NCBI GenBank assembly: GCA_963681505.1
Contig: OY811974.1
Span: 7,370,167-7,434,166 of the forward strand
Length of the DNA stretch: 64,000 nucleotides
From: Eunapius fragilis
Lineage: Eukaryota; Porifera; Demospongiae; Spongillida; Spongillidae
Direction: 5' to 3'
The stretch's first letter is position 1, and each line of letters starts with the position of its first letter. The notes below the pieces were generated by a model. It saw only the letters and a list, made by a program, of their open reading frames with translations, had not been told where the DNA came from and did no database searches. The position numbers and the translations under genes are program-made. This document shows positions 1 to 64,000 of the stretch, piece by piece.

Positions 1-90
1 GGTACACTTGGTTTGGGAGGCCTAGGTTGGTCTGTAATTGTCGTTAGGTTGCCACTATTACCAGCAATTCATAGTTGTGTATTGTTTTTT

Positions 91-194
91 CCCCCTCCCC
101 CTCCTCCTCCTCCTCCTCCACCTCCTCTTCCCCTTCCTCCTCCTCCTCCTCCTCCTCCTCCTCCTCCTCCTCCTCTTCCACCTCCTCCTCCTGC
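91..194. repeat. (CCT)n / polypyrimidine microsatellite
   Basis: A run of about 100 bases of CCT/CTC triplets with a few interruptions. It reads as poly-Pro on one strand and poly-Glu on the other, which is a consequence of the repeat and not evidence of a gene. Confidence 0.95.
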
Positions 195-1212
195 CTTTTG
201 AATGTGGCGAACTGACACTGGTCAAATGGGTAGCCAAGGGTTAAAGCCTTCCTCAACTGGTACATGCTGGGGGCATGCTCATACACACATATGTTGCTAT
301 GGGGATATACTCTAGATCCCACGACTTCTCCAAGCCCATGGGGGCCCAGACACAGGTACATCTGAAGCAGTTCAGAAGTATGGATCCTGCTTGTAGACCA
401 TCATTTAGTGAGCTCCAAGAGATGTTGCCCAACTACCTAATTCTATAACACTGGTTGATAGCTGAGCTATCAATAAGCGGTACTTCGGATTTGTGCGGGG
501 TCGAACATATTTTATCCACTTTTATAACTTCTGGGGTTAATGCCATCCACCCTTTCATTGCATAATGCCTTACTCCCATTTATTGCCTCTCATTGCATAA
601 TGCCACTTCGCTCCCTTGCAGATCACCTCCAGGTACCATTATGGATGGCTGAGAGGGCTGGACAGCATGAAAGTGAAGGGATGGACCGGACCTGCTGTGA
701 GTGTTTGATTCTCACATCTCTACCCTCCCATTCTGGGTCCTTCCACCCACTCACCAAGGCCTCATCCAGTGTAGCTATCTGCTAGGGACCCAGGAGATAG
801 CCACACTATATCAAGTATATCAAGGATACTACTTTTTTGATGTAGTTATCTTCTTGATTATTAGGGCACAATATCATCTTTATTGTTTTGACCAATGAAA
901 ATATTTTTTAAAATGTGACATCATCTAGGGAGAGTACAATATGCATCGCATGATTATTATGCACGTTCTGTGGAATTTGCCAGGATGAAATAAATACGAA
1001 GACGCGTACGAAAAATCCTGGACATTAACTTAACTTTCCAGCTAGCGTAAAGTTAGATGCTTAAAGAATATGATGTAAATACAGCTGCGTTCGTCCTTCT
1101 TGCCACATCTTGCCGTATTCTAGTCTAGCTCATGTTTTCCGGAAAACGTGTGTCAGATACCACTATTTCACCGGTATATAATTTGTTACGGGAATATTCA
1201 AATAAACTTACC
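195..1212. other. left flank without recognisable gene
   Basis: AT-rich unique-looking sequence. Only short ORFs with no recognisable domain and no repeats longer than a few bases are visible. It is outside the large transposon that starts at 1667. Confidence 0.5.
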
Positions 1213-1490
1213 TCAATCTTATATATTAGTTACGGTATGCTAATGAATATCGAACGAACTAGCCTCGATCGTATATATTAGTTACGGTATGCTAGTGAAT
1301 ATCGAATGATTAGTTACGTATGCTAATGAAATTCGAACGAACTAACCTCGATCGTATATATTAGTTACGGTATGCTAATGAATATCGAATGATCGTATAT
1401 ATTAGTTACGGTATGCTAATGAAATCGAATGAACTAAACTCGATCGTATATATTAGTTACGGTATGCTAATGAATATCAAATTAACTAGC
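1213..1490. repeat. AT-rich tandem repeat, about six copies
   Basis: The core TATTAGTTACGGTATGCTAA recurs near 1222, 1275, 1305, 1355, 1396 and 1449, joined by variable GATCGTATA / CGAACGAAC linkers, giving irregular units of about 40-55 bp. It ends roughly 170 bp before the transposon boundary and does not share sequence with the transposon subterminal repeats. Confidence 0.85.
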
Positions 1491-1660
1491 CGATTTTACT
1501 TTTACGGTCATCAAGTGGATATATAAATATACGGTACGAGTGCAAATCACTTAAATTTTGTCACTCGTAAATCGCTCGAGATATATAGATTAAAATAAGT
1601 GCCTTTCACTCGTTTTGGCCTTCACTGGCTTGCGTCCGAGTGATAAACGAGTGAGCATCG

Positions 1661-1666
1661 CTCTTC
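1661..1666. repeat. left target-site duplication CTCTTC
   Basis: Identical to the six bases directly right of the element at 16849-16854. Confidence 0.85.
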
Positions 1667-2215
1667 TATGGTGTGGAATCCGTGCCAAAAATGAGAAATT
1701 TCTTGTGATGGTTAATTTTTTCTTTACGTATCACGCAGAACTCATGATGGCTATTTTTTTCTTGATGGTTCTTTTTTTCAAGTGGGATAAACTTCTCGTG
1801 ATGGTTAATTTTCTCCTAACGTATTTCGCAGAACTCATGATGGTTATTTTTTTCTTGATGGTAAATTTTTGCGATGGTTAATTTTTTGTAACGTATCTCG
1901 CAGAACTCATGATGATGGTTATTTTTTTCTTGATGATTCTTTTTTTCAAGTGTGATGAACTTTTCGTGATGATTAATTTTCTCCTAACGTATCTCGCAGA
2001 ACTCGTGGTTGTTTTTTTCATGCGAACTTTAGTTTATCCAAATATCCGACAAAGAAAATAATTCTATATCTGTTTTCGCGATGGTTAATTTCCTAACGTA
2101 TCTCGCAGAACTCATGATGCTTTTTTTTTTTTTTCCAGTCCAAAAAAAACTTCGTGGTGGCCCTAACGTATCGTGATCGTCATTATGGTTCTTTTTTTTT
2201 CAGTCGTAGGCCTAT
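1667..2215 (+). repeat. left TIR and subterminal repeat array
   Basis: A 32-bp perfect TIR is followed by degenerate tandem units combining GTGATGGTTAATTTTT, AACGTATCTCGCAGAACTCA and TGATGGTTATTTTTTTC. The whole block matches 16306-16848 in inverted orientation, including a unique internal segment (GCGAACTTTAGTTTATCC near 2023). Repeated subterminal motifs are typical transposase-binding regions; that role is inferred. Confidence 0.9.
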
Positions 2216-2608
2216 ATCGCGAACTAGATTAATAGCTTGCCGCGCTACTTTTTAATGTAAAGTGGCTACTTTTTACACGAGTATCTAGTCAGACAGCGGT
2301 TATGTAGTTACAAAGACCAACAGTACATGTGGAAGGCTGTTTATTTCCAAGACTTAATAGCACCATGATCCGCTCATGCATCATTTCCACCTCAGGATTC
2401 AGGCCTTGCGTTACAGAGCTATTGATAGATATGGAATCGTTTCATCATGCCATCATGCCCTGTTATCCACAATTATACACAGCCATTCATTATCAAATGT
2501 ACCGAATTGATTGTAGCTTCTGCTTATCTAATTCTATATCCACACAATTTAAATCATATTAACATTGTACAAAATAAATAATAAAAAAACATAAACCACA
2601 TATTAGTA
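2216..2608. other. spacer between left TIR and integrase stop
   Basis: AT-rich. No coding potential recognised. It probably holds the 3' UTR of the minus-strand integrase gene; AATAAA-type strings on the minus strand are plausible but not specific. Confidence 0.4.
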
Positions 2609-5600
2609 TTAGTCACTGGAAACGTAATGCAGAACTTCTAAAAAAGTATCAATTCCATAATTATGACTCCTCGCCATTGGATCCATCATTAAACACAGGT
2701 CATCAAGTTCATCTGCTGTTAAGGTAGTTGTAATTGGTGGAACATAAACATCCCCATCTCCTTCCTCCTGTGGCAGAGGCCCTTCATAATCTATGCCATA
2801 AAACTGAAAGACAATATTTGTGCACTAAATGGCAGGCACTATATTACTTGAATACTTATTACTAGAAAGTTGAAATGCATCGTTACTTATAACTGATGAA
2901 TGTGTAATGTACCGAGCATCCTCCCGGTACCTTTATTCCCACCTTTTACATTTGACAGTGCATGCTCGTTGTTCAGGTCCTCAGTTTGGAGCTTTGCCCG
3001 AAATTTCCAAGCTCATATTCCTTTTCTATGAGCGTCAAAGTGAAGTTATTTGATCGAGATATGCGTGGTTACTATAATCGCACTAATATCTCAATAGCAT
3101 TAACGCTCTGGCCTAGGACCAAAGAAAAAGAATTAGACCCTGGCAATTTGGGCCAAACTCCAAAGGACCTGAACAATGAGCATGCACTGTCAAATGTACA
3201 AGGGATGTTAAACTGGCAGAACGTGAATAAATTTATTTTCTGTACACCGTGGTAGACAAATGTACCCCGGGACGATGCCCGCAGCTTGAGATAAAAATTG
3301 GACATTGCATTGAATGTATCATTAATAACCATGCAACTACATCTTTTAAAGTACTACAGGTGCAGTTGGTACAATACCATGTTCATATGGGCTAGTGACT
3401 TGGGCAGCACACATAAAGCATAATACAAGACCATACACAATATTAATATACTTGTGTCCAAATACTACATATTTTTCCAAGGGTCAAACTTCATTTCAGC
3501 ACAATTTATAATCATAATAGGTCAGCAAACATTAATAACTGGTGATGTGTTAATTTCAAAACCTAAAGGTATGATACTAGGCTATGGATGAAGTATAACA
3601 AATCATGCCTTACAACCATTCAATTACCAACGATTTGTGGGGTGGGGTGGTACTCCTTGTATATTTCAATATAAGATAATAGAAGAACAGACAATTACGG
3701 GTACATTATCATAACAAAGTTAATTTTAATACTATAATAAACAAATGGAAAAGTGTTCACACTTTTTCTAGTGATAATAATTAATGGAAGGATAATAGTA
3801 GCTCATATGCATGGTTTTACGGGAACACCTACATGAAGCTTTGTACATTGCCCATACTCAGCAGTGCAACTTGTTTTGATTAACAAAGGAAAAAAGAATA
3901 ACCTAACCTCATCAATATTGCCGATATCTTCATTTGTATGTAACATTCCTTCCATCCACAGCTGCAGAGGACTTAAGTTATCTGCTGTACGAATGGAGTG
4001 ATTTATCCAAGCCCCTTTCCACTGTTGAAGATGGTTATTGATGCGTGGAACATAAACAAAATGGAGGCTGAAGAGGTGCGTCTCATTATCTGGATCTAAA
4101 ACATCTATTGCCTCCATGTACAAAAAAAGGTCGTGGTAGAATTTTATAACACCAACATAAACATCTCTCCACAACCGTTCTATACGCTGGTTGTGAACAC
4201 TTTTGCCCACCAGCATGGATCCCCTATTTGGCCCTCGCTGCGGGTGGGTCAACATGAACCAAGCAACTGCAGTATTCTCTCTACCCTGGTCTGATCTAAC
4301 ACGTCGTGGTAACCCATAAAGTTCTATAGCATCCTTAAAGAGGTTCAGAACTGTCTGTGACTCATTGTTAGAACTGCAACTGAGATAAACAGGTATTCGG
4401 CTGTATCCATCAATACCACCATGAATTACCATTCGCCACCTATACAAGTAAACATATAAGCATTCTTAATTCAGTACACATAGCATAACAGCACAAGAAT
4501 GATAATGCATAATTACATTATATTACATTATATATATATATATACAAGTACTGAAAAATTTGCCATTCACTTTTAATAGTTATAAAAGTGCTCTCCATTA
4601 GAATCACAAAAACTTCCAAATAATTAATTCTACATACTGTATGTATTTGTGCCACCATTTCTCTAAGGTTCATTTTATTTCTGTCCCTTAGGTCCTCTCC
4701 GTACAGTTAATACACAGAGCATTACCCCTAGAGGAGAGTCCAAATCCTTTCAAAACTGGAAAATGCATAAAAGGGGCCTATAACTTATGATTTGTCCTGT
4801 TCATTAAATTATACTCTCTACCTGTTGTACAGATACAGCTGTGCAAAGTACGTCACTTTTTCCTGCTTAATTCATGTCAGTTGTTTTGGGCAAACTGCAT
4901 CCCATCAAATGTATGGGAAGAGGGTGCACAAATCATTGTGAAAGAGTATAAATTAATGAAAGCAAGGAATAATAGTGGTTAAAACAGAGAGCATATTTAT
5001 AATATATACAGATGGGAAATATTCTTCATGTCAACTTCTCATACAGAGAAAACATATTACAGATGTACCACATTAATTGATGCATGTATTAAATTAAGCC
5101 AAAGTACACAACACAATCAATACAACATTTAAAATATCTTTATCACAATGATACCTTATTAGCTTATGGTTTCCATCTATGTGCCACAAAGATAGAGGTG
5201 AACGGACTGAATAAATACGCCTTACAATTGTTTCATTCCACCTAACAGCAAGGCTGGCTGGAGAAATTCGGTGAAGACTATCTCTTATTCGCTGCTGCTG
5301 CACATGAATGTTGAGATGTTGCAAGTGGCCTGCCATCATACGATATCCAGAATTTGGAAATAATTCGAATACATTCCTTACAACTTCATCAAGCTGTGCA
5401 TCTGACAATATAGAATATAAATCAGAAACACAGAGTCCAGCAGCTTCCATCCTACGTCTGATTGTGCGCACAGAAACACCAAACAACCTTGCTATGTGAG
5501 GAACTTTAAAATGCAACTGCAACATATATGCAAGCTGATCTGTGTTGATTAAAACTTGAGGTCTTCCTCTATTTCCAGTTCGCATTACAGTTACTTGGAT

Positions 5601-5697
5601 TGAAGCATTCTCAGCATCATTTTCAGCAGCATCTAAAATTACTAATCCTTCAGCCACTAGATCAGCTACTTCATGTGCACCAGCAGCAACTAGGCAT
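2609..5697 (-). CDS. DDE integrase/transposase, spliced (IS3EU-like)
   Basis: Three exons join in frame with GT-AG introns: 5697-5155, 4439-3908 and 2803-2609 (stop), about 422 residues. The first contains a helix-turn-helix region ([12 protein letters not shown]... through [14 protein letters not shown]) and ends in [10 protein letters not shown]. The second continues [14 protein letters not shown] and is the integrase core. Candidate catalytic residues are Asp in HIDGN, Asp in VRSDQGREN and Glu in [11 protein letters not shown], so the triad appears complete. The third is a short C-terminal exon ([14 protein letters not shown]... to HYVSSD), too short and ATG-less to stand alone. The exon at 5697 opens with an acceptor and phase 2, so earlier exons exist upstream; candidates lie at about 6257-6384 and 6894-7030 but I could not join them. 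It would catalyse cut and paste at the TIRs of the element that carries it. No disruption is seen in the three exons. Confidence 0.85.
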
Positions 5698-6767
5698 CTT
5701 TAATTCAATATATACAACATCAATGCAAAATTGCTATGTGCAGATCATTAAAATCATATTGTGTAAACTTCTGAGACTAAAATGTGCCCTTCAACAAACA
5801 TATTTAAAGTTTAGCACAGGCTTTCTTTCTCTAGGACTAGCATCCTTGTTTCTCACATATTGTGAGTTACTTAACAAAGTATAATCACCATTCCATTACA
5901 TTCTCACTCCCTATCTCTCCACCACTTAATCCTGCTACAGATGTTTCACAATATTTTAGTGTTAATAAATGAGGTGAATGGGACCGTGGATCACTTAAGG
6001 ACTGGATTGACCAACCTGGATATTCGCCTAATCTTGGATACATAGATTCCAACAACTGAAACAATTTAATAAACCCTGTCAGCTTCACACCAATGTGTAT
6101 TTTAGTGTGTTCCAGTGCATGAACAAGCCCCACACACTGGCTCATACATGCATCTTTATACACATGCACACATCGAGTACAAAATCATACAGCATATCTT
6201 CTTGTGCACAAGATCTGCATGTAACTAACATGAAAATAACCAGGCATATGTACCTGTACAATAGTTCACACTGTAATATGATTGCATCTTGGGCATGAGA
6301 AGCTTGGTTCTGTAAAAGCAGTTGTTGTACCACCTGGCAAGTTCTCAGTGTGATAGTACGTAAAGCAGATTGCGGTGAAGACATCTAGGTAGATATCAAT
6401 ATGAAATAAACAACACATTTCATAGCATATAGGCCTTCACCTTTGTATAATACATTTCTTACCCCAATGTGAGTTTGCATAATGCTTTGTGTACATGGTT
6501 TATGACAAGTAAACTTTTTTTACCACGCAAAATGCAAAAATGCAGCACAATTATGAACATATGCATGTTATACTTATAAGTAAATGAATGCAGCTTAAAA
6601 GTGGATGTACTGATCAATAGAACATGACATAACACATAGAACAATGCTTGAATCGGAGTAGGTGCGAGGTCTAGCTGCATACATGGGAATCCTGATAACA
6701 TACACAATGTGGTGCATGACCTGGGTGCATGATATAGGGGTGTGGTGGTCAAGATATCACACACATA

Positions 6768-6770
6768 AAT

Positions 6771-6804
<34 letters not shown>
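6768..6804. repeat. (CA)n microsatellite
   Basis: About 18 CA dinucleotides. TH-repeat ORFs across it are artefacts. Confidence 0.95.
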
Positions 6805-6806
<2 letters not shown>

Positions 6807-7345
6807 TGCAATGGATTCTCTATGCCACACGTGCAACAATGTGCACGTGTGGCATGTATGAACCTATTTGTACGAAGACATGATTTACTGACCATTAGTG
6901 TGATCTTCACAACATAGGGCAATCTCTATACATGTAGCTAAAGCTGATGTGCTCACTTGGAGCTTTGCATCATAAGCGTGCCTTATTGCAGAAATGAAGG
7001 CAAGTGCATTTGTGCTGATCTGCATGTCTTTTGTGCTGATATGCATGTCTTTTGTGTCTTCTCCTTTAAATAGCAAATACTTTATAACCTAATCCTCTTC
7101 CTGGCAAAGACATTGATTAGCTAGCTATCTAGCTAAGACATACACACACCATGCACACACACACTAGCAGTCTGCAAAAAGCTTCAAGATGATCTGATCA
7201 TCAGAACATGACATCACACCTAAGTCTAGAACAATGCTTGAATAGGAAAGTAGGTGCGAGGTCCCTGTTACAAAAGCTGCATACATGGGAATCCTACTAA
7301 TGGACACAATGTGGTTTATGAACCAGGTGCATGAGATGGTAGATA

Positions 7346-7346
<1 letters not shown>

Positions 7347-7423
<77 letters not shown>
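7347..7423. repeat. (CA)n microsatellite
   Basis: About 38 uninterrupted CA units followed by degenerate CA/CG alternation to 7460. Confidence 0.95.
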
Positions 7424-7425
<2 letters not shown>

Positions 7426-7690
7426 ACACACATGCACGCACACGCACGCACACACATACACATATGTTAATGCACGTGTGTGTATGTGTGCTATAGGTCG
7501 CTAATCAGGCCCGGTACACAGCATCAAAACTTGGTGCGGCTTATATTATGGGCGTGGCATCTCACGCAACGCGTACGCGCTGAAGAGTTTGAACAGATCT
7601 CTTTCATATGCATTACACACAGGCCATCGCAATACTTTTGAATTGGAAATAAGTAATAAATAAAATTAAAGCTTTGCGTTCATGCATATC

Positions 7691-7722
7691 TGTGTGTATA
7701 TGTGTGTGTGTGGGTGTGTGTC

Positions 7723-7774
<52 letters not shown>
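7691..7774. repeat. (GT)n microsatellite
   Basis: GT alternation with a pure core of about 26 units at 7722-7774. Confidence 0.95.
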
Positions 7775-7778
<4 letters not shown>

Positions 7779-8850
7779 CTAGGTAGCGAAATTAGCCTGC
7801 TGCTAGTTATGTATGCCCTGAAGGTGATTAGGTTATTTTACATCAGTCAAGGTTTTTGTAATCCTTATCACAAGATTTAACCCGAAGTTAGGAGTGAGTA
7901 CTCCATGCTGTACTCAACGACACTAGGCTAGCTCGTGTAAGTCAATCTTTTTGTGTGTGTGTGTGTATCTCAGCCAAGTACTCCAGGCTAACACCATCCA
8001 GGTGTACCTGGCAGCCGTCACCCATCTCCATCTTACTCGTGGGTTCAGCAGTCCAGCCCACAACAACCCAACACTGAACCTGGCCATCAGAGGCATGCAA
8101 CGCTCCCAGGGCCCAGCCCACCTCAGACCCAAGAGACTGCCTCTCACCATTGGGATGCTGGAGCAACTGCTGAGGTTACTGAACAGCGATCCACTGAGCA
8201 ATCATGACAAGCTGATGCTGAAAGCAGCCCTCACTATCGGTTTTTTTGGGTTCCTGAGGGTTAGTGAGTACACCCGGACTACCAGAGGCAGATTCGACCC
8301 CAGACTCCACCCCACCTGAAGCGATGTCACCTGGGTCAAGGAGGGCCTTCACTTCCTCATCAAGAAGTCGAAAACGGACCAAACCGGGAGAGGCACCATA
8401 ATATCCATGGGCTACACTCATCGTGCATCATGCCCAGTCACGGCACTGCGAGCATACTTCGAAAACTGCACAGCACCACCAAAAGCAGCCCTATTTCACT
8501 TCCACACTGGCCGCCCACTCACCTCCAGAGCTATGAGAGCCATCTTGAAAGATCTACTGCTCAGGGGTGGGTACGACACCTCCAAATACAATACCCACAG
8601 TCTCCGGATTGGGGCAGCAACAGCAGCAGCACAAGCAGGGCTTCCACCATCCACCATCCAGCGGCTGGGAAGATTGAGCAGCACTGCCTACACCACCTAC
8701 ACCCTGCATCCACTGACAAACCCTTCAGACACAGCAACTCTAGCATCAGCACCATGACTCCACTGCACACACATTCACACACTTCATGTGTACTCACACT
8801 TTACCTGGAACCAAATCACCCTTAGTCAATCCATTTGGGGGTTTCACTTG

Positions 8851-9115
8851 GGCGGCACCCTTCGGGCTTCTACCCTGACCTAACCACCTTACCTTGACCA
8901 GCGTCAAGGGGTGGGGCTGACCTAATGGGGACCAGCGTTTCCCTTGGTTCCAGTCAGGCTCAGGGTAGGGGGTCAGCACCCTTACGCACACCCGACTGGC
9001 CAGCTGTCGCCTACCCCCCTTTTGGGCAAACTATAAATTATGCCAAGCGCAATGGGTATCACGATTAGAGCGCATGTAGTAAACCAAGCATGAGGGAGCA
9101 TCCAGACAGCATTAA
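8851..9115 (+). repeat. split direct repeat, first copy
   Basis: 265 bp starting GGCGGCACCCTTCGGGCTTC; nearly identical to 9520-9785. Inferred to be the B1 block of a Ngaro-like element. Confidence 0.9.
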
Positions 9116-9519
9116 GTGTTGGTTTAGGTACTAAACTTTGTTTAATGTTTTGGGGGTATGCGAGCAATATGCTATAATCCCCAGGGTTGTACCCCCTGGG
9201 AAAGCCTTACATCCATTCAACCCTGAGCCTAGGGAAAGCCTCGCCTCCATTCAAACCTAAAGCCCTTAAAGTCTGGGATAAGTCTCACTTACATTCAATA
9301 AATCCCCTCATCCAATCTAACACATTGTCCCAAAGATATTGACACCTGATATGGTTCCAGGTCACACACATGTATATAAAGGATGGTAAGGTGGGCAGCA
9401 ATCACTCAGACCAAAGCCAAGTCTGCCAGCTGCATTGTTTACCCACCCACCACTCCACCTGTGCATTGACTGTACTTGTACACATGTTTTGCTGTGTTCT
9501 TACTTGCACATCGATGGTA

Positions 9520-9785
9520 GGCGGCACCCTTCGGGCTTCTACCCTGACCTAACCACCTTACCTTGACCAGCGTCAAGGGGTGGGGCTGACCTAATGGGGA
9601 CCAGCGTTTCCCTTGGTTCCAGTCAGGCTCAGGGTAGGGGGTCAGCACCCTTACGCACACCCGACTGGCCAGCTGTCGCCTACCCCCCTTTTGGGCAAAC
9701 TATAAATTATGCCAAGCGCAATGGGTATCACGATTAGAGCGCATGTAGTAAACCAAGCATGAGGGAGCATCCAGACAGCATTAAG
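9520..9785 (+). repeat. split direct repeat, second copy
   Basis: Second copy of the 8851-9115 block; inferred 3' end of the retroelement at about 9785, after which the sequence diverges. Confidence 0.9.
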
Positions 9786-10520
9786 CATGGTTATAAATCA
9801 CATTGTATGTTTGAATTCTCATGGATGCTGCTAAGTTACCTCACACCTGCTTTCCCATTCAAACATTGTTCTAGGGTTAGGCCATATTCTGTTGATCAGG
9901 TCTTATTGAAGTTACGTATTCTATTGGAGATGTATAAACAATGCCACCACACACACACACGCACACACACACACTCTCTCTCTCTCTCTCTCACTCTCTC
10001 TCTCTCTTCTCTCTCTTTTCATGGCTTAGTTTTATTTTCTCTCTATTATTACTAGTATGTATGGTTCGAAAGCGGCCATTGTTAAATGGTCTACAAAGGT
10101 GAGCTCTTTCCACCCCACCCAAAAGCAAAGCCCCCCTGTGCGGTTTTGTATTAATTAAGCTAGGGGTCATATAAAGTGCGCATTCAAGGACAGTATGTCA
10201 AAGCCATTACTAGCTTGTGACAGTGTGAGAATTATATATACATTATCAGTGGCAGTCTCTCGTATTACGTATACAGTCACCTGATTAACAGGCTCGAATA
10301 CCTTATCTATACAAGTACATGTAACAATGTCAATCCCGTATTTATATTCTCACTGTACTATATCTTCACGTCCCATCCCTTTTTAAAAACACATACTGAG
10401 TGGCAATTTGAATTGTGTGCTTAATCTTAGCTCTCAAACCTGATGTCAATCTGTTCTTTATGTTCTTTGTAGACCAAGCCACTCTTGTACTAACCAAATT
10501 CAAACGCGCATTGCATGGTT
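9786..10520. other. spacer upstream of HECT gene
   Basis: Contains (CA)n at 9949-9974 passing into (CT)n to about 10015, then unique AT-rich sequence. It is the likely location of the HECT gene promoter, but no specific motif can be supported. Confidence 0.4.
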
Positions 10521-10528
10521 CAAATACT

Positions 10529-10587
10529 AGTTGGGCGTAGCCCGACCTTATCGTCTACGTAAGACGAAAGTCGGGCTACGCCCAACT
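10529..10587. promoter_or_regulatory. 59-nt hairpin just upstream of HECT start
   Basis: Arms AGTTGGGCGTAGCCCGAC (10529-10546) and its exact complement (10570-10587) enclose a smaller 6-bp stem TCGTCT/AGACGA around loop ACGTA. It ends 10 bases before the ATG at 10598. A G+C-rich palindrome at this spot could act in transcription, in the 5' UTR, or be a small inserted palindromic element; function is inferred only from position. Confidence 0.75.
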
Positions 10588-10597
10588 ATGTAATAAA

Positions 10598-13409
10598 ATG
10601 AGAAACATTTCAATTCAATCATTGCACAGTTATGCAGAGAAGTTGAGGATGGATGTAGGTTCGAGCGAAAGGGCTAGGAAGTTATTTGAACGAGTCATAG
10701 ACATAGTAACGAGTGATATTGTGCAGGGACGGCCAAATTCTGTGCTGCATACACCGCCTCCTCACCGCGATACTCCGGTGGACCCGTGTCCTATAAGTAT
10801 GTGTATCTTGCATGGTTATAGCTTCTATAATCTATGTTTATCCATTTCTATTCTGACTCCTGTAGCTAACGGGAGGACTAGTGATTGGCGGCGAAAGGGT
10901 GTTACACAACAGTCTAGAGTTCCGTGTGGGGCGGTAGGTGGTTCTGGAGGTAACAGCGCTGCATCGGAACACACAGGCCGACGTTTTGGAGATTCTAGTT
11001 TTAATAGCGCTGAGCCTGAGTATAGCAGGCTTTTTGGGTTCAATAGCAAATCAGGTGGTAAAAGAAAACGTAGCGGTTCCACTCGTACCAAAGTATCTTG
11101 TAGCGTTGAGAAAAAAAAGTACTGGAATCACGAGTGTGTGTGCTTGGCTCGCCGCAATGACAATACAATACCTTCCCCACAAGAAAAAATGGACCTGGCT
11201 GAATTAGGTCTCGGACTAAAGCGCCTAGCATTTGATTGTAATGCTAGTCAACGGGAGATAGATAGTGTTATATATGATGCGTTTCCACAACTATCTACAC
11301 GAGGATACGAACTGCTTAGGACCGCGAGCAAAAGGAAGAATTTAGTCGTGATAAAAACGCCTCCTGATGGGATGACTGTCTTGTATTTGAGAGACCTTTT
11401 ACAGCAGTCCAAACTATTCTTACGACCAACTTTGGAAGATATCAGTTCAGGTAAATCTGAATCTGCATGCATGCGCATGCCCGTACTATGTGTGTGTATA
11501 TATATATATATAATATAATTATAATTATAATTATATACATGTATGTATTTAACACAAATACCATGCATGCATGTATGATTTATGTATACCAGCATGGTAC
11601 GAATGTGAGTCGAATATCATGCACTAGCATGCACGGGACGAAATGAATACGTCTTTAAATGTACGATTCTTTGACATGCACATATATATATGTATAGATT
11701 CTTGATTCTTCGTCTACTGAAAACAAAGGCGGTACAGATGATTTTTATCCTTCCTCGGACTCGGAAAAAGACGTCATTACAGTAGATGATACCGAGTGTG
11801 AAGAAGGATCGACATTGTCTAAGCAGTTCATGACTTGCACACAGCCTAGTACAGCTGACTCCTATCATGTCTCGTCACGCCCGTTTGACGTTTTTCTAGA
11901 AGAGGAGAAAAAGTATGGCTGTATTTATGCGCATGTGCATGCATATACGAAGTCCTAAACTGCATACATGAACGAACAATCCCAGGGCCTTTATGGTTGC
12001 TGATTCGGATGACGAATGGGAAGAGATGATTCAACAGGCGGTTGATAGAAGCTTGGCGGACGGCACAGCACCAATTCCGTAATGATATATTTTGGTATGA
12101 GCATGCATGTATGCATGCATCATTCCGTACTATGCAGACAACCAGAGACTCCAAAAGACTCTTTCGAGGATGCTTTCAAAGATTTCGTCAAAAGAGTGTT
12201 AAAATCTGATGCAGTGCAAAGAATAATTGTGCGTCGTTCAAACGTATGGGAAGATTCGCTGAAGCAGTTTACTAAACTTCAAGGTCTGTCCTACAATAAA
12301 AATATAAAGGTAACCTTTGTAGGAGAGCCTGCTGTCGATTCCGGGGGCCCACGCAGGGAATATTTTACACTGTTAATACGTGCCATTGCTACGAACAACT
12401 CATTATTTGAGGGTGATACCGATCGGAGATTGCCTAGGGTAAACGTATCAGCATTGATTAAAAAAGACTATTTCCAAATTGGAAGAATGATTGGGGCATC
12501 TTGGCTCCATGGAGGGTCATCTCCCTTTCTAGCGAATTCAGTTGTTGACTATATTATTAAAGGATTTGATGGAGTTACTATTCAGGTGTTAGAAATAGTA
12601 GATGAAAGTGTCCGAAAAATGCTTATGCAGGTACAGTATATATTTGTGCATACAAGTGCAGTGTAATGTGATTTTTCTTCTTTTGTCCAGCTTGAAAAGA
12701 CTACAGATCTTCAAGAACTACACGATATATTGGACAACCCAACAATTTCCTACCGCTTTGATCATGGAATCAGCAAGTCCTCTTCGGCTTATACCCTACA
12801 TGATAAGGTGAACCTTGTTAAAGTGTTGTGTTTGCAAAATACCATTCTCTGTCGGAAAGCTCAAATTGACCAGCTCATAGAAGGGCTGAATGAATTTGGT
12901 CTCCTAGAAATTATTAGAAAATATCCTGAAGAGGGACACAAGATGTTTTTCCAAACCAATAATACAATTCTAACTGCCGATAAACTGATAGATTTATTTA
13001 AAGTACAAATTTCACCTGCTGGTTCAAATCAAAAGGCAATTGAAGAACAAGTTATCATATGGTGGTACGACTACCTTGTTGATGTAGAAGGTAAAAACGT
13101 TCAATATGTTTTGAGGCATGAACAATAAATTCTTTTTTTTTTTCAGAAGGAAAGGTACTAGCATTGCCTAGTAGGTTACAAATAACTTTGCAACACATAC
13201 TCCAATTTATAACTGGAACTGATGTGATTCCAATGTTTGGCTTTGATATTCCTCCAACCATTCAATTCTGCCACAATCCTACCATTACTCTGCCCACAGC
13301 CAACACCTGTTCACTGACACTTACCCTTCCAACTGCTTGTAGGGATGATACTTTTGCCAGCAAGATGACTTTTGGCATTGCCAACTGCATTGGTTTTGGA
13401 ACTCTATGA
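10598..13409 (+). CDS. HECT-type E3 ubiquitin ligase with UIM, transposon-borne
   Basis: Seven exons join without any frame break: 10598-10796, 10866-11450, 11729-11912, 11986-12078, 12138-12630, 12691-13090 and 13147-13409, giving 738 residues. Introns are 59-278 nt with GT-AG ends. Residues about 150-265 form a module (WNHECVCLA... to ELLRTASKRKNLVVIKTPPDG) common to the large G2E3-like HECT families of invertebrates and fish. Residues about 331-346 (DDEWEEMIQQAVDRSL) match a ubiquitin-interacting motif. HECT follows: KVTFVGEPAVDSGGPRREYF begins the N-lobe and LPTANTCSLTLTLP holds the catalytic Cys at residue 706 (codon 13308-13310), so the thioester site is intact. Predicted to transfer ubiquitin to unknown targets. 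It lies inside the TIR-bounded transposon, divergent from the integrase. The exon 3 acceptor (11728/11729) was picked because it preserves phase; exon 1 start is the first ATG after the hairpin. Confidence 0.88.
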
Positions 13410-14146
13410 CATCTCTAGCAAGATGGCTTCGGCATATTGGTTTTGAGTCGATGGCTGTAGTTAAAAAGTTTTGCTCAGTTCACCAAGTTTTGTCATTTTT
13501 TTCATTTTTTATTGCCATTTGCTGCCATTTCTCATGCTCAATGTTATTGTGACTTCATTTGTGATGAATTTTAATGTCAGTCTGAATGGGGCAATATTGT
13601 CTTTACAGTGAGAAACATGCCCATATTGGTACTGCTCTGACCCAGGAATCATTGCATAATATTGTGCGCTACCAATTAAGTACCTCCTGCTATATTCATG
13701 CTCCCTCAGGACTGCCTGCAGTTTTGTAAGCACTGGTACCAGTGTAAAATTCGTAACCAACTAGGTTGGGCAGGAGGCAGGTACCTAACGTTCACTACAA
13801 GAAGCTTTCCTCATCCCAGGTCTCATCTGCAGGCCTCGAGTGATTTGATTATCTGGATTAGTTAATGGCCATCTCTTGCCATTCACACTCATACAGCAGA
13901 TAGAATAATTCAACATATGATTGACCAGAACATCAGGCTAGGAGTAACATTTATTCTTACTGTGATTGAACTGATATGAGTGAGAGAGTGGAAGAGGGAA
14001 GGAGAACATGCACTTACACACATACACCAACACTAGCCAGGTTCTGATGACTTCACACTGATCCTATGGGAATGGGAACCAGAGAAAAGCAAGACTTCAG
14101 TAGCCAGGATGACGGGTACTGCGACCATATACAACCTGTTCAAGTT

Positions 14147-14187
<41 letters not shown>

Positions 14188-14640
14188 AGGTCACCCATTG
14201 CTTTCAGCTCACAGGTCGTACATAAGGTGATGTATTCATACCACATGTAACACTCAGCCAGGCAATAGCAATGAGAAGACAGTTACGTACATCAAATGAC
14301 ACCTTCTATACCAATACTAAATAAAGGAATGTTCGAGATCAGTTCAGCACATGGACACACACAAAACATGCATGTACGGACACAGAATTTTCAATACTCA
14401 GTAACTAGTGTACTCACCCACCCATGACCAGCTAGGAGGCATGGTTTCATTGGCAAACATTGATAGTGTGTGTTTGGACATGTGGCCCACTATGTATAGT
14501 ACATGTTAGGAGAGCTAATTGACTGGCTTAATAGATGTTGGGATTGCCATGTACCAGTTTGGTAACAGTGTTAATGAGTTTGGAGTGGTGAGGAGACAGC
14601 TTCTAGCATCATAATGAGGTGAGCTCGCAGCAAGGAAATC
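13410..14640. other. spacer 3' of HECT gene
   Basis: No coding signal recognised. An (AC)n run lies at 14151-14186. An open minus-strand stretch at 13509-13760 has no recognisable domain. Confidence 0.4.
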
Positions 14641-14649
14641 ACTGGACCC

Positions 14650-15550
14650 ATTGTAGTGAGCACTACAGTTCTTCATTCAGTTAATTGCAGAGAGCATCCT
14701 TCGCATATGATACACCTTGAATGAAGTCCACGCAGGCCAAGTCTCCTATAGTAATAACATATGACTTCTATTAGATTGGAGTTGTTGCGTGACATAGTGT
14801 TTGATGTGGTAAATGCCCTCGGTGACCCTTTCTATGTGGACCATCCTGCAGAAGCACACCAGGGTAACTGTTAACTGGGGATCAACTGCAGCAATATCTA
14901 AACCAGACAGTAACTTCCTGGTCTTGGCACACTTCCCAGCGATAAACATGGTGGAGCAGTGTAATTAACCCCCAATGCCAAGAATGCCCAGGTTAGGCAG
15001 GTGAAACCAACTCACATCAGGTGCATGGGAATGAGGTGTTGCCCTTCTTGCTGAATGGCTCACACTTGGCCAGGTTCACATGTAGGCCCCTGTGCAGGGC
15101 CTAACTCCTCCATTTGGTGCAAGGCACGGTGTATAGCTGAGTGGGTACTACCCAAGGCTCCATATAGCTTGAAGGATTTCAACACGATCATCATCTGCAT
15201 CCTGGCTGGATACCAACTTCTGGAGAACTAATGCAAGCAGTAATGGTCCTAAAGGGTCACCTTGCTGCACTCCAGGCTCAGAGCTGATCCGCCAAGAGGG
15301 TGCCATAGTACCAAGTCACTAAGGTAGCAACTCAGGGGAATATGTACCATACTCATCAAGGACTGCTTGCTTGGAGATATATTAAAGGCGCTCCTCACGT
15401 CCACCTTAAGCACAATGTCCTCATCCATCCAGTGCTCCTCAATGCATCCTTGAGAGCATGGACCATCTTCTCTGCCACTCCATGACAGGCTCCGGGGTGA
15501 AAAGGGCAGAGTGGGCAACTGGAGCTACTGGTGTTTGACAGCAGGGGTGT
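14650..15550 (-). pseudogene. non-LTR retrotransposon RT remnant
   Basis: Minus-strand translation in shifting frames shows reverse-transcriptase-like strings: DIVLKVDVRSAFN (the usual VDVSNAFN motif), an L-x-S-D-L-V-L-W-H segment, and LLALVLQKLVSSQDADDD near 15180-15245 (Q-G-D-P-L-G-P-L-L-context and the D-D box region). Several frameshifts and stops interrupt it, e.g. around 15240 and between 15060 and 14900, so it is dead. It sits between the HECT gene and the right TIR and is either a nested insertion or old transposon cargo. Confidence 0.55.
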
Positions 15551-15559
15551 TTGGACTGC

Positions 15560-16305
15560 AACAGCAGCCATGTGGTCTCATTGTTTGGGGCAATACCACT
15601 GCACTGCATGCAATTAATTAAACCTTAGTGTCCTAGAAATTAATCTGTTAACATTCATTTGTTAATTTGCTCTGTTATACATGTGTATGCGTGTAACTAA
15701 ATAACAGGTAGGTATGCACATAGAACTAACTCGTTAATAAATACTTCATGAGTGCCCCAAATGTCCTAACATGATTGTGAGTTATATACGTATCTCAGTT
15801 ATTTTATCTCGTTTGATCTATCATCCAGGGCCTGCCAAGAGCCATCCCAGGCCCGGGGAGAAAAAATTTTTCCTTATATATTTTACGGTCTGCCAGGAGG
15901 ATTGCAGCTAAAATCTATCATTCACAGCGACGAAAGTGGCGATCTTTGGATGTACGCTGCGACACGATTGCAGCGGTCATGCAACATTCTCAGCGATCGC
16001 TGGATGAATTGAGCGACGAGTCATCGATACGATCAACCCTCGATCGTATCACCGATGACAGCTAAACGATTGATATCAACGGATGATCGCAGCGCCTACG
16101 GAGGTGGGGTGCGGGGGGGGGGGGGGGGGGGGGGGGGGGGAATTGCCCGGACCATCAGAGCCACGGCCGACAAGCCTGTAGGCAACGCCCTCCGGGTCGG
16201 TAATAAATGGTTTCTACATACATAATTTTTGGGGTGCCCAGACCATGGCATGCCCACATCGTCACAAACCGTCTCAAAACGTCCAACTTTGGAAGGTTTG
16301 TGACG
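15560..16305. other. spacer with 28-base poly-G
   Basis: Unique sequence with several GATCG-rich strings (15930-16090), then an uninterrupted G28 at 16113-16140, then about 165 bp leading into the right subterminal array. No gene recognised. Confidence 0.5.
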
Positions 16306-16848
16306 TTTATAATAAATAACCATCATGAAAAAATAACCATCACGGAAAGTTTTTCACACTTAAAAAAATAACCATAATGAAAAAATAACCATCAAGAATT
16401 TTCAGCGAAGTACATTTGGACAAAGTTAACCATCACGAAAAGTTTTTCACACTTGAAAAGAATAATCATCATGAAAAAAAAACCATCGTGAGTTCTGCGA
16501 CGTACGTTAGGAAGGAATTAACCATCACGTAAAGATTTCACACTTGAAAAAAAATAACCATCATGAGTTCTGCGAGATGGGTTAGGAAAAATTAACCATC
16601 GCGAAAACAGATATGGAGTTATTTCCATTGTCGGATATTTGGATAAACTAAAGTTCGCATGAAAAATTTAACCATCACGAGTTCTGCGAGGTACGTTACA
16701 AAAAAATTAACCATCACGAAAAGTTTATCTCACTTGAAAAAAAGAACCATCAAGAAAAAAATAGCCATCATGAGTTCTGCGTGATACGTAAGGAAAAAAT
16801 TAACCATCGCAAAAATTTTCTCATTTTTGGCACGGATTCCACACCATA
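16306..16848 (-). repeat. right TIR and subterminal repeat array
   Basis: Inverted counterpart of 1667-2215, made of AACCATCA-containing units with GAGTTCTGCGA blocks and ending in the 32-bp TIR. Copy number and unit order differ slightly from the left side, so the two ends have drifted in the array while the terminal 32 bases stayed identical. Confidence 0.9.
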
Positions 16849-16854
16849 CTCTTC
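16849..16854. repeat. right target-site duplication CTCTTC
   Basis: Identical to 1661-1666. The two copies sit exactly at the outer edges of the 32-bp inverted repeat. Confidence 0.85.
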
Positions 16855-18309
16855 TGTTTTTGCAGTGTATCTTGCACCAGACGCATACAAATGTCCAATG
16901 GAGAATCATATGTGGTCATTGTGGTCTTTCAAAGGGAACTATTAAGTTACGACAGCCCTGGCGAATACCATATTTGTACATCGGGTTTGTAACTAAAACA
17001 GCCCTTAAAAAATCGAATGCCAAATACTTGAATCATCCATGCAGGAAGCGGTTCATATACTTCGAGCTGGTCACTGTCTGGCAGGGCCATGTGGCTACCG
17101 TACGATGTAGTAGCATCTTGGTTCAACCGATGACTGTTACTTAAGCTCGTCCGGGACATTTTAATTAACCCTTGACTTGTACTAAGGCACGCTAGCTGTA
17201 GCTGGTAGGGCCGATGTAGTCATGTCCCCATACCCACATGACCTAACCTAGATTACAGTTTACGTGTACCTGCAGCTTCTAATTGGGAATACAAACAGGC
17301 CCTCACAAAAAAAAACAGCACTGCCGTAGGTTTTTAGATAGCAATCCTCGATTGTCAGAGCACTGATGTGTGCAAAGTTCGACCGCCCTTACAACTGTGC
17401 TGATAATTTATCTATGGCGAGTATCCTAAAATCCTAATCTTCGACGCAAGCATTTTTAGTCTCAATTAAACCCTGCGGCGATTTTACGGTATGGTCGTGA
17501 TCGTGAGTTCTCAGGTATTAAATGTATTGGTGTGTGCTGTTAGGTTTCCAGTGGAGGTCCAATGGAGCACGGCTACTGTGAGCTGATGGAGGTGATGTCA
17601 TCAATGTGTAGTATGTTCCGATAGATCTAAGAATGACATTATAGACGTGAAGCAGAATATGCACTCATTCCACTTTTTGCTTGTATGTTTACTTATGCAT
17701 GTGGAGATACGTGTGTATATGTGTACGTGTATTACATATCTGTGTTTATGCTTAAAGGCCATCTTGGGAGGTCCTATAGCTGCTGATGAACACATTTCTT
17801 CATAAATTTCACGAGCAAGCACCTTATTCAAGTGACCATTGGGTATGCGCAGGTAAGTTTTGGAGACATATTGGTGTCACAAATTATGTTGCAGCATTGA
17901 GATAGTCACTTTGCTATCCGGCGAAGAGTCTTTCCCACCCTGTTCCGGGTAAACATGGGGGGGGGGGGGGGGGGGGGGGGGGGCAATGGAAAGTTCAATG
18001 GATGATACAGCGTGAAGTTACTTTGAGCAATCCTACGATGAGAAAGGAAACTGTTCTCATAGTGTGGTTTTACACGAAGAGGGATTTTAGATTCTTCAGT
18101 CATCAGTGTAACAAAAGCCCAACAGTATCGGATGTATCAACACGAACTCCGACTTCATCCAAAAACTCAACCGGATGTTATTAGAAACGGTTGATCGCAT
18201 CGAATACACACATTATGCAGTAATCAGCCCCATCCCACACCATATGTTCCAGAGCAGGGAAAAGAACCAGCTGAGGACCCTCCAAGAAAAAAAGGCAAGA
18301 TTAATATTC
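16855..18309. other. right flank of the transposon, no gene recognised
   Basis: Short ORFs only. An uninterrupted G27 lies at 17957-17983. Confidence 0.4.
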
Positions 18310-18740
18310 TGCAAAAAATGGTCAAACTCTTTGGGTGCCACACATTGCGTGCATGGCCATTTATAAGCTCACAACCTATAACAATACATCACAGAGCCAT
18401 GATATGTAGTACACGGTGTATCAGCTAGGCTAGGGGAGAGACGTGGTCGAGTTAAAGACACATGCAGGCTGGAACACATGTAACCCTTCCTTATTGTTGG
18501 GATTTAATTTGCGTTCCGCAGGCACATATATTTTAAGAACGCCCACCATTTTTCATTTCATCTTCATGGCTGGCACACACACACCCACGAACCAACACAT
18601 ACACACGTCTCATGTCACGCCTATACACACTCTTTCCACCATAAGACACTATTCTTTTCCCTTTGCTGTACACCCTGTACATTGCTTTGTTGTGTGCTAC
18701 ATGGATTCACTCATAAGCTTTGAACTTTTTTTCTATGTCT
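18310..18740 (+). repeat. dispersed repeat, related to foldback element body
   Basis: Starts near GGTCAAACTCTTTGGGTGCC and includes GGCGTTC..CACCATTTTTCATTTCATC and a CA-rich stretch. It matches 26060-26470 in inverted orientation and, in its first part, 22890-22920 plus 23380-23520. It marks another copy or fragment of the repeat family that builds the composite element at 22251-27128. Confidence 0.8.
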
Positions 18741-19549
18741 TTCGGTTACTGTGCTTGACTATACAACCTTCTTCTCAACTATCAGGAACTACGATAGTAG
18801 TTCCTATATTGGAATTGACCCGGGTCGTGAATATCATTAAAAAAATCGCTTCCCGCGTATAACTCGCGTACCGTGAAACGGATACTATCCCGTATACATT
18901 GGGGGAGAAGCGTGCTCTTTCACAACACAATTGCACCTGTTCACCATCCCTCCTCCCCTCCCGCCACCCTTCTCCGGTGACTACCTCCATCTTGTCCTCA
19001 GTGTTGCTCTTTGTTGCTATCGAACCAAAAGGCAAAGACGGTCATTTTAATGCTTCATTCCAGTCCTCAAACTGTTTGCTTTAAGAGAACAAAAAAGTTC
19101 GTGTTTTACCTCGTCCCAGACCAAATCTTCGTCGTCGTCGTCGTCGTCGTCTTCTTCTTCTCGGGTGAGTATAATGGTTTTAAAGAACGCAAATTATAGC
19201 AATCGCTTTAGAAACTCCTGGAAGGACATCTTCATGTATCAGATATATGAATAAAGCATGAAACGGACATACGTAATCATTACGTAATACCTAGTGTTAC
19301 AAAGAAGCGTTTCCATGGTGACATTTACGTATATTTAAAATTGTGCAAACAAAAGAAGAGAGCAGACGACGTGTTAGAATTCTCCCGCGTTCCTTACGGT
19401 GATCCCAAACAAAAGCGGGCGTCTGCTCGTGACGATAATTGAACCGGGGGGGGGGGGGGGGGGTACTTGCCGGTAGTAATAATCGTAATGAAAAAAAAAC
19501 AAGTAACCCACCAACATTCTCTAACGAGAAAGTTGGTGGGATGAATTGG
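18741..19549. other. no gene recognised; (CGT)n and G18 tracts
   Basis: Contains a short GTC/CGT triplet run at about 19128-19152 and a G18 tract at 19446-19463. ORFs show no domain. Confidence 0.4.
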
Positions 19550-19719
19550 AGGCAAAGGTGGTGTAAAAAGGAGGGAGACAAGGTTTTGAGAAAAGGGTAA
19601 ATGAGACAAAAATCCTATATTTAGCACTTCATTTCTGTTACATTTACACGTGCTAAATATAGGATTTTTGTCTCGTTACCCTTTTCTCAAAACCTTGTCT
19701 CCCTTTTTACACCACCTTC

Positions 19720-19720
<1 letters not shown>
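19550..19720. repeat. imperfect 170-bp palindrome (hairpin MITE)
   Basis: The arm 19553-19625 (GGTGGTGTAAAAAGGAGGGA start) is repeated in inverted orientation at 19652-19718, with a loop of about 25 nt. It abuts a (GT)n run at 19719-19770. Confidence 0.9.
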
Positions 19721-19772
<52 letters not shown>

Positions 19773-21284
19773 CATGTGTGTATGAGTGCACGTGCATGAT
19801 GAATATGTCTAAAAGTGCAAAAGGCAACAAGCGACCTGTCGGTAATTGGTAATAAATTCGCCAGAGCAAAGAATCACAAATGTACACAAACAATAAACAT
19901 GTGACTGCAGTAGCAAGTGTAATGATGACGTAAACGGTCGCGCATCCCCAGACATGGAGAGTTGTTGTCCTTTGACCCCTCCATCATGTGAAACTATGTA
20001 GTCGTGCTTGTGATTGTACTGAACTCTGCTACTATTAAACTTAGCAAGAGACAACAATGAAATTATAATTCGAACACGAATTTACAAAGCTGAGGCCAGT
20101 TAGTTGTGTGTGCATGTGTGTGTTTGATGGATGACTGCCAAAACCATTTTTATGTGTGCGTTTGTGAATGAAGCATGACTCCTGTGTGTGTACATGAATC
20201 CACTGGCGAAACCGGGGGTAAAAATTAAATGTATTTACAGCCTAAGCAGCTGCAGGTCTATGCATGCTGCTGTTTATGTACAAACGCGAGGGAAGGCCGA
20301 TCGCTCACCGTATCAACATTAATAATCATGGCCACGCCAATGCCTAATTCGTCATCTGAACATATAGAAATCGCCATTTTGAAACTGACGGTGACGTCTA
20401 ATTTCGTTATTGGTTACTCAATATGGGCGCCGGTAATTAACGCCCACGCAAAATCATAATAGATAGTCTAAACACTATCTATGGCAGAATCAATTTCGAT
20501 TTTTAGCCTATCTATGATTTTATGGACGCCCTTGAAGACAACGTGATCTAAGCCTTTTGTCCAGCGATCTATCGTTAGAGGAACTTTCATGGAGAGTGTG
20601 TGTGTGTTTGTGTATCCGTGCGTGTGAGCGCACACCTGTGTAAGTATGCGTGTGTGACTGTGTGTGCATGATTGTATGTAATTCACCAATCACATTCCAT
20701 GCAGTATGAGAGGGCTGTAAATAGAATTTTGTCGTTGCAATAATTTAAAAATAATGAAACACGTTGCAGACAAAATGGACGCAAGTCATGAAATAGGCCT
20801 CCTGTCAGAACAGCGATGTGCGGAAGACGGATGAGGTATTTATAATGTAATGATGCCATATTCATTTTTATTTAGTCATTCTGCAATTAGAGTTGGCAAA
20901 TACTAGTTCACCGAATAGGTCTACGGTAACTTTTTAGTGGTACAACTAATAACTATACTAGTACGATAGTATGTACGCCAAACACTGGCGGAAAAAGGGG
21001 GGAGGGTTGCAACCCACCTTTCATATAAGGTACCTCCCCTTCTTCCCCCACACCCCCGCATTTCGTATCTTGCCTGAAGCGTACGGTACCTATGCCTTTA
21101 GGCTTAGTATCGAATGAGGGGGGTAGCGCTAGATAATTGTTCGATAATCGAATATTAGTAGCGATAGATAATTATCGACTTAGGTAAATATCGGTTTTGG
21201 TTACGTTGCCTTGGCAACTTGCCTCGCGTGGTTCAGCTGTTCGGGTTCCTGCTAGTTGCTAATCTTGTTATTTGTGATGAGTGA
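19721..21284. other. no gene recognised; (GT)n and scattered GT/CA-rich stretches
   Basis: (GT)n at 19719-19770 and GT-rich 20590-20670. A GGCGGAAAAAGGGGGGAGGG-type string near 20990-21010 resembles the poly-G ends of other repeats in the window. Confidence 0.4.
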
Positions 21285-21645
21285 TTGTGCCGATTTCTTA
21301 AGGTCAAAGAAATGATTTCTGCACGCGCAGAAACCACTTTTCAACATGCACCTATGGCAGCAGAAATTGTTCATGGCAACCAGGAACCAGCAAAGAAAAA
21401 GCAGAAGAGCAGCATTTTGGAGCACAGAAGAGTGGCTTCTAGAGCACCAATTCCACCATTCATGGAAAATCTTGATGAAGAACTGCAAAGGTATGGGGCA
21501 GAAACACAGGCCGATTTAGTCACATGTCATTGCAGTGGTGGAAGGCGCGTGCTTCTAAGTTTTTTTCCCGCTACTGAGACAGGTGGCAATGGACCTGCCA
21601 GCTCTGCTTCAAGTGAAAGAGTCTTCTCAAAGTTGGCACATATAT
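21285..21645 (+). pseudogene. hAT transposase C-terminal fragment
   Basis: The open frame ends in GPASSASSERVFSKLAHI, which matches the hAT dimerisation signature (P-x-S-S-A-x-S-E-R-x-F-S). The upstream part has no DDE core and the frame ends in the TA repeat where a MITE has inserted. A remnant of a hAT transposase; too short to act. Confidence 0.65.
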
Positions 21646-21654
21646 ATATATATA

Positions 21655-22236
21655 CAGGGGTGGATATAAGGTTTCAGAAATGGCCTGACATAATGTCAGA
21701 CCATATTGGGAGTTGGTCGGACATGGTCTGACATTGCTAATTATAAATATATCCTTTTAAATACATTATCATAAACTCCAGTATGGTGTAAATAAAATAA
21801 TCATTCTGCACAATACACTGCAACACAATTCATCACATCTGATCTTCAGACTGACACAAATGATGCCTGCCTTTTGGACCGCTTCGTGGCCATTTTGAAC
21901 AAACGATTAATAATTCCTATTTGCGTGCATTAATTGGTTTGGAACATTTCCCGTAGATGTAACTATGCATTTTACGATCGTTGGCTTTATAGATGTACAC
22001 GCAGTACTGTAGCGCTACGTAGCAAACTAGGTAACTATGAATTTAATACCGCTTCATGTGGTCTATGTCTATACAAACGATTTTCAGTGGTTATGTTTGT
22101 ACAAACAATCAATTCCACACTTGTGAATTACATTAAAAAACGATCGGCACTTTTGTCCGACAATGTAAAGTTTGGGCTGACATTGTACAGTTTTGGTCGG
22201 ATTTTGTCCGATGTCTGACCACTATATCCACCCCTG
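21655..22236. mobile_element. 582-bp hAT-type MITE
   Basis: Ends are CAGGGGTGGATATA (21655) and its reverse complement (ending 22236); CAGGG ends are typical of hAT. It sits in a TA tract, so an 8-bp duplication of the form TATATATA fits but cannot be proved. Inside is AT-rich sequence with no transposase; TGTCCGA/TCGGACA motifs recur near both ends. Confidence 0.8.
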
Positions 22237-22929
22237 ATATATATATATATGGGACAGGGTCTGAGAAAATGTCGTATCGCTATATAAATATAAAGTTATA
22301 AAAATGATTTTCTTTGAAATCGCTACATCTCCCGAACCGTAAATGCTATTGACTTCCTATTTTCAACACTTCATACTACATCATTTCTCTCTGGTAAAAT
22401 AAATTTTGGGCTCTTGCATTAGCTTCGTGCCAATGTTGCAACGTCCGATACCCCTTGGGGTTCAAACTGGCCATATCTTTCGGCAGGACATCTCAATTAA
22501 CTTCAAATTTGGTTTATATGCAGAGGGATCCTGTACCTATCGATTTGTCCTGTTCGTTAATTTTTACTTGATCCGTTACGGAGATACAGCTGTGCAAAGT
22601 AATTGCACATTTCTCGTTCATTTCGCGCCATTAACCTACTACAACCTGGTTCCCGCTACTCCGAGCACATGAATATACAATAACCTCCCGTGCCCATGCC
22701 ACTACATGTACAACTGAAGTACCACCGTTAATTTGTTCTTACAAACGTCAGTGGTTCTCTTCTATAACGAACAAGATTCGTTAAGCGATCAAAATGTGTG
22801 GGATTCAGCTACCATCACCATACAAAACACGGTACGTACTACCAGTACCGATACGCGCGCACAACAATATGTGTCTCTGTCGATTCGGTCATACTCTTTG
22901 GGTGCCACTCATTGGGCTATTCCATAAAA

Positions 22930-23376
22930 TAATTGTACACCCCTACTGATGACGCATATGAAGGTATCCCCCCCCCCAGGACATAAAGCCTCTACACCAT
23001 ACCCCCCCAGGACATTTATTTTGGACCCCCTCTGGACACAACATTACCATTGAACTCCCTCTGAACACAACATGATGTAGAACACCCCCCTAGGACATTA
23101 CAATTGGACCCCCTCTGGACACATCCTGATGTATGACACCCCCCTAGGACATTACCATTGAACCCCCTCTGGACACATCCTGATGTAGGACACCCCTCTA
23201 GGACATTATCATTGAAACCCCTCCGGACAGATCTCACTGTGCAACACCCCTAGGACATTGCCATTGGACCCCCCTCTGGACACATCTCACTGCAATAGAA
23301 CATCCCCCTATAAAATATTACCATTGGACCCCCTCTGGACAACATTTTTAGTCATCAGTAGGGGTGTACAATTATT
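22930..23376. mobile_element. MITE carrying a minisatellite, inserted in the left arm
   Basis: Inverted ends ATAATTGTACACCCCTACTG (22930) and its complement (ending about 23376). Between them are about six imperfect tandem units of 55-62 bp built on CCCCCTAGGACATTACCATT and GGACCCCCTCTGGACACA. The equivalent position in the right arm lacks it, showing that it inserted after the inverted repeat formed. Confidence 0.8.
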
Positions 23377-23379
23377 TAA

Positions 23380-23690
23380 TGGAATTGCCCATTGCATGGC
23401 CATTTATAGGCTCACAACCTATAACAGTACGTCAGAGCCATGAGATATAGTGCACGGTGTATTAGCTAGGCTATGGGGAGAGGCGTGGTCGAGTTAAAGA
23501 CACATGCAGCGCAGCTAGGCTGGAACACATTGCGCTGCATGTGTCTTTAACTCGACCACGCCTCTCCCCATAGCCTAGCTAATACACCGTGCACTATATC
23601 TCATGGCTCTGACGTACTGTTATAGGTTGTGAGCCTATAAATGGCCACGCAATGAGTGGCACCCAAAGAGTATGACCGAATCGACAGGGA
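23380..23690. repeat. near-perfect palindrome
   Basis: The arm GGCCATTTATAGGCTCACAA... (23399-23518) is repeated in inverted orientation at 23537-23652 with a loop of under 20 nt. It could form a hairpin of about 115 bp. Confidence 0.9.
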
Positions 23691-23811
23691 CACGATTTCT
23701 ACATGATGTTATGCGCGCGTATCGGTACTGGTAGTACGTACCATACAATCCTTGTCAACACATTACAAAAATAAATTGCACATCCTCCAAGAAAGAAAGG
23801 GGGTCAAGTCA

Positions 23812-24892
23812 CATCAGTTCTATCAACTTTTGGCATGACATTGTCCAATCTTGTTCATAACTAACCATCTTGTATGTATCATGAAGATGTGATAAAATGA
23901 AAAGTTTGAGCTCTGTAACACTAACCACATTTGAACTATAGCTTGTTGACATTTTTACCATTTATGGTTGCATTGTGTAAACCAGGGGGGCGTTTCTATT
24001 TATTAAGTCCTTAACAATCGAGATGTAGTACAAATAACCATGCCAATTTATTAAGTGTCATTGTGTGCTTGTTTTGGTGTGTTGTTTATTAAGCGTCATT
24101 AATAATGCTCGCGATAAACTAACCATTAATGTGTGCTACGTTAATTACGTTTTTTTTAAAACTCCCTTAAAAGAACCTCACAAATTTTATATGGGCACCA
24201 TCCTCAGACCATGAGCGATCAGGAAAAGCAATAGTTAGGCGGGGACCTTTGCGGGTTACGGAGATATAGGACCAAATCGGTGATGTTTGCAATATAGTTT
24301 TCACTGCACACGCTATCGTTTACACATCACGCAAAAAGAAGCCGTATGTAAGATAAGCAAAACCGCTTGTGTAAACGATAGCGTGTGCAGTGAAAACTAT
24401 ATTGTAAACATCGCCGATTTGGTCCTATATCTCCGTAACCCGCAAAGGTCCCCGCCTAACTATTGCTTTTCCTGATCGCTCATGGTCTGAGGATGGTGCC
24501 CATATAAAATTTGTGAGGTTCTTTTAAGGGAGTTTTTTTAAAAACGTAATTAACGTAGCACACATTAATGGTTAGTTTATCGCGAGCATTATTAATTACG
24601 CTTAATAAATGACACACCAAAACAAGCACACAATGACACTTAATAAATTGGCATGGTTATTTGTACTACATCTCGATTGTTAAGGACTTAATAAATAGAA
24701 ACGCCCCCCTGGTTTACACAATGCAACCATAAATGGTAAAAATGTCAACAAGCTATAGTTCAAATGTGGTTAGTGTTACAGAGCTCAAACTTTGCATTTT
24801 ATCACATCTTCATGATACATACAAGATAGTTAGTTATGAACAAGATTGGACAATGTCATGCCAAAAGTTGATAGAACTGATGTGACTTGACC
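23812..24892. repeat. 1.08 kb hairpin with about 520-bp arms
   Basis: AAGTCACATCAGTTCTATCA at 23814 recurs inverted at the right end (to about 24892). The arms meet around a loop of about 40 nt near 24330-24370. Arm identity is very high by eye, so the duplication is recent or kept by gene conversion. No ORF of note. Confidence 0.9.
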
Positions 24893-24899
24893 CAAGGTT

Positions 24900-25367
24900 C
24901 CAATGCTACACACACAAACACTCACACTCACTCACACACACAAACACACACACACACACAAACACACACGGAAATTCCAATGCTACTTAGGATTAGTGGT
25001 TCTGGTGAGGATGACTGTCATGTTTGCTACACATATGACCAAATGCAAAAGCCTATTGGAACTCACAGGTCTGTAACATGTTTGGAAGCGGAACTGCCCC
25101 AGAACCAAAAAAAAAAAACATAAAATATGACACCAACTGCTCTGATCCTCAGGTGGGTATGTGACCATATGTCTCTTAATGGCAGAGTCCTAAACACAAA
25201 GGTATTAGCATATCTATTTGCCACCATCTCATGTAAATCATCATTCCATGGGTGACTCCTTGGGTGGCTTTGCATCTGGTCATAGCAAACTGACAGTCAT
25301 ACCCACCAGAACCACTAATTCTAAGTAGCACTGGTTTGTGTGTGTGAGTACGTGTATGTGTGTGCAT

Positions 25368-25444
<77 letters not shown>

Positions 25445-25460
25445 GCATTATACATGGGCC
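24900..25460. repeat. CA/GT repeats flanking a small inverted repeat
   Basis: (CA)n-rich 24905-24970 and (GT)n 25365-25441 lie outside an inverted pair (AATGCTACTTAGGATTAGTG near 24979 and its complement near 25310-25330), giving a foldback unit of about 360 bp with microsatellites at both ends. Confidence 0.75.
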
Positions 25461-26059
25461 CCTTCTAGGAATCTGTGCTATTTATCTTTTGTGATATTAC
25501 ATGTAGATCTACCACTCTGTAAACCTACTTTTGTATATAAGCCCGGCAGGAATATTATTCCTGCTTTATCCTAAAGATAAAGATCAGGGCCCTGGAAATT
25601 TTATATAACAAAGGAAGGTAATAAATAGTATGTCCTAATAAATAGTAAGTCCTAAGTCTTTTTAAACCTCTCAATGGTACACACTCATAGCTTCAGCGTG
25701 TATAGTGATTTGTGTCTGTATGAGTGTGTGAGTGTGTAAATGGATGCATGTAATGGAATATGGGACATGAGGTATGGTACGTCATGATGTGGCAGGTACT
25801 GTGAGACAGGAACAAATAGTCCAGTACATACAACACATTAACCCAGTACATACAACCAATGGGGGGAGGGGTTGGGAGGGGGGCCTTCCACTGAAAAAAT
25901 TGTTGGGGCCTTTGCCCCCATGGCCCCCATGCTCCTATACCACTGTGTATAAAATACACAATCCAGTTACACATGTGAAAAACACATCAGTCAGAATATA
26001 AATAGTTGAGAAAGAGTGTTGGATAGTAAGCCAGTAAAAGCACTGTAACCAAAAAAAGT
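25461..26059. other. interior of foldback element without gene
   Basis: Unique sequence with a G-rich stretch at 25860-25890; ORFs without domains. Confidence 0.4.
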
Positions 26060-26635
26060 AAAAGTAGACAAAGCTTATGAGTGAATCCATGTTGCACATA
26101 ACAATATAAATGGTGTACAGCAAGGGAAAAGAATAGTGGAAAGAGTGTGTGTATAAGTGTGACGTGAGACGTGTGTATGTGTTGGTTCATGGGTGTGTGT
26201 GTGCCAGCCATGCAGATGAAATGAAAAACGGTGGGCGTTTAAAATATATGTGCCAGCAGAACGCAAATCCCGACAATAAGGAAGGGTTACATGTTTTCCA
26301 ACCTAGCTGCGCTGCATGTGTCTTTAACTCGACCACGCCTCTCCCATAGCCTTGCTGATACACCGTGCACTATATCTCATGGCTCTGACGTACTGTTATA
26401 GGTTGTGAGCCTATAAATGGCCATGCAATGAGTGGCACCCAAAGTGTATGACCGAATCGACAGGGACACATATTGTTCAGTTGTGCGCGCGTATCGGTAC
26501 TGGTAGTACGTACCGTGTTTTGTATGGTGATGGTAGCTGAATCCCACACATTTTGATCGCTTAACGAATCTTGTTCGTTATAGAAGAGAACCACTGACGT
26601 TTGTAAGAACGTAAATTAACGGCGATATTGTACTC

Positions 26636-26714
26636 CGAGCACATGAATATACAATAACCTCCCGTGCCCATGCCACTCATGGGCATGGGAGGTTATTGTA
26701 TATTCATGTGCTCG
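26636..26714. repeat. 79-bp hairpin in the right arm
   Basis: CGAGCACATGAATATACAAT and its complement flank a short loop. It duplicates the sequence found once in the left arm at about 22662-22710, so the right arm gained an inverted extra copy. Confidence 0.9.
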
Positions 26715-27138
26715 GAGTAGCGGGAACCAGGTTGTAGTAATTTAACGGCGCGAAATGAACGAGAAATGTGCAATTACTTTGCACAGCTGTATCTCCGTAA
26801 CGGATCAAGTAAAAATTAACGAACAGGACAAATCGATAGGTACAGGACCCCTCTGCGTACAAACCGAATTTGAAGTTAATTGAGATGTCCTGCTGAAAGA
26901 TATGGCCAGTTTGAACCCCAAGGGGTATCGGACGTTGCAACACTGGCACGAAGCTAATGCAAGAGCCCAAATTTTATCTTACCAGAGAGAAATGATGTAG
27001 TATGAAGTGTTGAAAATAGGAAGTCAATAGCATTTATGGTTCGGGAGATGTAGCGATTTCAAAGAGAATCATTTTTATAACTTTATATTTATATAGCGAT
27101 ACGACATTTTCTCAGACCCTGTCCCATATATATATATA

Positions 27139-27546
27139 TGGGACAGTGTCCAGCTGAATCACCCTTATGGTACTTTTTCAAAATTTCCAGAACAAGCAAA
27201 AAAAAAGTAACGCTCGCATTGAAATGTATGGCTAATTATAAATTCAGTGCCTAATAACTTTGTGATGGATAGTCCGATTTAGGATGCGTAAGGACCATTT
27301 GACTGAAGCTCATGGGTGTTCAAGGAAAATCAAAAAATTTGAAAACTTGAAAAACTAGCCAGAAGGGTGCATGAGCTTCTGTCAAATAGTCCTTACGCAT
27401 CCTAAATCGGACTATCCCTCACAAAGTTATTGGGCGCTGAATTTATAATTAGCCATACATTTCAATGCGAGCGTTACTTTTCTTTTGCTTGTTCTGGAAA
27501 ATTTGAAAAAGTACCATAAGGGTGATTTAGCTGGACACTGTCCCAT
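27139..27546. mobile_element. 408-bp foldback MITE
   Basis: Starts GGGACAGTGTCCAGCTGAAT and ends with the inverted form; arms of about 190 bp with a short loop near 27340. It is flanked by TATATATATATA on both sides and immediately follows the TA tract that ends the 4.9 kb element. The terminal GGGACAG is shared with that element, so both may be moved by the same transposase. Confidence 0.85.
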
Positions 27547-27870
27547 ATATATATATATATCTACGGAGAGACTTTCTCTAAACAGGATTTAGCTAATGCA
27601 CGCCTCTTTTTGAGCTTTAACAACTGAAACAGTTGAACTAACCAGTCTTCTCGCTCCTTCATTTCACCGATTCAATCACTAGGTATCGCTGCTTACGATT
27701 TGTGTGTTTGCGCGTGTGATTATGTACTTGTGAGGTTGAAATATAAATTAGAATCAATGTTAATTAATTTATCGATATGATGGTGGGTGATTGTTTATTA
27801 TCGATTATCGCCTTGCGGGTCTCGATAAACAATACTTATCGGATAATCGGGGTTTATAGATACGAACTTG
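27547..27870. other. no gene recognised
   Basis: AT-rich, with GATA/TATCGAT-rich stretches at 27765-27850; no ORF of interest. Confidence 0.4.
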
Positions 27871-28110
27871 AAGGCCTAACAGTAACCCCCCCCCCCCCTT
27901 GCTTTTCGCATCGGGCCTGAAGTGGACAGCACCCCCTCCCTCCACCCCTCCCCCCCCCCCCCCCCCCCCCCCCGCTTTTCACATTGACTCTGAAGTGGAT
28001 AGCACACCCCCCTCCTCCAATCCTCTGCCTTTCGCATCGGGCCTGAAGTGGACAGCCCCCCCCCATCCGCTTTTTGTATCAGACCTAAAGCGGACAGCAC
28101 CTAGTCTCGT
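27870..28110. repeat. C-rich tandem repeat with C23 run
   Basis: Units containing GCTTTTCGCATCGGGCCTGA and AGTGGACAGCACCCCC recur at about 27900, 27974, 28028 and 28068, separated by C tracts up to 23 bases (27951-27973). A related unit appears at 54935-55030. Confidence 0.85.
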
Positions 28111-28807
28111 CCCCAGAACCTATACGTTTCGTATATGGGTCTGGCGTCTCGACGCTTGAATGTAAACAAACAATCATATCGATCCATCGTTAGGCCACAT
28201 CCGGTGATTATCAAATTTATTAAAGCTATCGCAGTTTGGGCCCCATATCAGTGTAGGTGTTGCGGAGACGAGATGTGTCGAACAACAGAGACCACAGAGT
28301 ACTGACTAGCGATGCTGCCAACACCAATTGCTTGCTCCAACTTCTTGGCGAAGAGTGGGTAGCTCCTGTGCACGATTTGTGCAAAGGGTCTATAATGTCG
28401 GTTGTGTTTCTTAGCCTTAGGTAAAGTAGTTACGCTTCACAAAAAGTTGGAAGATGTTAAGAAAGACATAAGAGGCTGAGCGATGTGTCATTTTGTTGAT
28501 TAATCAATTGCACCCACACAGCTCTCTGGCAGTATCAACCATAGATGTGTGCATGCCAGTCAGTATGACAAGTGCAGACTGTGATAGGATTGTGAAAGAA
28601 GCTGGCGTATACATAATTACACTTAGTGCAGGTCTGGGTCGAGTGAATGGTTGCGTATTTGTTTATGTACATAAATCATATTTAAAGTGCGCATGAATTC
28701 CAGGATTTGATACACTTCCGCCCCATTCGAAACACCAGACCTATACGAGCATATTTATACATTATGCGATAAACATTGTGTTATGTTGGTCTGGGAACGA
28801 GACTAGA

Positions 28808-28853
<46 letters not shown>

Positions 28854-29889
28854 ACACACACACACACACACACCCCTGCATTTGCTATCGCGGGTCTAAA
28901 CCCCCCCCCCCCCCCCATCCCTTTGGAAAATTCTGTATTCGCCCCTGCCATGCATGGATAATGGTCAAACTTATGAGACATGTAGTTTGTTTCTATCCCT
29001 CTCTGCTTATTTCTTCTTCCTCTACCCTTCCTCTTCTGCTTTTATCCTCCCCAGGCTAGACAGCTATTTCCTACAGAGTGTACTAAAGACCTCAGCAGTG
29101 GAGACAAGATCATTCAGCCCACTTACATTCTGATGTCCTAATACCCCATGGTTAGTTCTGGAAATAGGGAGGGTAGGTTGGAGGGGTGGGAATGTAGCGG
29201 AGAGGTGTGTAGGCTGGAGACCTGCAATTTAGGTTAATCTTTTTGGTCTTCATTGTCACTGTCTCATGTTCAGCCATCTAATACCACTGTACAATTTTGT
29301 ATGGCTTTCCACTGTCCAGTGCCTTCTTGTACGATGTTGTGTGGTAGCCTAAGTAGCAAAATGAGGAAGGATTAGAAGATGAATTATTCTGAAGACAATG
29401 ACAATGAATACCATACGAGGCACAATTGTGTGAGCATGGCACAAATCTAACCTTGTTCATCCATTTTTGTGGCTATTTGATATACGTACGTGCTAAGGTT
29501 AACTATGCAAAATGAGTAAGATAAACAACATTTGCTTACTATAATTATACCTACTTACTTTCTATGTGTTCTTTAATGACTCGGGAACTGAATTAGGGAG
29601 GCACAATTGCTGGGAAAGCTGAAAAAGTTTAAAAGTACATTGTGTGTTTATCTTATTTTATAGTTTTGTATAACCACACTGCTATGATTATTTCAGAAAT
29701 AGTTACATTGCTAACAGGGATGAAGTAGGGGCATTTTTATTGTAGTTATAACCTAGAGGGCTTGGATAGAAAGAGTTTCAAATCCAAAATGGTATACAAC
29801 TGCTCTTTTTTTTTTAAATGCCTGCAGTCCCTTACATCTTAAACATTGGTGTCATGTGGGCTGCACTGTTTGAATGGGATGGAGTACTG
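28111..29889. other. no gene recognised; (CA)n and C16
   Basis: (CA)n at 28808-28871 and a C run at 28901-28916. ORFs at 28493-28696 and 29278-29460 lack recognisable domains. Confidence 0.4.
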
Positions 29890-29891
29890 TA

Positions 29892-30534
29892 CCGGTCATA
29901 ATAAAAGTCACGTTCCATTTTAGTGCTGCGATCGTAGCACTAAGATATGGCTTCTGGTTTCGGCATTGTAGCAATTTTTTAACACAAAAGTTGTTAATCA
30001 CTAGCAGTTTAGGCGCGTTTTTGAAATTTTAACTAACCGTTCACATAGCTTGATTGGTTTTAGAACATCGCTTGGATGGACGTTCTGCAACAGCACTCAG
30101 TTCGATTAAGTGTGCCTAAAATTAAAAACGGACTCATCTGTTATGACGTCATCCACTTATCCCTTCAAAGGGAGGGTGGATTTGGGAACTCAATGAGGAG
30201 ACGTAAATAGAAGAATTCATGTAGCGGTCGAAGAGAGTGATTTTTACTGTTTTGGCGGAGGCATTTAAAGGTATTTAGTAAAACGATTCTTATGAATGAA
30301 CCCACTTGTTCAGTTTTATATGCTACTTTAGATTCCTTTGCTCAATCCATTCAGCGATCTACGTAGCGTCATCATTTTGTTACCACGTGCGTTATTATAA
30401 AACTGGTGTAAACGGAGTTGTGCACTTTGCGGAACTAGTTAACACGTACATATGTATCTTCGTGTTTTAAAAAGACTGCACAGTGCTACGATCATAGCAC
30501 TAAAAATGGAACATGACTTTTATCATGACCGGTA
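29892..30534. mobile_element. 643-bp TA-flanked MITE (Tc1/mariner-like)
   Basis: Inverted ends of about 50 bp: CCGGTCATAATAAAAGTCAC at the left and the near-complement (ATGACTTTTATCATGACCGG) at the right. TA lies just outside on both sides, consistent with a Tc1/mariner target. The termini include a small palindrome TAGTGCTGCGATCGTAGCAC. No coding capacity. Confidence 0.85.
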
Positions 30535-32848
30535 GTGTAAGTGTGATCTTAAAAAGTAGACATCATTAGACACTGACGTAACTATATAGTAGTTACAAAT
30601 GTGACGATGTGGGGTATCATCTGCAGATCTTACTAGATCAATTCCTTCATATATAGAATAAATACCATTCCATGTCTAACAACATTGAAATCATAAGCAC
30701 AATGAACAGACAATGAATACGTTTTGTCTTCCCAAGCTCAAACATTAATAGCCATGTGCACACATTTCCACCCCTAAAACCAACTAGAGCAAAGGAACTG
30801 ATTGTGGAACGTACCCCTATTAAGGAACACTAAATCTCAAATCAACATTGGGGGTTTATTGTTTTAAGGATCATGTGCAGATGAATGAATCTGATTGACC
30901 CACTAGTAGCATATAGATGTTTTAACTCGTGCTGGATGCACTGTTTCTACTGAAGATATACATTCAACGATGATGTATATTTCATTTATAAGCAGGTAGC
31001 ACTCGCCCCCCTCCCCAAGGCTAGCCCCATCCAACCTTAACCCGAACACACCTTTCCGTCTGTATGTATACTGACAAGTAACCATGTGCTAACCTTGACA
31101 TTGTTCTTTAAAGCCATGATAATTGCAGAACATGTTTCAGGTACAATTATACTTATGTGATATTCGATATAAATAAGACAGGCTTCTAAACTATTCGCCT
31201 AATATAATGTGTGAAATTGTATATTATTATAGTACTTACCCAGGCAAAGAAATAGTAACTTACCAGTTGCCAAAAACCGGAGAGTAATTGACAACCCTTC
31301 TCCCAGAGGAATTGCCGTTCTCATAATGGTATCAGTATGTGTGGTGAGTGGTGTTACCAAATGAAGTAATTTCAGTATCCATTCAAACTAAGTTCCTATA
31401 GCTTGCTATATCACCCATACGAAGCTCCTGCACTACGCTCCATGAGAACTGCGACACTGAAGCCAAGATTTAACCCATTTCGATCTTTTCCGCCGTCTTT
31501 GCTTTCTTTTCATCAAAATACAGTGCAAGCTCCAACAATTTCAGCCATTTGTGTATAATCAGTATCGGATCATAACCGTTAACCACGCCTAAGGTTGGTG
31601 GTGACTAGTTGCTGATTGCTGGCAACTAGTCGGCCGTCTGTGCCCCACCCTACAAAAACCGCAGCGATATTGCTGGCGCCAAGTTGCCAGCAATACCGCT
31701 GGCTATATCATTTAGAGTGTGCCGGGCCTAACTGGTAAGAGAGCAACATGGCCAGTATTAGAGTTGGACAGCGAGACCCCCTGCATTATCCCGGGTACAA
31801 AACTTTATCCAGCTGGGTTGGCCAGACAAAATGGATTTCAAGGAGGATCTTAAAGAAAATGAAACACCTCACTCTACAACAGGACAATATCCAGCAGTTA
31901 CTTCTGGGACATCGTCCAAGGACATGACTGGATCTTTATGCAAGAGTGAAGGCAAGCCATGAGCAGCAAAAGAGCAGTCATGACAAAGGGTGCATTTGTA
32001 GTGGGTGATTAAGTATTTTAGAAACTTCACAGGAAACACAACATTGGTGGTTTAAATTATATATCACGGCTGTCGCATTGCATTGAAAAGAGCGACATTT
32101 AGTTTGTTTACAGGTATGCACACTAATACAGCTGTAGTGTTACGTCACTCCATAGCAGCCAAGATGAGCGCGTTTGGCCAATGGAATGTGCTACCTTTCT
32201 ATAAAACAGAACGCCTTGGAAGCTCTGGAACATATTTAACACAGGGTTCCACCCATGCAATACGTGATAGAAATGGAGGACATGAGTGAATATGTAAAGT
32301 TGTGATAGAGATTTTAAAATTCTGATTTCACCAATAAATTTCTCACCGTTTAAAATGATTTATCATGTTTCAAGACAAGAAATAATTACTGTAGGGCCAA
32401 ATAATTTCGGAAGGCAAATATTTTCGGATATTTGCATATTCAGTGCTGTACCGTAAATAATTTAGCGCAATGGTTTGTTGGTTACGCCTTCTGCCATAAA
32501 GAATTTGAAGATATTTTCGGATGTACACGCTAGTGAAATTGCATTTTGCTTGCTTTGCGTAATGTTCCCACTTTTAAGAGACATTCAGCCGATGCGCCTT
32601 ATGCGAATGGAAGGATCTTATTACCAAGCTAAAATAACAAGCCGTTTCGTACATACGTTCAACAGTCGATACTACAGTAAGCTTTTAAGGGACAAAAATG
32701 TGTAACACGTACGGGTAGAAAGCATACACACAGTGTAATCAAAAACCAATTGCATAGTAAGATATACCAGCATCCATTGATTACTAGTATTAAACAGGGC
32801 CACCCTGTGAGACAGAGGAACTTCTTTGAACAGCTAAAGTAGCCACTA
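30535..32848. other. no gene recognised
   Basis: AT-rich. Short ORFs (30903-31085, 32083-32289, 32475-32705) lack domains. A weakly open segment at 31780-31970 has transposase-like composition but nothing diagnostic. Confidence 0.35.
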
Positions 32849-33838
32849 CTACAGCAGTAGAAGAAGCAGCGCACAACTTTTCAGAAGCAGGAGCATCATT
32901 AGCACCTGCAGAGGTAACATATACATAATGTTGAGATTAATTTTAATATACATGTATTGTCCCACCTGGTGGCACAGCAATAACTGCCTCAAATGATCCA
33001 TCTGTTTGCCTATTCCAGATAAACTGCTGCCCCTCCAGGACTCCTTTAATAGTGTTGGGTGCAATAGAAATAACATTGAATTCCTGATCTGGCTTGACCT
33101 GATTTCCTAGCGAAAGTTTGTATACCAAAGCTTGGCACAGTGTTGACTGTAATTCCCAATCGGGCTGGATCAAATTCATGAACATGTGCTGCACATGTTT
33201 GCAGTATAGAGCAAAAAGGATGCTGTATGCCTACTGCTTTCCAGCATTGTTTGACTAACTTTTTTATCCTCACTCATAGAATTGATAGCTACAATCATCC
33301 AAGCAGCATGCAGAGGCTTAATAAAACTGAATTTCATATTAACCTCAATATTATGAATGTTTTGTTGCCTTGCAAGGTGGTCATAAATGCTTTTAGCATA
33401 CCATGTATTGAAATTGTGGGCCATACTCGGTTGAAGATACTGTCCAGTGGCTATAACTCAGAAGTACAGTTGGGTGGTACAATAACATGATTAATGCCAT
33501 TTTGTTTCAGAAATTCTAACACTGATGTTGTTACATGGGACTTATATATATCCATGATTAGTAATGCTGGTTGGGACTGTGCCATATGACTGTGGACCTT
33601 AATGTGTTGAACAAAGGGTATAATTACTTTATTAATGTAACGTAGTACTGTTTCCTTGTTGGCCCAGTGAGTCTCCGAGTGCCAAATATCCCAAGTAGAA
33701 GAACTTGACATTTTTTGGAGGATGGCATGCTATAGTTTTGCCTTGGTAGAGGAGTATATAGGGAATACTGTGCCCACTTTTCAGGTGTCTGACAGCGTCA
33801 CAGGGGGCCATGTGATGTGTGGCAGGACCTGGTCCCAT
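32849..33838 (-). pseudogene. pogo/Tigger-like transposase remnant
   Basis: Minus-strand frames show LYQGKTIACHPP, HSETHWANKETVLRYINKVI, LLIMDIYKSHVTTSVLEFL (Asp of the second catalytic block) and INHVIVPPNCTSELQPLDS, the typical order in the DDE_1 family. Further downstream is a less conserved C-terminal part that may be spliced (acceptor near 32908). The N-terminal HTH and first catalytic Asp block are not visible, and the frame is broken at least between 33632 and 33711 and near 33450, so it is a degraded copy. Confidence 0.75.
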
Positions 33839-34255
33839 GCCATTTGTAGCCTGTCAGTTGTGGTCATGCATAGATGGCCGGTAGGGGCCGGGGGATGGTG
33901 CTGTGTCCGTCTCTGTAACATTCTCTATGCTTGCTGTCATAGTCATGTGATGCTAGAAATGACATGGCACGCAATGCTCACTGGGACTCAAATCTGAGAC
34001 GAATGGAGTGAGTCCCATCACTGTCTGCTAACATGGAGTGTTGCCAAAACCACTAACTTCAACTCGAATAATACTTGTCAGGGTACCTGTAGCTATGACT
34101 AATACTTGTCACAGTATTTACCACTGTGACCACAACCCAGTAGCCCCCCGACGGCACCCGACCACGTCCCCATCAGTACCCGCCATACCTCACACGGCAC
34201 CCTGTGACCACTCCGGACACCAAAAAAGTGGGCGCAGTATTCCCTGTATGCAAAG
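33758..34255. repeat. imperfect inverted repeat
   Basis: AGGGAATACTGTGCCCACTT near 33758 has an imperfect inverted partner at about 34212-34250; similarity extends roughly 80 bp. It may be the ends of a small element next to the viral fossil. Confidence 0.5.
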
Positions 34256-37200
34256 TGATGCCCGCCGCCATGTTTGACACCTAAACTAGGGCCCTTTTGA
34301 AGTATACGTTTTGGAGAAGCAACGAGGGGCCGTCCCGATGGTTAACTGGTCCCCATTCATCAGCCAAATCCGGGACGAACGAAGTGAGTCCCAGCACTGT
34401 TTCAGGGTCTGTTTCACATGTCGTAACCAGAGAAACAACATTTATAAAACATTAAAATAAGTCAGCCAAGGGAAGGTGCCAAGACACAATCCAATCCGGG
34501 ACACAATCCGGGACGAACGAAGTGAGTCCCATGAGCTTCCAGGAAACGTTTGAGGCCTATGCTAGGAGTTTACAGAGGATAAAACCCGACGGCACATACA
34601 GCGAGGCCCTCTACGATGCTTTGCAGGCTCTCGAGTTTTCCCATCTGTATTTCCCGGCAAGACAAAAAGGCGATGGCCGAGACGAAGTCGAGGCCAATAT
34701 CAAGAAGATCCGTAAGAAATATGACGACGACAGAGACGAGGCAAACAAACCTTCAGTCTCGGCCGAGCAGCAGCTCATCGCTGTTAGCCAATCCGGGACG
34801 AACGAAGTGAGTCCCAGTGAGGCTATCAAATATGTCAACCTGATCCGGGATGAACGAAGTGAGTCCCATCAGGGCGTCGACAGCTCCGATATACTTCCGG
34901 ATGCACTCGCTGAACTCGAGCAACCAAGTTCTGCAAAGGCTAATCAGCCGAATGGCTCTTCTCAGCTCCCTAAGCCTTTCATCCCGACCAGCAAACCAGT
35001 CGGGGGCTGGGTGAGGCTCTTAGCGGGGCTGAGGGCCTGACATGGAGTTGATCCGTATCCCATAACATTTACAAGTCTCCAGTATAAAGCTTTCTCGGAA
35101 GCATTCTGTAACCCAAATCCGAGACAAACGAAGTGAGTCTCAGCGAGTCCCAGTCCCATGTCTACACCAGCACCAGGAGCATCAGCACCAACTGCCGACA
35201 CGGCATCTGACGATGCTGTGTACGAGCTGATAGGCCAAGCACAAGTTGGCACTGGCGATAGGCTCCCGACCATCGTCAAGAACATTTGTGCACCTGAGGC
35301 AGCTGTTGGCCAGTACCGGGCCGATATCTGGGACTCTGACCATCGGCTAAGGAGGATAAGTGGAGCGCTGATCGATCTCTATGCTCTGCCCGTTTCAATC
35401 GAGAACAAGTATCTCGATGCCTGCAAGGACGATGCCGACTTCCCCAATTTTGGTGAGTATTACAGCCTCCAGGGCAAGAAGCCATCCACTGAAGAAATGA
35501 TTGAGGAGATAGGGCGATACCTGAAAGGCCGTGAGTGGCTACGTCATCTCACACGGCCGAACAAACTTTTCATCACGAAGGGATACAAGCCCTCAAGGTA
35601 TGGGACATGCTCGTGGAGGCGAAGCTGTACGAACTCTTTCAGGACGGCACCGGCATGAAAAGGGTCTCAAAGAAGCTGGACAGAGTTGGGGAGGATGGCA
35701 GTGAGACGTTCAGCATTTTGAGCTCTTTCTCACTGGCTCCCCGAAAGCCCCGAACGACATGAGCGGCCCGGCCCTGCGGTCCATGATTTCGGGCTCCGGA
35801 CAGAAAGTATTTTTGAGACTATGGATGGACCCAGCGGACAAAGCGTACCGTTGTGAACCAGAACCATGGCGAACGGAGTGAGCCATAGAACCATGGCGGA
35901 CGGAGTGAGCCGGCGAAAGCTACAAGTCACGAAATATATTGATAAGGACGGCATACACCAGACATACACCGGATACTACAGGTACGTCAAAGTCTTTGGC
36001 CTGACCAACCTTGTCGTCCACAGGATTTTTATGGAGCTCTGCGATGCGCTCCCGGACTTCCGGGAGACATATCTGATCGGGCCCCGTCGATCAAGGATCT
36101 TTGCCCGAACCCAAACAGTGAACTCGAGGTCATTGTGTCAGAGCCCCTGGGGCGCTAGACGCTCAGTCAGTTCAAACCGTACACGCCCAATCAGCCGTCA
36201 CAGGCCGTGCCCGATTGGTACATCAAGGAGCGTGGCATGGGCGATAACATTGGGGGCTACGCTCCGGATCTGGTGGTCCATAAACCCATCAAACGAGTTC
36301 GTACTCGTTTCAGTCAGATGCTTCACGAGGCCCTTCTCGGCCCCAAAGAGCCCGAAGAAATAGTTGTATCCGAGTCTGAGTCAGAGTCAGAATCTGGCTC
36401 AGGACACGGCCCTGGCTCCAGCTCAAAGCATGGCTCAAGGCGTGGCTCAATTGTGTCGCAAGCCAAATCTGTGATACATGCCATTGACGCAAAGCCTGTG
36501 GAGCAGATCACCGGGGAGGATCTTGATTAATACCTTGAGGCACTTGAAATAGCCAGAGATGAGCCCCGAGTCGCACGGACAGAAACTTTTGGCCTCTCGG
36601 AACCCGCTCTTTCAGGGCCGCCTCCAGATGATGGGCAGAGCGATTCTGGCAGAGTCACGGAGGCCACGACGCTCAGAGCAGAGGGAAAAGACAGCGATTC
36701 TGAGAGGGAGGCTCCAACTCCTGATAATTTACCCGGGCTGGAGAACCCGTCAAGATTGGAAGAAGAGATCGGGGCTGCATCGGCCCTGCAGTTCACGAAT
36801 CCAGTCGAAGAGTTCTCCCTGAAAAATATGACAATTTCTGATGTGCTGGTGCAAGTCGAGGCGATGAGGCGTGCCACGATTCCTCAGCTCAAAACAATGT
36901 ACTTCTATATGATGGGGGAGGAACACAAAAAGTGCTCATGCCATTATCTACCAGTGCACAAAGTACGCCTACATCAAGTGGGCCACCAAGAAGATCGGCG
37001 TCGAACAGGAGTCGCTTAAAGCCGTGGTGAGCAAATTCATGTATCACCTGCAAGGCAGCCGGGGCAAAAATCGGGACCGGCCGAAGAAAGCCTGAGGCTC
37101 AGCCGCCAACCAAATCCGGGATGAACGAAGTGAGTCCCATGTGGAGGGAAAATATTACCGTCCATTCGGTCTGTTGGCCGAGAGCTCTTTCGTCGGGCCG

Positions 37201-39120
37201 GGTCAGTGAATACGTGAGGTGATCGGGATGCTCGGGAGGCTTATCAAGAGCAGAGCGTATTGGCTCCTCTCCACTGTGATCAGCCCTCCGAAGTTTGCTG
37301 TTCTCATGATCGGTAGACTCACATATTTTGTCCTGGCTCTCAGGGTGCCGCTTGCTGCTGATGGAGCCGGCATCGGCACGCAAACGGGAGGTGGTTGGTT
37401 GGGGCGATCTCCACCGAACGAGAAATCGATGTTAAAATAGTTGTCGTAGAGCACCGCCAGCCTTGACCCCGTGAAACTATACGCTGCGACAGCAGAATTT
37501 ATCCTTTTGAAGCCCAGCTGGGCATGTACCGAGTTGTCCATATTCAGGAGCAGCTTGAACGGGGCCGCAACTCCGGCCCGCGTGGCGCTGATGGTATAGT
37601 GTGAGCTGGTTGAATCAAGGATGGCCGTAAAGGTAAGGCCGTCCCCTTTTATCGTGGCCGCCGTCAGGAGCACGGCAATGGCATTGCCGATGTCTCCGGT
37701 CCCGCCGAGCCCGTAGGAGCCGTCAGGCTCAGTGACATTTGCAATTATCTGGCCGTCATCCACGGCGATTCGGTTGCCATAGCTGCCGGACACATTGTAG
37801 GGTGTGAAGAGCCCGTTGTAAGATTCAAAGACCAACATCACGCCGCCCCTTAATCTTTAGAACATTTCAGGTGCCAGCAATATGGTCCCGCTGTCTGGGC
37901 TGCTGCCACTGTTTGAGACTGGCCGTGCGGTTTGTGCTGTCAACCAAAAGTAAAGTCTGAGACATTTTGTAACTCCGTATATACTGCTTTCTATAAACTT
38001 TGACTTGCCAAACAAGTCGTGAGTCTCAAGTGAGTCCCGATGGCCTCTAGAATCACCAAAGTTGATACGCCGACACGATGGGTCGCTGCCACAGGAATGA
38101 AGGACAAACCGGTATCCGTTATGTTGAGCCAGGCGGTCGGCCCCAGCACACAGCAGCAGTACACTTACAATTCTTTCATACCGTCGAACACCCCGCTACT
38201 TTCCTTACTCAGACTCAGGCCGTGTTCGTTAACATAATTGGCGATGCGATGGGCCTGATCAATCGAATGTGGGTCAAGCTTGTCGCGTCACAGTCACCGG
38301 GGTGCTAGTCACTCTCCTGCCTCCCGTAATGTGGCTGGACATGATTAACAGCTACAAGGATTCGGCCATGGGCCCTGGCAAAGTGACGAGTTTGGTCAAC
38401 TCCCTTCTCAGCCTGGCAAATTATTTCCCGTCTCAGTTCACCTCGCTAGCAGACGGCATGCAGCTCAACGCCCAGGACGCCTGATCGACGGAGCCCTTCC
38501 CAGTCGGATCAACAACAGTTTATATCCCACTCGAAAACTCCACCATGCGCGTCGATGGCTTTCTCGGATTGTATCCACCCAACATTAAGCTCGAGTTTGT
38601 CAGCCCACAGGGAGGCTGTGTGGAGTCGGGGTTGCCCGCCAACGTCTCGCTGACGAGCCTAACCGTTATACTCGAGGAAGTGGTTCTGAATCCACTCATG
38701 CTGGCTAACCTTGGTCGTGTCTACAAGGGCAGCATATCACATACTTTTCATCGGCCCAGGTGTATTGGCTCAGTTTGATGGGGATGATAGCTGGCCTTCC
38801 GGTTTTGAGATAGGTGAAGATGGAGATGCTGAGCTTTGGATCTCGAACTCGTGCAAGTCCTCAACGTCGAAAGGCATCCGGAACGGTGTGCTGTCGCTTT
38901 TTGTCATGACTAGCTGATCCAGGTACTTTCCATAAGTGCACGGGTTTTCAAGTCCGAGTTCTTGCCATTTCTTCAGGGCATTTCGGGGGGACTCACTTCG
39001 TTCGTTCCGATAGTGGAGGCCTGCCACCACAGTATAGGTGAAGCACCGCTCGTCAGTGTTTCTAACATTGAGCACGGATGCCATGATGATTCTTTCGGGA
39101 GTTGGGATGTACATTCCACT
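33980..39120. mobile_element. fossil of a capsid-bearing, Polinton/adintovirus-like element
   Basis: About 5.1 kb of noticeably GC-richer sequence, with long ORFs on both strands and no introns, unlike the surroundings. Parts: 34522-35040 and 35158-35658 (plus, unknown), 36207-36530 (plus, acidic Ser/Glu-rich tail), 37203-37841 (minus, beta-rich protein resembling virion minor proteins), 38040-38780 (plus, possibly structural) and 38770-39114 (minus), whose N-terminus resembles the conserved start of Polinton-type protein-primed DNA polymerase ORFs (VLNVRN-x(4)-CFTY...). Family assignment is tentative. It is broken in several places and incomplete: no integrase, ATPase or terminal repeats are seen. 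Long surviving ORFs suggest moderate age. A recurring hairpin motif is described in the findings. Confidence 0.5.
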
Positions 39121-39146
39121 GATATCTGAGTCGCATGTGGCCCCTT

Positions 39147-39368
39147 TCAGGTCAAGCCAATCAACACAGAAGTTAGTAAATCTCCAAACTCTTCGGAGAT
39201 ATCATTGACTGTACCATACCACACTTTTTTATCGTACATACATGCTACATAGTTGCCTTTGACTACATCAGAGATGTCAATTTGCAACGCCTCCACAATG
39301 CTGACTACTCTGGCCCTTGGTCCTGAGGAAACTTCATGCACTGCCAAAGTACTTTTAGAATATGCTAT
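39147..39368 (-). other. short open frame, unknown
   Basis: The frame at 39147-39347 encodes 66 residues including VVKGNYVACMYDKKVWYGTV, similar in style to the C-terminal part of transposon-associated proteins; not identified. Confidence 0.3.
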
Positions 39369-39640
39369 GCAGGGGCGGATCCAGGATTTCAGATTGGGGG
39401 GGGGGGGAGGTGCGTGAGGGGTACCCCTCCTGCCCAGCTCGCTTTTTTATTATATCATGCACATAATACTACATATAATCATGATACTGCTTTGCCGTTT
39501 ATTTGCTGGCACAGCTGCAGTTGTATTAAGAATTACAGCCATCTTTACTTTGCAATAATTTTTTTTGTTACCAATAATATTTAAATTATTCATTGCGGGT
39601 TTGGAAGGGGGCCCCCACCCTGGATATGTCACTGCTATGA
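39369..39640. mobile_element. possible MITE with G-rich end
   Basis: Left end CAGGGGCGGATCCAGGATTT followed by G12; the right side has CCACCCTGGATATGTCACTG, an imperfect inverted match. CAGGGGCGGATCC-type ends with adjoining poly-G recur at 54800-55098. Confidence 0.5.
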
Positions 39641-40520
39641 GATTAAGATACCAAAGCATAATTTTTTTCGAAATGAACAAAATAAATTTCTTGGCAACTC
39701 CATAAGAGAGCTTCTTGTGCCTCATTGTAACCAAACCCAAGAATGATCGCATCTGATTTAGATCCTTTGGTGTACAGGCGTCAAGGATAGCCTTCAACTT
39801 TTCTAGAGTTGTATGTAATCCTTCTGAATCAACATCATGGCTGAGATAATTCAACAGACTTTGCCATAAAAACACGCTTGCTTTTCTGTAAGTCGTGCAT
39901 AACTGAACAACCCAATGTGTGTGTTTAAGACCACCAATTCACACGACTCTTATTCCAAAGCAAGCTGCTGGTATGCTTGAAACATATCGATTTTTAAAAC
40001 CTTTTGTCCTCCTGCTGGGGTGGCAAACAAGTCATTTTGGCTTTGGCAAAGGATAACAGTCAACCTCCAAATGCTGGTTAGTAGTCATCTTGTATTCACT
40101 ACACAATTGAAGTCTACCATCCTTCTTTGGGACCACTATAGTTGGAGCAGCCCAAGAACTGTGAATTATCCTTCGCAAAATTCCTTGCTCTTCAAGACGA
40201 TGAAGTTCCTGCTCCACTGCCTCCTTCAGAGCAAAGGGTATAGGTCAAGGTCTGATAAACTTTAGTACTGCTCCTGCCTTCACTACCAACTTGGCTTTAA
40301 CGCCTTTCATTATACCTAGCTCAGCCTTGAAAGCTTTAGCATACTTGTGCATCAACGTTTTGACCATTTGGTCACCCTGTGAAGGCCTGATCCAATGAGA
40401 CATAGCAGACCAATCAAGCTTAATCTGCTGAAGCCAATCCCTCCTATCAAACTTGGTTTGTCCTCTTTCACGACTCAGTATAATCATACATTGACTTATA
40501 GCGCAAGCCAGTGCCAATGG
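39640..40520 (-). mobile_element. Ty3/gypsy LTR-retroelement fossil, pol fragment
   Basis: Minus-strand pieces of protease-RT linker and reverse transcriptase (GILRRIIHSSWAAPTIVVPK..., and LEKLKAILDACTPKDLNQMR from the RT/RNase H connection). No LTRs are seen. It is broken and truncated, with several breaks. The same region occurs again at 45600-46000. Confidence 0.8.
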
Positions 40521-41170
40521 CGCTCAAATTGAACAATGTTGATTGGAAGTTGCATGAATGCCACAATAATGTGTTATATATCCATATGGCCCTTGTCAGT
40601 TCCAAGCACAAATTTACTGATTGTTCGAAATAAACAATTCTCATCTCTTACTTTATGCTTACAGAGAGGATATATTGCTGCCAGTGTAGTATGAATCATC
40701 TTCTCTTCACTAGTCTTAACTACTTTACCTAAAATATGTGACAAATGGTTAGTTACTGCTACCATCCATGCATGTGTTGGTGATACACGACAAGGATTAT
40801 GAAGATGGTCTTCTGCTGTTATTTCTTCATTGTACTAAAAGTCTATCACCTTCGGAAGTACTAAAATGTAATGGACAGGAGATATTATGTGATGGAATAT
40901 TGGGACATTAATTTTTTCCAAATCTGCGACATTATTCACATGAACTGTCATCATCTTTCTCCGCATTCTCACTACAATTATTGCCTTTATCCACATACAT
41001 GTATGTATGACACACCTGTCTTTTCTTTGGTCTTTTTCATATGTCCATGGCTGTGTATTTTGTTTACACTCTGCAGTTTTAATGTATTCTGTTTTTTTTT
41101 TTAGCCTAACACTATTCTCTTTCATCAGGAAGCATGACATGCCACAAAATATAGGCAAATTTAGCTGTAT
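40080..41170. repeat. duplicated segment (partner 45600-46620)
   Basis: About 1 kb carrying the Ty3 fragment, OTU fragment and 3' flank (TATGTGATGGAATATTGGGA... and GGAAGCATGACATGCCACAA) occurs again 5.5 kb downstream in the same orientation, with small indels. Confidence 0.85.
40574..40765 (-). pseudogene. OTU-like protease fragment, copy 1
   Basis: Contains HKVRDENCLFRTISKFVLGT, matching the OTU cysteine-protease box D-G-N-C-L-F-R with Gly replaced by Glu. It lies directly upstream, in the same orientation, of the Ty3 pol fragment. The His block is not visible, so it is a fragment. Confidence 0.55.
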
Positions 41171-42010
41171 ATATAATTCTAAGTACTAGTGGTAACTTCT
41201 ATCACTATTGATTCGCCGAGTCAACTTGGCATGAATAACACCAAGGTTAGTAGACATCTCATAATGCATGCATTTAAAATTACTACATTTATGTCTAAAT
41301 CTATTTAAAGTGTTAAAACATGATTCAGTTGCATTTGTCCTCACTTGTCCCAGAATGGAATGTATTATTGACGTAGACTTTGCAGCTAGCTACCTATATC
41401 TGTTCCACACGATCTATTTCATACATCAATTTATGGTAGGAACAACTTAGGTAACAATGGCTATTATATAGTTTAGTAGCACATTTAAAATTCTTTTGTT
41501 CCACCGCTTTTTCCACAGCTGCACGCAGCTTGTTCATGGAAAGTACTGTGTGTATGATCATTTTGGAATGATAACTTGCCAAAATAATGATGCCTGCAAT
41601 TTTCTTTTTTCACTTCCATCATTGTACAGACACTATGTTAAGTTTAAATTCTGCCTGGTGTACGAAACCATCAGACAAACACCCACAGTTCTTTTTAAGC
41701 TTTGATTAGCAGTGGCGTTGTACTGTACTGATTTTAGGATAATTCTTATTATGTTCTTCTATAAATTTATCTGAGCATTAATTAACAAAAGTGTTTTGCT
41801 GATGTTTCAGGGCCCAGCACACATTACTGATGTCTTTAATTCATCGGGGAAATGCTCTTGAAGAGGTACAATACTAGACGAGTCAAAGTCCTGTATAGTA
41901 TTGTATTTCAACTGCTCTGCCCAACTCTGCTCTTGAGATGGCCACACGCTGGTATATGCCCTTACACTGAGATTGTAAGTTAATCTGAGCTACCAGGTCA
42001 TCTATTGCAC
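41171..42010. other. no gene recognised
   Basis: AT-rich; ORFs at 41268-41450, 41394-41582 and 41496-41705 have no recognisable domain. AAGTACTAGTGGTAACT near 41183 recurs near 59404. Confidence 0.35.
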
Positions 42011-42014
42011 ATAC

Positions 42015-42540
42015 AGTATCGGCCAAAATAAACATCACAGTTCGTCTTCATACTACGATTGTTGCACTATGCAGTACGATCAAATAAAACTATTCAAAAA
42101 CTATTCCTAAGACGTAGCCAACCATCAGCACCTTCATGTGTTAATAGTGTAACAATTTAGCGGAACGTCATCGTGCTTGTGCACGCAACTTCGTTTTAAT
42201 AAGAACGCTAGCAGAGCTATGGTTTAGGACGCTTCAAAAGTCTCGAGAACGCAACATTGTGCTGTAGTTTCATCGTCAGCACGCATTTGTTCTTCGACAT
42301 TACATACAATCGATTGGTCGAAAACAAGGTTCCGGTCGATTATCCAAAGTGACAGCTGAAATCGAAGCACTTGTGATGGCCGATTATCCAAAGTGATCGC
42401 TGAAATCGAAGCGCTTGTGACGGTCGATGATCCTAAGTGACCGCTGAAATCGAAGCACTTGTGACAAGTGCTTCGATTTCAGCAGTCATTTTGGATAATC
42501 GACCGGAACCTTGTTTTCGACCAATCGATTGTGTTTCCTC
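42015..42540 (+). pseudogene. Tc1-like remnant with palindromic junction
   Basis: Starts with a Tc1-type end (TACAGTATCGGCCAAAATAA). 42290-42425 encodes, in broken frame, a paired-like HTH stretch (GRLSKVTAEIEALV) like the Tc1 transposase at 51734. A 43-bp piece (GGTCGATTATCCAAAGTGAC...) is repeated three times in tandem, and the whole is followed by an inverted copy (42464-42535), forming a palindrome. Confidence 0.65.
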
Positions 42541-43289
42541 ATACCGGTACCTTTTTAGAAAGAGATACACGTTTTCCCGCATACAAGATAGTTTCTCCTC
42601 CCTTCAGCATTTTGCTAATTGTCAGCGTCTTGTATACTTTGCGGGCAAGAAATATAAGCCGAAGCTTCAAATTGTCACTGTAAACCATGAATAAACCATG
42701 CGTACTGTATGACAGATCATTTACGTAGCCTTTTACAGCACTGCTGGATAGCCTCAAGACATCTACTCCATATAGTCTCAAAATCTTCAGGAGCCCACCA
42801 ATACTGCGGGAATTGCTGGAGCATGATCCGTTTCAGTTGTTGCAGTTCAGCACTTGGGAGTGCAGGTAATGTGGATGTGCCCAGAGGTGTGCATTGCTTC
42901 AAAACATCCTCTCCAAAAATACACTCCTTGGCCAACTTATGTACCTGCTTTGCCTTCACCCTTCAGCTTAGTGCTTTGTGCCAAGACTACTTCTACACTG
43001 CTCAACATTTCCCTCCTGATTTCAGATGATGGTAGCTCTTTCTTATTAGCAGTAGTACCTTCCGGGATTGGTAGTGATTGGGGAACCTGGACAATGGGTG
43101 CACTGGTAGTAGCACATGTATCAGGACCCAGAAGTTGACGAGGAAGCAATGGAAACAATGGAACATTGGAGGAACGTGTCCACACTTCAGTTTCGTATTA
43201 TGACACAAAGGGTTGGGTTTGAATTCCAGGTACCTATGATAGAGTTGAGAAGGCTTACAAGAGGCAATAATCATACAAGTAAAACAAAC

Positions 43290-43870
43290 CTGTGTTCGGT
43301 CGCACACGGGTGAAAAGGAGGGTAGGATTGGCATTCCATTCACATATGCCTGTGATGGAAACATTTGAAGGGAGCCTTGTACCGTTGGAAAACTGGGTGC
43401 CTGTCATAGGCGAGACCAGGCTTACAAATGGCAATAATTTTACAAGTAAAACAAACCTGTGTTCGGTCGCACACTGGTGAAAAGGAGCATAGGATTGGCA
43501 TTCCATTCACAGATGCCTGTGATGGAAACGTTTGAAAGGATCCTTGTTGTACGGTTGGAAAACTGGGTGCCTGTCATAGGCGAGACCAGGCTTACAAATG
43601 GCAATAATTATACAAGTAAAACAAACCTGTGTTCGATCACACACTGGTGAAAAGGAGGGTAGGATTGGCATTCCATTCACAGATGCCTGTGATGGAAACG
43701 TTTGAAAGGATCCTTGTTGTACGGTTGGAAAACTGGGTGCCTGTCATAGGCGAGACCAGGCTTACAAATGGCAATAATTATACAAGTAAAACAAACCTGT
43801 TGTGTTCGGTCACACACTGGTGAAAAGGAGGGTAGGATTGGCATTCCATTCACAGATGCCTGTGATGGAA
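43290..43870 (-). repeat. tandem array of four ~170-bp units with splice-like ends in BEN-A
   Basis: Four copies, each with acceptor CCATCACAG followed by GCATCTGTGAATGGAATGCC and ending in CCGAACACAG|GTTTG. The enclosed segment is either a 42-nt phase-1 exon (donor ACCA|GTGTGT) or a 60-nt exon in another phase. Confidence 0.7.
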
Positions 43871-44315
43871 GTTTGAAGGGACGTTGGTTGTGTCCGAACA
43901 CTTGGTAACTGATTAATGAGAAGATCAAACATATGATGCAGTAAATGTAAGAACAATTCATCCATTTCCTGTGACTGGTCATGCACTGTTGTGGGATAGG
44001 TTATCAACGACTGGGATGGCACACGTATACCGAGCATCGTCTCCACATGCTTTAAGCGAATTCAAGGTCCTGAACGATTGACAGCATCACTACGGTATCC
44101 AACCCTGTACAAGTACAGTGCATGACTCATTAATTGGACAGGTACATTAGCAATTGCAGTACCTGGGATTGATACATTGGAATCATCTGTGGAGCTGTCA
44201 CCATACATGTACATGCCGTCACCATCTTCCTTTCCCTCCATTCCAACTTCTGGACAATGGTCATGGTCACCGTACATGTACATGTATGTACACACATTCA
44301 CCAACAGACGCTTAC

Positions 44316-44662
44316 CAATGCCTGTGTCCTGGGGGACTACATCAGTCTGATTTCCACACCTGTGTACAAAGAAAGTTGTGTAGTTACAGTACACACATTC
44401 ACCCACACACACTAACCACCAACTGCCTCCTGGGGGACTTCATCAGTCTGATTGTCCACACCTGTGTACAAAGTCAGTTGTGTAGTTACAGTACACACAT
44501 TCACCCACACGCACTAACCAATGACTGCCTCCTGGGGGACTTCATCAGCCTGATTGTCCACACCTGTGTACAAAGGCATTTGTGTAGTTACAGTACACAC
44601 ATTCACCCACACGCACTAACCAACGACTGCTCTCTGGAGGACTTCATTGGCAATTCTAGAAC
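44316..44662 (-). repeat. tandem array of four mini-exon units in BEN-A
   Basis: Units of about 120-145 bp. Each has an acceptor (TTTGTACACAG or CTACTGTAG), a mini-exon and a donor (GGTTAGTG or GGTAAGCG). Mini-exons: 44662-44621 (42 nt), 44563-44519 (45 nt), 44461-44417 (45 nt), 44359-44316 (44 nt). In phase 1 they read like VDNQTDEVPQEAV. The last has lost one base. Confidence 0.75.
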
Positions 44663-45599
44663 CTACAGTAGATATAGAAAATTAGTGCTTTGTCATCTAC
44701 TATGGTGTACAGGCATGCATGACTTTTGTATGTACATGTAAATGTGCATGAATTTTCAAAGCAGTCAAGATACATTTTGTACATTGTAAACACAGCCCAC
44801 TTTGTGCAGAGATGCAGATAATTTTACCCTCCTTTGCACTCTTGCGAGGCTTCTTAGCCTTTGCTGAGGTAGCAGGAGCAGGAACTGGCCTCTTCTTGGG
44901 GAGGTTCTGAGGCACTTCATCATCTTTAAAGGGCATGTACTTCCCGTCGATGAAGTCCTTTTCGAGGAGTTTCATCCTCTCCTTAGTTCTTTGTGTTGTG
45001 ACGAATGATATTGTAATATCACATCCAGATTACTCAACCACTTATGTAACTTATATTCATAGTTTATACAATACCCACTTACCTTTGGCTGCTATCTTCC
45101 CTTTAAAATCTGCCCCATTAATCAAACGGTGGCATTCCTTTCCTATAACTTTATCTACACACCGAACATCTTCAAAAATTACGGATACTGAATTTTCTTC
45201 TTCCCAGAAGATTAGGAAGTTGTTTTCTGAGAAGGAACTGTTATAGATTATGTTCACTTTACCAACATACTTACCTATCTGGGAATTCTTGCAAGCCGTT
45301 CTTAGCGAACTCATCTCTTCGTTCAAACTACTAAATGCACGCGCAGAAACCTGCCCGCGAACGGTGAAAACCTGCTCGCGAACGGTGATAACGTTCTGGC
45401 AAACGGCGTTCGCGAACGGCTATCAAAGAACTTATTAATTAGGTGTAAACTAGAGGCGTCCGCGTACACTACAGTTCGTATAGCGTACGGTCTTTTGAAA
45501 TGACCGTGCGATTGCAACGGCATTACAAAAAACGTCAAGTTTATTTTGACCACTACTGTACTTTATGCTTACAGAGAGGTGATACTGCGTCAGTGGTTA

Positions 45600-46000
45600 G
45601 TTATCATCTTGTAGTCACCACACTATTGAACTCTGCTATCCTTCTTTGGGAACACTACAGCCCAAGAACTTTGAATTATCCTTCTCAAAATTCCTTGCTC
45701 TTCAAGACGATGAAGTTCCTGCTCCACTGCCTCCTTCAGAGCAAAGGGTATAGGTCAAGGTCTGATAAACTTTAGTACTGCTCCTGCCTTCACTACCAAC
45801 TTGGCTTTAATGCCTTACATTGTACCTAGCTCAGCCTTGAAAGCGTTAGCATTCTTGTGCATCAATGTTTTGACCATTTGGTCACCCTGTGAAGGCCTGA
45901 TCTAATGACACATAGCAGACCAATCAAGCTTAATCTGTTGAAGCCAATCCCTTCTATCAAACTTGGTTCGTCCTTCACAACTCATTATAATCATACATTG
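45600..46000 (-). mobile_element. Ty3/gypsy fossil, second copy
   Basis: Shorter copy of the pol fragment at 40080-40520, same orientation; broken, several breaks, no LTRs seen. Part of the duplicated segment. Confidence 0.75.
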
Positions 46001-46002
46001 AC

Positions 46003-46299
46003 TTATAGTGCAAGCCAGTGCCAATGACGCTCAAATTGAACAATGTTGATTGGAAGTTGCATGAATGCCACAATAATGTGTTGTATATCCATATGGCCCT
46101 TGTCAGTTCCAAGCACAAATTTACTGATTGTTCGAAATAAACAATTCCCATCTCTTACTTTATGCTTACAGAAAGGAGATGTTGCTGCCAGTGTAGTATG
46201 AATCATCTTCTCTTCACTAGTGTTAACTACTTTACCTAAAATATATGACAAATGGTCTTCTGCTGTTATTTCAGCATCATTATGTATGGTACTTAACAT
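46003..46299 (-). pseudogene. OTU-like protease fragment, copy 2
   Basis: Contains HKVRDGNCLFRTISKFVLGT with the intact D-G-N-C box, preceded by SEEKMIHTTLAATSPFC. The frame runs on into Ty3-derived sequence. About 99 residues, shorter than a full OTU domain (roughly 120-150), and the catalytic His region is absent. Confidence 0.6.
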
Positions 46300-47761
46300 T
46301 TAATTCTGTCACTTTTGGAAGTACTAAAATGTAATGGACAGGAGGTATTATGTGATGGAATATTGGGACATTTTCTAAATCTAGTTCACATGAACTGTCA
46401 TCATCTTCATCATCTTTCTCCGCATTCTCACTACCATCATTGCCTTACATACATGTATATATGACACACCCTTATTTTCTGTGGTCTTGTTCATATGTCG
46501 TTTGCTGTGTCTTCCATTATTGTTTACTATCTACAGTTTTAATGTTCTGTTTTTTTTTAACCTAACACTATTCTCTTTCTTCAGGAAGCATGACATGCCA
46601 CAAAATATAGGCAAATTTAAATTTAGCTGCAGTCTGCCTAAGCTCCATGTTTGTTCCCTGAGCTTATAAGGAATTTGAGCTTGAGGGTGTGTACCTACAA
46701 TAACACTATGAATTCAATTACATGTCAAACACCTTAGACTGCATTTTGTCCAGCAAATACACTAGATGTCTAAAATCCTCGTCTGAAGAGATGTCAATGT
46801 TATCCCCCACAAACTTTAAGGGACTAGACACACTGTCCTTTGCCTCAGCCAATGAAACAGATTGTGGTTCCTCATTGTTGGGGTCTTGTGTTTCTTCATC
46901 CAAACTTGCGAATGAAGTTTTCTGACCCAATAACCTTGCTGCAACTTCTGCCATCGTCTCCTCCCCTTCTGTCTCCATCCCTCCAAGATCCATTACCCAA
47001 TCAACTGCTGCCATTCGGGTCACTTGGTTCAACAGGCAACCTTATAATTACAGCAGCTATCTCCCTTAGTTGAGAACTATCTCCAGCATCCGCTGCCATC
47101 GTTGCTGCTCTGTCTGGTCTCATCTGGCTGATCCAAGTTCCAGGCAGAACCCCTGACTTGCACCAGCAGTTCAAGTCATACATTCAGGCAGCTACAAGCC
47201 AAATAATGGCATGAATGTATCAAGTGTAAAGGATATTGCAGGTATATGTAAGAGCACTTGTAGCTCAAAAACAAAAATCCTATATCACAAGTAAAAAAAA
47301 AAAAGGACCTGCTTAAGATTGGTCCTGAGCGACAGTGCCTGTAGATCCTGGCTGAAATCAATGTCGTACTGCTGAACCATATAACGAGCCAGCCTACCTT
47401 TATAGTGGGCCTTAAAGGCTGCAATGATATTCTGGTCCAAGGGCTGCACAATGGATGTGCAGTTTAGTGGCAGAAAAAGGAGCAAAAGATTCCTCAACCT
47501 AAAGGCATCAAGGCTGCCCACTTTCGTAAGTAATGTGTCTGCCACTGGCATTGTCCAAGAACATCAAGCAGTTACGCTGTTGGGACAAATTGCAACCTAA
47601 AGGCATCAAGGCTGCCCACTTTCGTAAGTAATGTATCTGCCACACCATGTGAACTGGCATTGTCCAGCAAAATCAAGCAGTTACACTGTTACATAAATTG
47701 CTCATTCACTTTTTTAGACCAATCAATGAAAACCTGCAGAAAATCACATCGATGGGTTTTA

Positions 47762-50291
47762 TGTTAGATCGTCGTCGCCTACATGTAGGCGTCTTATTGC
47801 AAAGTTTGGAAAATAATTATAGCCGTACTCTAAATGTTACAGGGAATTGAAATACAGTTTTGAGTAAAAATATATATACGCATAAAATATACGCAAAGAA
47901 TTCATGTCAAACACATTGCTTGAATCAGGTAATTATAATTGCGTTCTTGCTCAAAGCGCAATCGCAACGTGGTCAATGTGAAAAGCCACGCACGATGTAA
48001 ATCCAGGCTTTGTACTTCCAGGGTTACAAATAGGAACGATCTCATTTAGCTGTGTGCACTCATCGCAATAATATGCCGTCTTACTTTCACAGCAGACGCT
48101 ACTCTTCCATTGCACACTAGGTACATGGCCAATGTGTGAGGTGGCTTCTTCATCGCTGATGCTTGTACTGAAACACTGGACACTCTCATGTTAGTTTTTA
48201 GTGTGTGTGTGCTCATTATCTTTCAACTACTGTCTGTAATGGCTGTATAGTGGGCATGACAGGCATGTGTTTCTGAAGACGTGCGGAAGGCCCGGTGTCG
48301 TGGAACAACGATTTATATGTAAGTTGCTGCAAAGATAGGCGCTCTGTATACTGTCTGTGGGAAAGATTGGGAGCAAGAGGATGAAAATACCGCAAGGCAA
48401 GATATGCATCAGCCTTGCACATGCCGAAGATAGTGGCAAAATTGCGATGCCATGATGTGTGCGTTTTCCAATGATGCTCGAACTCAAGGCCCCCCTGGCG
48501 TGGATGGTTATGGACATCAATAGCATTTGCGTTGTCAAATTATGCCTCCAGAACTGCTGGCCTCTTCTTTATAGAAAACAACACATGGTGCACTTGTTCT
48601 GTCTTCTGGTGTGGATTGACGACAGCGCTTCTTGTACGCAGGGCAGAATGTTGCTGGTACTAGAAACGAACATTTTCAGTTTCTTGTCACTCCAGCCCAC
48701 AGCCATGTACTGCTTTCCATCAATATTGGTTAGGAGCACACAATGGTCACCTCTATTAGTGTACGGATATTTCGGAAGCCATGCTTTCGGAAATTGCTTG
48801 TCTTTACTAGGCCAATGAAACGAAGACCACGATGTTTGTGGAGTGCTTCTGCTGTCTTCAACGAAGCAAATGCCGAGTCGGCAACAACTGTATGGTCGAC
48901 TCCAGTATCTGGTCAACCGTATAACTGATGATGTGCCAGAGCCATAATCCTTTGCATACTCTTTTTCTTGCATTGGAACCTTACCTTTTTGGATCTCCAT
49001 TTGCAGCATGATCTTGGTCTCTCCACAGGACAGTGTGCGGTGTTCAGTTCCAACCCCTTCTGGTTTCCTTGCAATTTTAGTTACATGTGGTAAGCCTACA
49101 ACAGCATTATCTACCTCAGCAGACAATCCTCGCCAACTTCCCATACTCTCATCAGCACACAATGTTACACCAGGTGAGATGCTCTCTCTGCGATTCCTAT
49201 TGAAAGAATCCACTGCACTTCGAATAGGCAACCATGGATCATCTGCCAACTCTTCATCGTGTACACACACAGCTTCAAGTTCCAAAGTATTCTTTCGAAA
49301 TCATGGCAGGCCATATACCTTCCAAAAGCAGGGAGGGAATGGTCTGAAAGCAGAGTCATTGCAAGGAGAATGCCAAAGAAATGCTGCCGCTGCTCACAAT
49401 CAAGAGGTTTCTCTGCCATTTCAGTATGCAGGTTGATGGCTTTGATGATGTTGCGCATGAGATCTGCAGGCATCATTTTCGAAAAATCCTGCTCCGTGGA
49501 CCTCTTGTGCAGTGGATGGTGTAATGCAGCCTTGCGCTGATATGCTGGCCCATTCAGTTCAACAGTTGTGTCACCCATTTTACGCCATTCAACACCATTG
49601 AGTACTATTCTATCGTCATCACCATTAGACCCTGCTGCTGTGTCCCCATTGCTCCAGTTGGTTCTTCTGCATCATGCAAAATGCATGCGGGCATAAATAA
49701 AGAGATGTATTTGATAATGAACAGTAACGGGTATTGAAAGTTGGGAGTCTTACCCTTCTGAAACGTTGCTTGCTCGACGGGATGCTCCATCTTCATCTAC
49801 TTTGCGCATCTCATCACTGTCGCTGGTGCTGTTTTCATCGAGGAAGTATTGGAGCTGCAGTAATCTTGCTCAGAAACAGCCCTAATGGACGTTGAGGGGG
49901 GCGGAATTAAATGCCTTTGCTCCATTTCCAGCGTCCTAGCTGAAAAATGTTCCAAAACACTGCCATTCAGCTTTACTATTCATTTTCGTGCCCGTCCTAC
50001 TCCTTCCGATGCTTGCACAACTCCTTTCTGTGTGGAAAAATTGCCTCTCAAAACCCGCACTCCGCTACCAACTTTTATGCCCTTCGCCATTGAAAGCATG
50101 CGCGCGACGATTCAGTTAAGAAATGAGAATGAAATAACTTTTAATAGAAAGAGCAATGTTTCAGCTTTGCATGGTATCAATTGGCAAATTTTTAAACTAC
50201 GAAAAAGTACCTTAGCATTATTCAAAAAACGCCTACAGGTAGGCTTAAATTGTGTTTTGCACCTACACATAGGTGCTTGTTCGATCTACCA
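47762..50291 (-). mobile_element. piggyBac-like element inside the Tigger gene
   Basis: Candidate ends TGTTAGATCG (47762) and TGGTAGATCG (read inward from 50291), with TTTA at the left and TTAA at the right, close to the TTAA target of piggyBac. Short palindromes (CGCCTACATGTAGGCG at 47775, GCCTACAGGTAGGC at 50231, CACCTACACATAGGTG at 50258) occur near both ends. It separates the two halves of the Tigger gene. The exact ends are uncertain. Confidence 0.6.
48569..49800 (-). pseudogene. piggyBac transposase (DDE_Tnp_1_7, PGBD4-like)
   Basis: 49578-49165 gives the N-terminal region (DFSKMMPADLMRNIIKAINL...). The catalytic part follows in the overlapping frame: WLPIRSAVDSFNRNRRESIS, then TLCADESMGSWRG (first Asp), VVADSAFASLKTAEALHKH (second Asp, about 48890-48840, read in another frame) and VGWSDKKLKMFVSS (third Asp). 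The 48915-48790 stretch is displaced relative to both sides, implying two compensating frameshifts, and the N-terminal join is also shifted, so the gene is broken but recent enough to keep all three catalytic Asp. A short C-terminal region may extend to about 48200. Confidence 0.75.
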
Positions 50292-50295
50292 TTAA

Positions 50296-50473
50296 GGAGC
50301 TCAGTTCCACATACATTAACAGCTAGGCCCACTGTTATGCGATCTTTTACTTTCTTAAAGCCTCTCACATCAATACTTGTGGTGAGTGTACGAGCAAGCT
50401 AAAGTAATTCAAAGTTTCTTTCACAACATGAAAATTAATCTATTTATTGGTATTGTTTAACGTCACTGCCTGT
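50296..50473. other. Tigger gene sequence right of the piggyBac end
   Basis: Continues the Tigger gene; includes a near-duplicate of CATCAAAATTGAAGATGTT around 50484 and 50535. Confidence 0.4.
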
Positions 50474-51733
50474 CTATAGTCTCATCAAAATTGAAGATGT
50501 TCTTCCTGCCTGTCTGTAGTATAAATCTATCTCATCAAAATTGAAGATGTTATCTGGTCTGTAGTGGCTCAGAATATTTGGCAGCTCCCTCTGGGCTCTT
50601 GCAACACCTTGCTGGTCAGCGCCACCACCAGCTTCCTCGTGAAGGTGCACAGAGAAGACACCATGGCGTTTTTCCATTTGGCTAGCCAACCATAGCTAAG
50701 TCCATCAGCAGTGTGATCATCATCCAGCATGTTTGCAGAAGAGATAGATGGGAGGGTTGAGGTGTGGTTGCAGATGGAGGCATGGCTGCAGATGTGGAAG
50801 TGACAGGAGATGGAGGTGTGGCTGCAGATGTCTGTGTGACTGCAGAAGGAGTGGCTGCTGTAATCAGGAGTGAACTGCGTGGCTCCAGTGGCTCCAGATG
50901 TAATAGAAGTGACTCCAGATGAAGCACTTATTGAAGCTACAGCTGCTCGTCGAACAATTTGCAGGCACATGGCCAATTCTGATGCTTTTGACAGCATCAG
51001 AGCATCAGAAAGCATTCCATTGCACGCACGTACGCTGGTATTGAATTAATTATATCAGTATTTGCTACACACTCAAACTATTGCAATAGTCATACCTTTT
51101 AACCAAGAAAAAAGCCCCTTGTCTAGTAGTGGCACATCAGGGCATGCCTCCTACACCTACTTTTGTCTTGTTCGTAAGGGCTTAGATCGTGGAATCCAGC
51201 ACACACTGTTTTCCAACCACTGTCTGACAGATGTGCTTCCCCGAGATTTGGCTAAACCATGCAGCAACCTTCTCATCCGAGTCACCCGTGGAGTCTTTCC
51301 TACGTGTAATGTTGCATTTCTCATCCACCGTGAGCTTCTTCCTGCATGGCTTCGCGATTGTTTGCGACACAGACATGGCAGCGCTATGCGAACAAATTGT
51401 GCACACGTGCATTTTATACCATCAAAAGCATAACGAATGCGCCTTTGTGCACACAACAATAAGTTTTTTGTGCTGGTTTATGTGCTGAATGGGCGCAATT
51501 GTCATGTTTTGTCAGCTGCAGACATCGCTGTACAACCCTTTCTTATCGTTATGCGGCACATACAGTATTGGACAATAAAATTTAGCCGTACCGGAAACGG
51601 AGTACGGTTGCTCTCCGGTTCTATAGTTAACCGAAGTACGGTTCCGATTCAAACCGTACTCCGGTAAAAGAAAACCTATTGGACCTAACAAATCGGAGTA
51701 CGGTTGGTATAAAATAGGCAGCACACATTAGCG

Positions 51734-52805
51734 ATGCACGATTTTGCAATGGTGTACAGTACATACGTACAACAGCGTATACTAGTACACCATGCACAGG
51801 GGTACAAGGCCCCATCAATACTTCGGTTGCTGCGCGAAGAGAAGCTTAAAGCATCGAAATGGGGTATATATTGCCTTTTGCATAAGTTAGAGCAAACTGG
51901 AACCATCAAGCGTAGAGCTGGCTCTGGTCGACCATCTAAAATAACGGCAGAGGTGAAAGCCATAGTGGAAAACCAGATGGTATCAGACGACGAGACAACG
52001 GCAAGCCAGCTTTGCGTATTGTTAAAGTCCAGGGGTTATTCCATCGACCTCCGTATAGTGTTACGATGTAGAAGTCAACTTGGCTGGACATTTAGAGGAA
52101 GCGCATACTGCCAGTTGATATGTGAAGCAAATAAAGTTAAACGTGTTGACTGATGTACAGCAAATGGAGGCAATGATTTCAGCGATGTTATTTTCACGGA
52201 CGAGTGTACAGTTCAACTGGAATCACACAGACGAACGTGCTGCAGAAAGAAGGGGCAGCCCCCGAAACCAAAGCCACGGTACGTATAATTTCAGTACACA
52301 AAATAAAGGAATTGATTTATTGATGATTTCCTTTTCCCTTAGAGCAAAGCATCCTACAAAAGTCCATGTTTGGGCCGGCATCAGCAAGAAAGGACCCACC
52401 CAGATATGCATCTTCGACATGATAATGAAGGCTCCACTATATGTGAACATACTCTAGCGCACATTGCTCCCATTTATCGCACGGGTTATGCCAACAAGCC
52501 ACAGATTCATGGCTGACAACGATCCCAAACACACGTCGCGATTGGCGCAAAATTTCCTACAGGAAAAAAAGATAAATTGGTGGAGAACACCAGCAGAGTC
52601 GCCCGACTTAAACCCGATCGAAAATCTTTGGCATGAGCTTAAAGAATACATGCGACGGGAAGTGAAGCCGAAGACTAAGCAAGAGCTCATTGACGGCATC
52701 CACATGTTTTGGAACACTTTAACAGTTGCTAAATGTAGAAAATATATTGGACATTTAAGAAAAGTAATTCCTAGAGTGTTAGAAGTAGGCGGTGCTGCTA
52801 CATAA
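51734..52805 (+). pseudogene. Tc1/mariner transposase (DD34E), frameshifted
   Basis: 51734-52110 has the bipartite HTH (APSILRLLREEKLKASKWGI, GSGRPSKITAEVKAIV). 52175-52215 gives DVIFTDECTVQLE (first Asp) in another frame; 52350-52450 gives KVHVWAGISKKGPT; 52464-52802 gives MADNDPKHTSR...SPDLNPIENLWHELK, with 34 residues between the catalytic Asp and Glu. At least three frame changes (about 52100-52160, about 52250-52340, about 52455) make it inactive, although all catalytic residues survive. Confidence 0.85.
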
Positions 52806-53369
52806 TACTGAACTACGACAATATTCTGTTACCATATCTGTGTTATATCTATGGCTTGACTAACGCGCGCAAGACATGCTCGATGCCTCGGGGTGTACGG
52901 CGTCTTCCAGGGGCACGCGTCTGAATTGTCCAGACTCAACCGAGAACATAAGTGTTCCGAGCTAATATGGTACCAGACGGCGGCAGTAGATCGCGATACA
53001 ACGTTTCGTCGTATTAGTATTCGTGAAGAGAAAAACATGATGCGCTCGAGCGGGAATAGTTCGGCAAAGGCCGACCTACGACTTTGGCGCTTTTACTCCC
53101 CCTACAAGGTCGATATACCCGGGAAAGTACACCTGGTAAAATGCCATATATTATTAATCAGTTTATTAACACACTATTATTAACACAATGTCGCACGCTA
53201 AAGGAACAGCAGTTCTTCTATTAAAAGCCTGAACGTAAGTGCTGTCATGACAACTGTGGCCATCAGGTGTGTTTCGCTACTAGTGGACTGGGGACTTGAT
53301 AGGCAGAAAGCCTGCCATCTCCCTGTGAGTATGGACACAGTGCACAAGTAGAGTGTACAAGTGTTGTGA
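52806..53369. other. Tc1 interior, unknown open stretch
   Basis: An ORF at 52893-53183 (plus) has no recognisable domain and ends near a donor-like GTACACCTGG; it could be a stray exon. GTATGGACACAGTGCACAAG near 53328 recurs at about 55451. Confidence 0.35.
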
Positions 53370-54535
53370 AAACACAACACACCATGGTCACCAGGCTAAC
53401 CTTTTGTCGGATAATGGTCACATTCACACCCTGTGTGGGCATGGTACCAGTCATTGCCCCTACACAAGGGCAGTCTGAAGCCACACCTACAACCAGGTAT
53501 TCACATGAAAACACAACACACCATGGTCAACAGGTTAACCTTTTATCGGATAATGGTCACATTCACACCCTGTGTGGGCATGGTACCAATCATTGCCCCT
53601 ACACAAGGGCAGTCTGAAGCCACACCTACAACCAGGTGTTATTCTAATTAAATAACAGCAAAATGCAACACACCATGGTCACCAGGCTAACCTTTTATCG
53701 GATAATGGTCACATTCACACCCTGTGTGGGCATGGTACCAGTCATTGCCCCTACACAAGGGCAGTCTGAAGCCACACCTACAACCAGGTGTTATTCTAAT
53801 TAAATAACAGTAAAACACAACACAACATGGTCACCAGGCTAACCTTTGGTCGGATAAAGGTCACATTCACACCCTGTGTGGGCATGGTACCAGTCATTGC
53901 CCCTACACAAGGGCAGTCTACAGCCACACCTACAACCAGGTGTTATTCACATGAAAACACAACACACCATGGTCACCAGGCTAACCTTTGGTCGGATAAT
54001 GGTAACATTCACACCCTGTATGGGCATGGTACCAATCATTGCCCCTACACAAGGGCAGTCTGAAGCCACACCTACAACCAGGTGTTATTCTAATTAAATA
54101 ACAGCAAAACACAACACACCATGGTCACTAAGCTAACCTTTTGTCGGATAATGGTCACATTCACACCCTGTGTGGGCATGGTACCAGTCATTGCCCCTAC
54201 ACAAGGGCAGTCTGAAGCCACACCTACAACCAGGTGTTATTCACATGAAGACAACACACCATGGTCAACAGGCTAACCTTTGGTCGGATAAAGGTCACAT
54301 TCACACCCTGTGTGGGCATGGTACCAGTCATTGCCCCTACACAAGGGCAGTCTGAAGCCACACCTACAACCCGGTGTTATTCACAGTAAAACACAACACA
54401 CCATGGTCACCAGGCTAACCTTTGGTCAGATAATGGTCACATTCACACCCTGTGTGGGCATGGTACCAATCATTGCCCATACACAAGGGCAGTCTGAAGC
54501 CACACCTACAACCAGGTGTTATTCTAATTAAAACA
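53370..54535. repeat. minisatellite, about eight units of 140-150 bp
   Basis: Each unit contains CACACCATGGTCACCAGGCT, GGTCACATTCACACCCTGTG, TGGGCATGGTACCAGTCATT and CCACACCTACAACCAGGTGT. Units alternate in their tail (TTCACATGAAAACAC versus TTCTAATTAAATAACAG), i.e. there are two subtypes. ORFs across it (WAWYQSLPLHKG...) follow from the repeat and are not convincing genes. Confidence 0.95.
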
Positions 54536-54799
54536 CCAGCTCACAAGGTACCCAGACCTTAAATCAGAGTCCCATGTACCACACTATAAAAGAAAACAAG
54601 CTTCTCCCAATGTCATACCCTCTTGGTAACTATACTCATTCACCAGGACAACCCTTTGAAATGATTTATAGTACCTGTCAAGTGGTAAGGGTTGAGTCAC
54701 ACAAGCACACAAGGTACCCAAACCTTAGATCAGAGCCTCTCGCAAATACTTGCGTATATGTATATGCCAGGGAAGATCAGAGCGATATACACTCACCAG
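54536..54799. other. no gene recognised
   Basis: Unique; CACAAGGTACCCA(G/A)ACCTTA occurs twice (about 54542 and 54710). Confidence 0.4.
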
Positions 54800-55098
54800 C
54801 CCCGGATCCAGCATAGGCTTGAAGGGGGCGGCCGCCCCCCCCCCCCCCTCACCCCGCTCAACTCCCCACGCACTATCACGCACGTGCTTACAAACCAAGA
54901 TATAAATCATCGTACGGCAAGCAGCCCCCCCCCCTTCCCACTTTTCGTATCGGACCTAAAACGGACAGCACCACCCTCCCCCCCTCCCCCCCTGCTTTCC
55001 CTGGCTTCATTGTCAATGTGCCGCCCCTCCCGTAAAACCACCCTCCCCCCCCCCCCCCCCCTCCCCCCTTAGCCAAATCCTGGATCCGAGCTGACACT
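54800..55098. mobile_element. C-rich MITE-like repeat
   Basis: Inverted, imperfect ends around GGATCCAG (54804-54835 and 55070-55098), both adjoining C/G runs of 14-15 bases. The interior has CTTTTCGTATCGGACCTAAA and GGACAGCACC, as in 27870-28110. Confidence 0.6.
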
Positions 55099-55835
55099 CA
55101 CTTACACATATCCACTGACATTCCTGTCCTCTAGCTAGTTATATCGCTGCGCTTGGGTCTAGCCGTTTAAAAGTTATCGTCACGCGCCCGGAACCAACAA
55201 CTTATAAGATTTGAGTTATTTCGTGAACGTTTAATTAGAAGGAAGGTCACATTTGCTTACTAGTACCCTGGCAAAGATGATTATGTATGTAAATATGTTT
55301 GTACCTTTACGTATGCGGTAAATGTATTGTAAGTATTAGCGTAAAACGTAAAAATGTTTATGTCTGTGTAAATACGAGCATATTGCTGTGGTACATCTTA
55401 AGGTGACCTCTAGTAGCTCGAATTAGAGTGCCGTCTTTGCTGACCCTTGTGGGTATGGACACAGTGTGCACAAGTAGAGTCTACAAGTGTTGTGGATGAT
55501 GGTCCTCATGTCCTGGGTGTGTTTGGGGCAGGGCTAACATCACTACTCCTGTGGCATATTCGCAGGGTGGAAGATTGTGTTTTGTGTATAGGAGTGTATA
55601 GAGGGGTGGATACCAACAGAGTCACTTTAGTGGCTATAAATGCCAAACCAGTCATTGAGTGACCCCAAAGAACTGTGTCATGACAACAGCTTGCTGTCGT
55701 GGTAACTTAACCATGTACAATGGCACTGATACACGAAGTTCCATTATACACTGTACATATTGAATAAGTGTATACCTGTCTATTCAGTATTGGATCTGTT
55801 TTTATGCAGCATGCACCATTTACACTAGTATGAAG
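55099..55835. other. BEN-B 3' flank, no gene recognised
   Basis: AT-rich, then 55440-55680 with similarity to 53320-53360. An ORF at 55447-55662 has no domain. Confidence 0.4.
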
Positions 55836-58369
55836 TTACACCTTTAGTCGCCTACATGCATGACCTAGGGCATCTATGCAACTTGTCCACAAGGGCTCAA
55901 ATTCTACTGGGCAAGCCCAAAACTTGGGGAAAATGTTAAAAACTGTTTTTTTTAATTCCCATAACTCGTTTAAAGGTAGCCCAGGCTCATCCCTAAACCC
56001 CATGGGGGTGCACAGTTTCATAACGCTTTCCCCAAAATAACATTCTCTGGCTAGCTTCACTGCCAAAGTTGGGGCCTTTGATTCAACGTGCAACTTATGG
56101 TATGAAGCAACTGTCTGTGTTATGTTATGGAGCTTGCTAGTGTCGATCATCGACGAACATAGATGGTTTTTTGATGCCTTTAATGGAATGCATCCAGAGG
56201 TTACACCAGTGGAGGGGGTAGATGTGGACATATAATTTGATGCATTGGTTGTGGGTATGGTAGTGGTGGTAGTCGATTCTTGTTGAAGAGGAACAGCTGT
56301 CGGATTATTGAGCATGTCATACACGTGCATTGTGGGGTTGGAAGAGGTTGAAGAGGCTGCTTCTGTTAATGCTGCAGTAGTTGATGAATCACTATGGATA
56401 CATGTATTTGATGTGTTAATATTGGTGGTTGCTGTAGTTTGAGGGGTGGACGTAATGATTTGCTGATATGGATTTAGGAAAGCTGTATCCAACATCGATG
56501 TCAAATTTGATTGTTGTGGGGTGGAGTCAATAGCTGGCATAATTGGGTCAATAAACTGAAGCACAATGTTCAACTTCGTTATGATTTCAACTTGTTGGCT
56601 GGCAATTAGTGTCAACATCTTTGACAAATCTGAGAATTAAAAATAATAAATTAAGATCATGCAAAGTTGCAATTCTAGACACCATGCATGACCTGTGACT
56701 ATGTGTAAATAGGCTTTGTGTATTGTTGTGTCACAACATGGGCCATGCAGAGTAGTGAGTTGTATAGATAAGTGGTAAAAATTGGTTTACACTGTAACAT
56801 GAAAGGAAGTAGAAATTGTGGCCTAGTCCACAAAAGTAAAATCTAGGATGGTGCGGGTGGAAAGGCTGCACTGTAGTCATTAAATAACATGTGCTAAAAT
56901 GAGAACCTGGGATTCCAGCTGTGTTTCTTGGTTGCCTAGTGACAACATGGGTGCAACATATGTTAGCGACATGACTCACCACTTTGAAAACCAGCTGCCT
57001 CTGCCTGTTCAAATTGCTGGTGCCTTGGCAATACTGATGCTGGTACTGTCATACCCTTATTGTAGCTGCCACCAATATTACGACTGCCATTCTCCTCTAT
57101 TCTGCTATCCTCCTCACTTCTGCCATCCTCTACACTTCTGGCTACGTCCTCTCTTCTGGCTACCTCCTCTCTTCTGGCTACCTCCTCTCTTCCGGCTACC
57201 TCCTCACTTCTGGCTACCTCCTCTCTTCTGGCTACCTCCTCTCTTCTGGCTACCTCCTCTCTTCCGGCTACCTCCTCACTTCTGGCTACCTCCTCTCTTC
57301 TGGCTACCTCCTCTCTTCTGGCTACCTCCTCTCTTCTGGCTACCTCCTCTCTTCTGGCTACCTCCTCACTTCTGGCTACCTCCTCTCTTCTGGCTACCTC
57401 ACTTCTGGCTACATGTGCCTCCTCACTTCTGGCTACCTCACTTCTGGCTACATGTACCTCCTCACTTCTGCCACCTTCTTCCACATTTGCTGGCAGTGGC
57501 TCAGATATCAATATGATGTTCCCAGATTCTGATAAGTGCAGCCAGGGAGCGGGGGGGGGGGGGGGGGGGGGGAGGAAGGGGGGGGGGGGATTAAAACCTA
57601 TTGACAAAACTAACTTGCCTACCTTTCTCTCGTTTCTTCGAGGGAGCATCTTTACCCTTGGTTTTAGCTTTCTGGCTTTTGCCCGCAGGAGCATCTTTAC
57701 CCTTGGTTTTAGCTTTCTGGCTTTTGCCTTTAGCAAGATATCATGTAGTCATAATTCATATAAATATTCAGTATTTGTTTACATATGCCTTTCTTGGTGG
57801 TCATGGAACCTTTAAGTAATTGCATATAATAAGTCCTCATTATACATGTATGCCCTATTCCTACCATTTGATGAAGTGCCATCTTGTGTGCCAATTTCAG
57901 ATGATGGTCCTTTGTCATTGTTAACATCTATTCAACAATGAATTATTTTAATAAATGGATGTAATTATAAATTCTGTTAACCTTTCTCCAGAGGAAAGGG
58001 AGTCCACTTTCCTTCCACAAACATTGCTTCAAGCTCCATCATATCTGACCTTTTTCCTTGAAAAAAAGAAAATAACTGATGTATTGGGGTTAAAGTGTAT
58101 TGAATATACATCTTACCATAGCCAACTGCAAGACCTTTATATGATTTCTTCCCATCCTTCACTGTGCAGTCAGTGTATGGCTTTGCATTTGGTGGATCCA
58201 CACATTTCGATCTCACTACTGAGATCGATTCCTCGTCATTCCAGTATATGGCATGATACGTGTAGAGCTCTGTAGTTTAGTTTTTAATTGTCTATATATA
58301 CTTAATACTAAAATTAAGTTTTGGACTTCATACCGGTTTGTTTCAAAGTAGACCTCAGACGACCCATGG
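55836..58369 (-). CDS. BEN-B: intact BEN-domain-like gene, 7 exons, 565 aa
   Basis: Exons 58369-58336, 58269-58117, 58056-57982, 57927-57865, 57727-57623, 57528-57055 and 56629-55836 join with GT-AG introns, all phase 1, no frame break. In order: MGRLRSTLKQTG; a 51-residue module ELYTYHAIYWNDEESISVVR..., shared with BEN-A and BEN-C; GKRSDMMELEAMFVEGKW; a short acidic exon; a Lys-rich exon with two copies of KSQKAKTKGKDAP; a repeat exon of R-S/R-E-E-V-A hexapeptides; and a Ser/Thr-rich last exon ending in a BEN-like domain (KLARECYFGESVMKLCTPMG to LGHACRRLK, about residues 490-565). BEN domains mediate DNA/chromatin or protein contacts, so a nuclear role is likely but unproven. The second-exon module is not known to me. 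Located between Tc1-type ends. The domain call is by eye. Confidence 0.8.
57125..57480 (-). repeat. coding 18-bp minisatellite in BEN-B exon 6
   Basis: About 19 units encoding VARREE, VARSEE or VAGREE, in frame throughout, with an 18-bp period and local higher-order duplications. It gives a charged, probably helical rod. Confidence 0.9.
57551..57590. repeat. poly-G in BEN-B intron 5
   Basis: G22 followed by a second G run, within the intron between the Lys-rich and repeat exons. Confidence 0.9.
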
Positions 58370-59084
58370 CGATTGACGAATAAAACGCGGACAAATGACG
58401 GACAAGTTGAGCGCGCGTTAAAGGAATTTTTTAATTACTCGCAATTAACTACAGTATGACGTAGGCGCAAGGCTGAATATGAACAGGCCATCCGTGTGTA
58501 CCGGTAAATCCTTTTGCACGACTTGATGAGAACGCGAAGCGCGAGAAAGGTGCGCAAAATGGTGGCCCCTCCTCCGCACCCACACAAAAAAATGGCTCGT
58601 CGTATCGCCGTAACCATTAACGCTAGCGCGTACCTGTTTCAACATTCCTGGAAAGAAATGGTGTTCTAATGAACTGCATGCTGCAGCGCTAGAGATTATG
58701 ACAATACACTCGTTCATAGACGAGCCTTTGTTTTTGGTGGGGCTTACAAGGAGGGGGGGGGGGGGGGGGGGGGGGGGGCTTTTTAAAAAAGGTACACCCT
58801 TACTTATTTTAAACCACACAGCAGCTACCCACCAAATTTCGGTTTTCGGTATACATCCCAGCAGTATCCATATAAGGCATAGAGCCGTAAGCGGAGAGAC
58901 CCCCCCGTGCTCCCACCTCCATGTATATGTACAAACCCCGGCCCTCTATAATCCTGCATGATATGAATAAACGTCGCGTCTGAGACGTGCATGGTGCCGC
59001 ATTTGCTACTTCTTATGATATATTTGCTCGCGTTAATTAGCGTAGTGATAAGTAAAGAAAACATGAAACACACAGAGACCCTGC
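58370..59084. other. BEN-B upstream region
   Basis: Likely promoter region for BEN-B (minus). Contains G26 at 58753-58778. ORFs on either strand have no domain. Confidence 0.4.
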
Positions 59085-59223
59085 AATTCAACAACCGTAA
59101 TAACAACCGTACCGAAATAAAAGCATGTTACGGTCCAGCTTGCAACCGTACTCCGGTCGGATTATAACCGGATTCGGACTCCGTTACGCTTCTGGTACGG
59201 CTAAATTTTATTGTCCCATACTG

Positions 59224-59649
59224 TATATAATCATGGCACTAGTAAGACGAATATTCTTTCATCTTACATGCAGTACAGTATACGCTGTGGTTTAATGCTG
59301 TATATACTGTAGGTTATGAATTAAATACCCCTGAGCTTATTGGAGGGAACGAGCTTTTAAAATGGTGTGCTTATAAGGAGGGCAGACTGTACTTATAAAT
59401 CTAAGTACTAGTGGTAACTCATTACTGATTAGCTGAGTCAACTTGGCCATAGCCCAGCCCCAGGTTGGCGACACGTGTGTGTGATGGCACCCTTCCCACG
59501 GCGAGGGCCTGGGAAAGGTCCCGTGCCCAATGGAGGCAAGGACGCACGTCAGCTTCGAACACACACCCAAAAGTTGGAGGATTTAAGTTGATTGCACAGA
59601 TCGGTATACATGTACATGTATACACAGTATAAGATGCATTGCAATTGCA
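59224..59649. other. no gene recognised
   Basis: Starts just outside the Tc1 end; CTAAGTACTAGTGGTAACT at about 59400 is shared with 41180. Confidence 0.4.
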
Positions 59650-62340
59650 TACCTACATGTACCAACGGGGTTCACGGAAGCTTGGCTATGGTCTCAGATA
59701 CCGCGGCCAGCTGGCGAGCTGGCGTACGGATATAGGTGAGGAATGCAGCACTGTTCCAACGCCCCAGTGTTTGAATTGTCGAGTCCTCGACACCCGCAAT
59801 TGCGGCTGCTGATACGGAAGCTGTGGCCCGCGTACTGCTCAGGGCGTAACCCCGCATGCGCCAGCACCTTCCGAACTTCAGCGATGAACTTTTCCTTTTG
59901 TAATGGGCTGCCGTCTCTTGTGACAAAGAATGGACCAGGTTCCGTTCCCCTCATGCGGAGAAACGCCAGGCACGCCGTGATGGGGCAGAGAACATTCGAG
60001 GTCTGCCCGATAAATACATCTGCTCCATACCCGTATTGATCACACTTCGAGGTAGAGAGGTGGATCTTCATCATTGTGGGCTTGCCTGGGTGATCGAATG
60101 ATATGTCCTCCCATTTCAGCCGCCCCCCGGGTTCAGGAGCTCGCCTAGCCAGAAGAACCCAAAGAAACAAATACAGGCGGCTGCCCACAGCACTTCGTTG
60201 TGACCTAATTCCCCACTACCCCAATGATCTCGCAGGCGTCGCAGAAGCATTGGGGTGATCGGACGTCTCGTCTTAGAAGGCGTGCCCTTCTGGGATTGGA
60301 ATCAACGAATTCTGGCTTGGATTCTATCGAGTCTCGGGAGGGAGGAGTGACAGCGAGGCTCTGGCATGCCTAGGGCGATCTGGGCGTCACGTACCGCAGC
60401 GAGGTTTTTTTAATTGTCTGTGACAACAGGTTGTCTTTGGCAAGGTAGACCGCGAAGTAACATAATGTATTCTCAGATACAGGGAAAGGGGACACTAACG
60501 TAAAGGTGCTACAGTACTCGTTGAATCGCTTCATTCCGGCTGCGTATGTCCGATGGGTTGACTCTGCGAGGCCTTCTTGAAGAAGAAATGAACATCTTCG
60601 TCCAGGCCTGGGAGAGCCAGTCGAGGTCGGGGGACAACAGGGACCGGATCAGCCGTTCTGGTTGATTGTCGGGGGCGGGGTTGGCGAGCGGTGCCTGTGC
60701 AAAGAAAAGGTCCGTGTTATCGTGTGACAGGGCGTCTGCCACTGTGTTAAGGACTCCGGGGATATGAAGGCAGCGGAGTTGGAAATTAAATGCAGCCTCG
60801 ATGTAGAAGAGACAGCGGAGCATGTGCATCATATGCTCCTCCTAACTGGTTCGCAAGAGCAATGTGGACACCACGACCTGGTTGTCGCACCTACACGTCA
60901 GCCCCTTCCACTGAGCGCCCCAGATTGCGGAGCCAAGGATGATTGGAAGGAGCTCCTTCGCAGCGATGGGCAGATGCACTGCGCTCTCGTCCCATTGCAC
61001 TTGCAGCCAATGAGAACCCCAAAAGGTGCTACAGCCCCACGACCCAGACGCATCAGACACCAGTTCGACCATGGCGGATGGCTGTGCACAGGCGGACATA
61101 AAGCCGACTCTGTTCCATTCCTGAAGAAAGGCATGCCACCACGCCACGTCAGCTTGGAATGCCCTATTCAGCCGGACGAAGCCGCCATGGCCCCGCTGGG
61201 ACCCGCGCCCAGCAGAACTGGAGAGGAGGTTGAGCATGCAGCGCAGGAAAGAGTGCCCAGGTCGAACAACCTTGCAGGCATGATTGAGTAGCCCTATCAA
61301 GGACTCGAGTTCACGTCTTGAGCACGCCTTACGCCCCTCCCACTGTTGCACCATGGATTGTACACGTTCCAGCTTGTCTTTTGGGAGGCTCAGTGTACAA
61401 TTCACTGTGTCTATCTGAATGCCTAGAAATGTCAAGCACGACTTGGGGCCTTCGCATTTTGCAACTGCCAACGGAACTCCCAACTCCTTGCACATCTCAA
61501 CTAGGATGTGCAAATCATCGGCACATCTGGAGGTGCCAGGGGGACCGGCAATCACATAATCATCCAGATAGTGGGCCGTGTAAGCAACTCCCTTCCGCCG
61601 AATGATCCACTCGAGTGAATCGGCTAGCGCATTAAAAATCTTAGGAGCCGATCGCAGACCGAACGGGAGCATACAGTCACAGTACACCTTCCCCTCCCAT
61701 ATGACTCCCAAGAGAGGCCGGTCCAATGGGTGAACTGGGATCAACCTGGGGAGTTACTGGGGAGGATAGGTCCGTAATCACCCACCACATATTGGGCGTG
61801 TGACCTTTTGATATTACGCCAACCGGGTTCAAGTGGATTCCCGCCTTCGAAAGGGGACCGGTGAAACAGCTGAGACTGAGTTCTTTCCGGAGGTATTCAG
61901 AAACCACCGACTCCTGCAGCTTGGCCGATGGCAAGTTCTGCTTGGCCGCTACGAGCCGGGACGACCGATTGAAGCCGATGCGAAACCCGTACGCCAATCC
62001 GTCGAACAGCCAGTTCTTGAAAAGGGGTCCGGGTGTGGGCCCGTTACGGCAACGTGCGAGTTGCACTGACAGCGGTTGAACCAACGCTGAGGGAGCAGCG
62101 GTCCCGATGAGGAATGTGGCCGATTCGCCATCATGCAGCGATGGTAACCCTTGTACGAGGAACATGCACGAGAGAGCTGATGCACTCAGGCACATCAGTT
62201 CCCCAGGAGCACAGACACTGGTACTGATTTGGACACAGCAGCGTCCACATTCAGTGGAACTCCATCTACCACCAGGTCCACATTTGCAAGAGGATGGAGC
62301 ACACTGTCTCCATGTGCACACCGTACATTGATCGCTTCCA
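59650..62340 (-). mobile_element. DIRS/Ngaro-like retroelement fossil
   Basis: Minus-strand order: N-terminal pol region (62321-61750), reverse transcriptase with CMLPFGLRSAPKIFNALADS and the AHYLDDYVIAG box, RNase H-like region (VELVSDASGSWGCS...), then a tyrosine recombinase with GHSFRI (H-x-x-R box). RT-RH followed by a tyrosine recombinase instead of a DDE integrase is diagnostic of DIRS-type elements. It is broken, with a handful of breaks; no gag-like part or terminal repeats are identified. Long intact stretches suggest a fairly young insertion. It ends about 380 bp upstream of BEN-C. Confidence 0.85.
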
Positions 62341-62355
62341 CTGTCACCAGCTTCT

Positions 62356-62723
62356 CAAATACAGTATCGGTCAATAAAAAGTTAACGCTAGGTAGTACTC
62401 TACCTTCGTAACGTAATACCTATGTAGAAAATTATGTTACGTTGCGGAGTAATGTTTTGCGTATTTGCGGTAGTACCTTACGGTGTGCAAGTAGAACATA
62501 CTGTTCAGACAACTAAACATATGTTTCACACTTGTTTGTTTCTTTCCCTGGCCTTAAAGTACCCGCGTTTATACGACACAATGAACCAATCATTTTTAAG
62601 CACGCCAAACGTTCACTGAGGTTCACCTGTTCCTTCTCGAATGCGCGGTTCTTTCGACTATAAATAATAAACTGGAGTGCTACCGCATTAACGATCACAC
62701 CCTACTCCACTACGTCTAATACG
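62356..62723. other. BEN-C upstream region with a Tc1-like end
   Basis: TACAGTATCGGTCAATAAAA (62360) resembles the Tc1-type ends at 42015 and 51561, but no partner end or transposase is seen. The rest (62450-62723) is the probable promoter region of BEN-C. Confidence 0.5.
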
Positions 62724-64000
62724 ATGTCCTTGCGAACAGCACTCAAGGAGACAGGTTGGATTTTTTTTTTCGTCAGTATTGTTCGAGGTCATCTCACATT
62801 CCTTAGAGCTCTACCATCTTTTCCGCTGGCAAAATGAGGACTCGGTGTCAGTTGTCCCCGATAGTGCCGTAGCAATGCTTAGTGAAGGAGGCGTGGGTTG
62901 TTCAGTGAAGTGGGGAAAGAAGCTGTACTACGGCGATGTTGCGGCTTCAGGTACATGTAAAAAAAAACATTACTACCACAAATTACTCAATGATTATAAT
63001 TAGGAACAAAGTGCGCTATGGAACTGGAAGAAGCGCGGTATCTAAGGGCTGTTGCAGTGACTACCGCCCCAGAACGTTATTGCTACTCTACAATCTTCAG
63101 TTGGTAATGTAGCGCGTTTCCTGTACCATCAGGGAATGAATTGTCAGAAGCCACAAATATGGATGCAGCCTCTACACCTAAACGTTAGTTTGTCTTTGAT
63201 GATTAAATTTATTGGTGATGAGTACCTGTGGCACTTTAAAACTATCAGGGAAAACGTTGGCAGTTAAGGCAAAGACTGGAATGGCCAGGGCAAATACAGG
63301 AAGGGCAAAGGCTGGAAAGGCCACGTCAAAGCCCATAGGTAGATATTGCTTAAAGAACTGCATGTTAAACATAGCATTATTTCAGGGAGGATTCTGGACT
63401 ATGGAAGTGGAGCAGATGATGATGTCACATCTGATCCTGAAAGTATGCCTTGGTTCTGTTAATAGTGGAATTAATTTTTCAGTGGCTGATCTAACACCAG
63501 TCACACCCCCTCCACCAGTCACCACACCTCAGCCTCCAACTACACCCCAGCCAACAGCCGCATCTCAGCCACTAGCCACCATACTCCTGCCTCCAGCCAC
63601 TACCCCCCTGCTTCCAGCCACCACACGCCTGCCTCCAGCCACCACATGCCTGCCTCCAGCCACCACACCCCTGCCTCCAGCCACTACACCCCTGCTTCCA
63701 GCCACCACACCCCTGCCTCCAGCCACAACACCCCTGCCTCCAGCCACCACACCCCTGCCTCCAGCCACCACACCCCTGCTTCCAGCCACTGCACCCCTCC
63801 AGCCACCACACCACTGTCTCCAGCTACATGTACATCCCAGACAACAGCTGCGTCCCCACCACAATTACCAGCATGCACCTACACACCACCATTGCCTCAG
63901 TCAATGCTTGACCAGTCTCACCAATGTAAGGCTTTCTATTAGTATCTGGTTGTGATTATCAACCTCACACATTTTCAGCTGAGCCACTACATGCTGTATT
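62724..64000 (+). CDS. BEN-C: BEN-family paralogue, 3' part beyond window
   Basis: Exons 62724-62754 (MSLRTALKET), 62807-62950 (ELYHLFRWQNEDSVSVVPDS...), 63004-63099, 63133-63183, 63249-63338 (Lys-rich: KTLAVKAKTGMARANTGRAK), 63386-63442 (acidic: RILDYGSGADDDVTSDPE) and 63483 to about 63926 join in frame, every junction phase 1 with GT-AG introns. The first two exons, and the Lys-rich exon, correspond to those of BEN-A/BEN-B. The last visible exon encodes Pro/Thr repeats. Within it, near 63790, the repeat lacks four bases compared with its neighbours and the frame shifts: the upstream frame stops at 63955, whereas the other frame continues to a phase-1 donor at CAAT|GTAAGG (63926). So this copy is frameshifted, polymorphic or mis-assembled. 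The BEN-like C-terminus expected from the paralogues would lie outside the window. Confidence 0.7.
63590..63800 (+). repeat. coding 21-bp minisatellite in BEN-C
   Basis: About ten units encoding PPATTPL / LPATTPL; one unit near 63790 is four bases short. Confidence 0.9.

Follow-up and report, generated by a model that had tools for sequence, protein, structure and literature searches.

The locus considered here lies in a 64,000-nucleotide stretch of Eunapius fragilis DNA (contig OY811974.1; hereafter the window), and raises the question of whether a HECT E3 ubiquitin ligase gene can travel as the cargo of a DNA transposon, and what it might do there. The element spans positions 1667-16848 (15,182 bp), and contains an integrase gene and a HECT gene. 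Comparison of its ends delineated a left terminal inverted repeat (TIR) at 1667..1698 (+ strand), which begins with TATGG, and a right one at 16817..16848 (- strand), which ends with CCATA; all 32 bases from 1667 match the reverse complement from 16848, with base 33 being the first mismatch. The sequence immediately outside reads CTCTTC on both the left (1661..1666) and the right (16849..16854), forming a 6-bp target-site duplication. Inverted-repeat comparison further revealed subterminal regions at about 1667..2130 (+) and about 16328..16848 (-), in which the strongest inverted repeats span 191 nt (92%), 102 nt (89%) and 86 nt (92% complementary), the remainder of these regions including weaker ones. 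A pattern made of the first 24 bases of the TIR, allowing up to 3 mismatches, detected 81 sites in the 219 Mb genome, as against none with the reversed control pattern, ruling out a chance TIR.

The integrase gene lies on the - strand at 2609..6384, and its gene model, supported by Pfam, comprises 4 exons (6254-6384, 5155-5697, 3908-4439 and 2609-2803) encoding 466 aa. The protein matches rva_4 (3.2e-80) and rve (6.9e-8), and displays a DDE triad with the spacing D218-56-D275-36-E312; a motif scan of the protein found neither a CxxC nor an HHCC pattern. The HECT gene occupies 10598..13409 on the + strand, with 7 exons (10598-10796, 10866-11450, 11729-11912, 11986-12078, 12138-12630, 12691-13090 and 13147-13409) in a gene model supported by Pfam and an alignment with AREL1, and all six of its introns are of the GT..AG type. 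It encodes 738 aa, or 735 given an ambiguous exon-3 acceptor, of which residues 437-736 match positions 8-304 of the 306 in the HECT profile (E = 6.4e-15). The full domain is hence covered, and the thioester Cys706, near the C terminus, aligns with that of AREL1. These features identify the product as a HECT E3 ligase, for which ubiquitin transfer is predicted. All of this bears out the original prediction, which had described a perfect 32-bp TIR, inverted subterminal repeats, an exact CTCTTC duplication, a DDE integrase with a complete triad and a seven-exon, 738-residue HECT protein with an intact Cys706.

The ligase shares the bilobal HECT domain and the aligned catalytic cysteine with AREL1 and NEDD4-type enzymes (6jx5, E 1.5e-14). 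However, these are cellular proteins, whereas the transposon protein bears a conserved N-terminal domain (11108..11449, +), delineated by sequence comparison, which had no match in Pfam and none in PDB below E = 0.8. Sequence comparison also recovered a UIM-like motif, EEMIQQAVDRSLAD (aa 335-348; 12020..12061, +), without a Pfam match in the window copy. It is seen upstream of the HECT domain in families A, B and D, with a Pfam match, below the cut-off, in family D only, and none was detected in family C. The protein additionally contains basic, nuclear-signal-like stretches. The catalytic cysteine is present in 13 of 14 HECT C-lobes, the alignment of the remaining one, from copy C13, ending before this position.

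We found a second full copy of the element, C13 (13,433 bp), which is collinear with the window element, 97–98% identical to it and contains both genes, with a broken HECT reading frame. Its target duplication is GGAAGG, unlike the CTCTTC of the window element, and its collinearity rules out a host HECT gene lying between unrelated ends. On C9, C7 and C4, three additional TIR pairs, each flanked by a perfect 6-bp duplication, hold both an integrase and a HECT gene; two represent a diverged subfamily and one a distant family, bringing the elements with both genes inside TIRs and perfect duplications to five, from three families. As the HECT gene is present in several related elements, each with an insertion scar of its own, the ligase travels with the transposon. 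This supports the earlier claim that it is cargo, and the dispersed copies with a common TIR, integrase and HECT but different duplications, which had been proposed as its test, are provided by the window element and C13 and also by the diverged relatives on C9, C7 and C4. Among 18 further TIR pairs tested, 13 displayed a 6/6 duplication, as against 1 of 306 mismatched pairings. The 15 pairs with perfect duplications comprise five with both genes, three with the integrase only, seven with neither and none with HECT alone. HECT cargo is therefore optional in these elements, and the integrase-only elements with the same TIR, together with the seven pairs lacking both genes, show that the ligase is dispensable for spread.

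Genome-wide, 26 of 63 related HECT loci have a related integrase at a distance of at most 25 kb, compared to a mean of 1.28 and a maximum of 6 in 2000 simulations; none of the 44 Pfam HECT matches with a better score than that of the window element, most of them presumably host genes, has an integrase within this distance. It had been stated in advance that TIR copies lacking HECT, with HECT homologs at conserved host loci, would count against the cargo claim. Many TIR pairs do lack HECT, but the closest HECT relatives (C13, C3, C7:5364596 and C9:6415142) adjoin other element DNA, whole or broken, rather than occupying a clean host locus. The left part of the C3 copy ends at the window-equivalent position 2376 in the stretch examined and its right end adjoins a 341-bp left-end fragment, for which reasons it was left out of the duplication test. 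Both genes are also enclosed by two further pairs, C20:3346962-3376985 and C20:4187778-4231454, whose flanks match at only 2/6 and 3/6 positions; as the HECT and integrase there may belong to different elements, they were excluded from the count of both-gene elements. The left end of a family-C copy on C5 reads N. No relative of an integrase reading frame or a HECT exon was found on viral contigs.

According to the accessible part of PMC10045372, IS3EU/GingerRoot elements are typified by 6-bp duplications, TA..TA termini, the lack of an HHCC domain and a first catalytic D located 100–300 residues in, whereas Ginger1 combines an HHCC domain with a 4-bp duplication. The window element resembles the former in all four respects, namely the 6-bp duplications of the window element, C13 and most further pairs, the TATGG..CCATA ends, a DDE integrase-like core without an N-terminal HHCC and the first catalytic residue at D218, and differs from Ginger1 in both its duplication and its lack of HHCC; the IS3EU traits originally claimed for it accordingly agree with the published description. 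Polinton/Maverick elements encode DNA polymerase B and virion genes, to which no match was seen among the ten scanned of the 36 reading frames of at least 80 aa. The ends also fit the TAYGG..CCRTA pattern of rust IS3EU families, which have TIRs of over 30 bp (PMC12730594, as far as accessible). The same portion of that source describes fungal IS3EU elements which, like the window element, combine 6-bp duplications with extra genes, in this case a TET/JBP dioxygenase and an alpha-kinase in place of HECT, with TET/JBP genes being passed between transposon lineages. Kolobok elements are likewise DDE transposons with a second enzyme in several lineages, but belong to another superfamily and encode nucleases and helicases as accessory proteins (PMC9587614, in part). 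Unlike the window element, no ligase gene is described for IS3EU/GingerRoot in the accessible text of PMC10045372, where 'ubiquitin' has 0 occurrences, as do 'HECT' and 'ubiquitin' in that of PMC12730594. A limited literature search, with Repbase and most subscription papers outside its scope, found no IS3EU element with HECT cargo; elements of this group with other cargo are already known from fungi.

We place at roughly 60% the joint probability that the element is, by its matching traits, of the IS3EU/GingerRoot kind, and that it is a cut-and-paste transposon with a HECT E3 as a recurrent second gene, whose ligase acts on a limiting nuclear host protein. From family knowledge, the integrase would bind the ends, cut at the TA termini and insert with a 6-bp stagger. 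The ligase, with its basic stretches, N-terminal domain, UIM-like motif and intact thioester cysteine, may ubiquitinate a nuclear host protein limiting the element, most plausibly a chromatin or silencing factor. Its substrate, activity and expression are predictions. Between subfamilies A and B the HECT genes differ with pS 0.81 and pN 0.33 (606 codons), an excess of silent over replacement changes which we count for functional ligase cargo; close copies show too few changes to reveal selection (3 silent and 7 replacement in the HECT of C13). The fungal elements with TET/JBP and alpha-kinase cargo offer a published parallel (PMC12730594, in part); for them, a use of TET/JBP enzymes to counter methylation-based silencing has been proposed.

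A less probable but still serious alternative is that the ligase targets the integrase encoded by the element, or its strand-transfer complex, for turnover or disassembly, rather than host defence. HECT and integrase distances do correlate (Mantel r 0.49 over 12 loci, with 10 of 10000 permutations as high), as expected if the proteins must fit each other, and the UIM-like motif would suit a ligase extending or reading ubiquitin chains. However, the nearest neighbors of the two proteins agree at only 6 of 12 loci, integrase-only elements exist, and the A and B integrases are close (pS 0.42) while HECT is saturated at silent sites, so the pair is not strictly kept together. This unequal silent divergence gives the two genes the appearance of exchangeable modules, which may recombine between elements. 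It is rather unlikely that the HECT gene is a host gene caught between TIRs and hitchhiking without function: elements lacking it have perfect duplications, and of five A copies inspected, four (C13, C3, C7 and C9) have a HECT gene damaged by a broken frame or stop codons, but such genes occur near many integrase lineages, the cysteine is kept across divergent families and pN is well below pS between subfamilies. Coincidental enclosure by unrelated TIRs or a TE-rich neighborhood, though the genome is rich in such elements and the two C20 pairs lack matching duplications, is negligible in probability against five HECT and integrase elements with perfect duplications and the collinear C13.

If the preferred reading of a ligase directed at a host protein is true, a transposon with its own ubiquitin ligase would possess a route to remove or modify host proteins. 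Elements that share a TIR but differ in whether they have HECT allow the effect of this gene on transposition to be tested, and HECT-bearing transposons are a possible source of lineage-specific HECT genes. More tentatively, an IS3EU-like lineage could for a long time have carried, lost and exchanged a dedicated HECT protein (N-terminal domain, UIM-like motif and HECT) as a counter-defence cassette, in which case many of the multi-copy HECT genes in such genomes might be this cargo and its relics, from which new host ubiquitin ligases could arise.

The window element also contains a nested insert at about 7967..9785 (+), which the original prediction had overlooked. Pfam and copy comparison show that it combines a reading frame for a tyrosine recombinase (PF00589), which extends to 8757, with a pair of identical direct repeats of 266 bp each, at 8851-9116 and 9520-9785. 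The insert does not belong to the ancestral element; its place is taken by roughly 118 different bases in C13 and in the C9 piece L028. Import of the HECT gene by this insert is ruled out, as C13 has the HECT gene without it.

Five elements of the 219-Mb, 24-contig Eunapius fragilis genome carry both an integrase and a HECT E3 ligase gene between terminal inverted repeats (TIRs), each with a different perfect 6-bp target-site duplication, in agreement with the dispersed copies for which the original prediction had proposed a search. The first of these lies at 1667-16848 of the window (C4:7370167-7434166) and spans 15,182 bp. It ends in perfect 32-bp inverted repeats and has CTCTTC on either side, both as predicted, with complementarity of 89-92% in the longest subterminal repeats. 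The DDE integrase, also foreseen with a complete triad, is encoded by four exons on the minus strand as a 466-aa protein with D218, D275 and E312, matching the Pfam models rva_4 (3.2e-80) and rve (6.9e-8); neither a CxxC nor an HHCC pattern is present in these 466 residues. On the plus strand we recovered the same seven-exon HECT gene model, encoding 738 aa with Cys706 (or 735 aa, the exon-3 acceptor being ambiguous). The HECT domain is intact, its profile match is nearly complete (Pfam 6.4e-15), and the best solved relative is AREL1 (E 1.5e-14), with the Cys motif aligned.

Using the left and right ends of this element as DNA queries, we obtained 23 and 35 genome matches, respectively. A full second copy on contig C13 (C13:3648245-3661677, 13,433 bp) is 97-98% identical to it from end to end, save for a nested insert in the window element, in place of which C13 shows about 118 other bases. 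GGAAGG lies on either side of this copy, which has both genes on board, the HECT frame being broken by a change of length in its last exon. A third copy, on C3, is split by insertions, and its left part is incomplete over the stretch read. A 341-bp left-end fragment, at 200-541 of locus L011 (C3:10625500-10635499), immediately adjoins the right end of this copy, perhaps as one family member nested in another. At C7:5364596 a single terminus accompanies a HECT gene at 84-87% identity, the closest integrase match being 140 kb off, and a piece on C9 (6411500-6419500) holds a damaged HECT gene with other element DNA on both flanks. The HECT genes of the C3, C7 and C9 copies contain stops and length changes, and among the five copies of this subfamily (A) examined only that of the window is uninterrupted.

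The remaining bounded elements are more divergent. Two belong to subfamily B, at C9:8580130-8615476 (35,347 bp, duplication TATGAG) and C7:2181470-2216191 (34,722 bp, duplication GAAGTT). Their integrase exons are 68-86% identical to those of the window element and their HECT parts 41-62%, and each has an extra partial HECT match inside. By eye, reverse-transcriptase-like frames were seen at C9:8590814-8592412, within the 35-kb element. The fifth, from the distant family C (C4:995454-1019412, 23,959 bp, duplication GATGTT), encodes an integrase and a HECT protein that were both confirmed by Pfam. It has two integrases, 49% identical, which lie near both ends in opposite orientation, a composite-like arrangement. 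In A and B the integrase and HECT genes are divergently oriented, whereas in family C the HECT gene and neighbouring integrase run in the same direction.

A pattern made of the leading 24 TIR bases, allowing up to 3 mismatches, has 81 sites in the genome, and a second terminus type, the end of a more distant integrase and HECT family, has at least 154; the control patterns (reversed, for the first type) gave 0 in both cases. Flanks were read for a chosen subset of the possible TIR pairs (10 of the first type and 8 of the second), and all six bases were duplicated in 13 of these 18, as against 1 of 306 mismatched pairings. Adding the window and C13 copies gives 20 pairs, 15 of them with perfect duplications. 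By the coordinates of search matches, these 15 comprise 5 with both genes, 3 with integrase alone, 7 with neither and 0 with HECT alone; the other 5 pairs comprise 2, 1 and 2 with both, integrase alone and neither. The seven perfect pairs free of integrase or HECT matches span 4.5-15 kb (e.g. C11:5708806-5719253), and could be either non-autonomous copies or carriers of other cargo.

The three integrase-only elements (C8:744756-751415, C9:2115067-2121543 and C9:2994928-3001689; 6.5-6.8 kb) have the window-type TIR, with one left mismatch in the last, perfect duplications and no HECT match by coordinates. In the one read directly the integrase was found, and by tblastn no HECT match fell below E = 1.6. 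The ligase is therefore optional. TIR copies lacking HECT, named beforehand as part of a pattern that would count against HECT as cargo, do exist, but the HECT copies closest to that of the window sit among other element DNA, whole or broken, rather than at a clean host locus.

Genome-wide, the transposon HECT query gave 108 matches at 63 loci and the integrase query 132 at 104 loci. Integrase matches lie within 25 kb of 26 of the 63 HECT loci and within 10 kb of 16, whereas random placement, repeated 2000 times, averaged 1.28 and 0.53 and reached at most 6 and 4. This simulation used approximate contig sizes, copies of one element are non-independent in it, and the search scores best candidates only. 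The conserved N-terminal domain of the HECT protein gave 44 matches in 41 clusters, 25 of them near an integrase. With the Pfam HECT model (139 matches) pooled, 35 of 111 HECT clusters are integrase-adjacent and for the other 76 no integrase match is closer than 25 kb, although such proximity differs from membership of one element, boundedness being established for five elements only. Among Pfam-only clusters the fraction is 9/48. None of the 44 Pfam matches outscoring the window HECT lies within 25 kb of an integrase (nearest 188 kb), and these are presumably mostly host genes.

Fourteen loci, a selection from those with both genes, were compared over the integrase core and the HECT C-lobe. 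Of the 14 C-lobes, 13 show the TC motif that includes the catalytic Cys; the C13 alignment ends short of it because of the frame break. With C13 and C3:3823231, a near copy of another locus, removed (n=12), HECT and integrase protein distances were correlated (Mantel r 0.49, a value reached in 10 of 10000 permutations), the C-lobe contributing only about 75 residues. Nearest neighbours were concordant at 6 of the 12 loci (A, B, D, F, G, L) and discordant at 6 (C, E, H, I, K, M); at the C1 locus (I), for example, the HECT is closest to H and the integrase to M. Between A and B, the integrases show pS 0.42 and pN 0.09 (464 codons), and the HECT genes pS 0.81 and pN 0.33 (606 codons). Protein-level selection is not expected to increase divergence at silent sites, so the HECT genes of A and B appear to have separated earlier than the integrases, and modules appear to have been exchanged, or the integrase homogenised, between the two. 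The HECT pN, much lower than the pS, points to long-term constraint, with the reservation that this pS is saturated. Window and C13 differ by 3 silent and 7 replacement changes in HECT and 5 and 6 in integrase, too few to judge selection.

IS3EU elements with 6-bp duplications and TA..TA ends are described in PMC10045372, and the integrase would act as in that superfamily. In fungi, PMC12730594 describes IS3EU elements with TET/JBP and alpha-kinase genes as cargo, and the passage of TET/JBP genes from one transposon lineage to another. Our literature search found nothing pairing IS3EU with HECT, nor the HECT domain with transposon terms; no HECT-bearing transposon figured in titles or abstract openings among the matches listed. 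A HECT-carrying entry in Repbase is possible. The accessible text of an animal HECT gene survey contains no word starting 'transpos' (PMC2837046), and that of a transposon-domain fusion survey none starting 'hect' (PMC12062965).

The putative substrate of the ligase is likeliest a nuclear host factor and next likeliest the element's own integrase. Basic stretches occur at residues 75, 132, 149 and 222 of the window HECT protein, and its N-terminal domain has no Pfam match and none in PDB below E = 0.8. In cnidarian and fish annotations, multi-copy HECT proteins whose N-terminal part is similar are common. A UIM-like motif directly precedes the HECT domain in A, B and D and was not found in family C; of 5000 shuffled versions of the protein, 67 contain the pattern, and Pfam UIM matches only D (18.8 bits, under the cut-off of 21).

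The insert nested in the window element (7927-9785) is missing from two related copies. It holds a tyrosine-recombinase remnant (PF00589, 8.5e-9) and two 100% identical 266-bp direct repeats, and it resembles the 3' end of a DIRS/PAT-type element. Elsewhere in the window, a reverse transcriptase reading frame (60842-61753, minus strand; RVT_1 4.1e-10) looks DIRS-like by eye, and a transposase fragment (48569-49300, minus strand; Pfam DDE_Tnp_1_7, 2.4e-6) is piggyBac-like.
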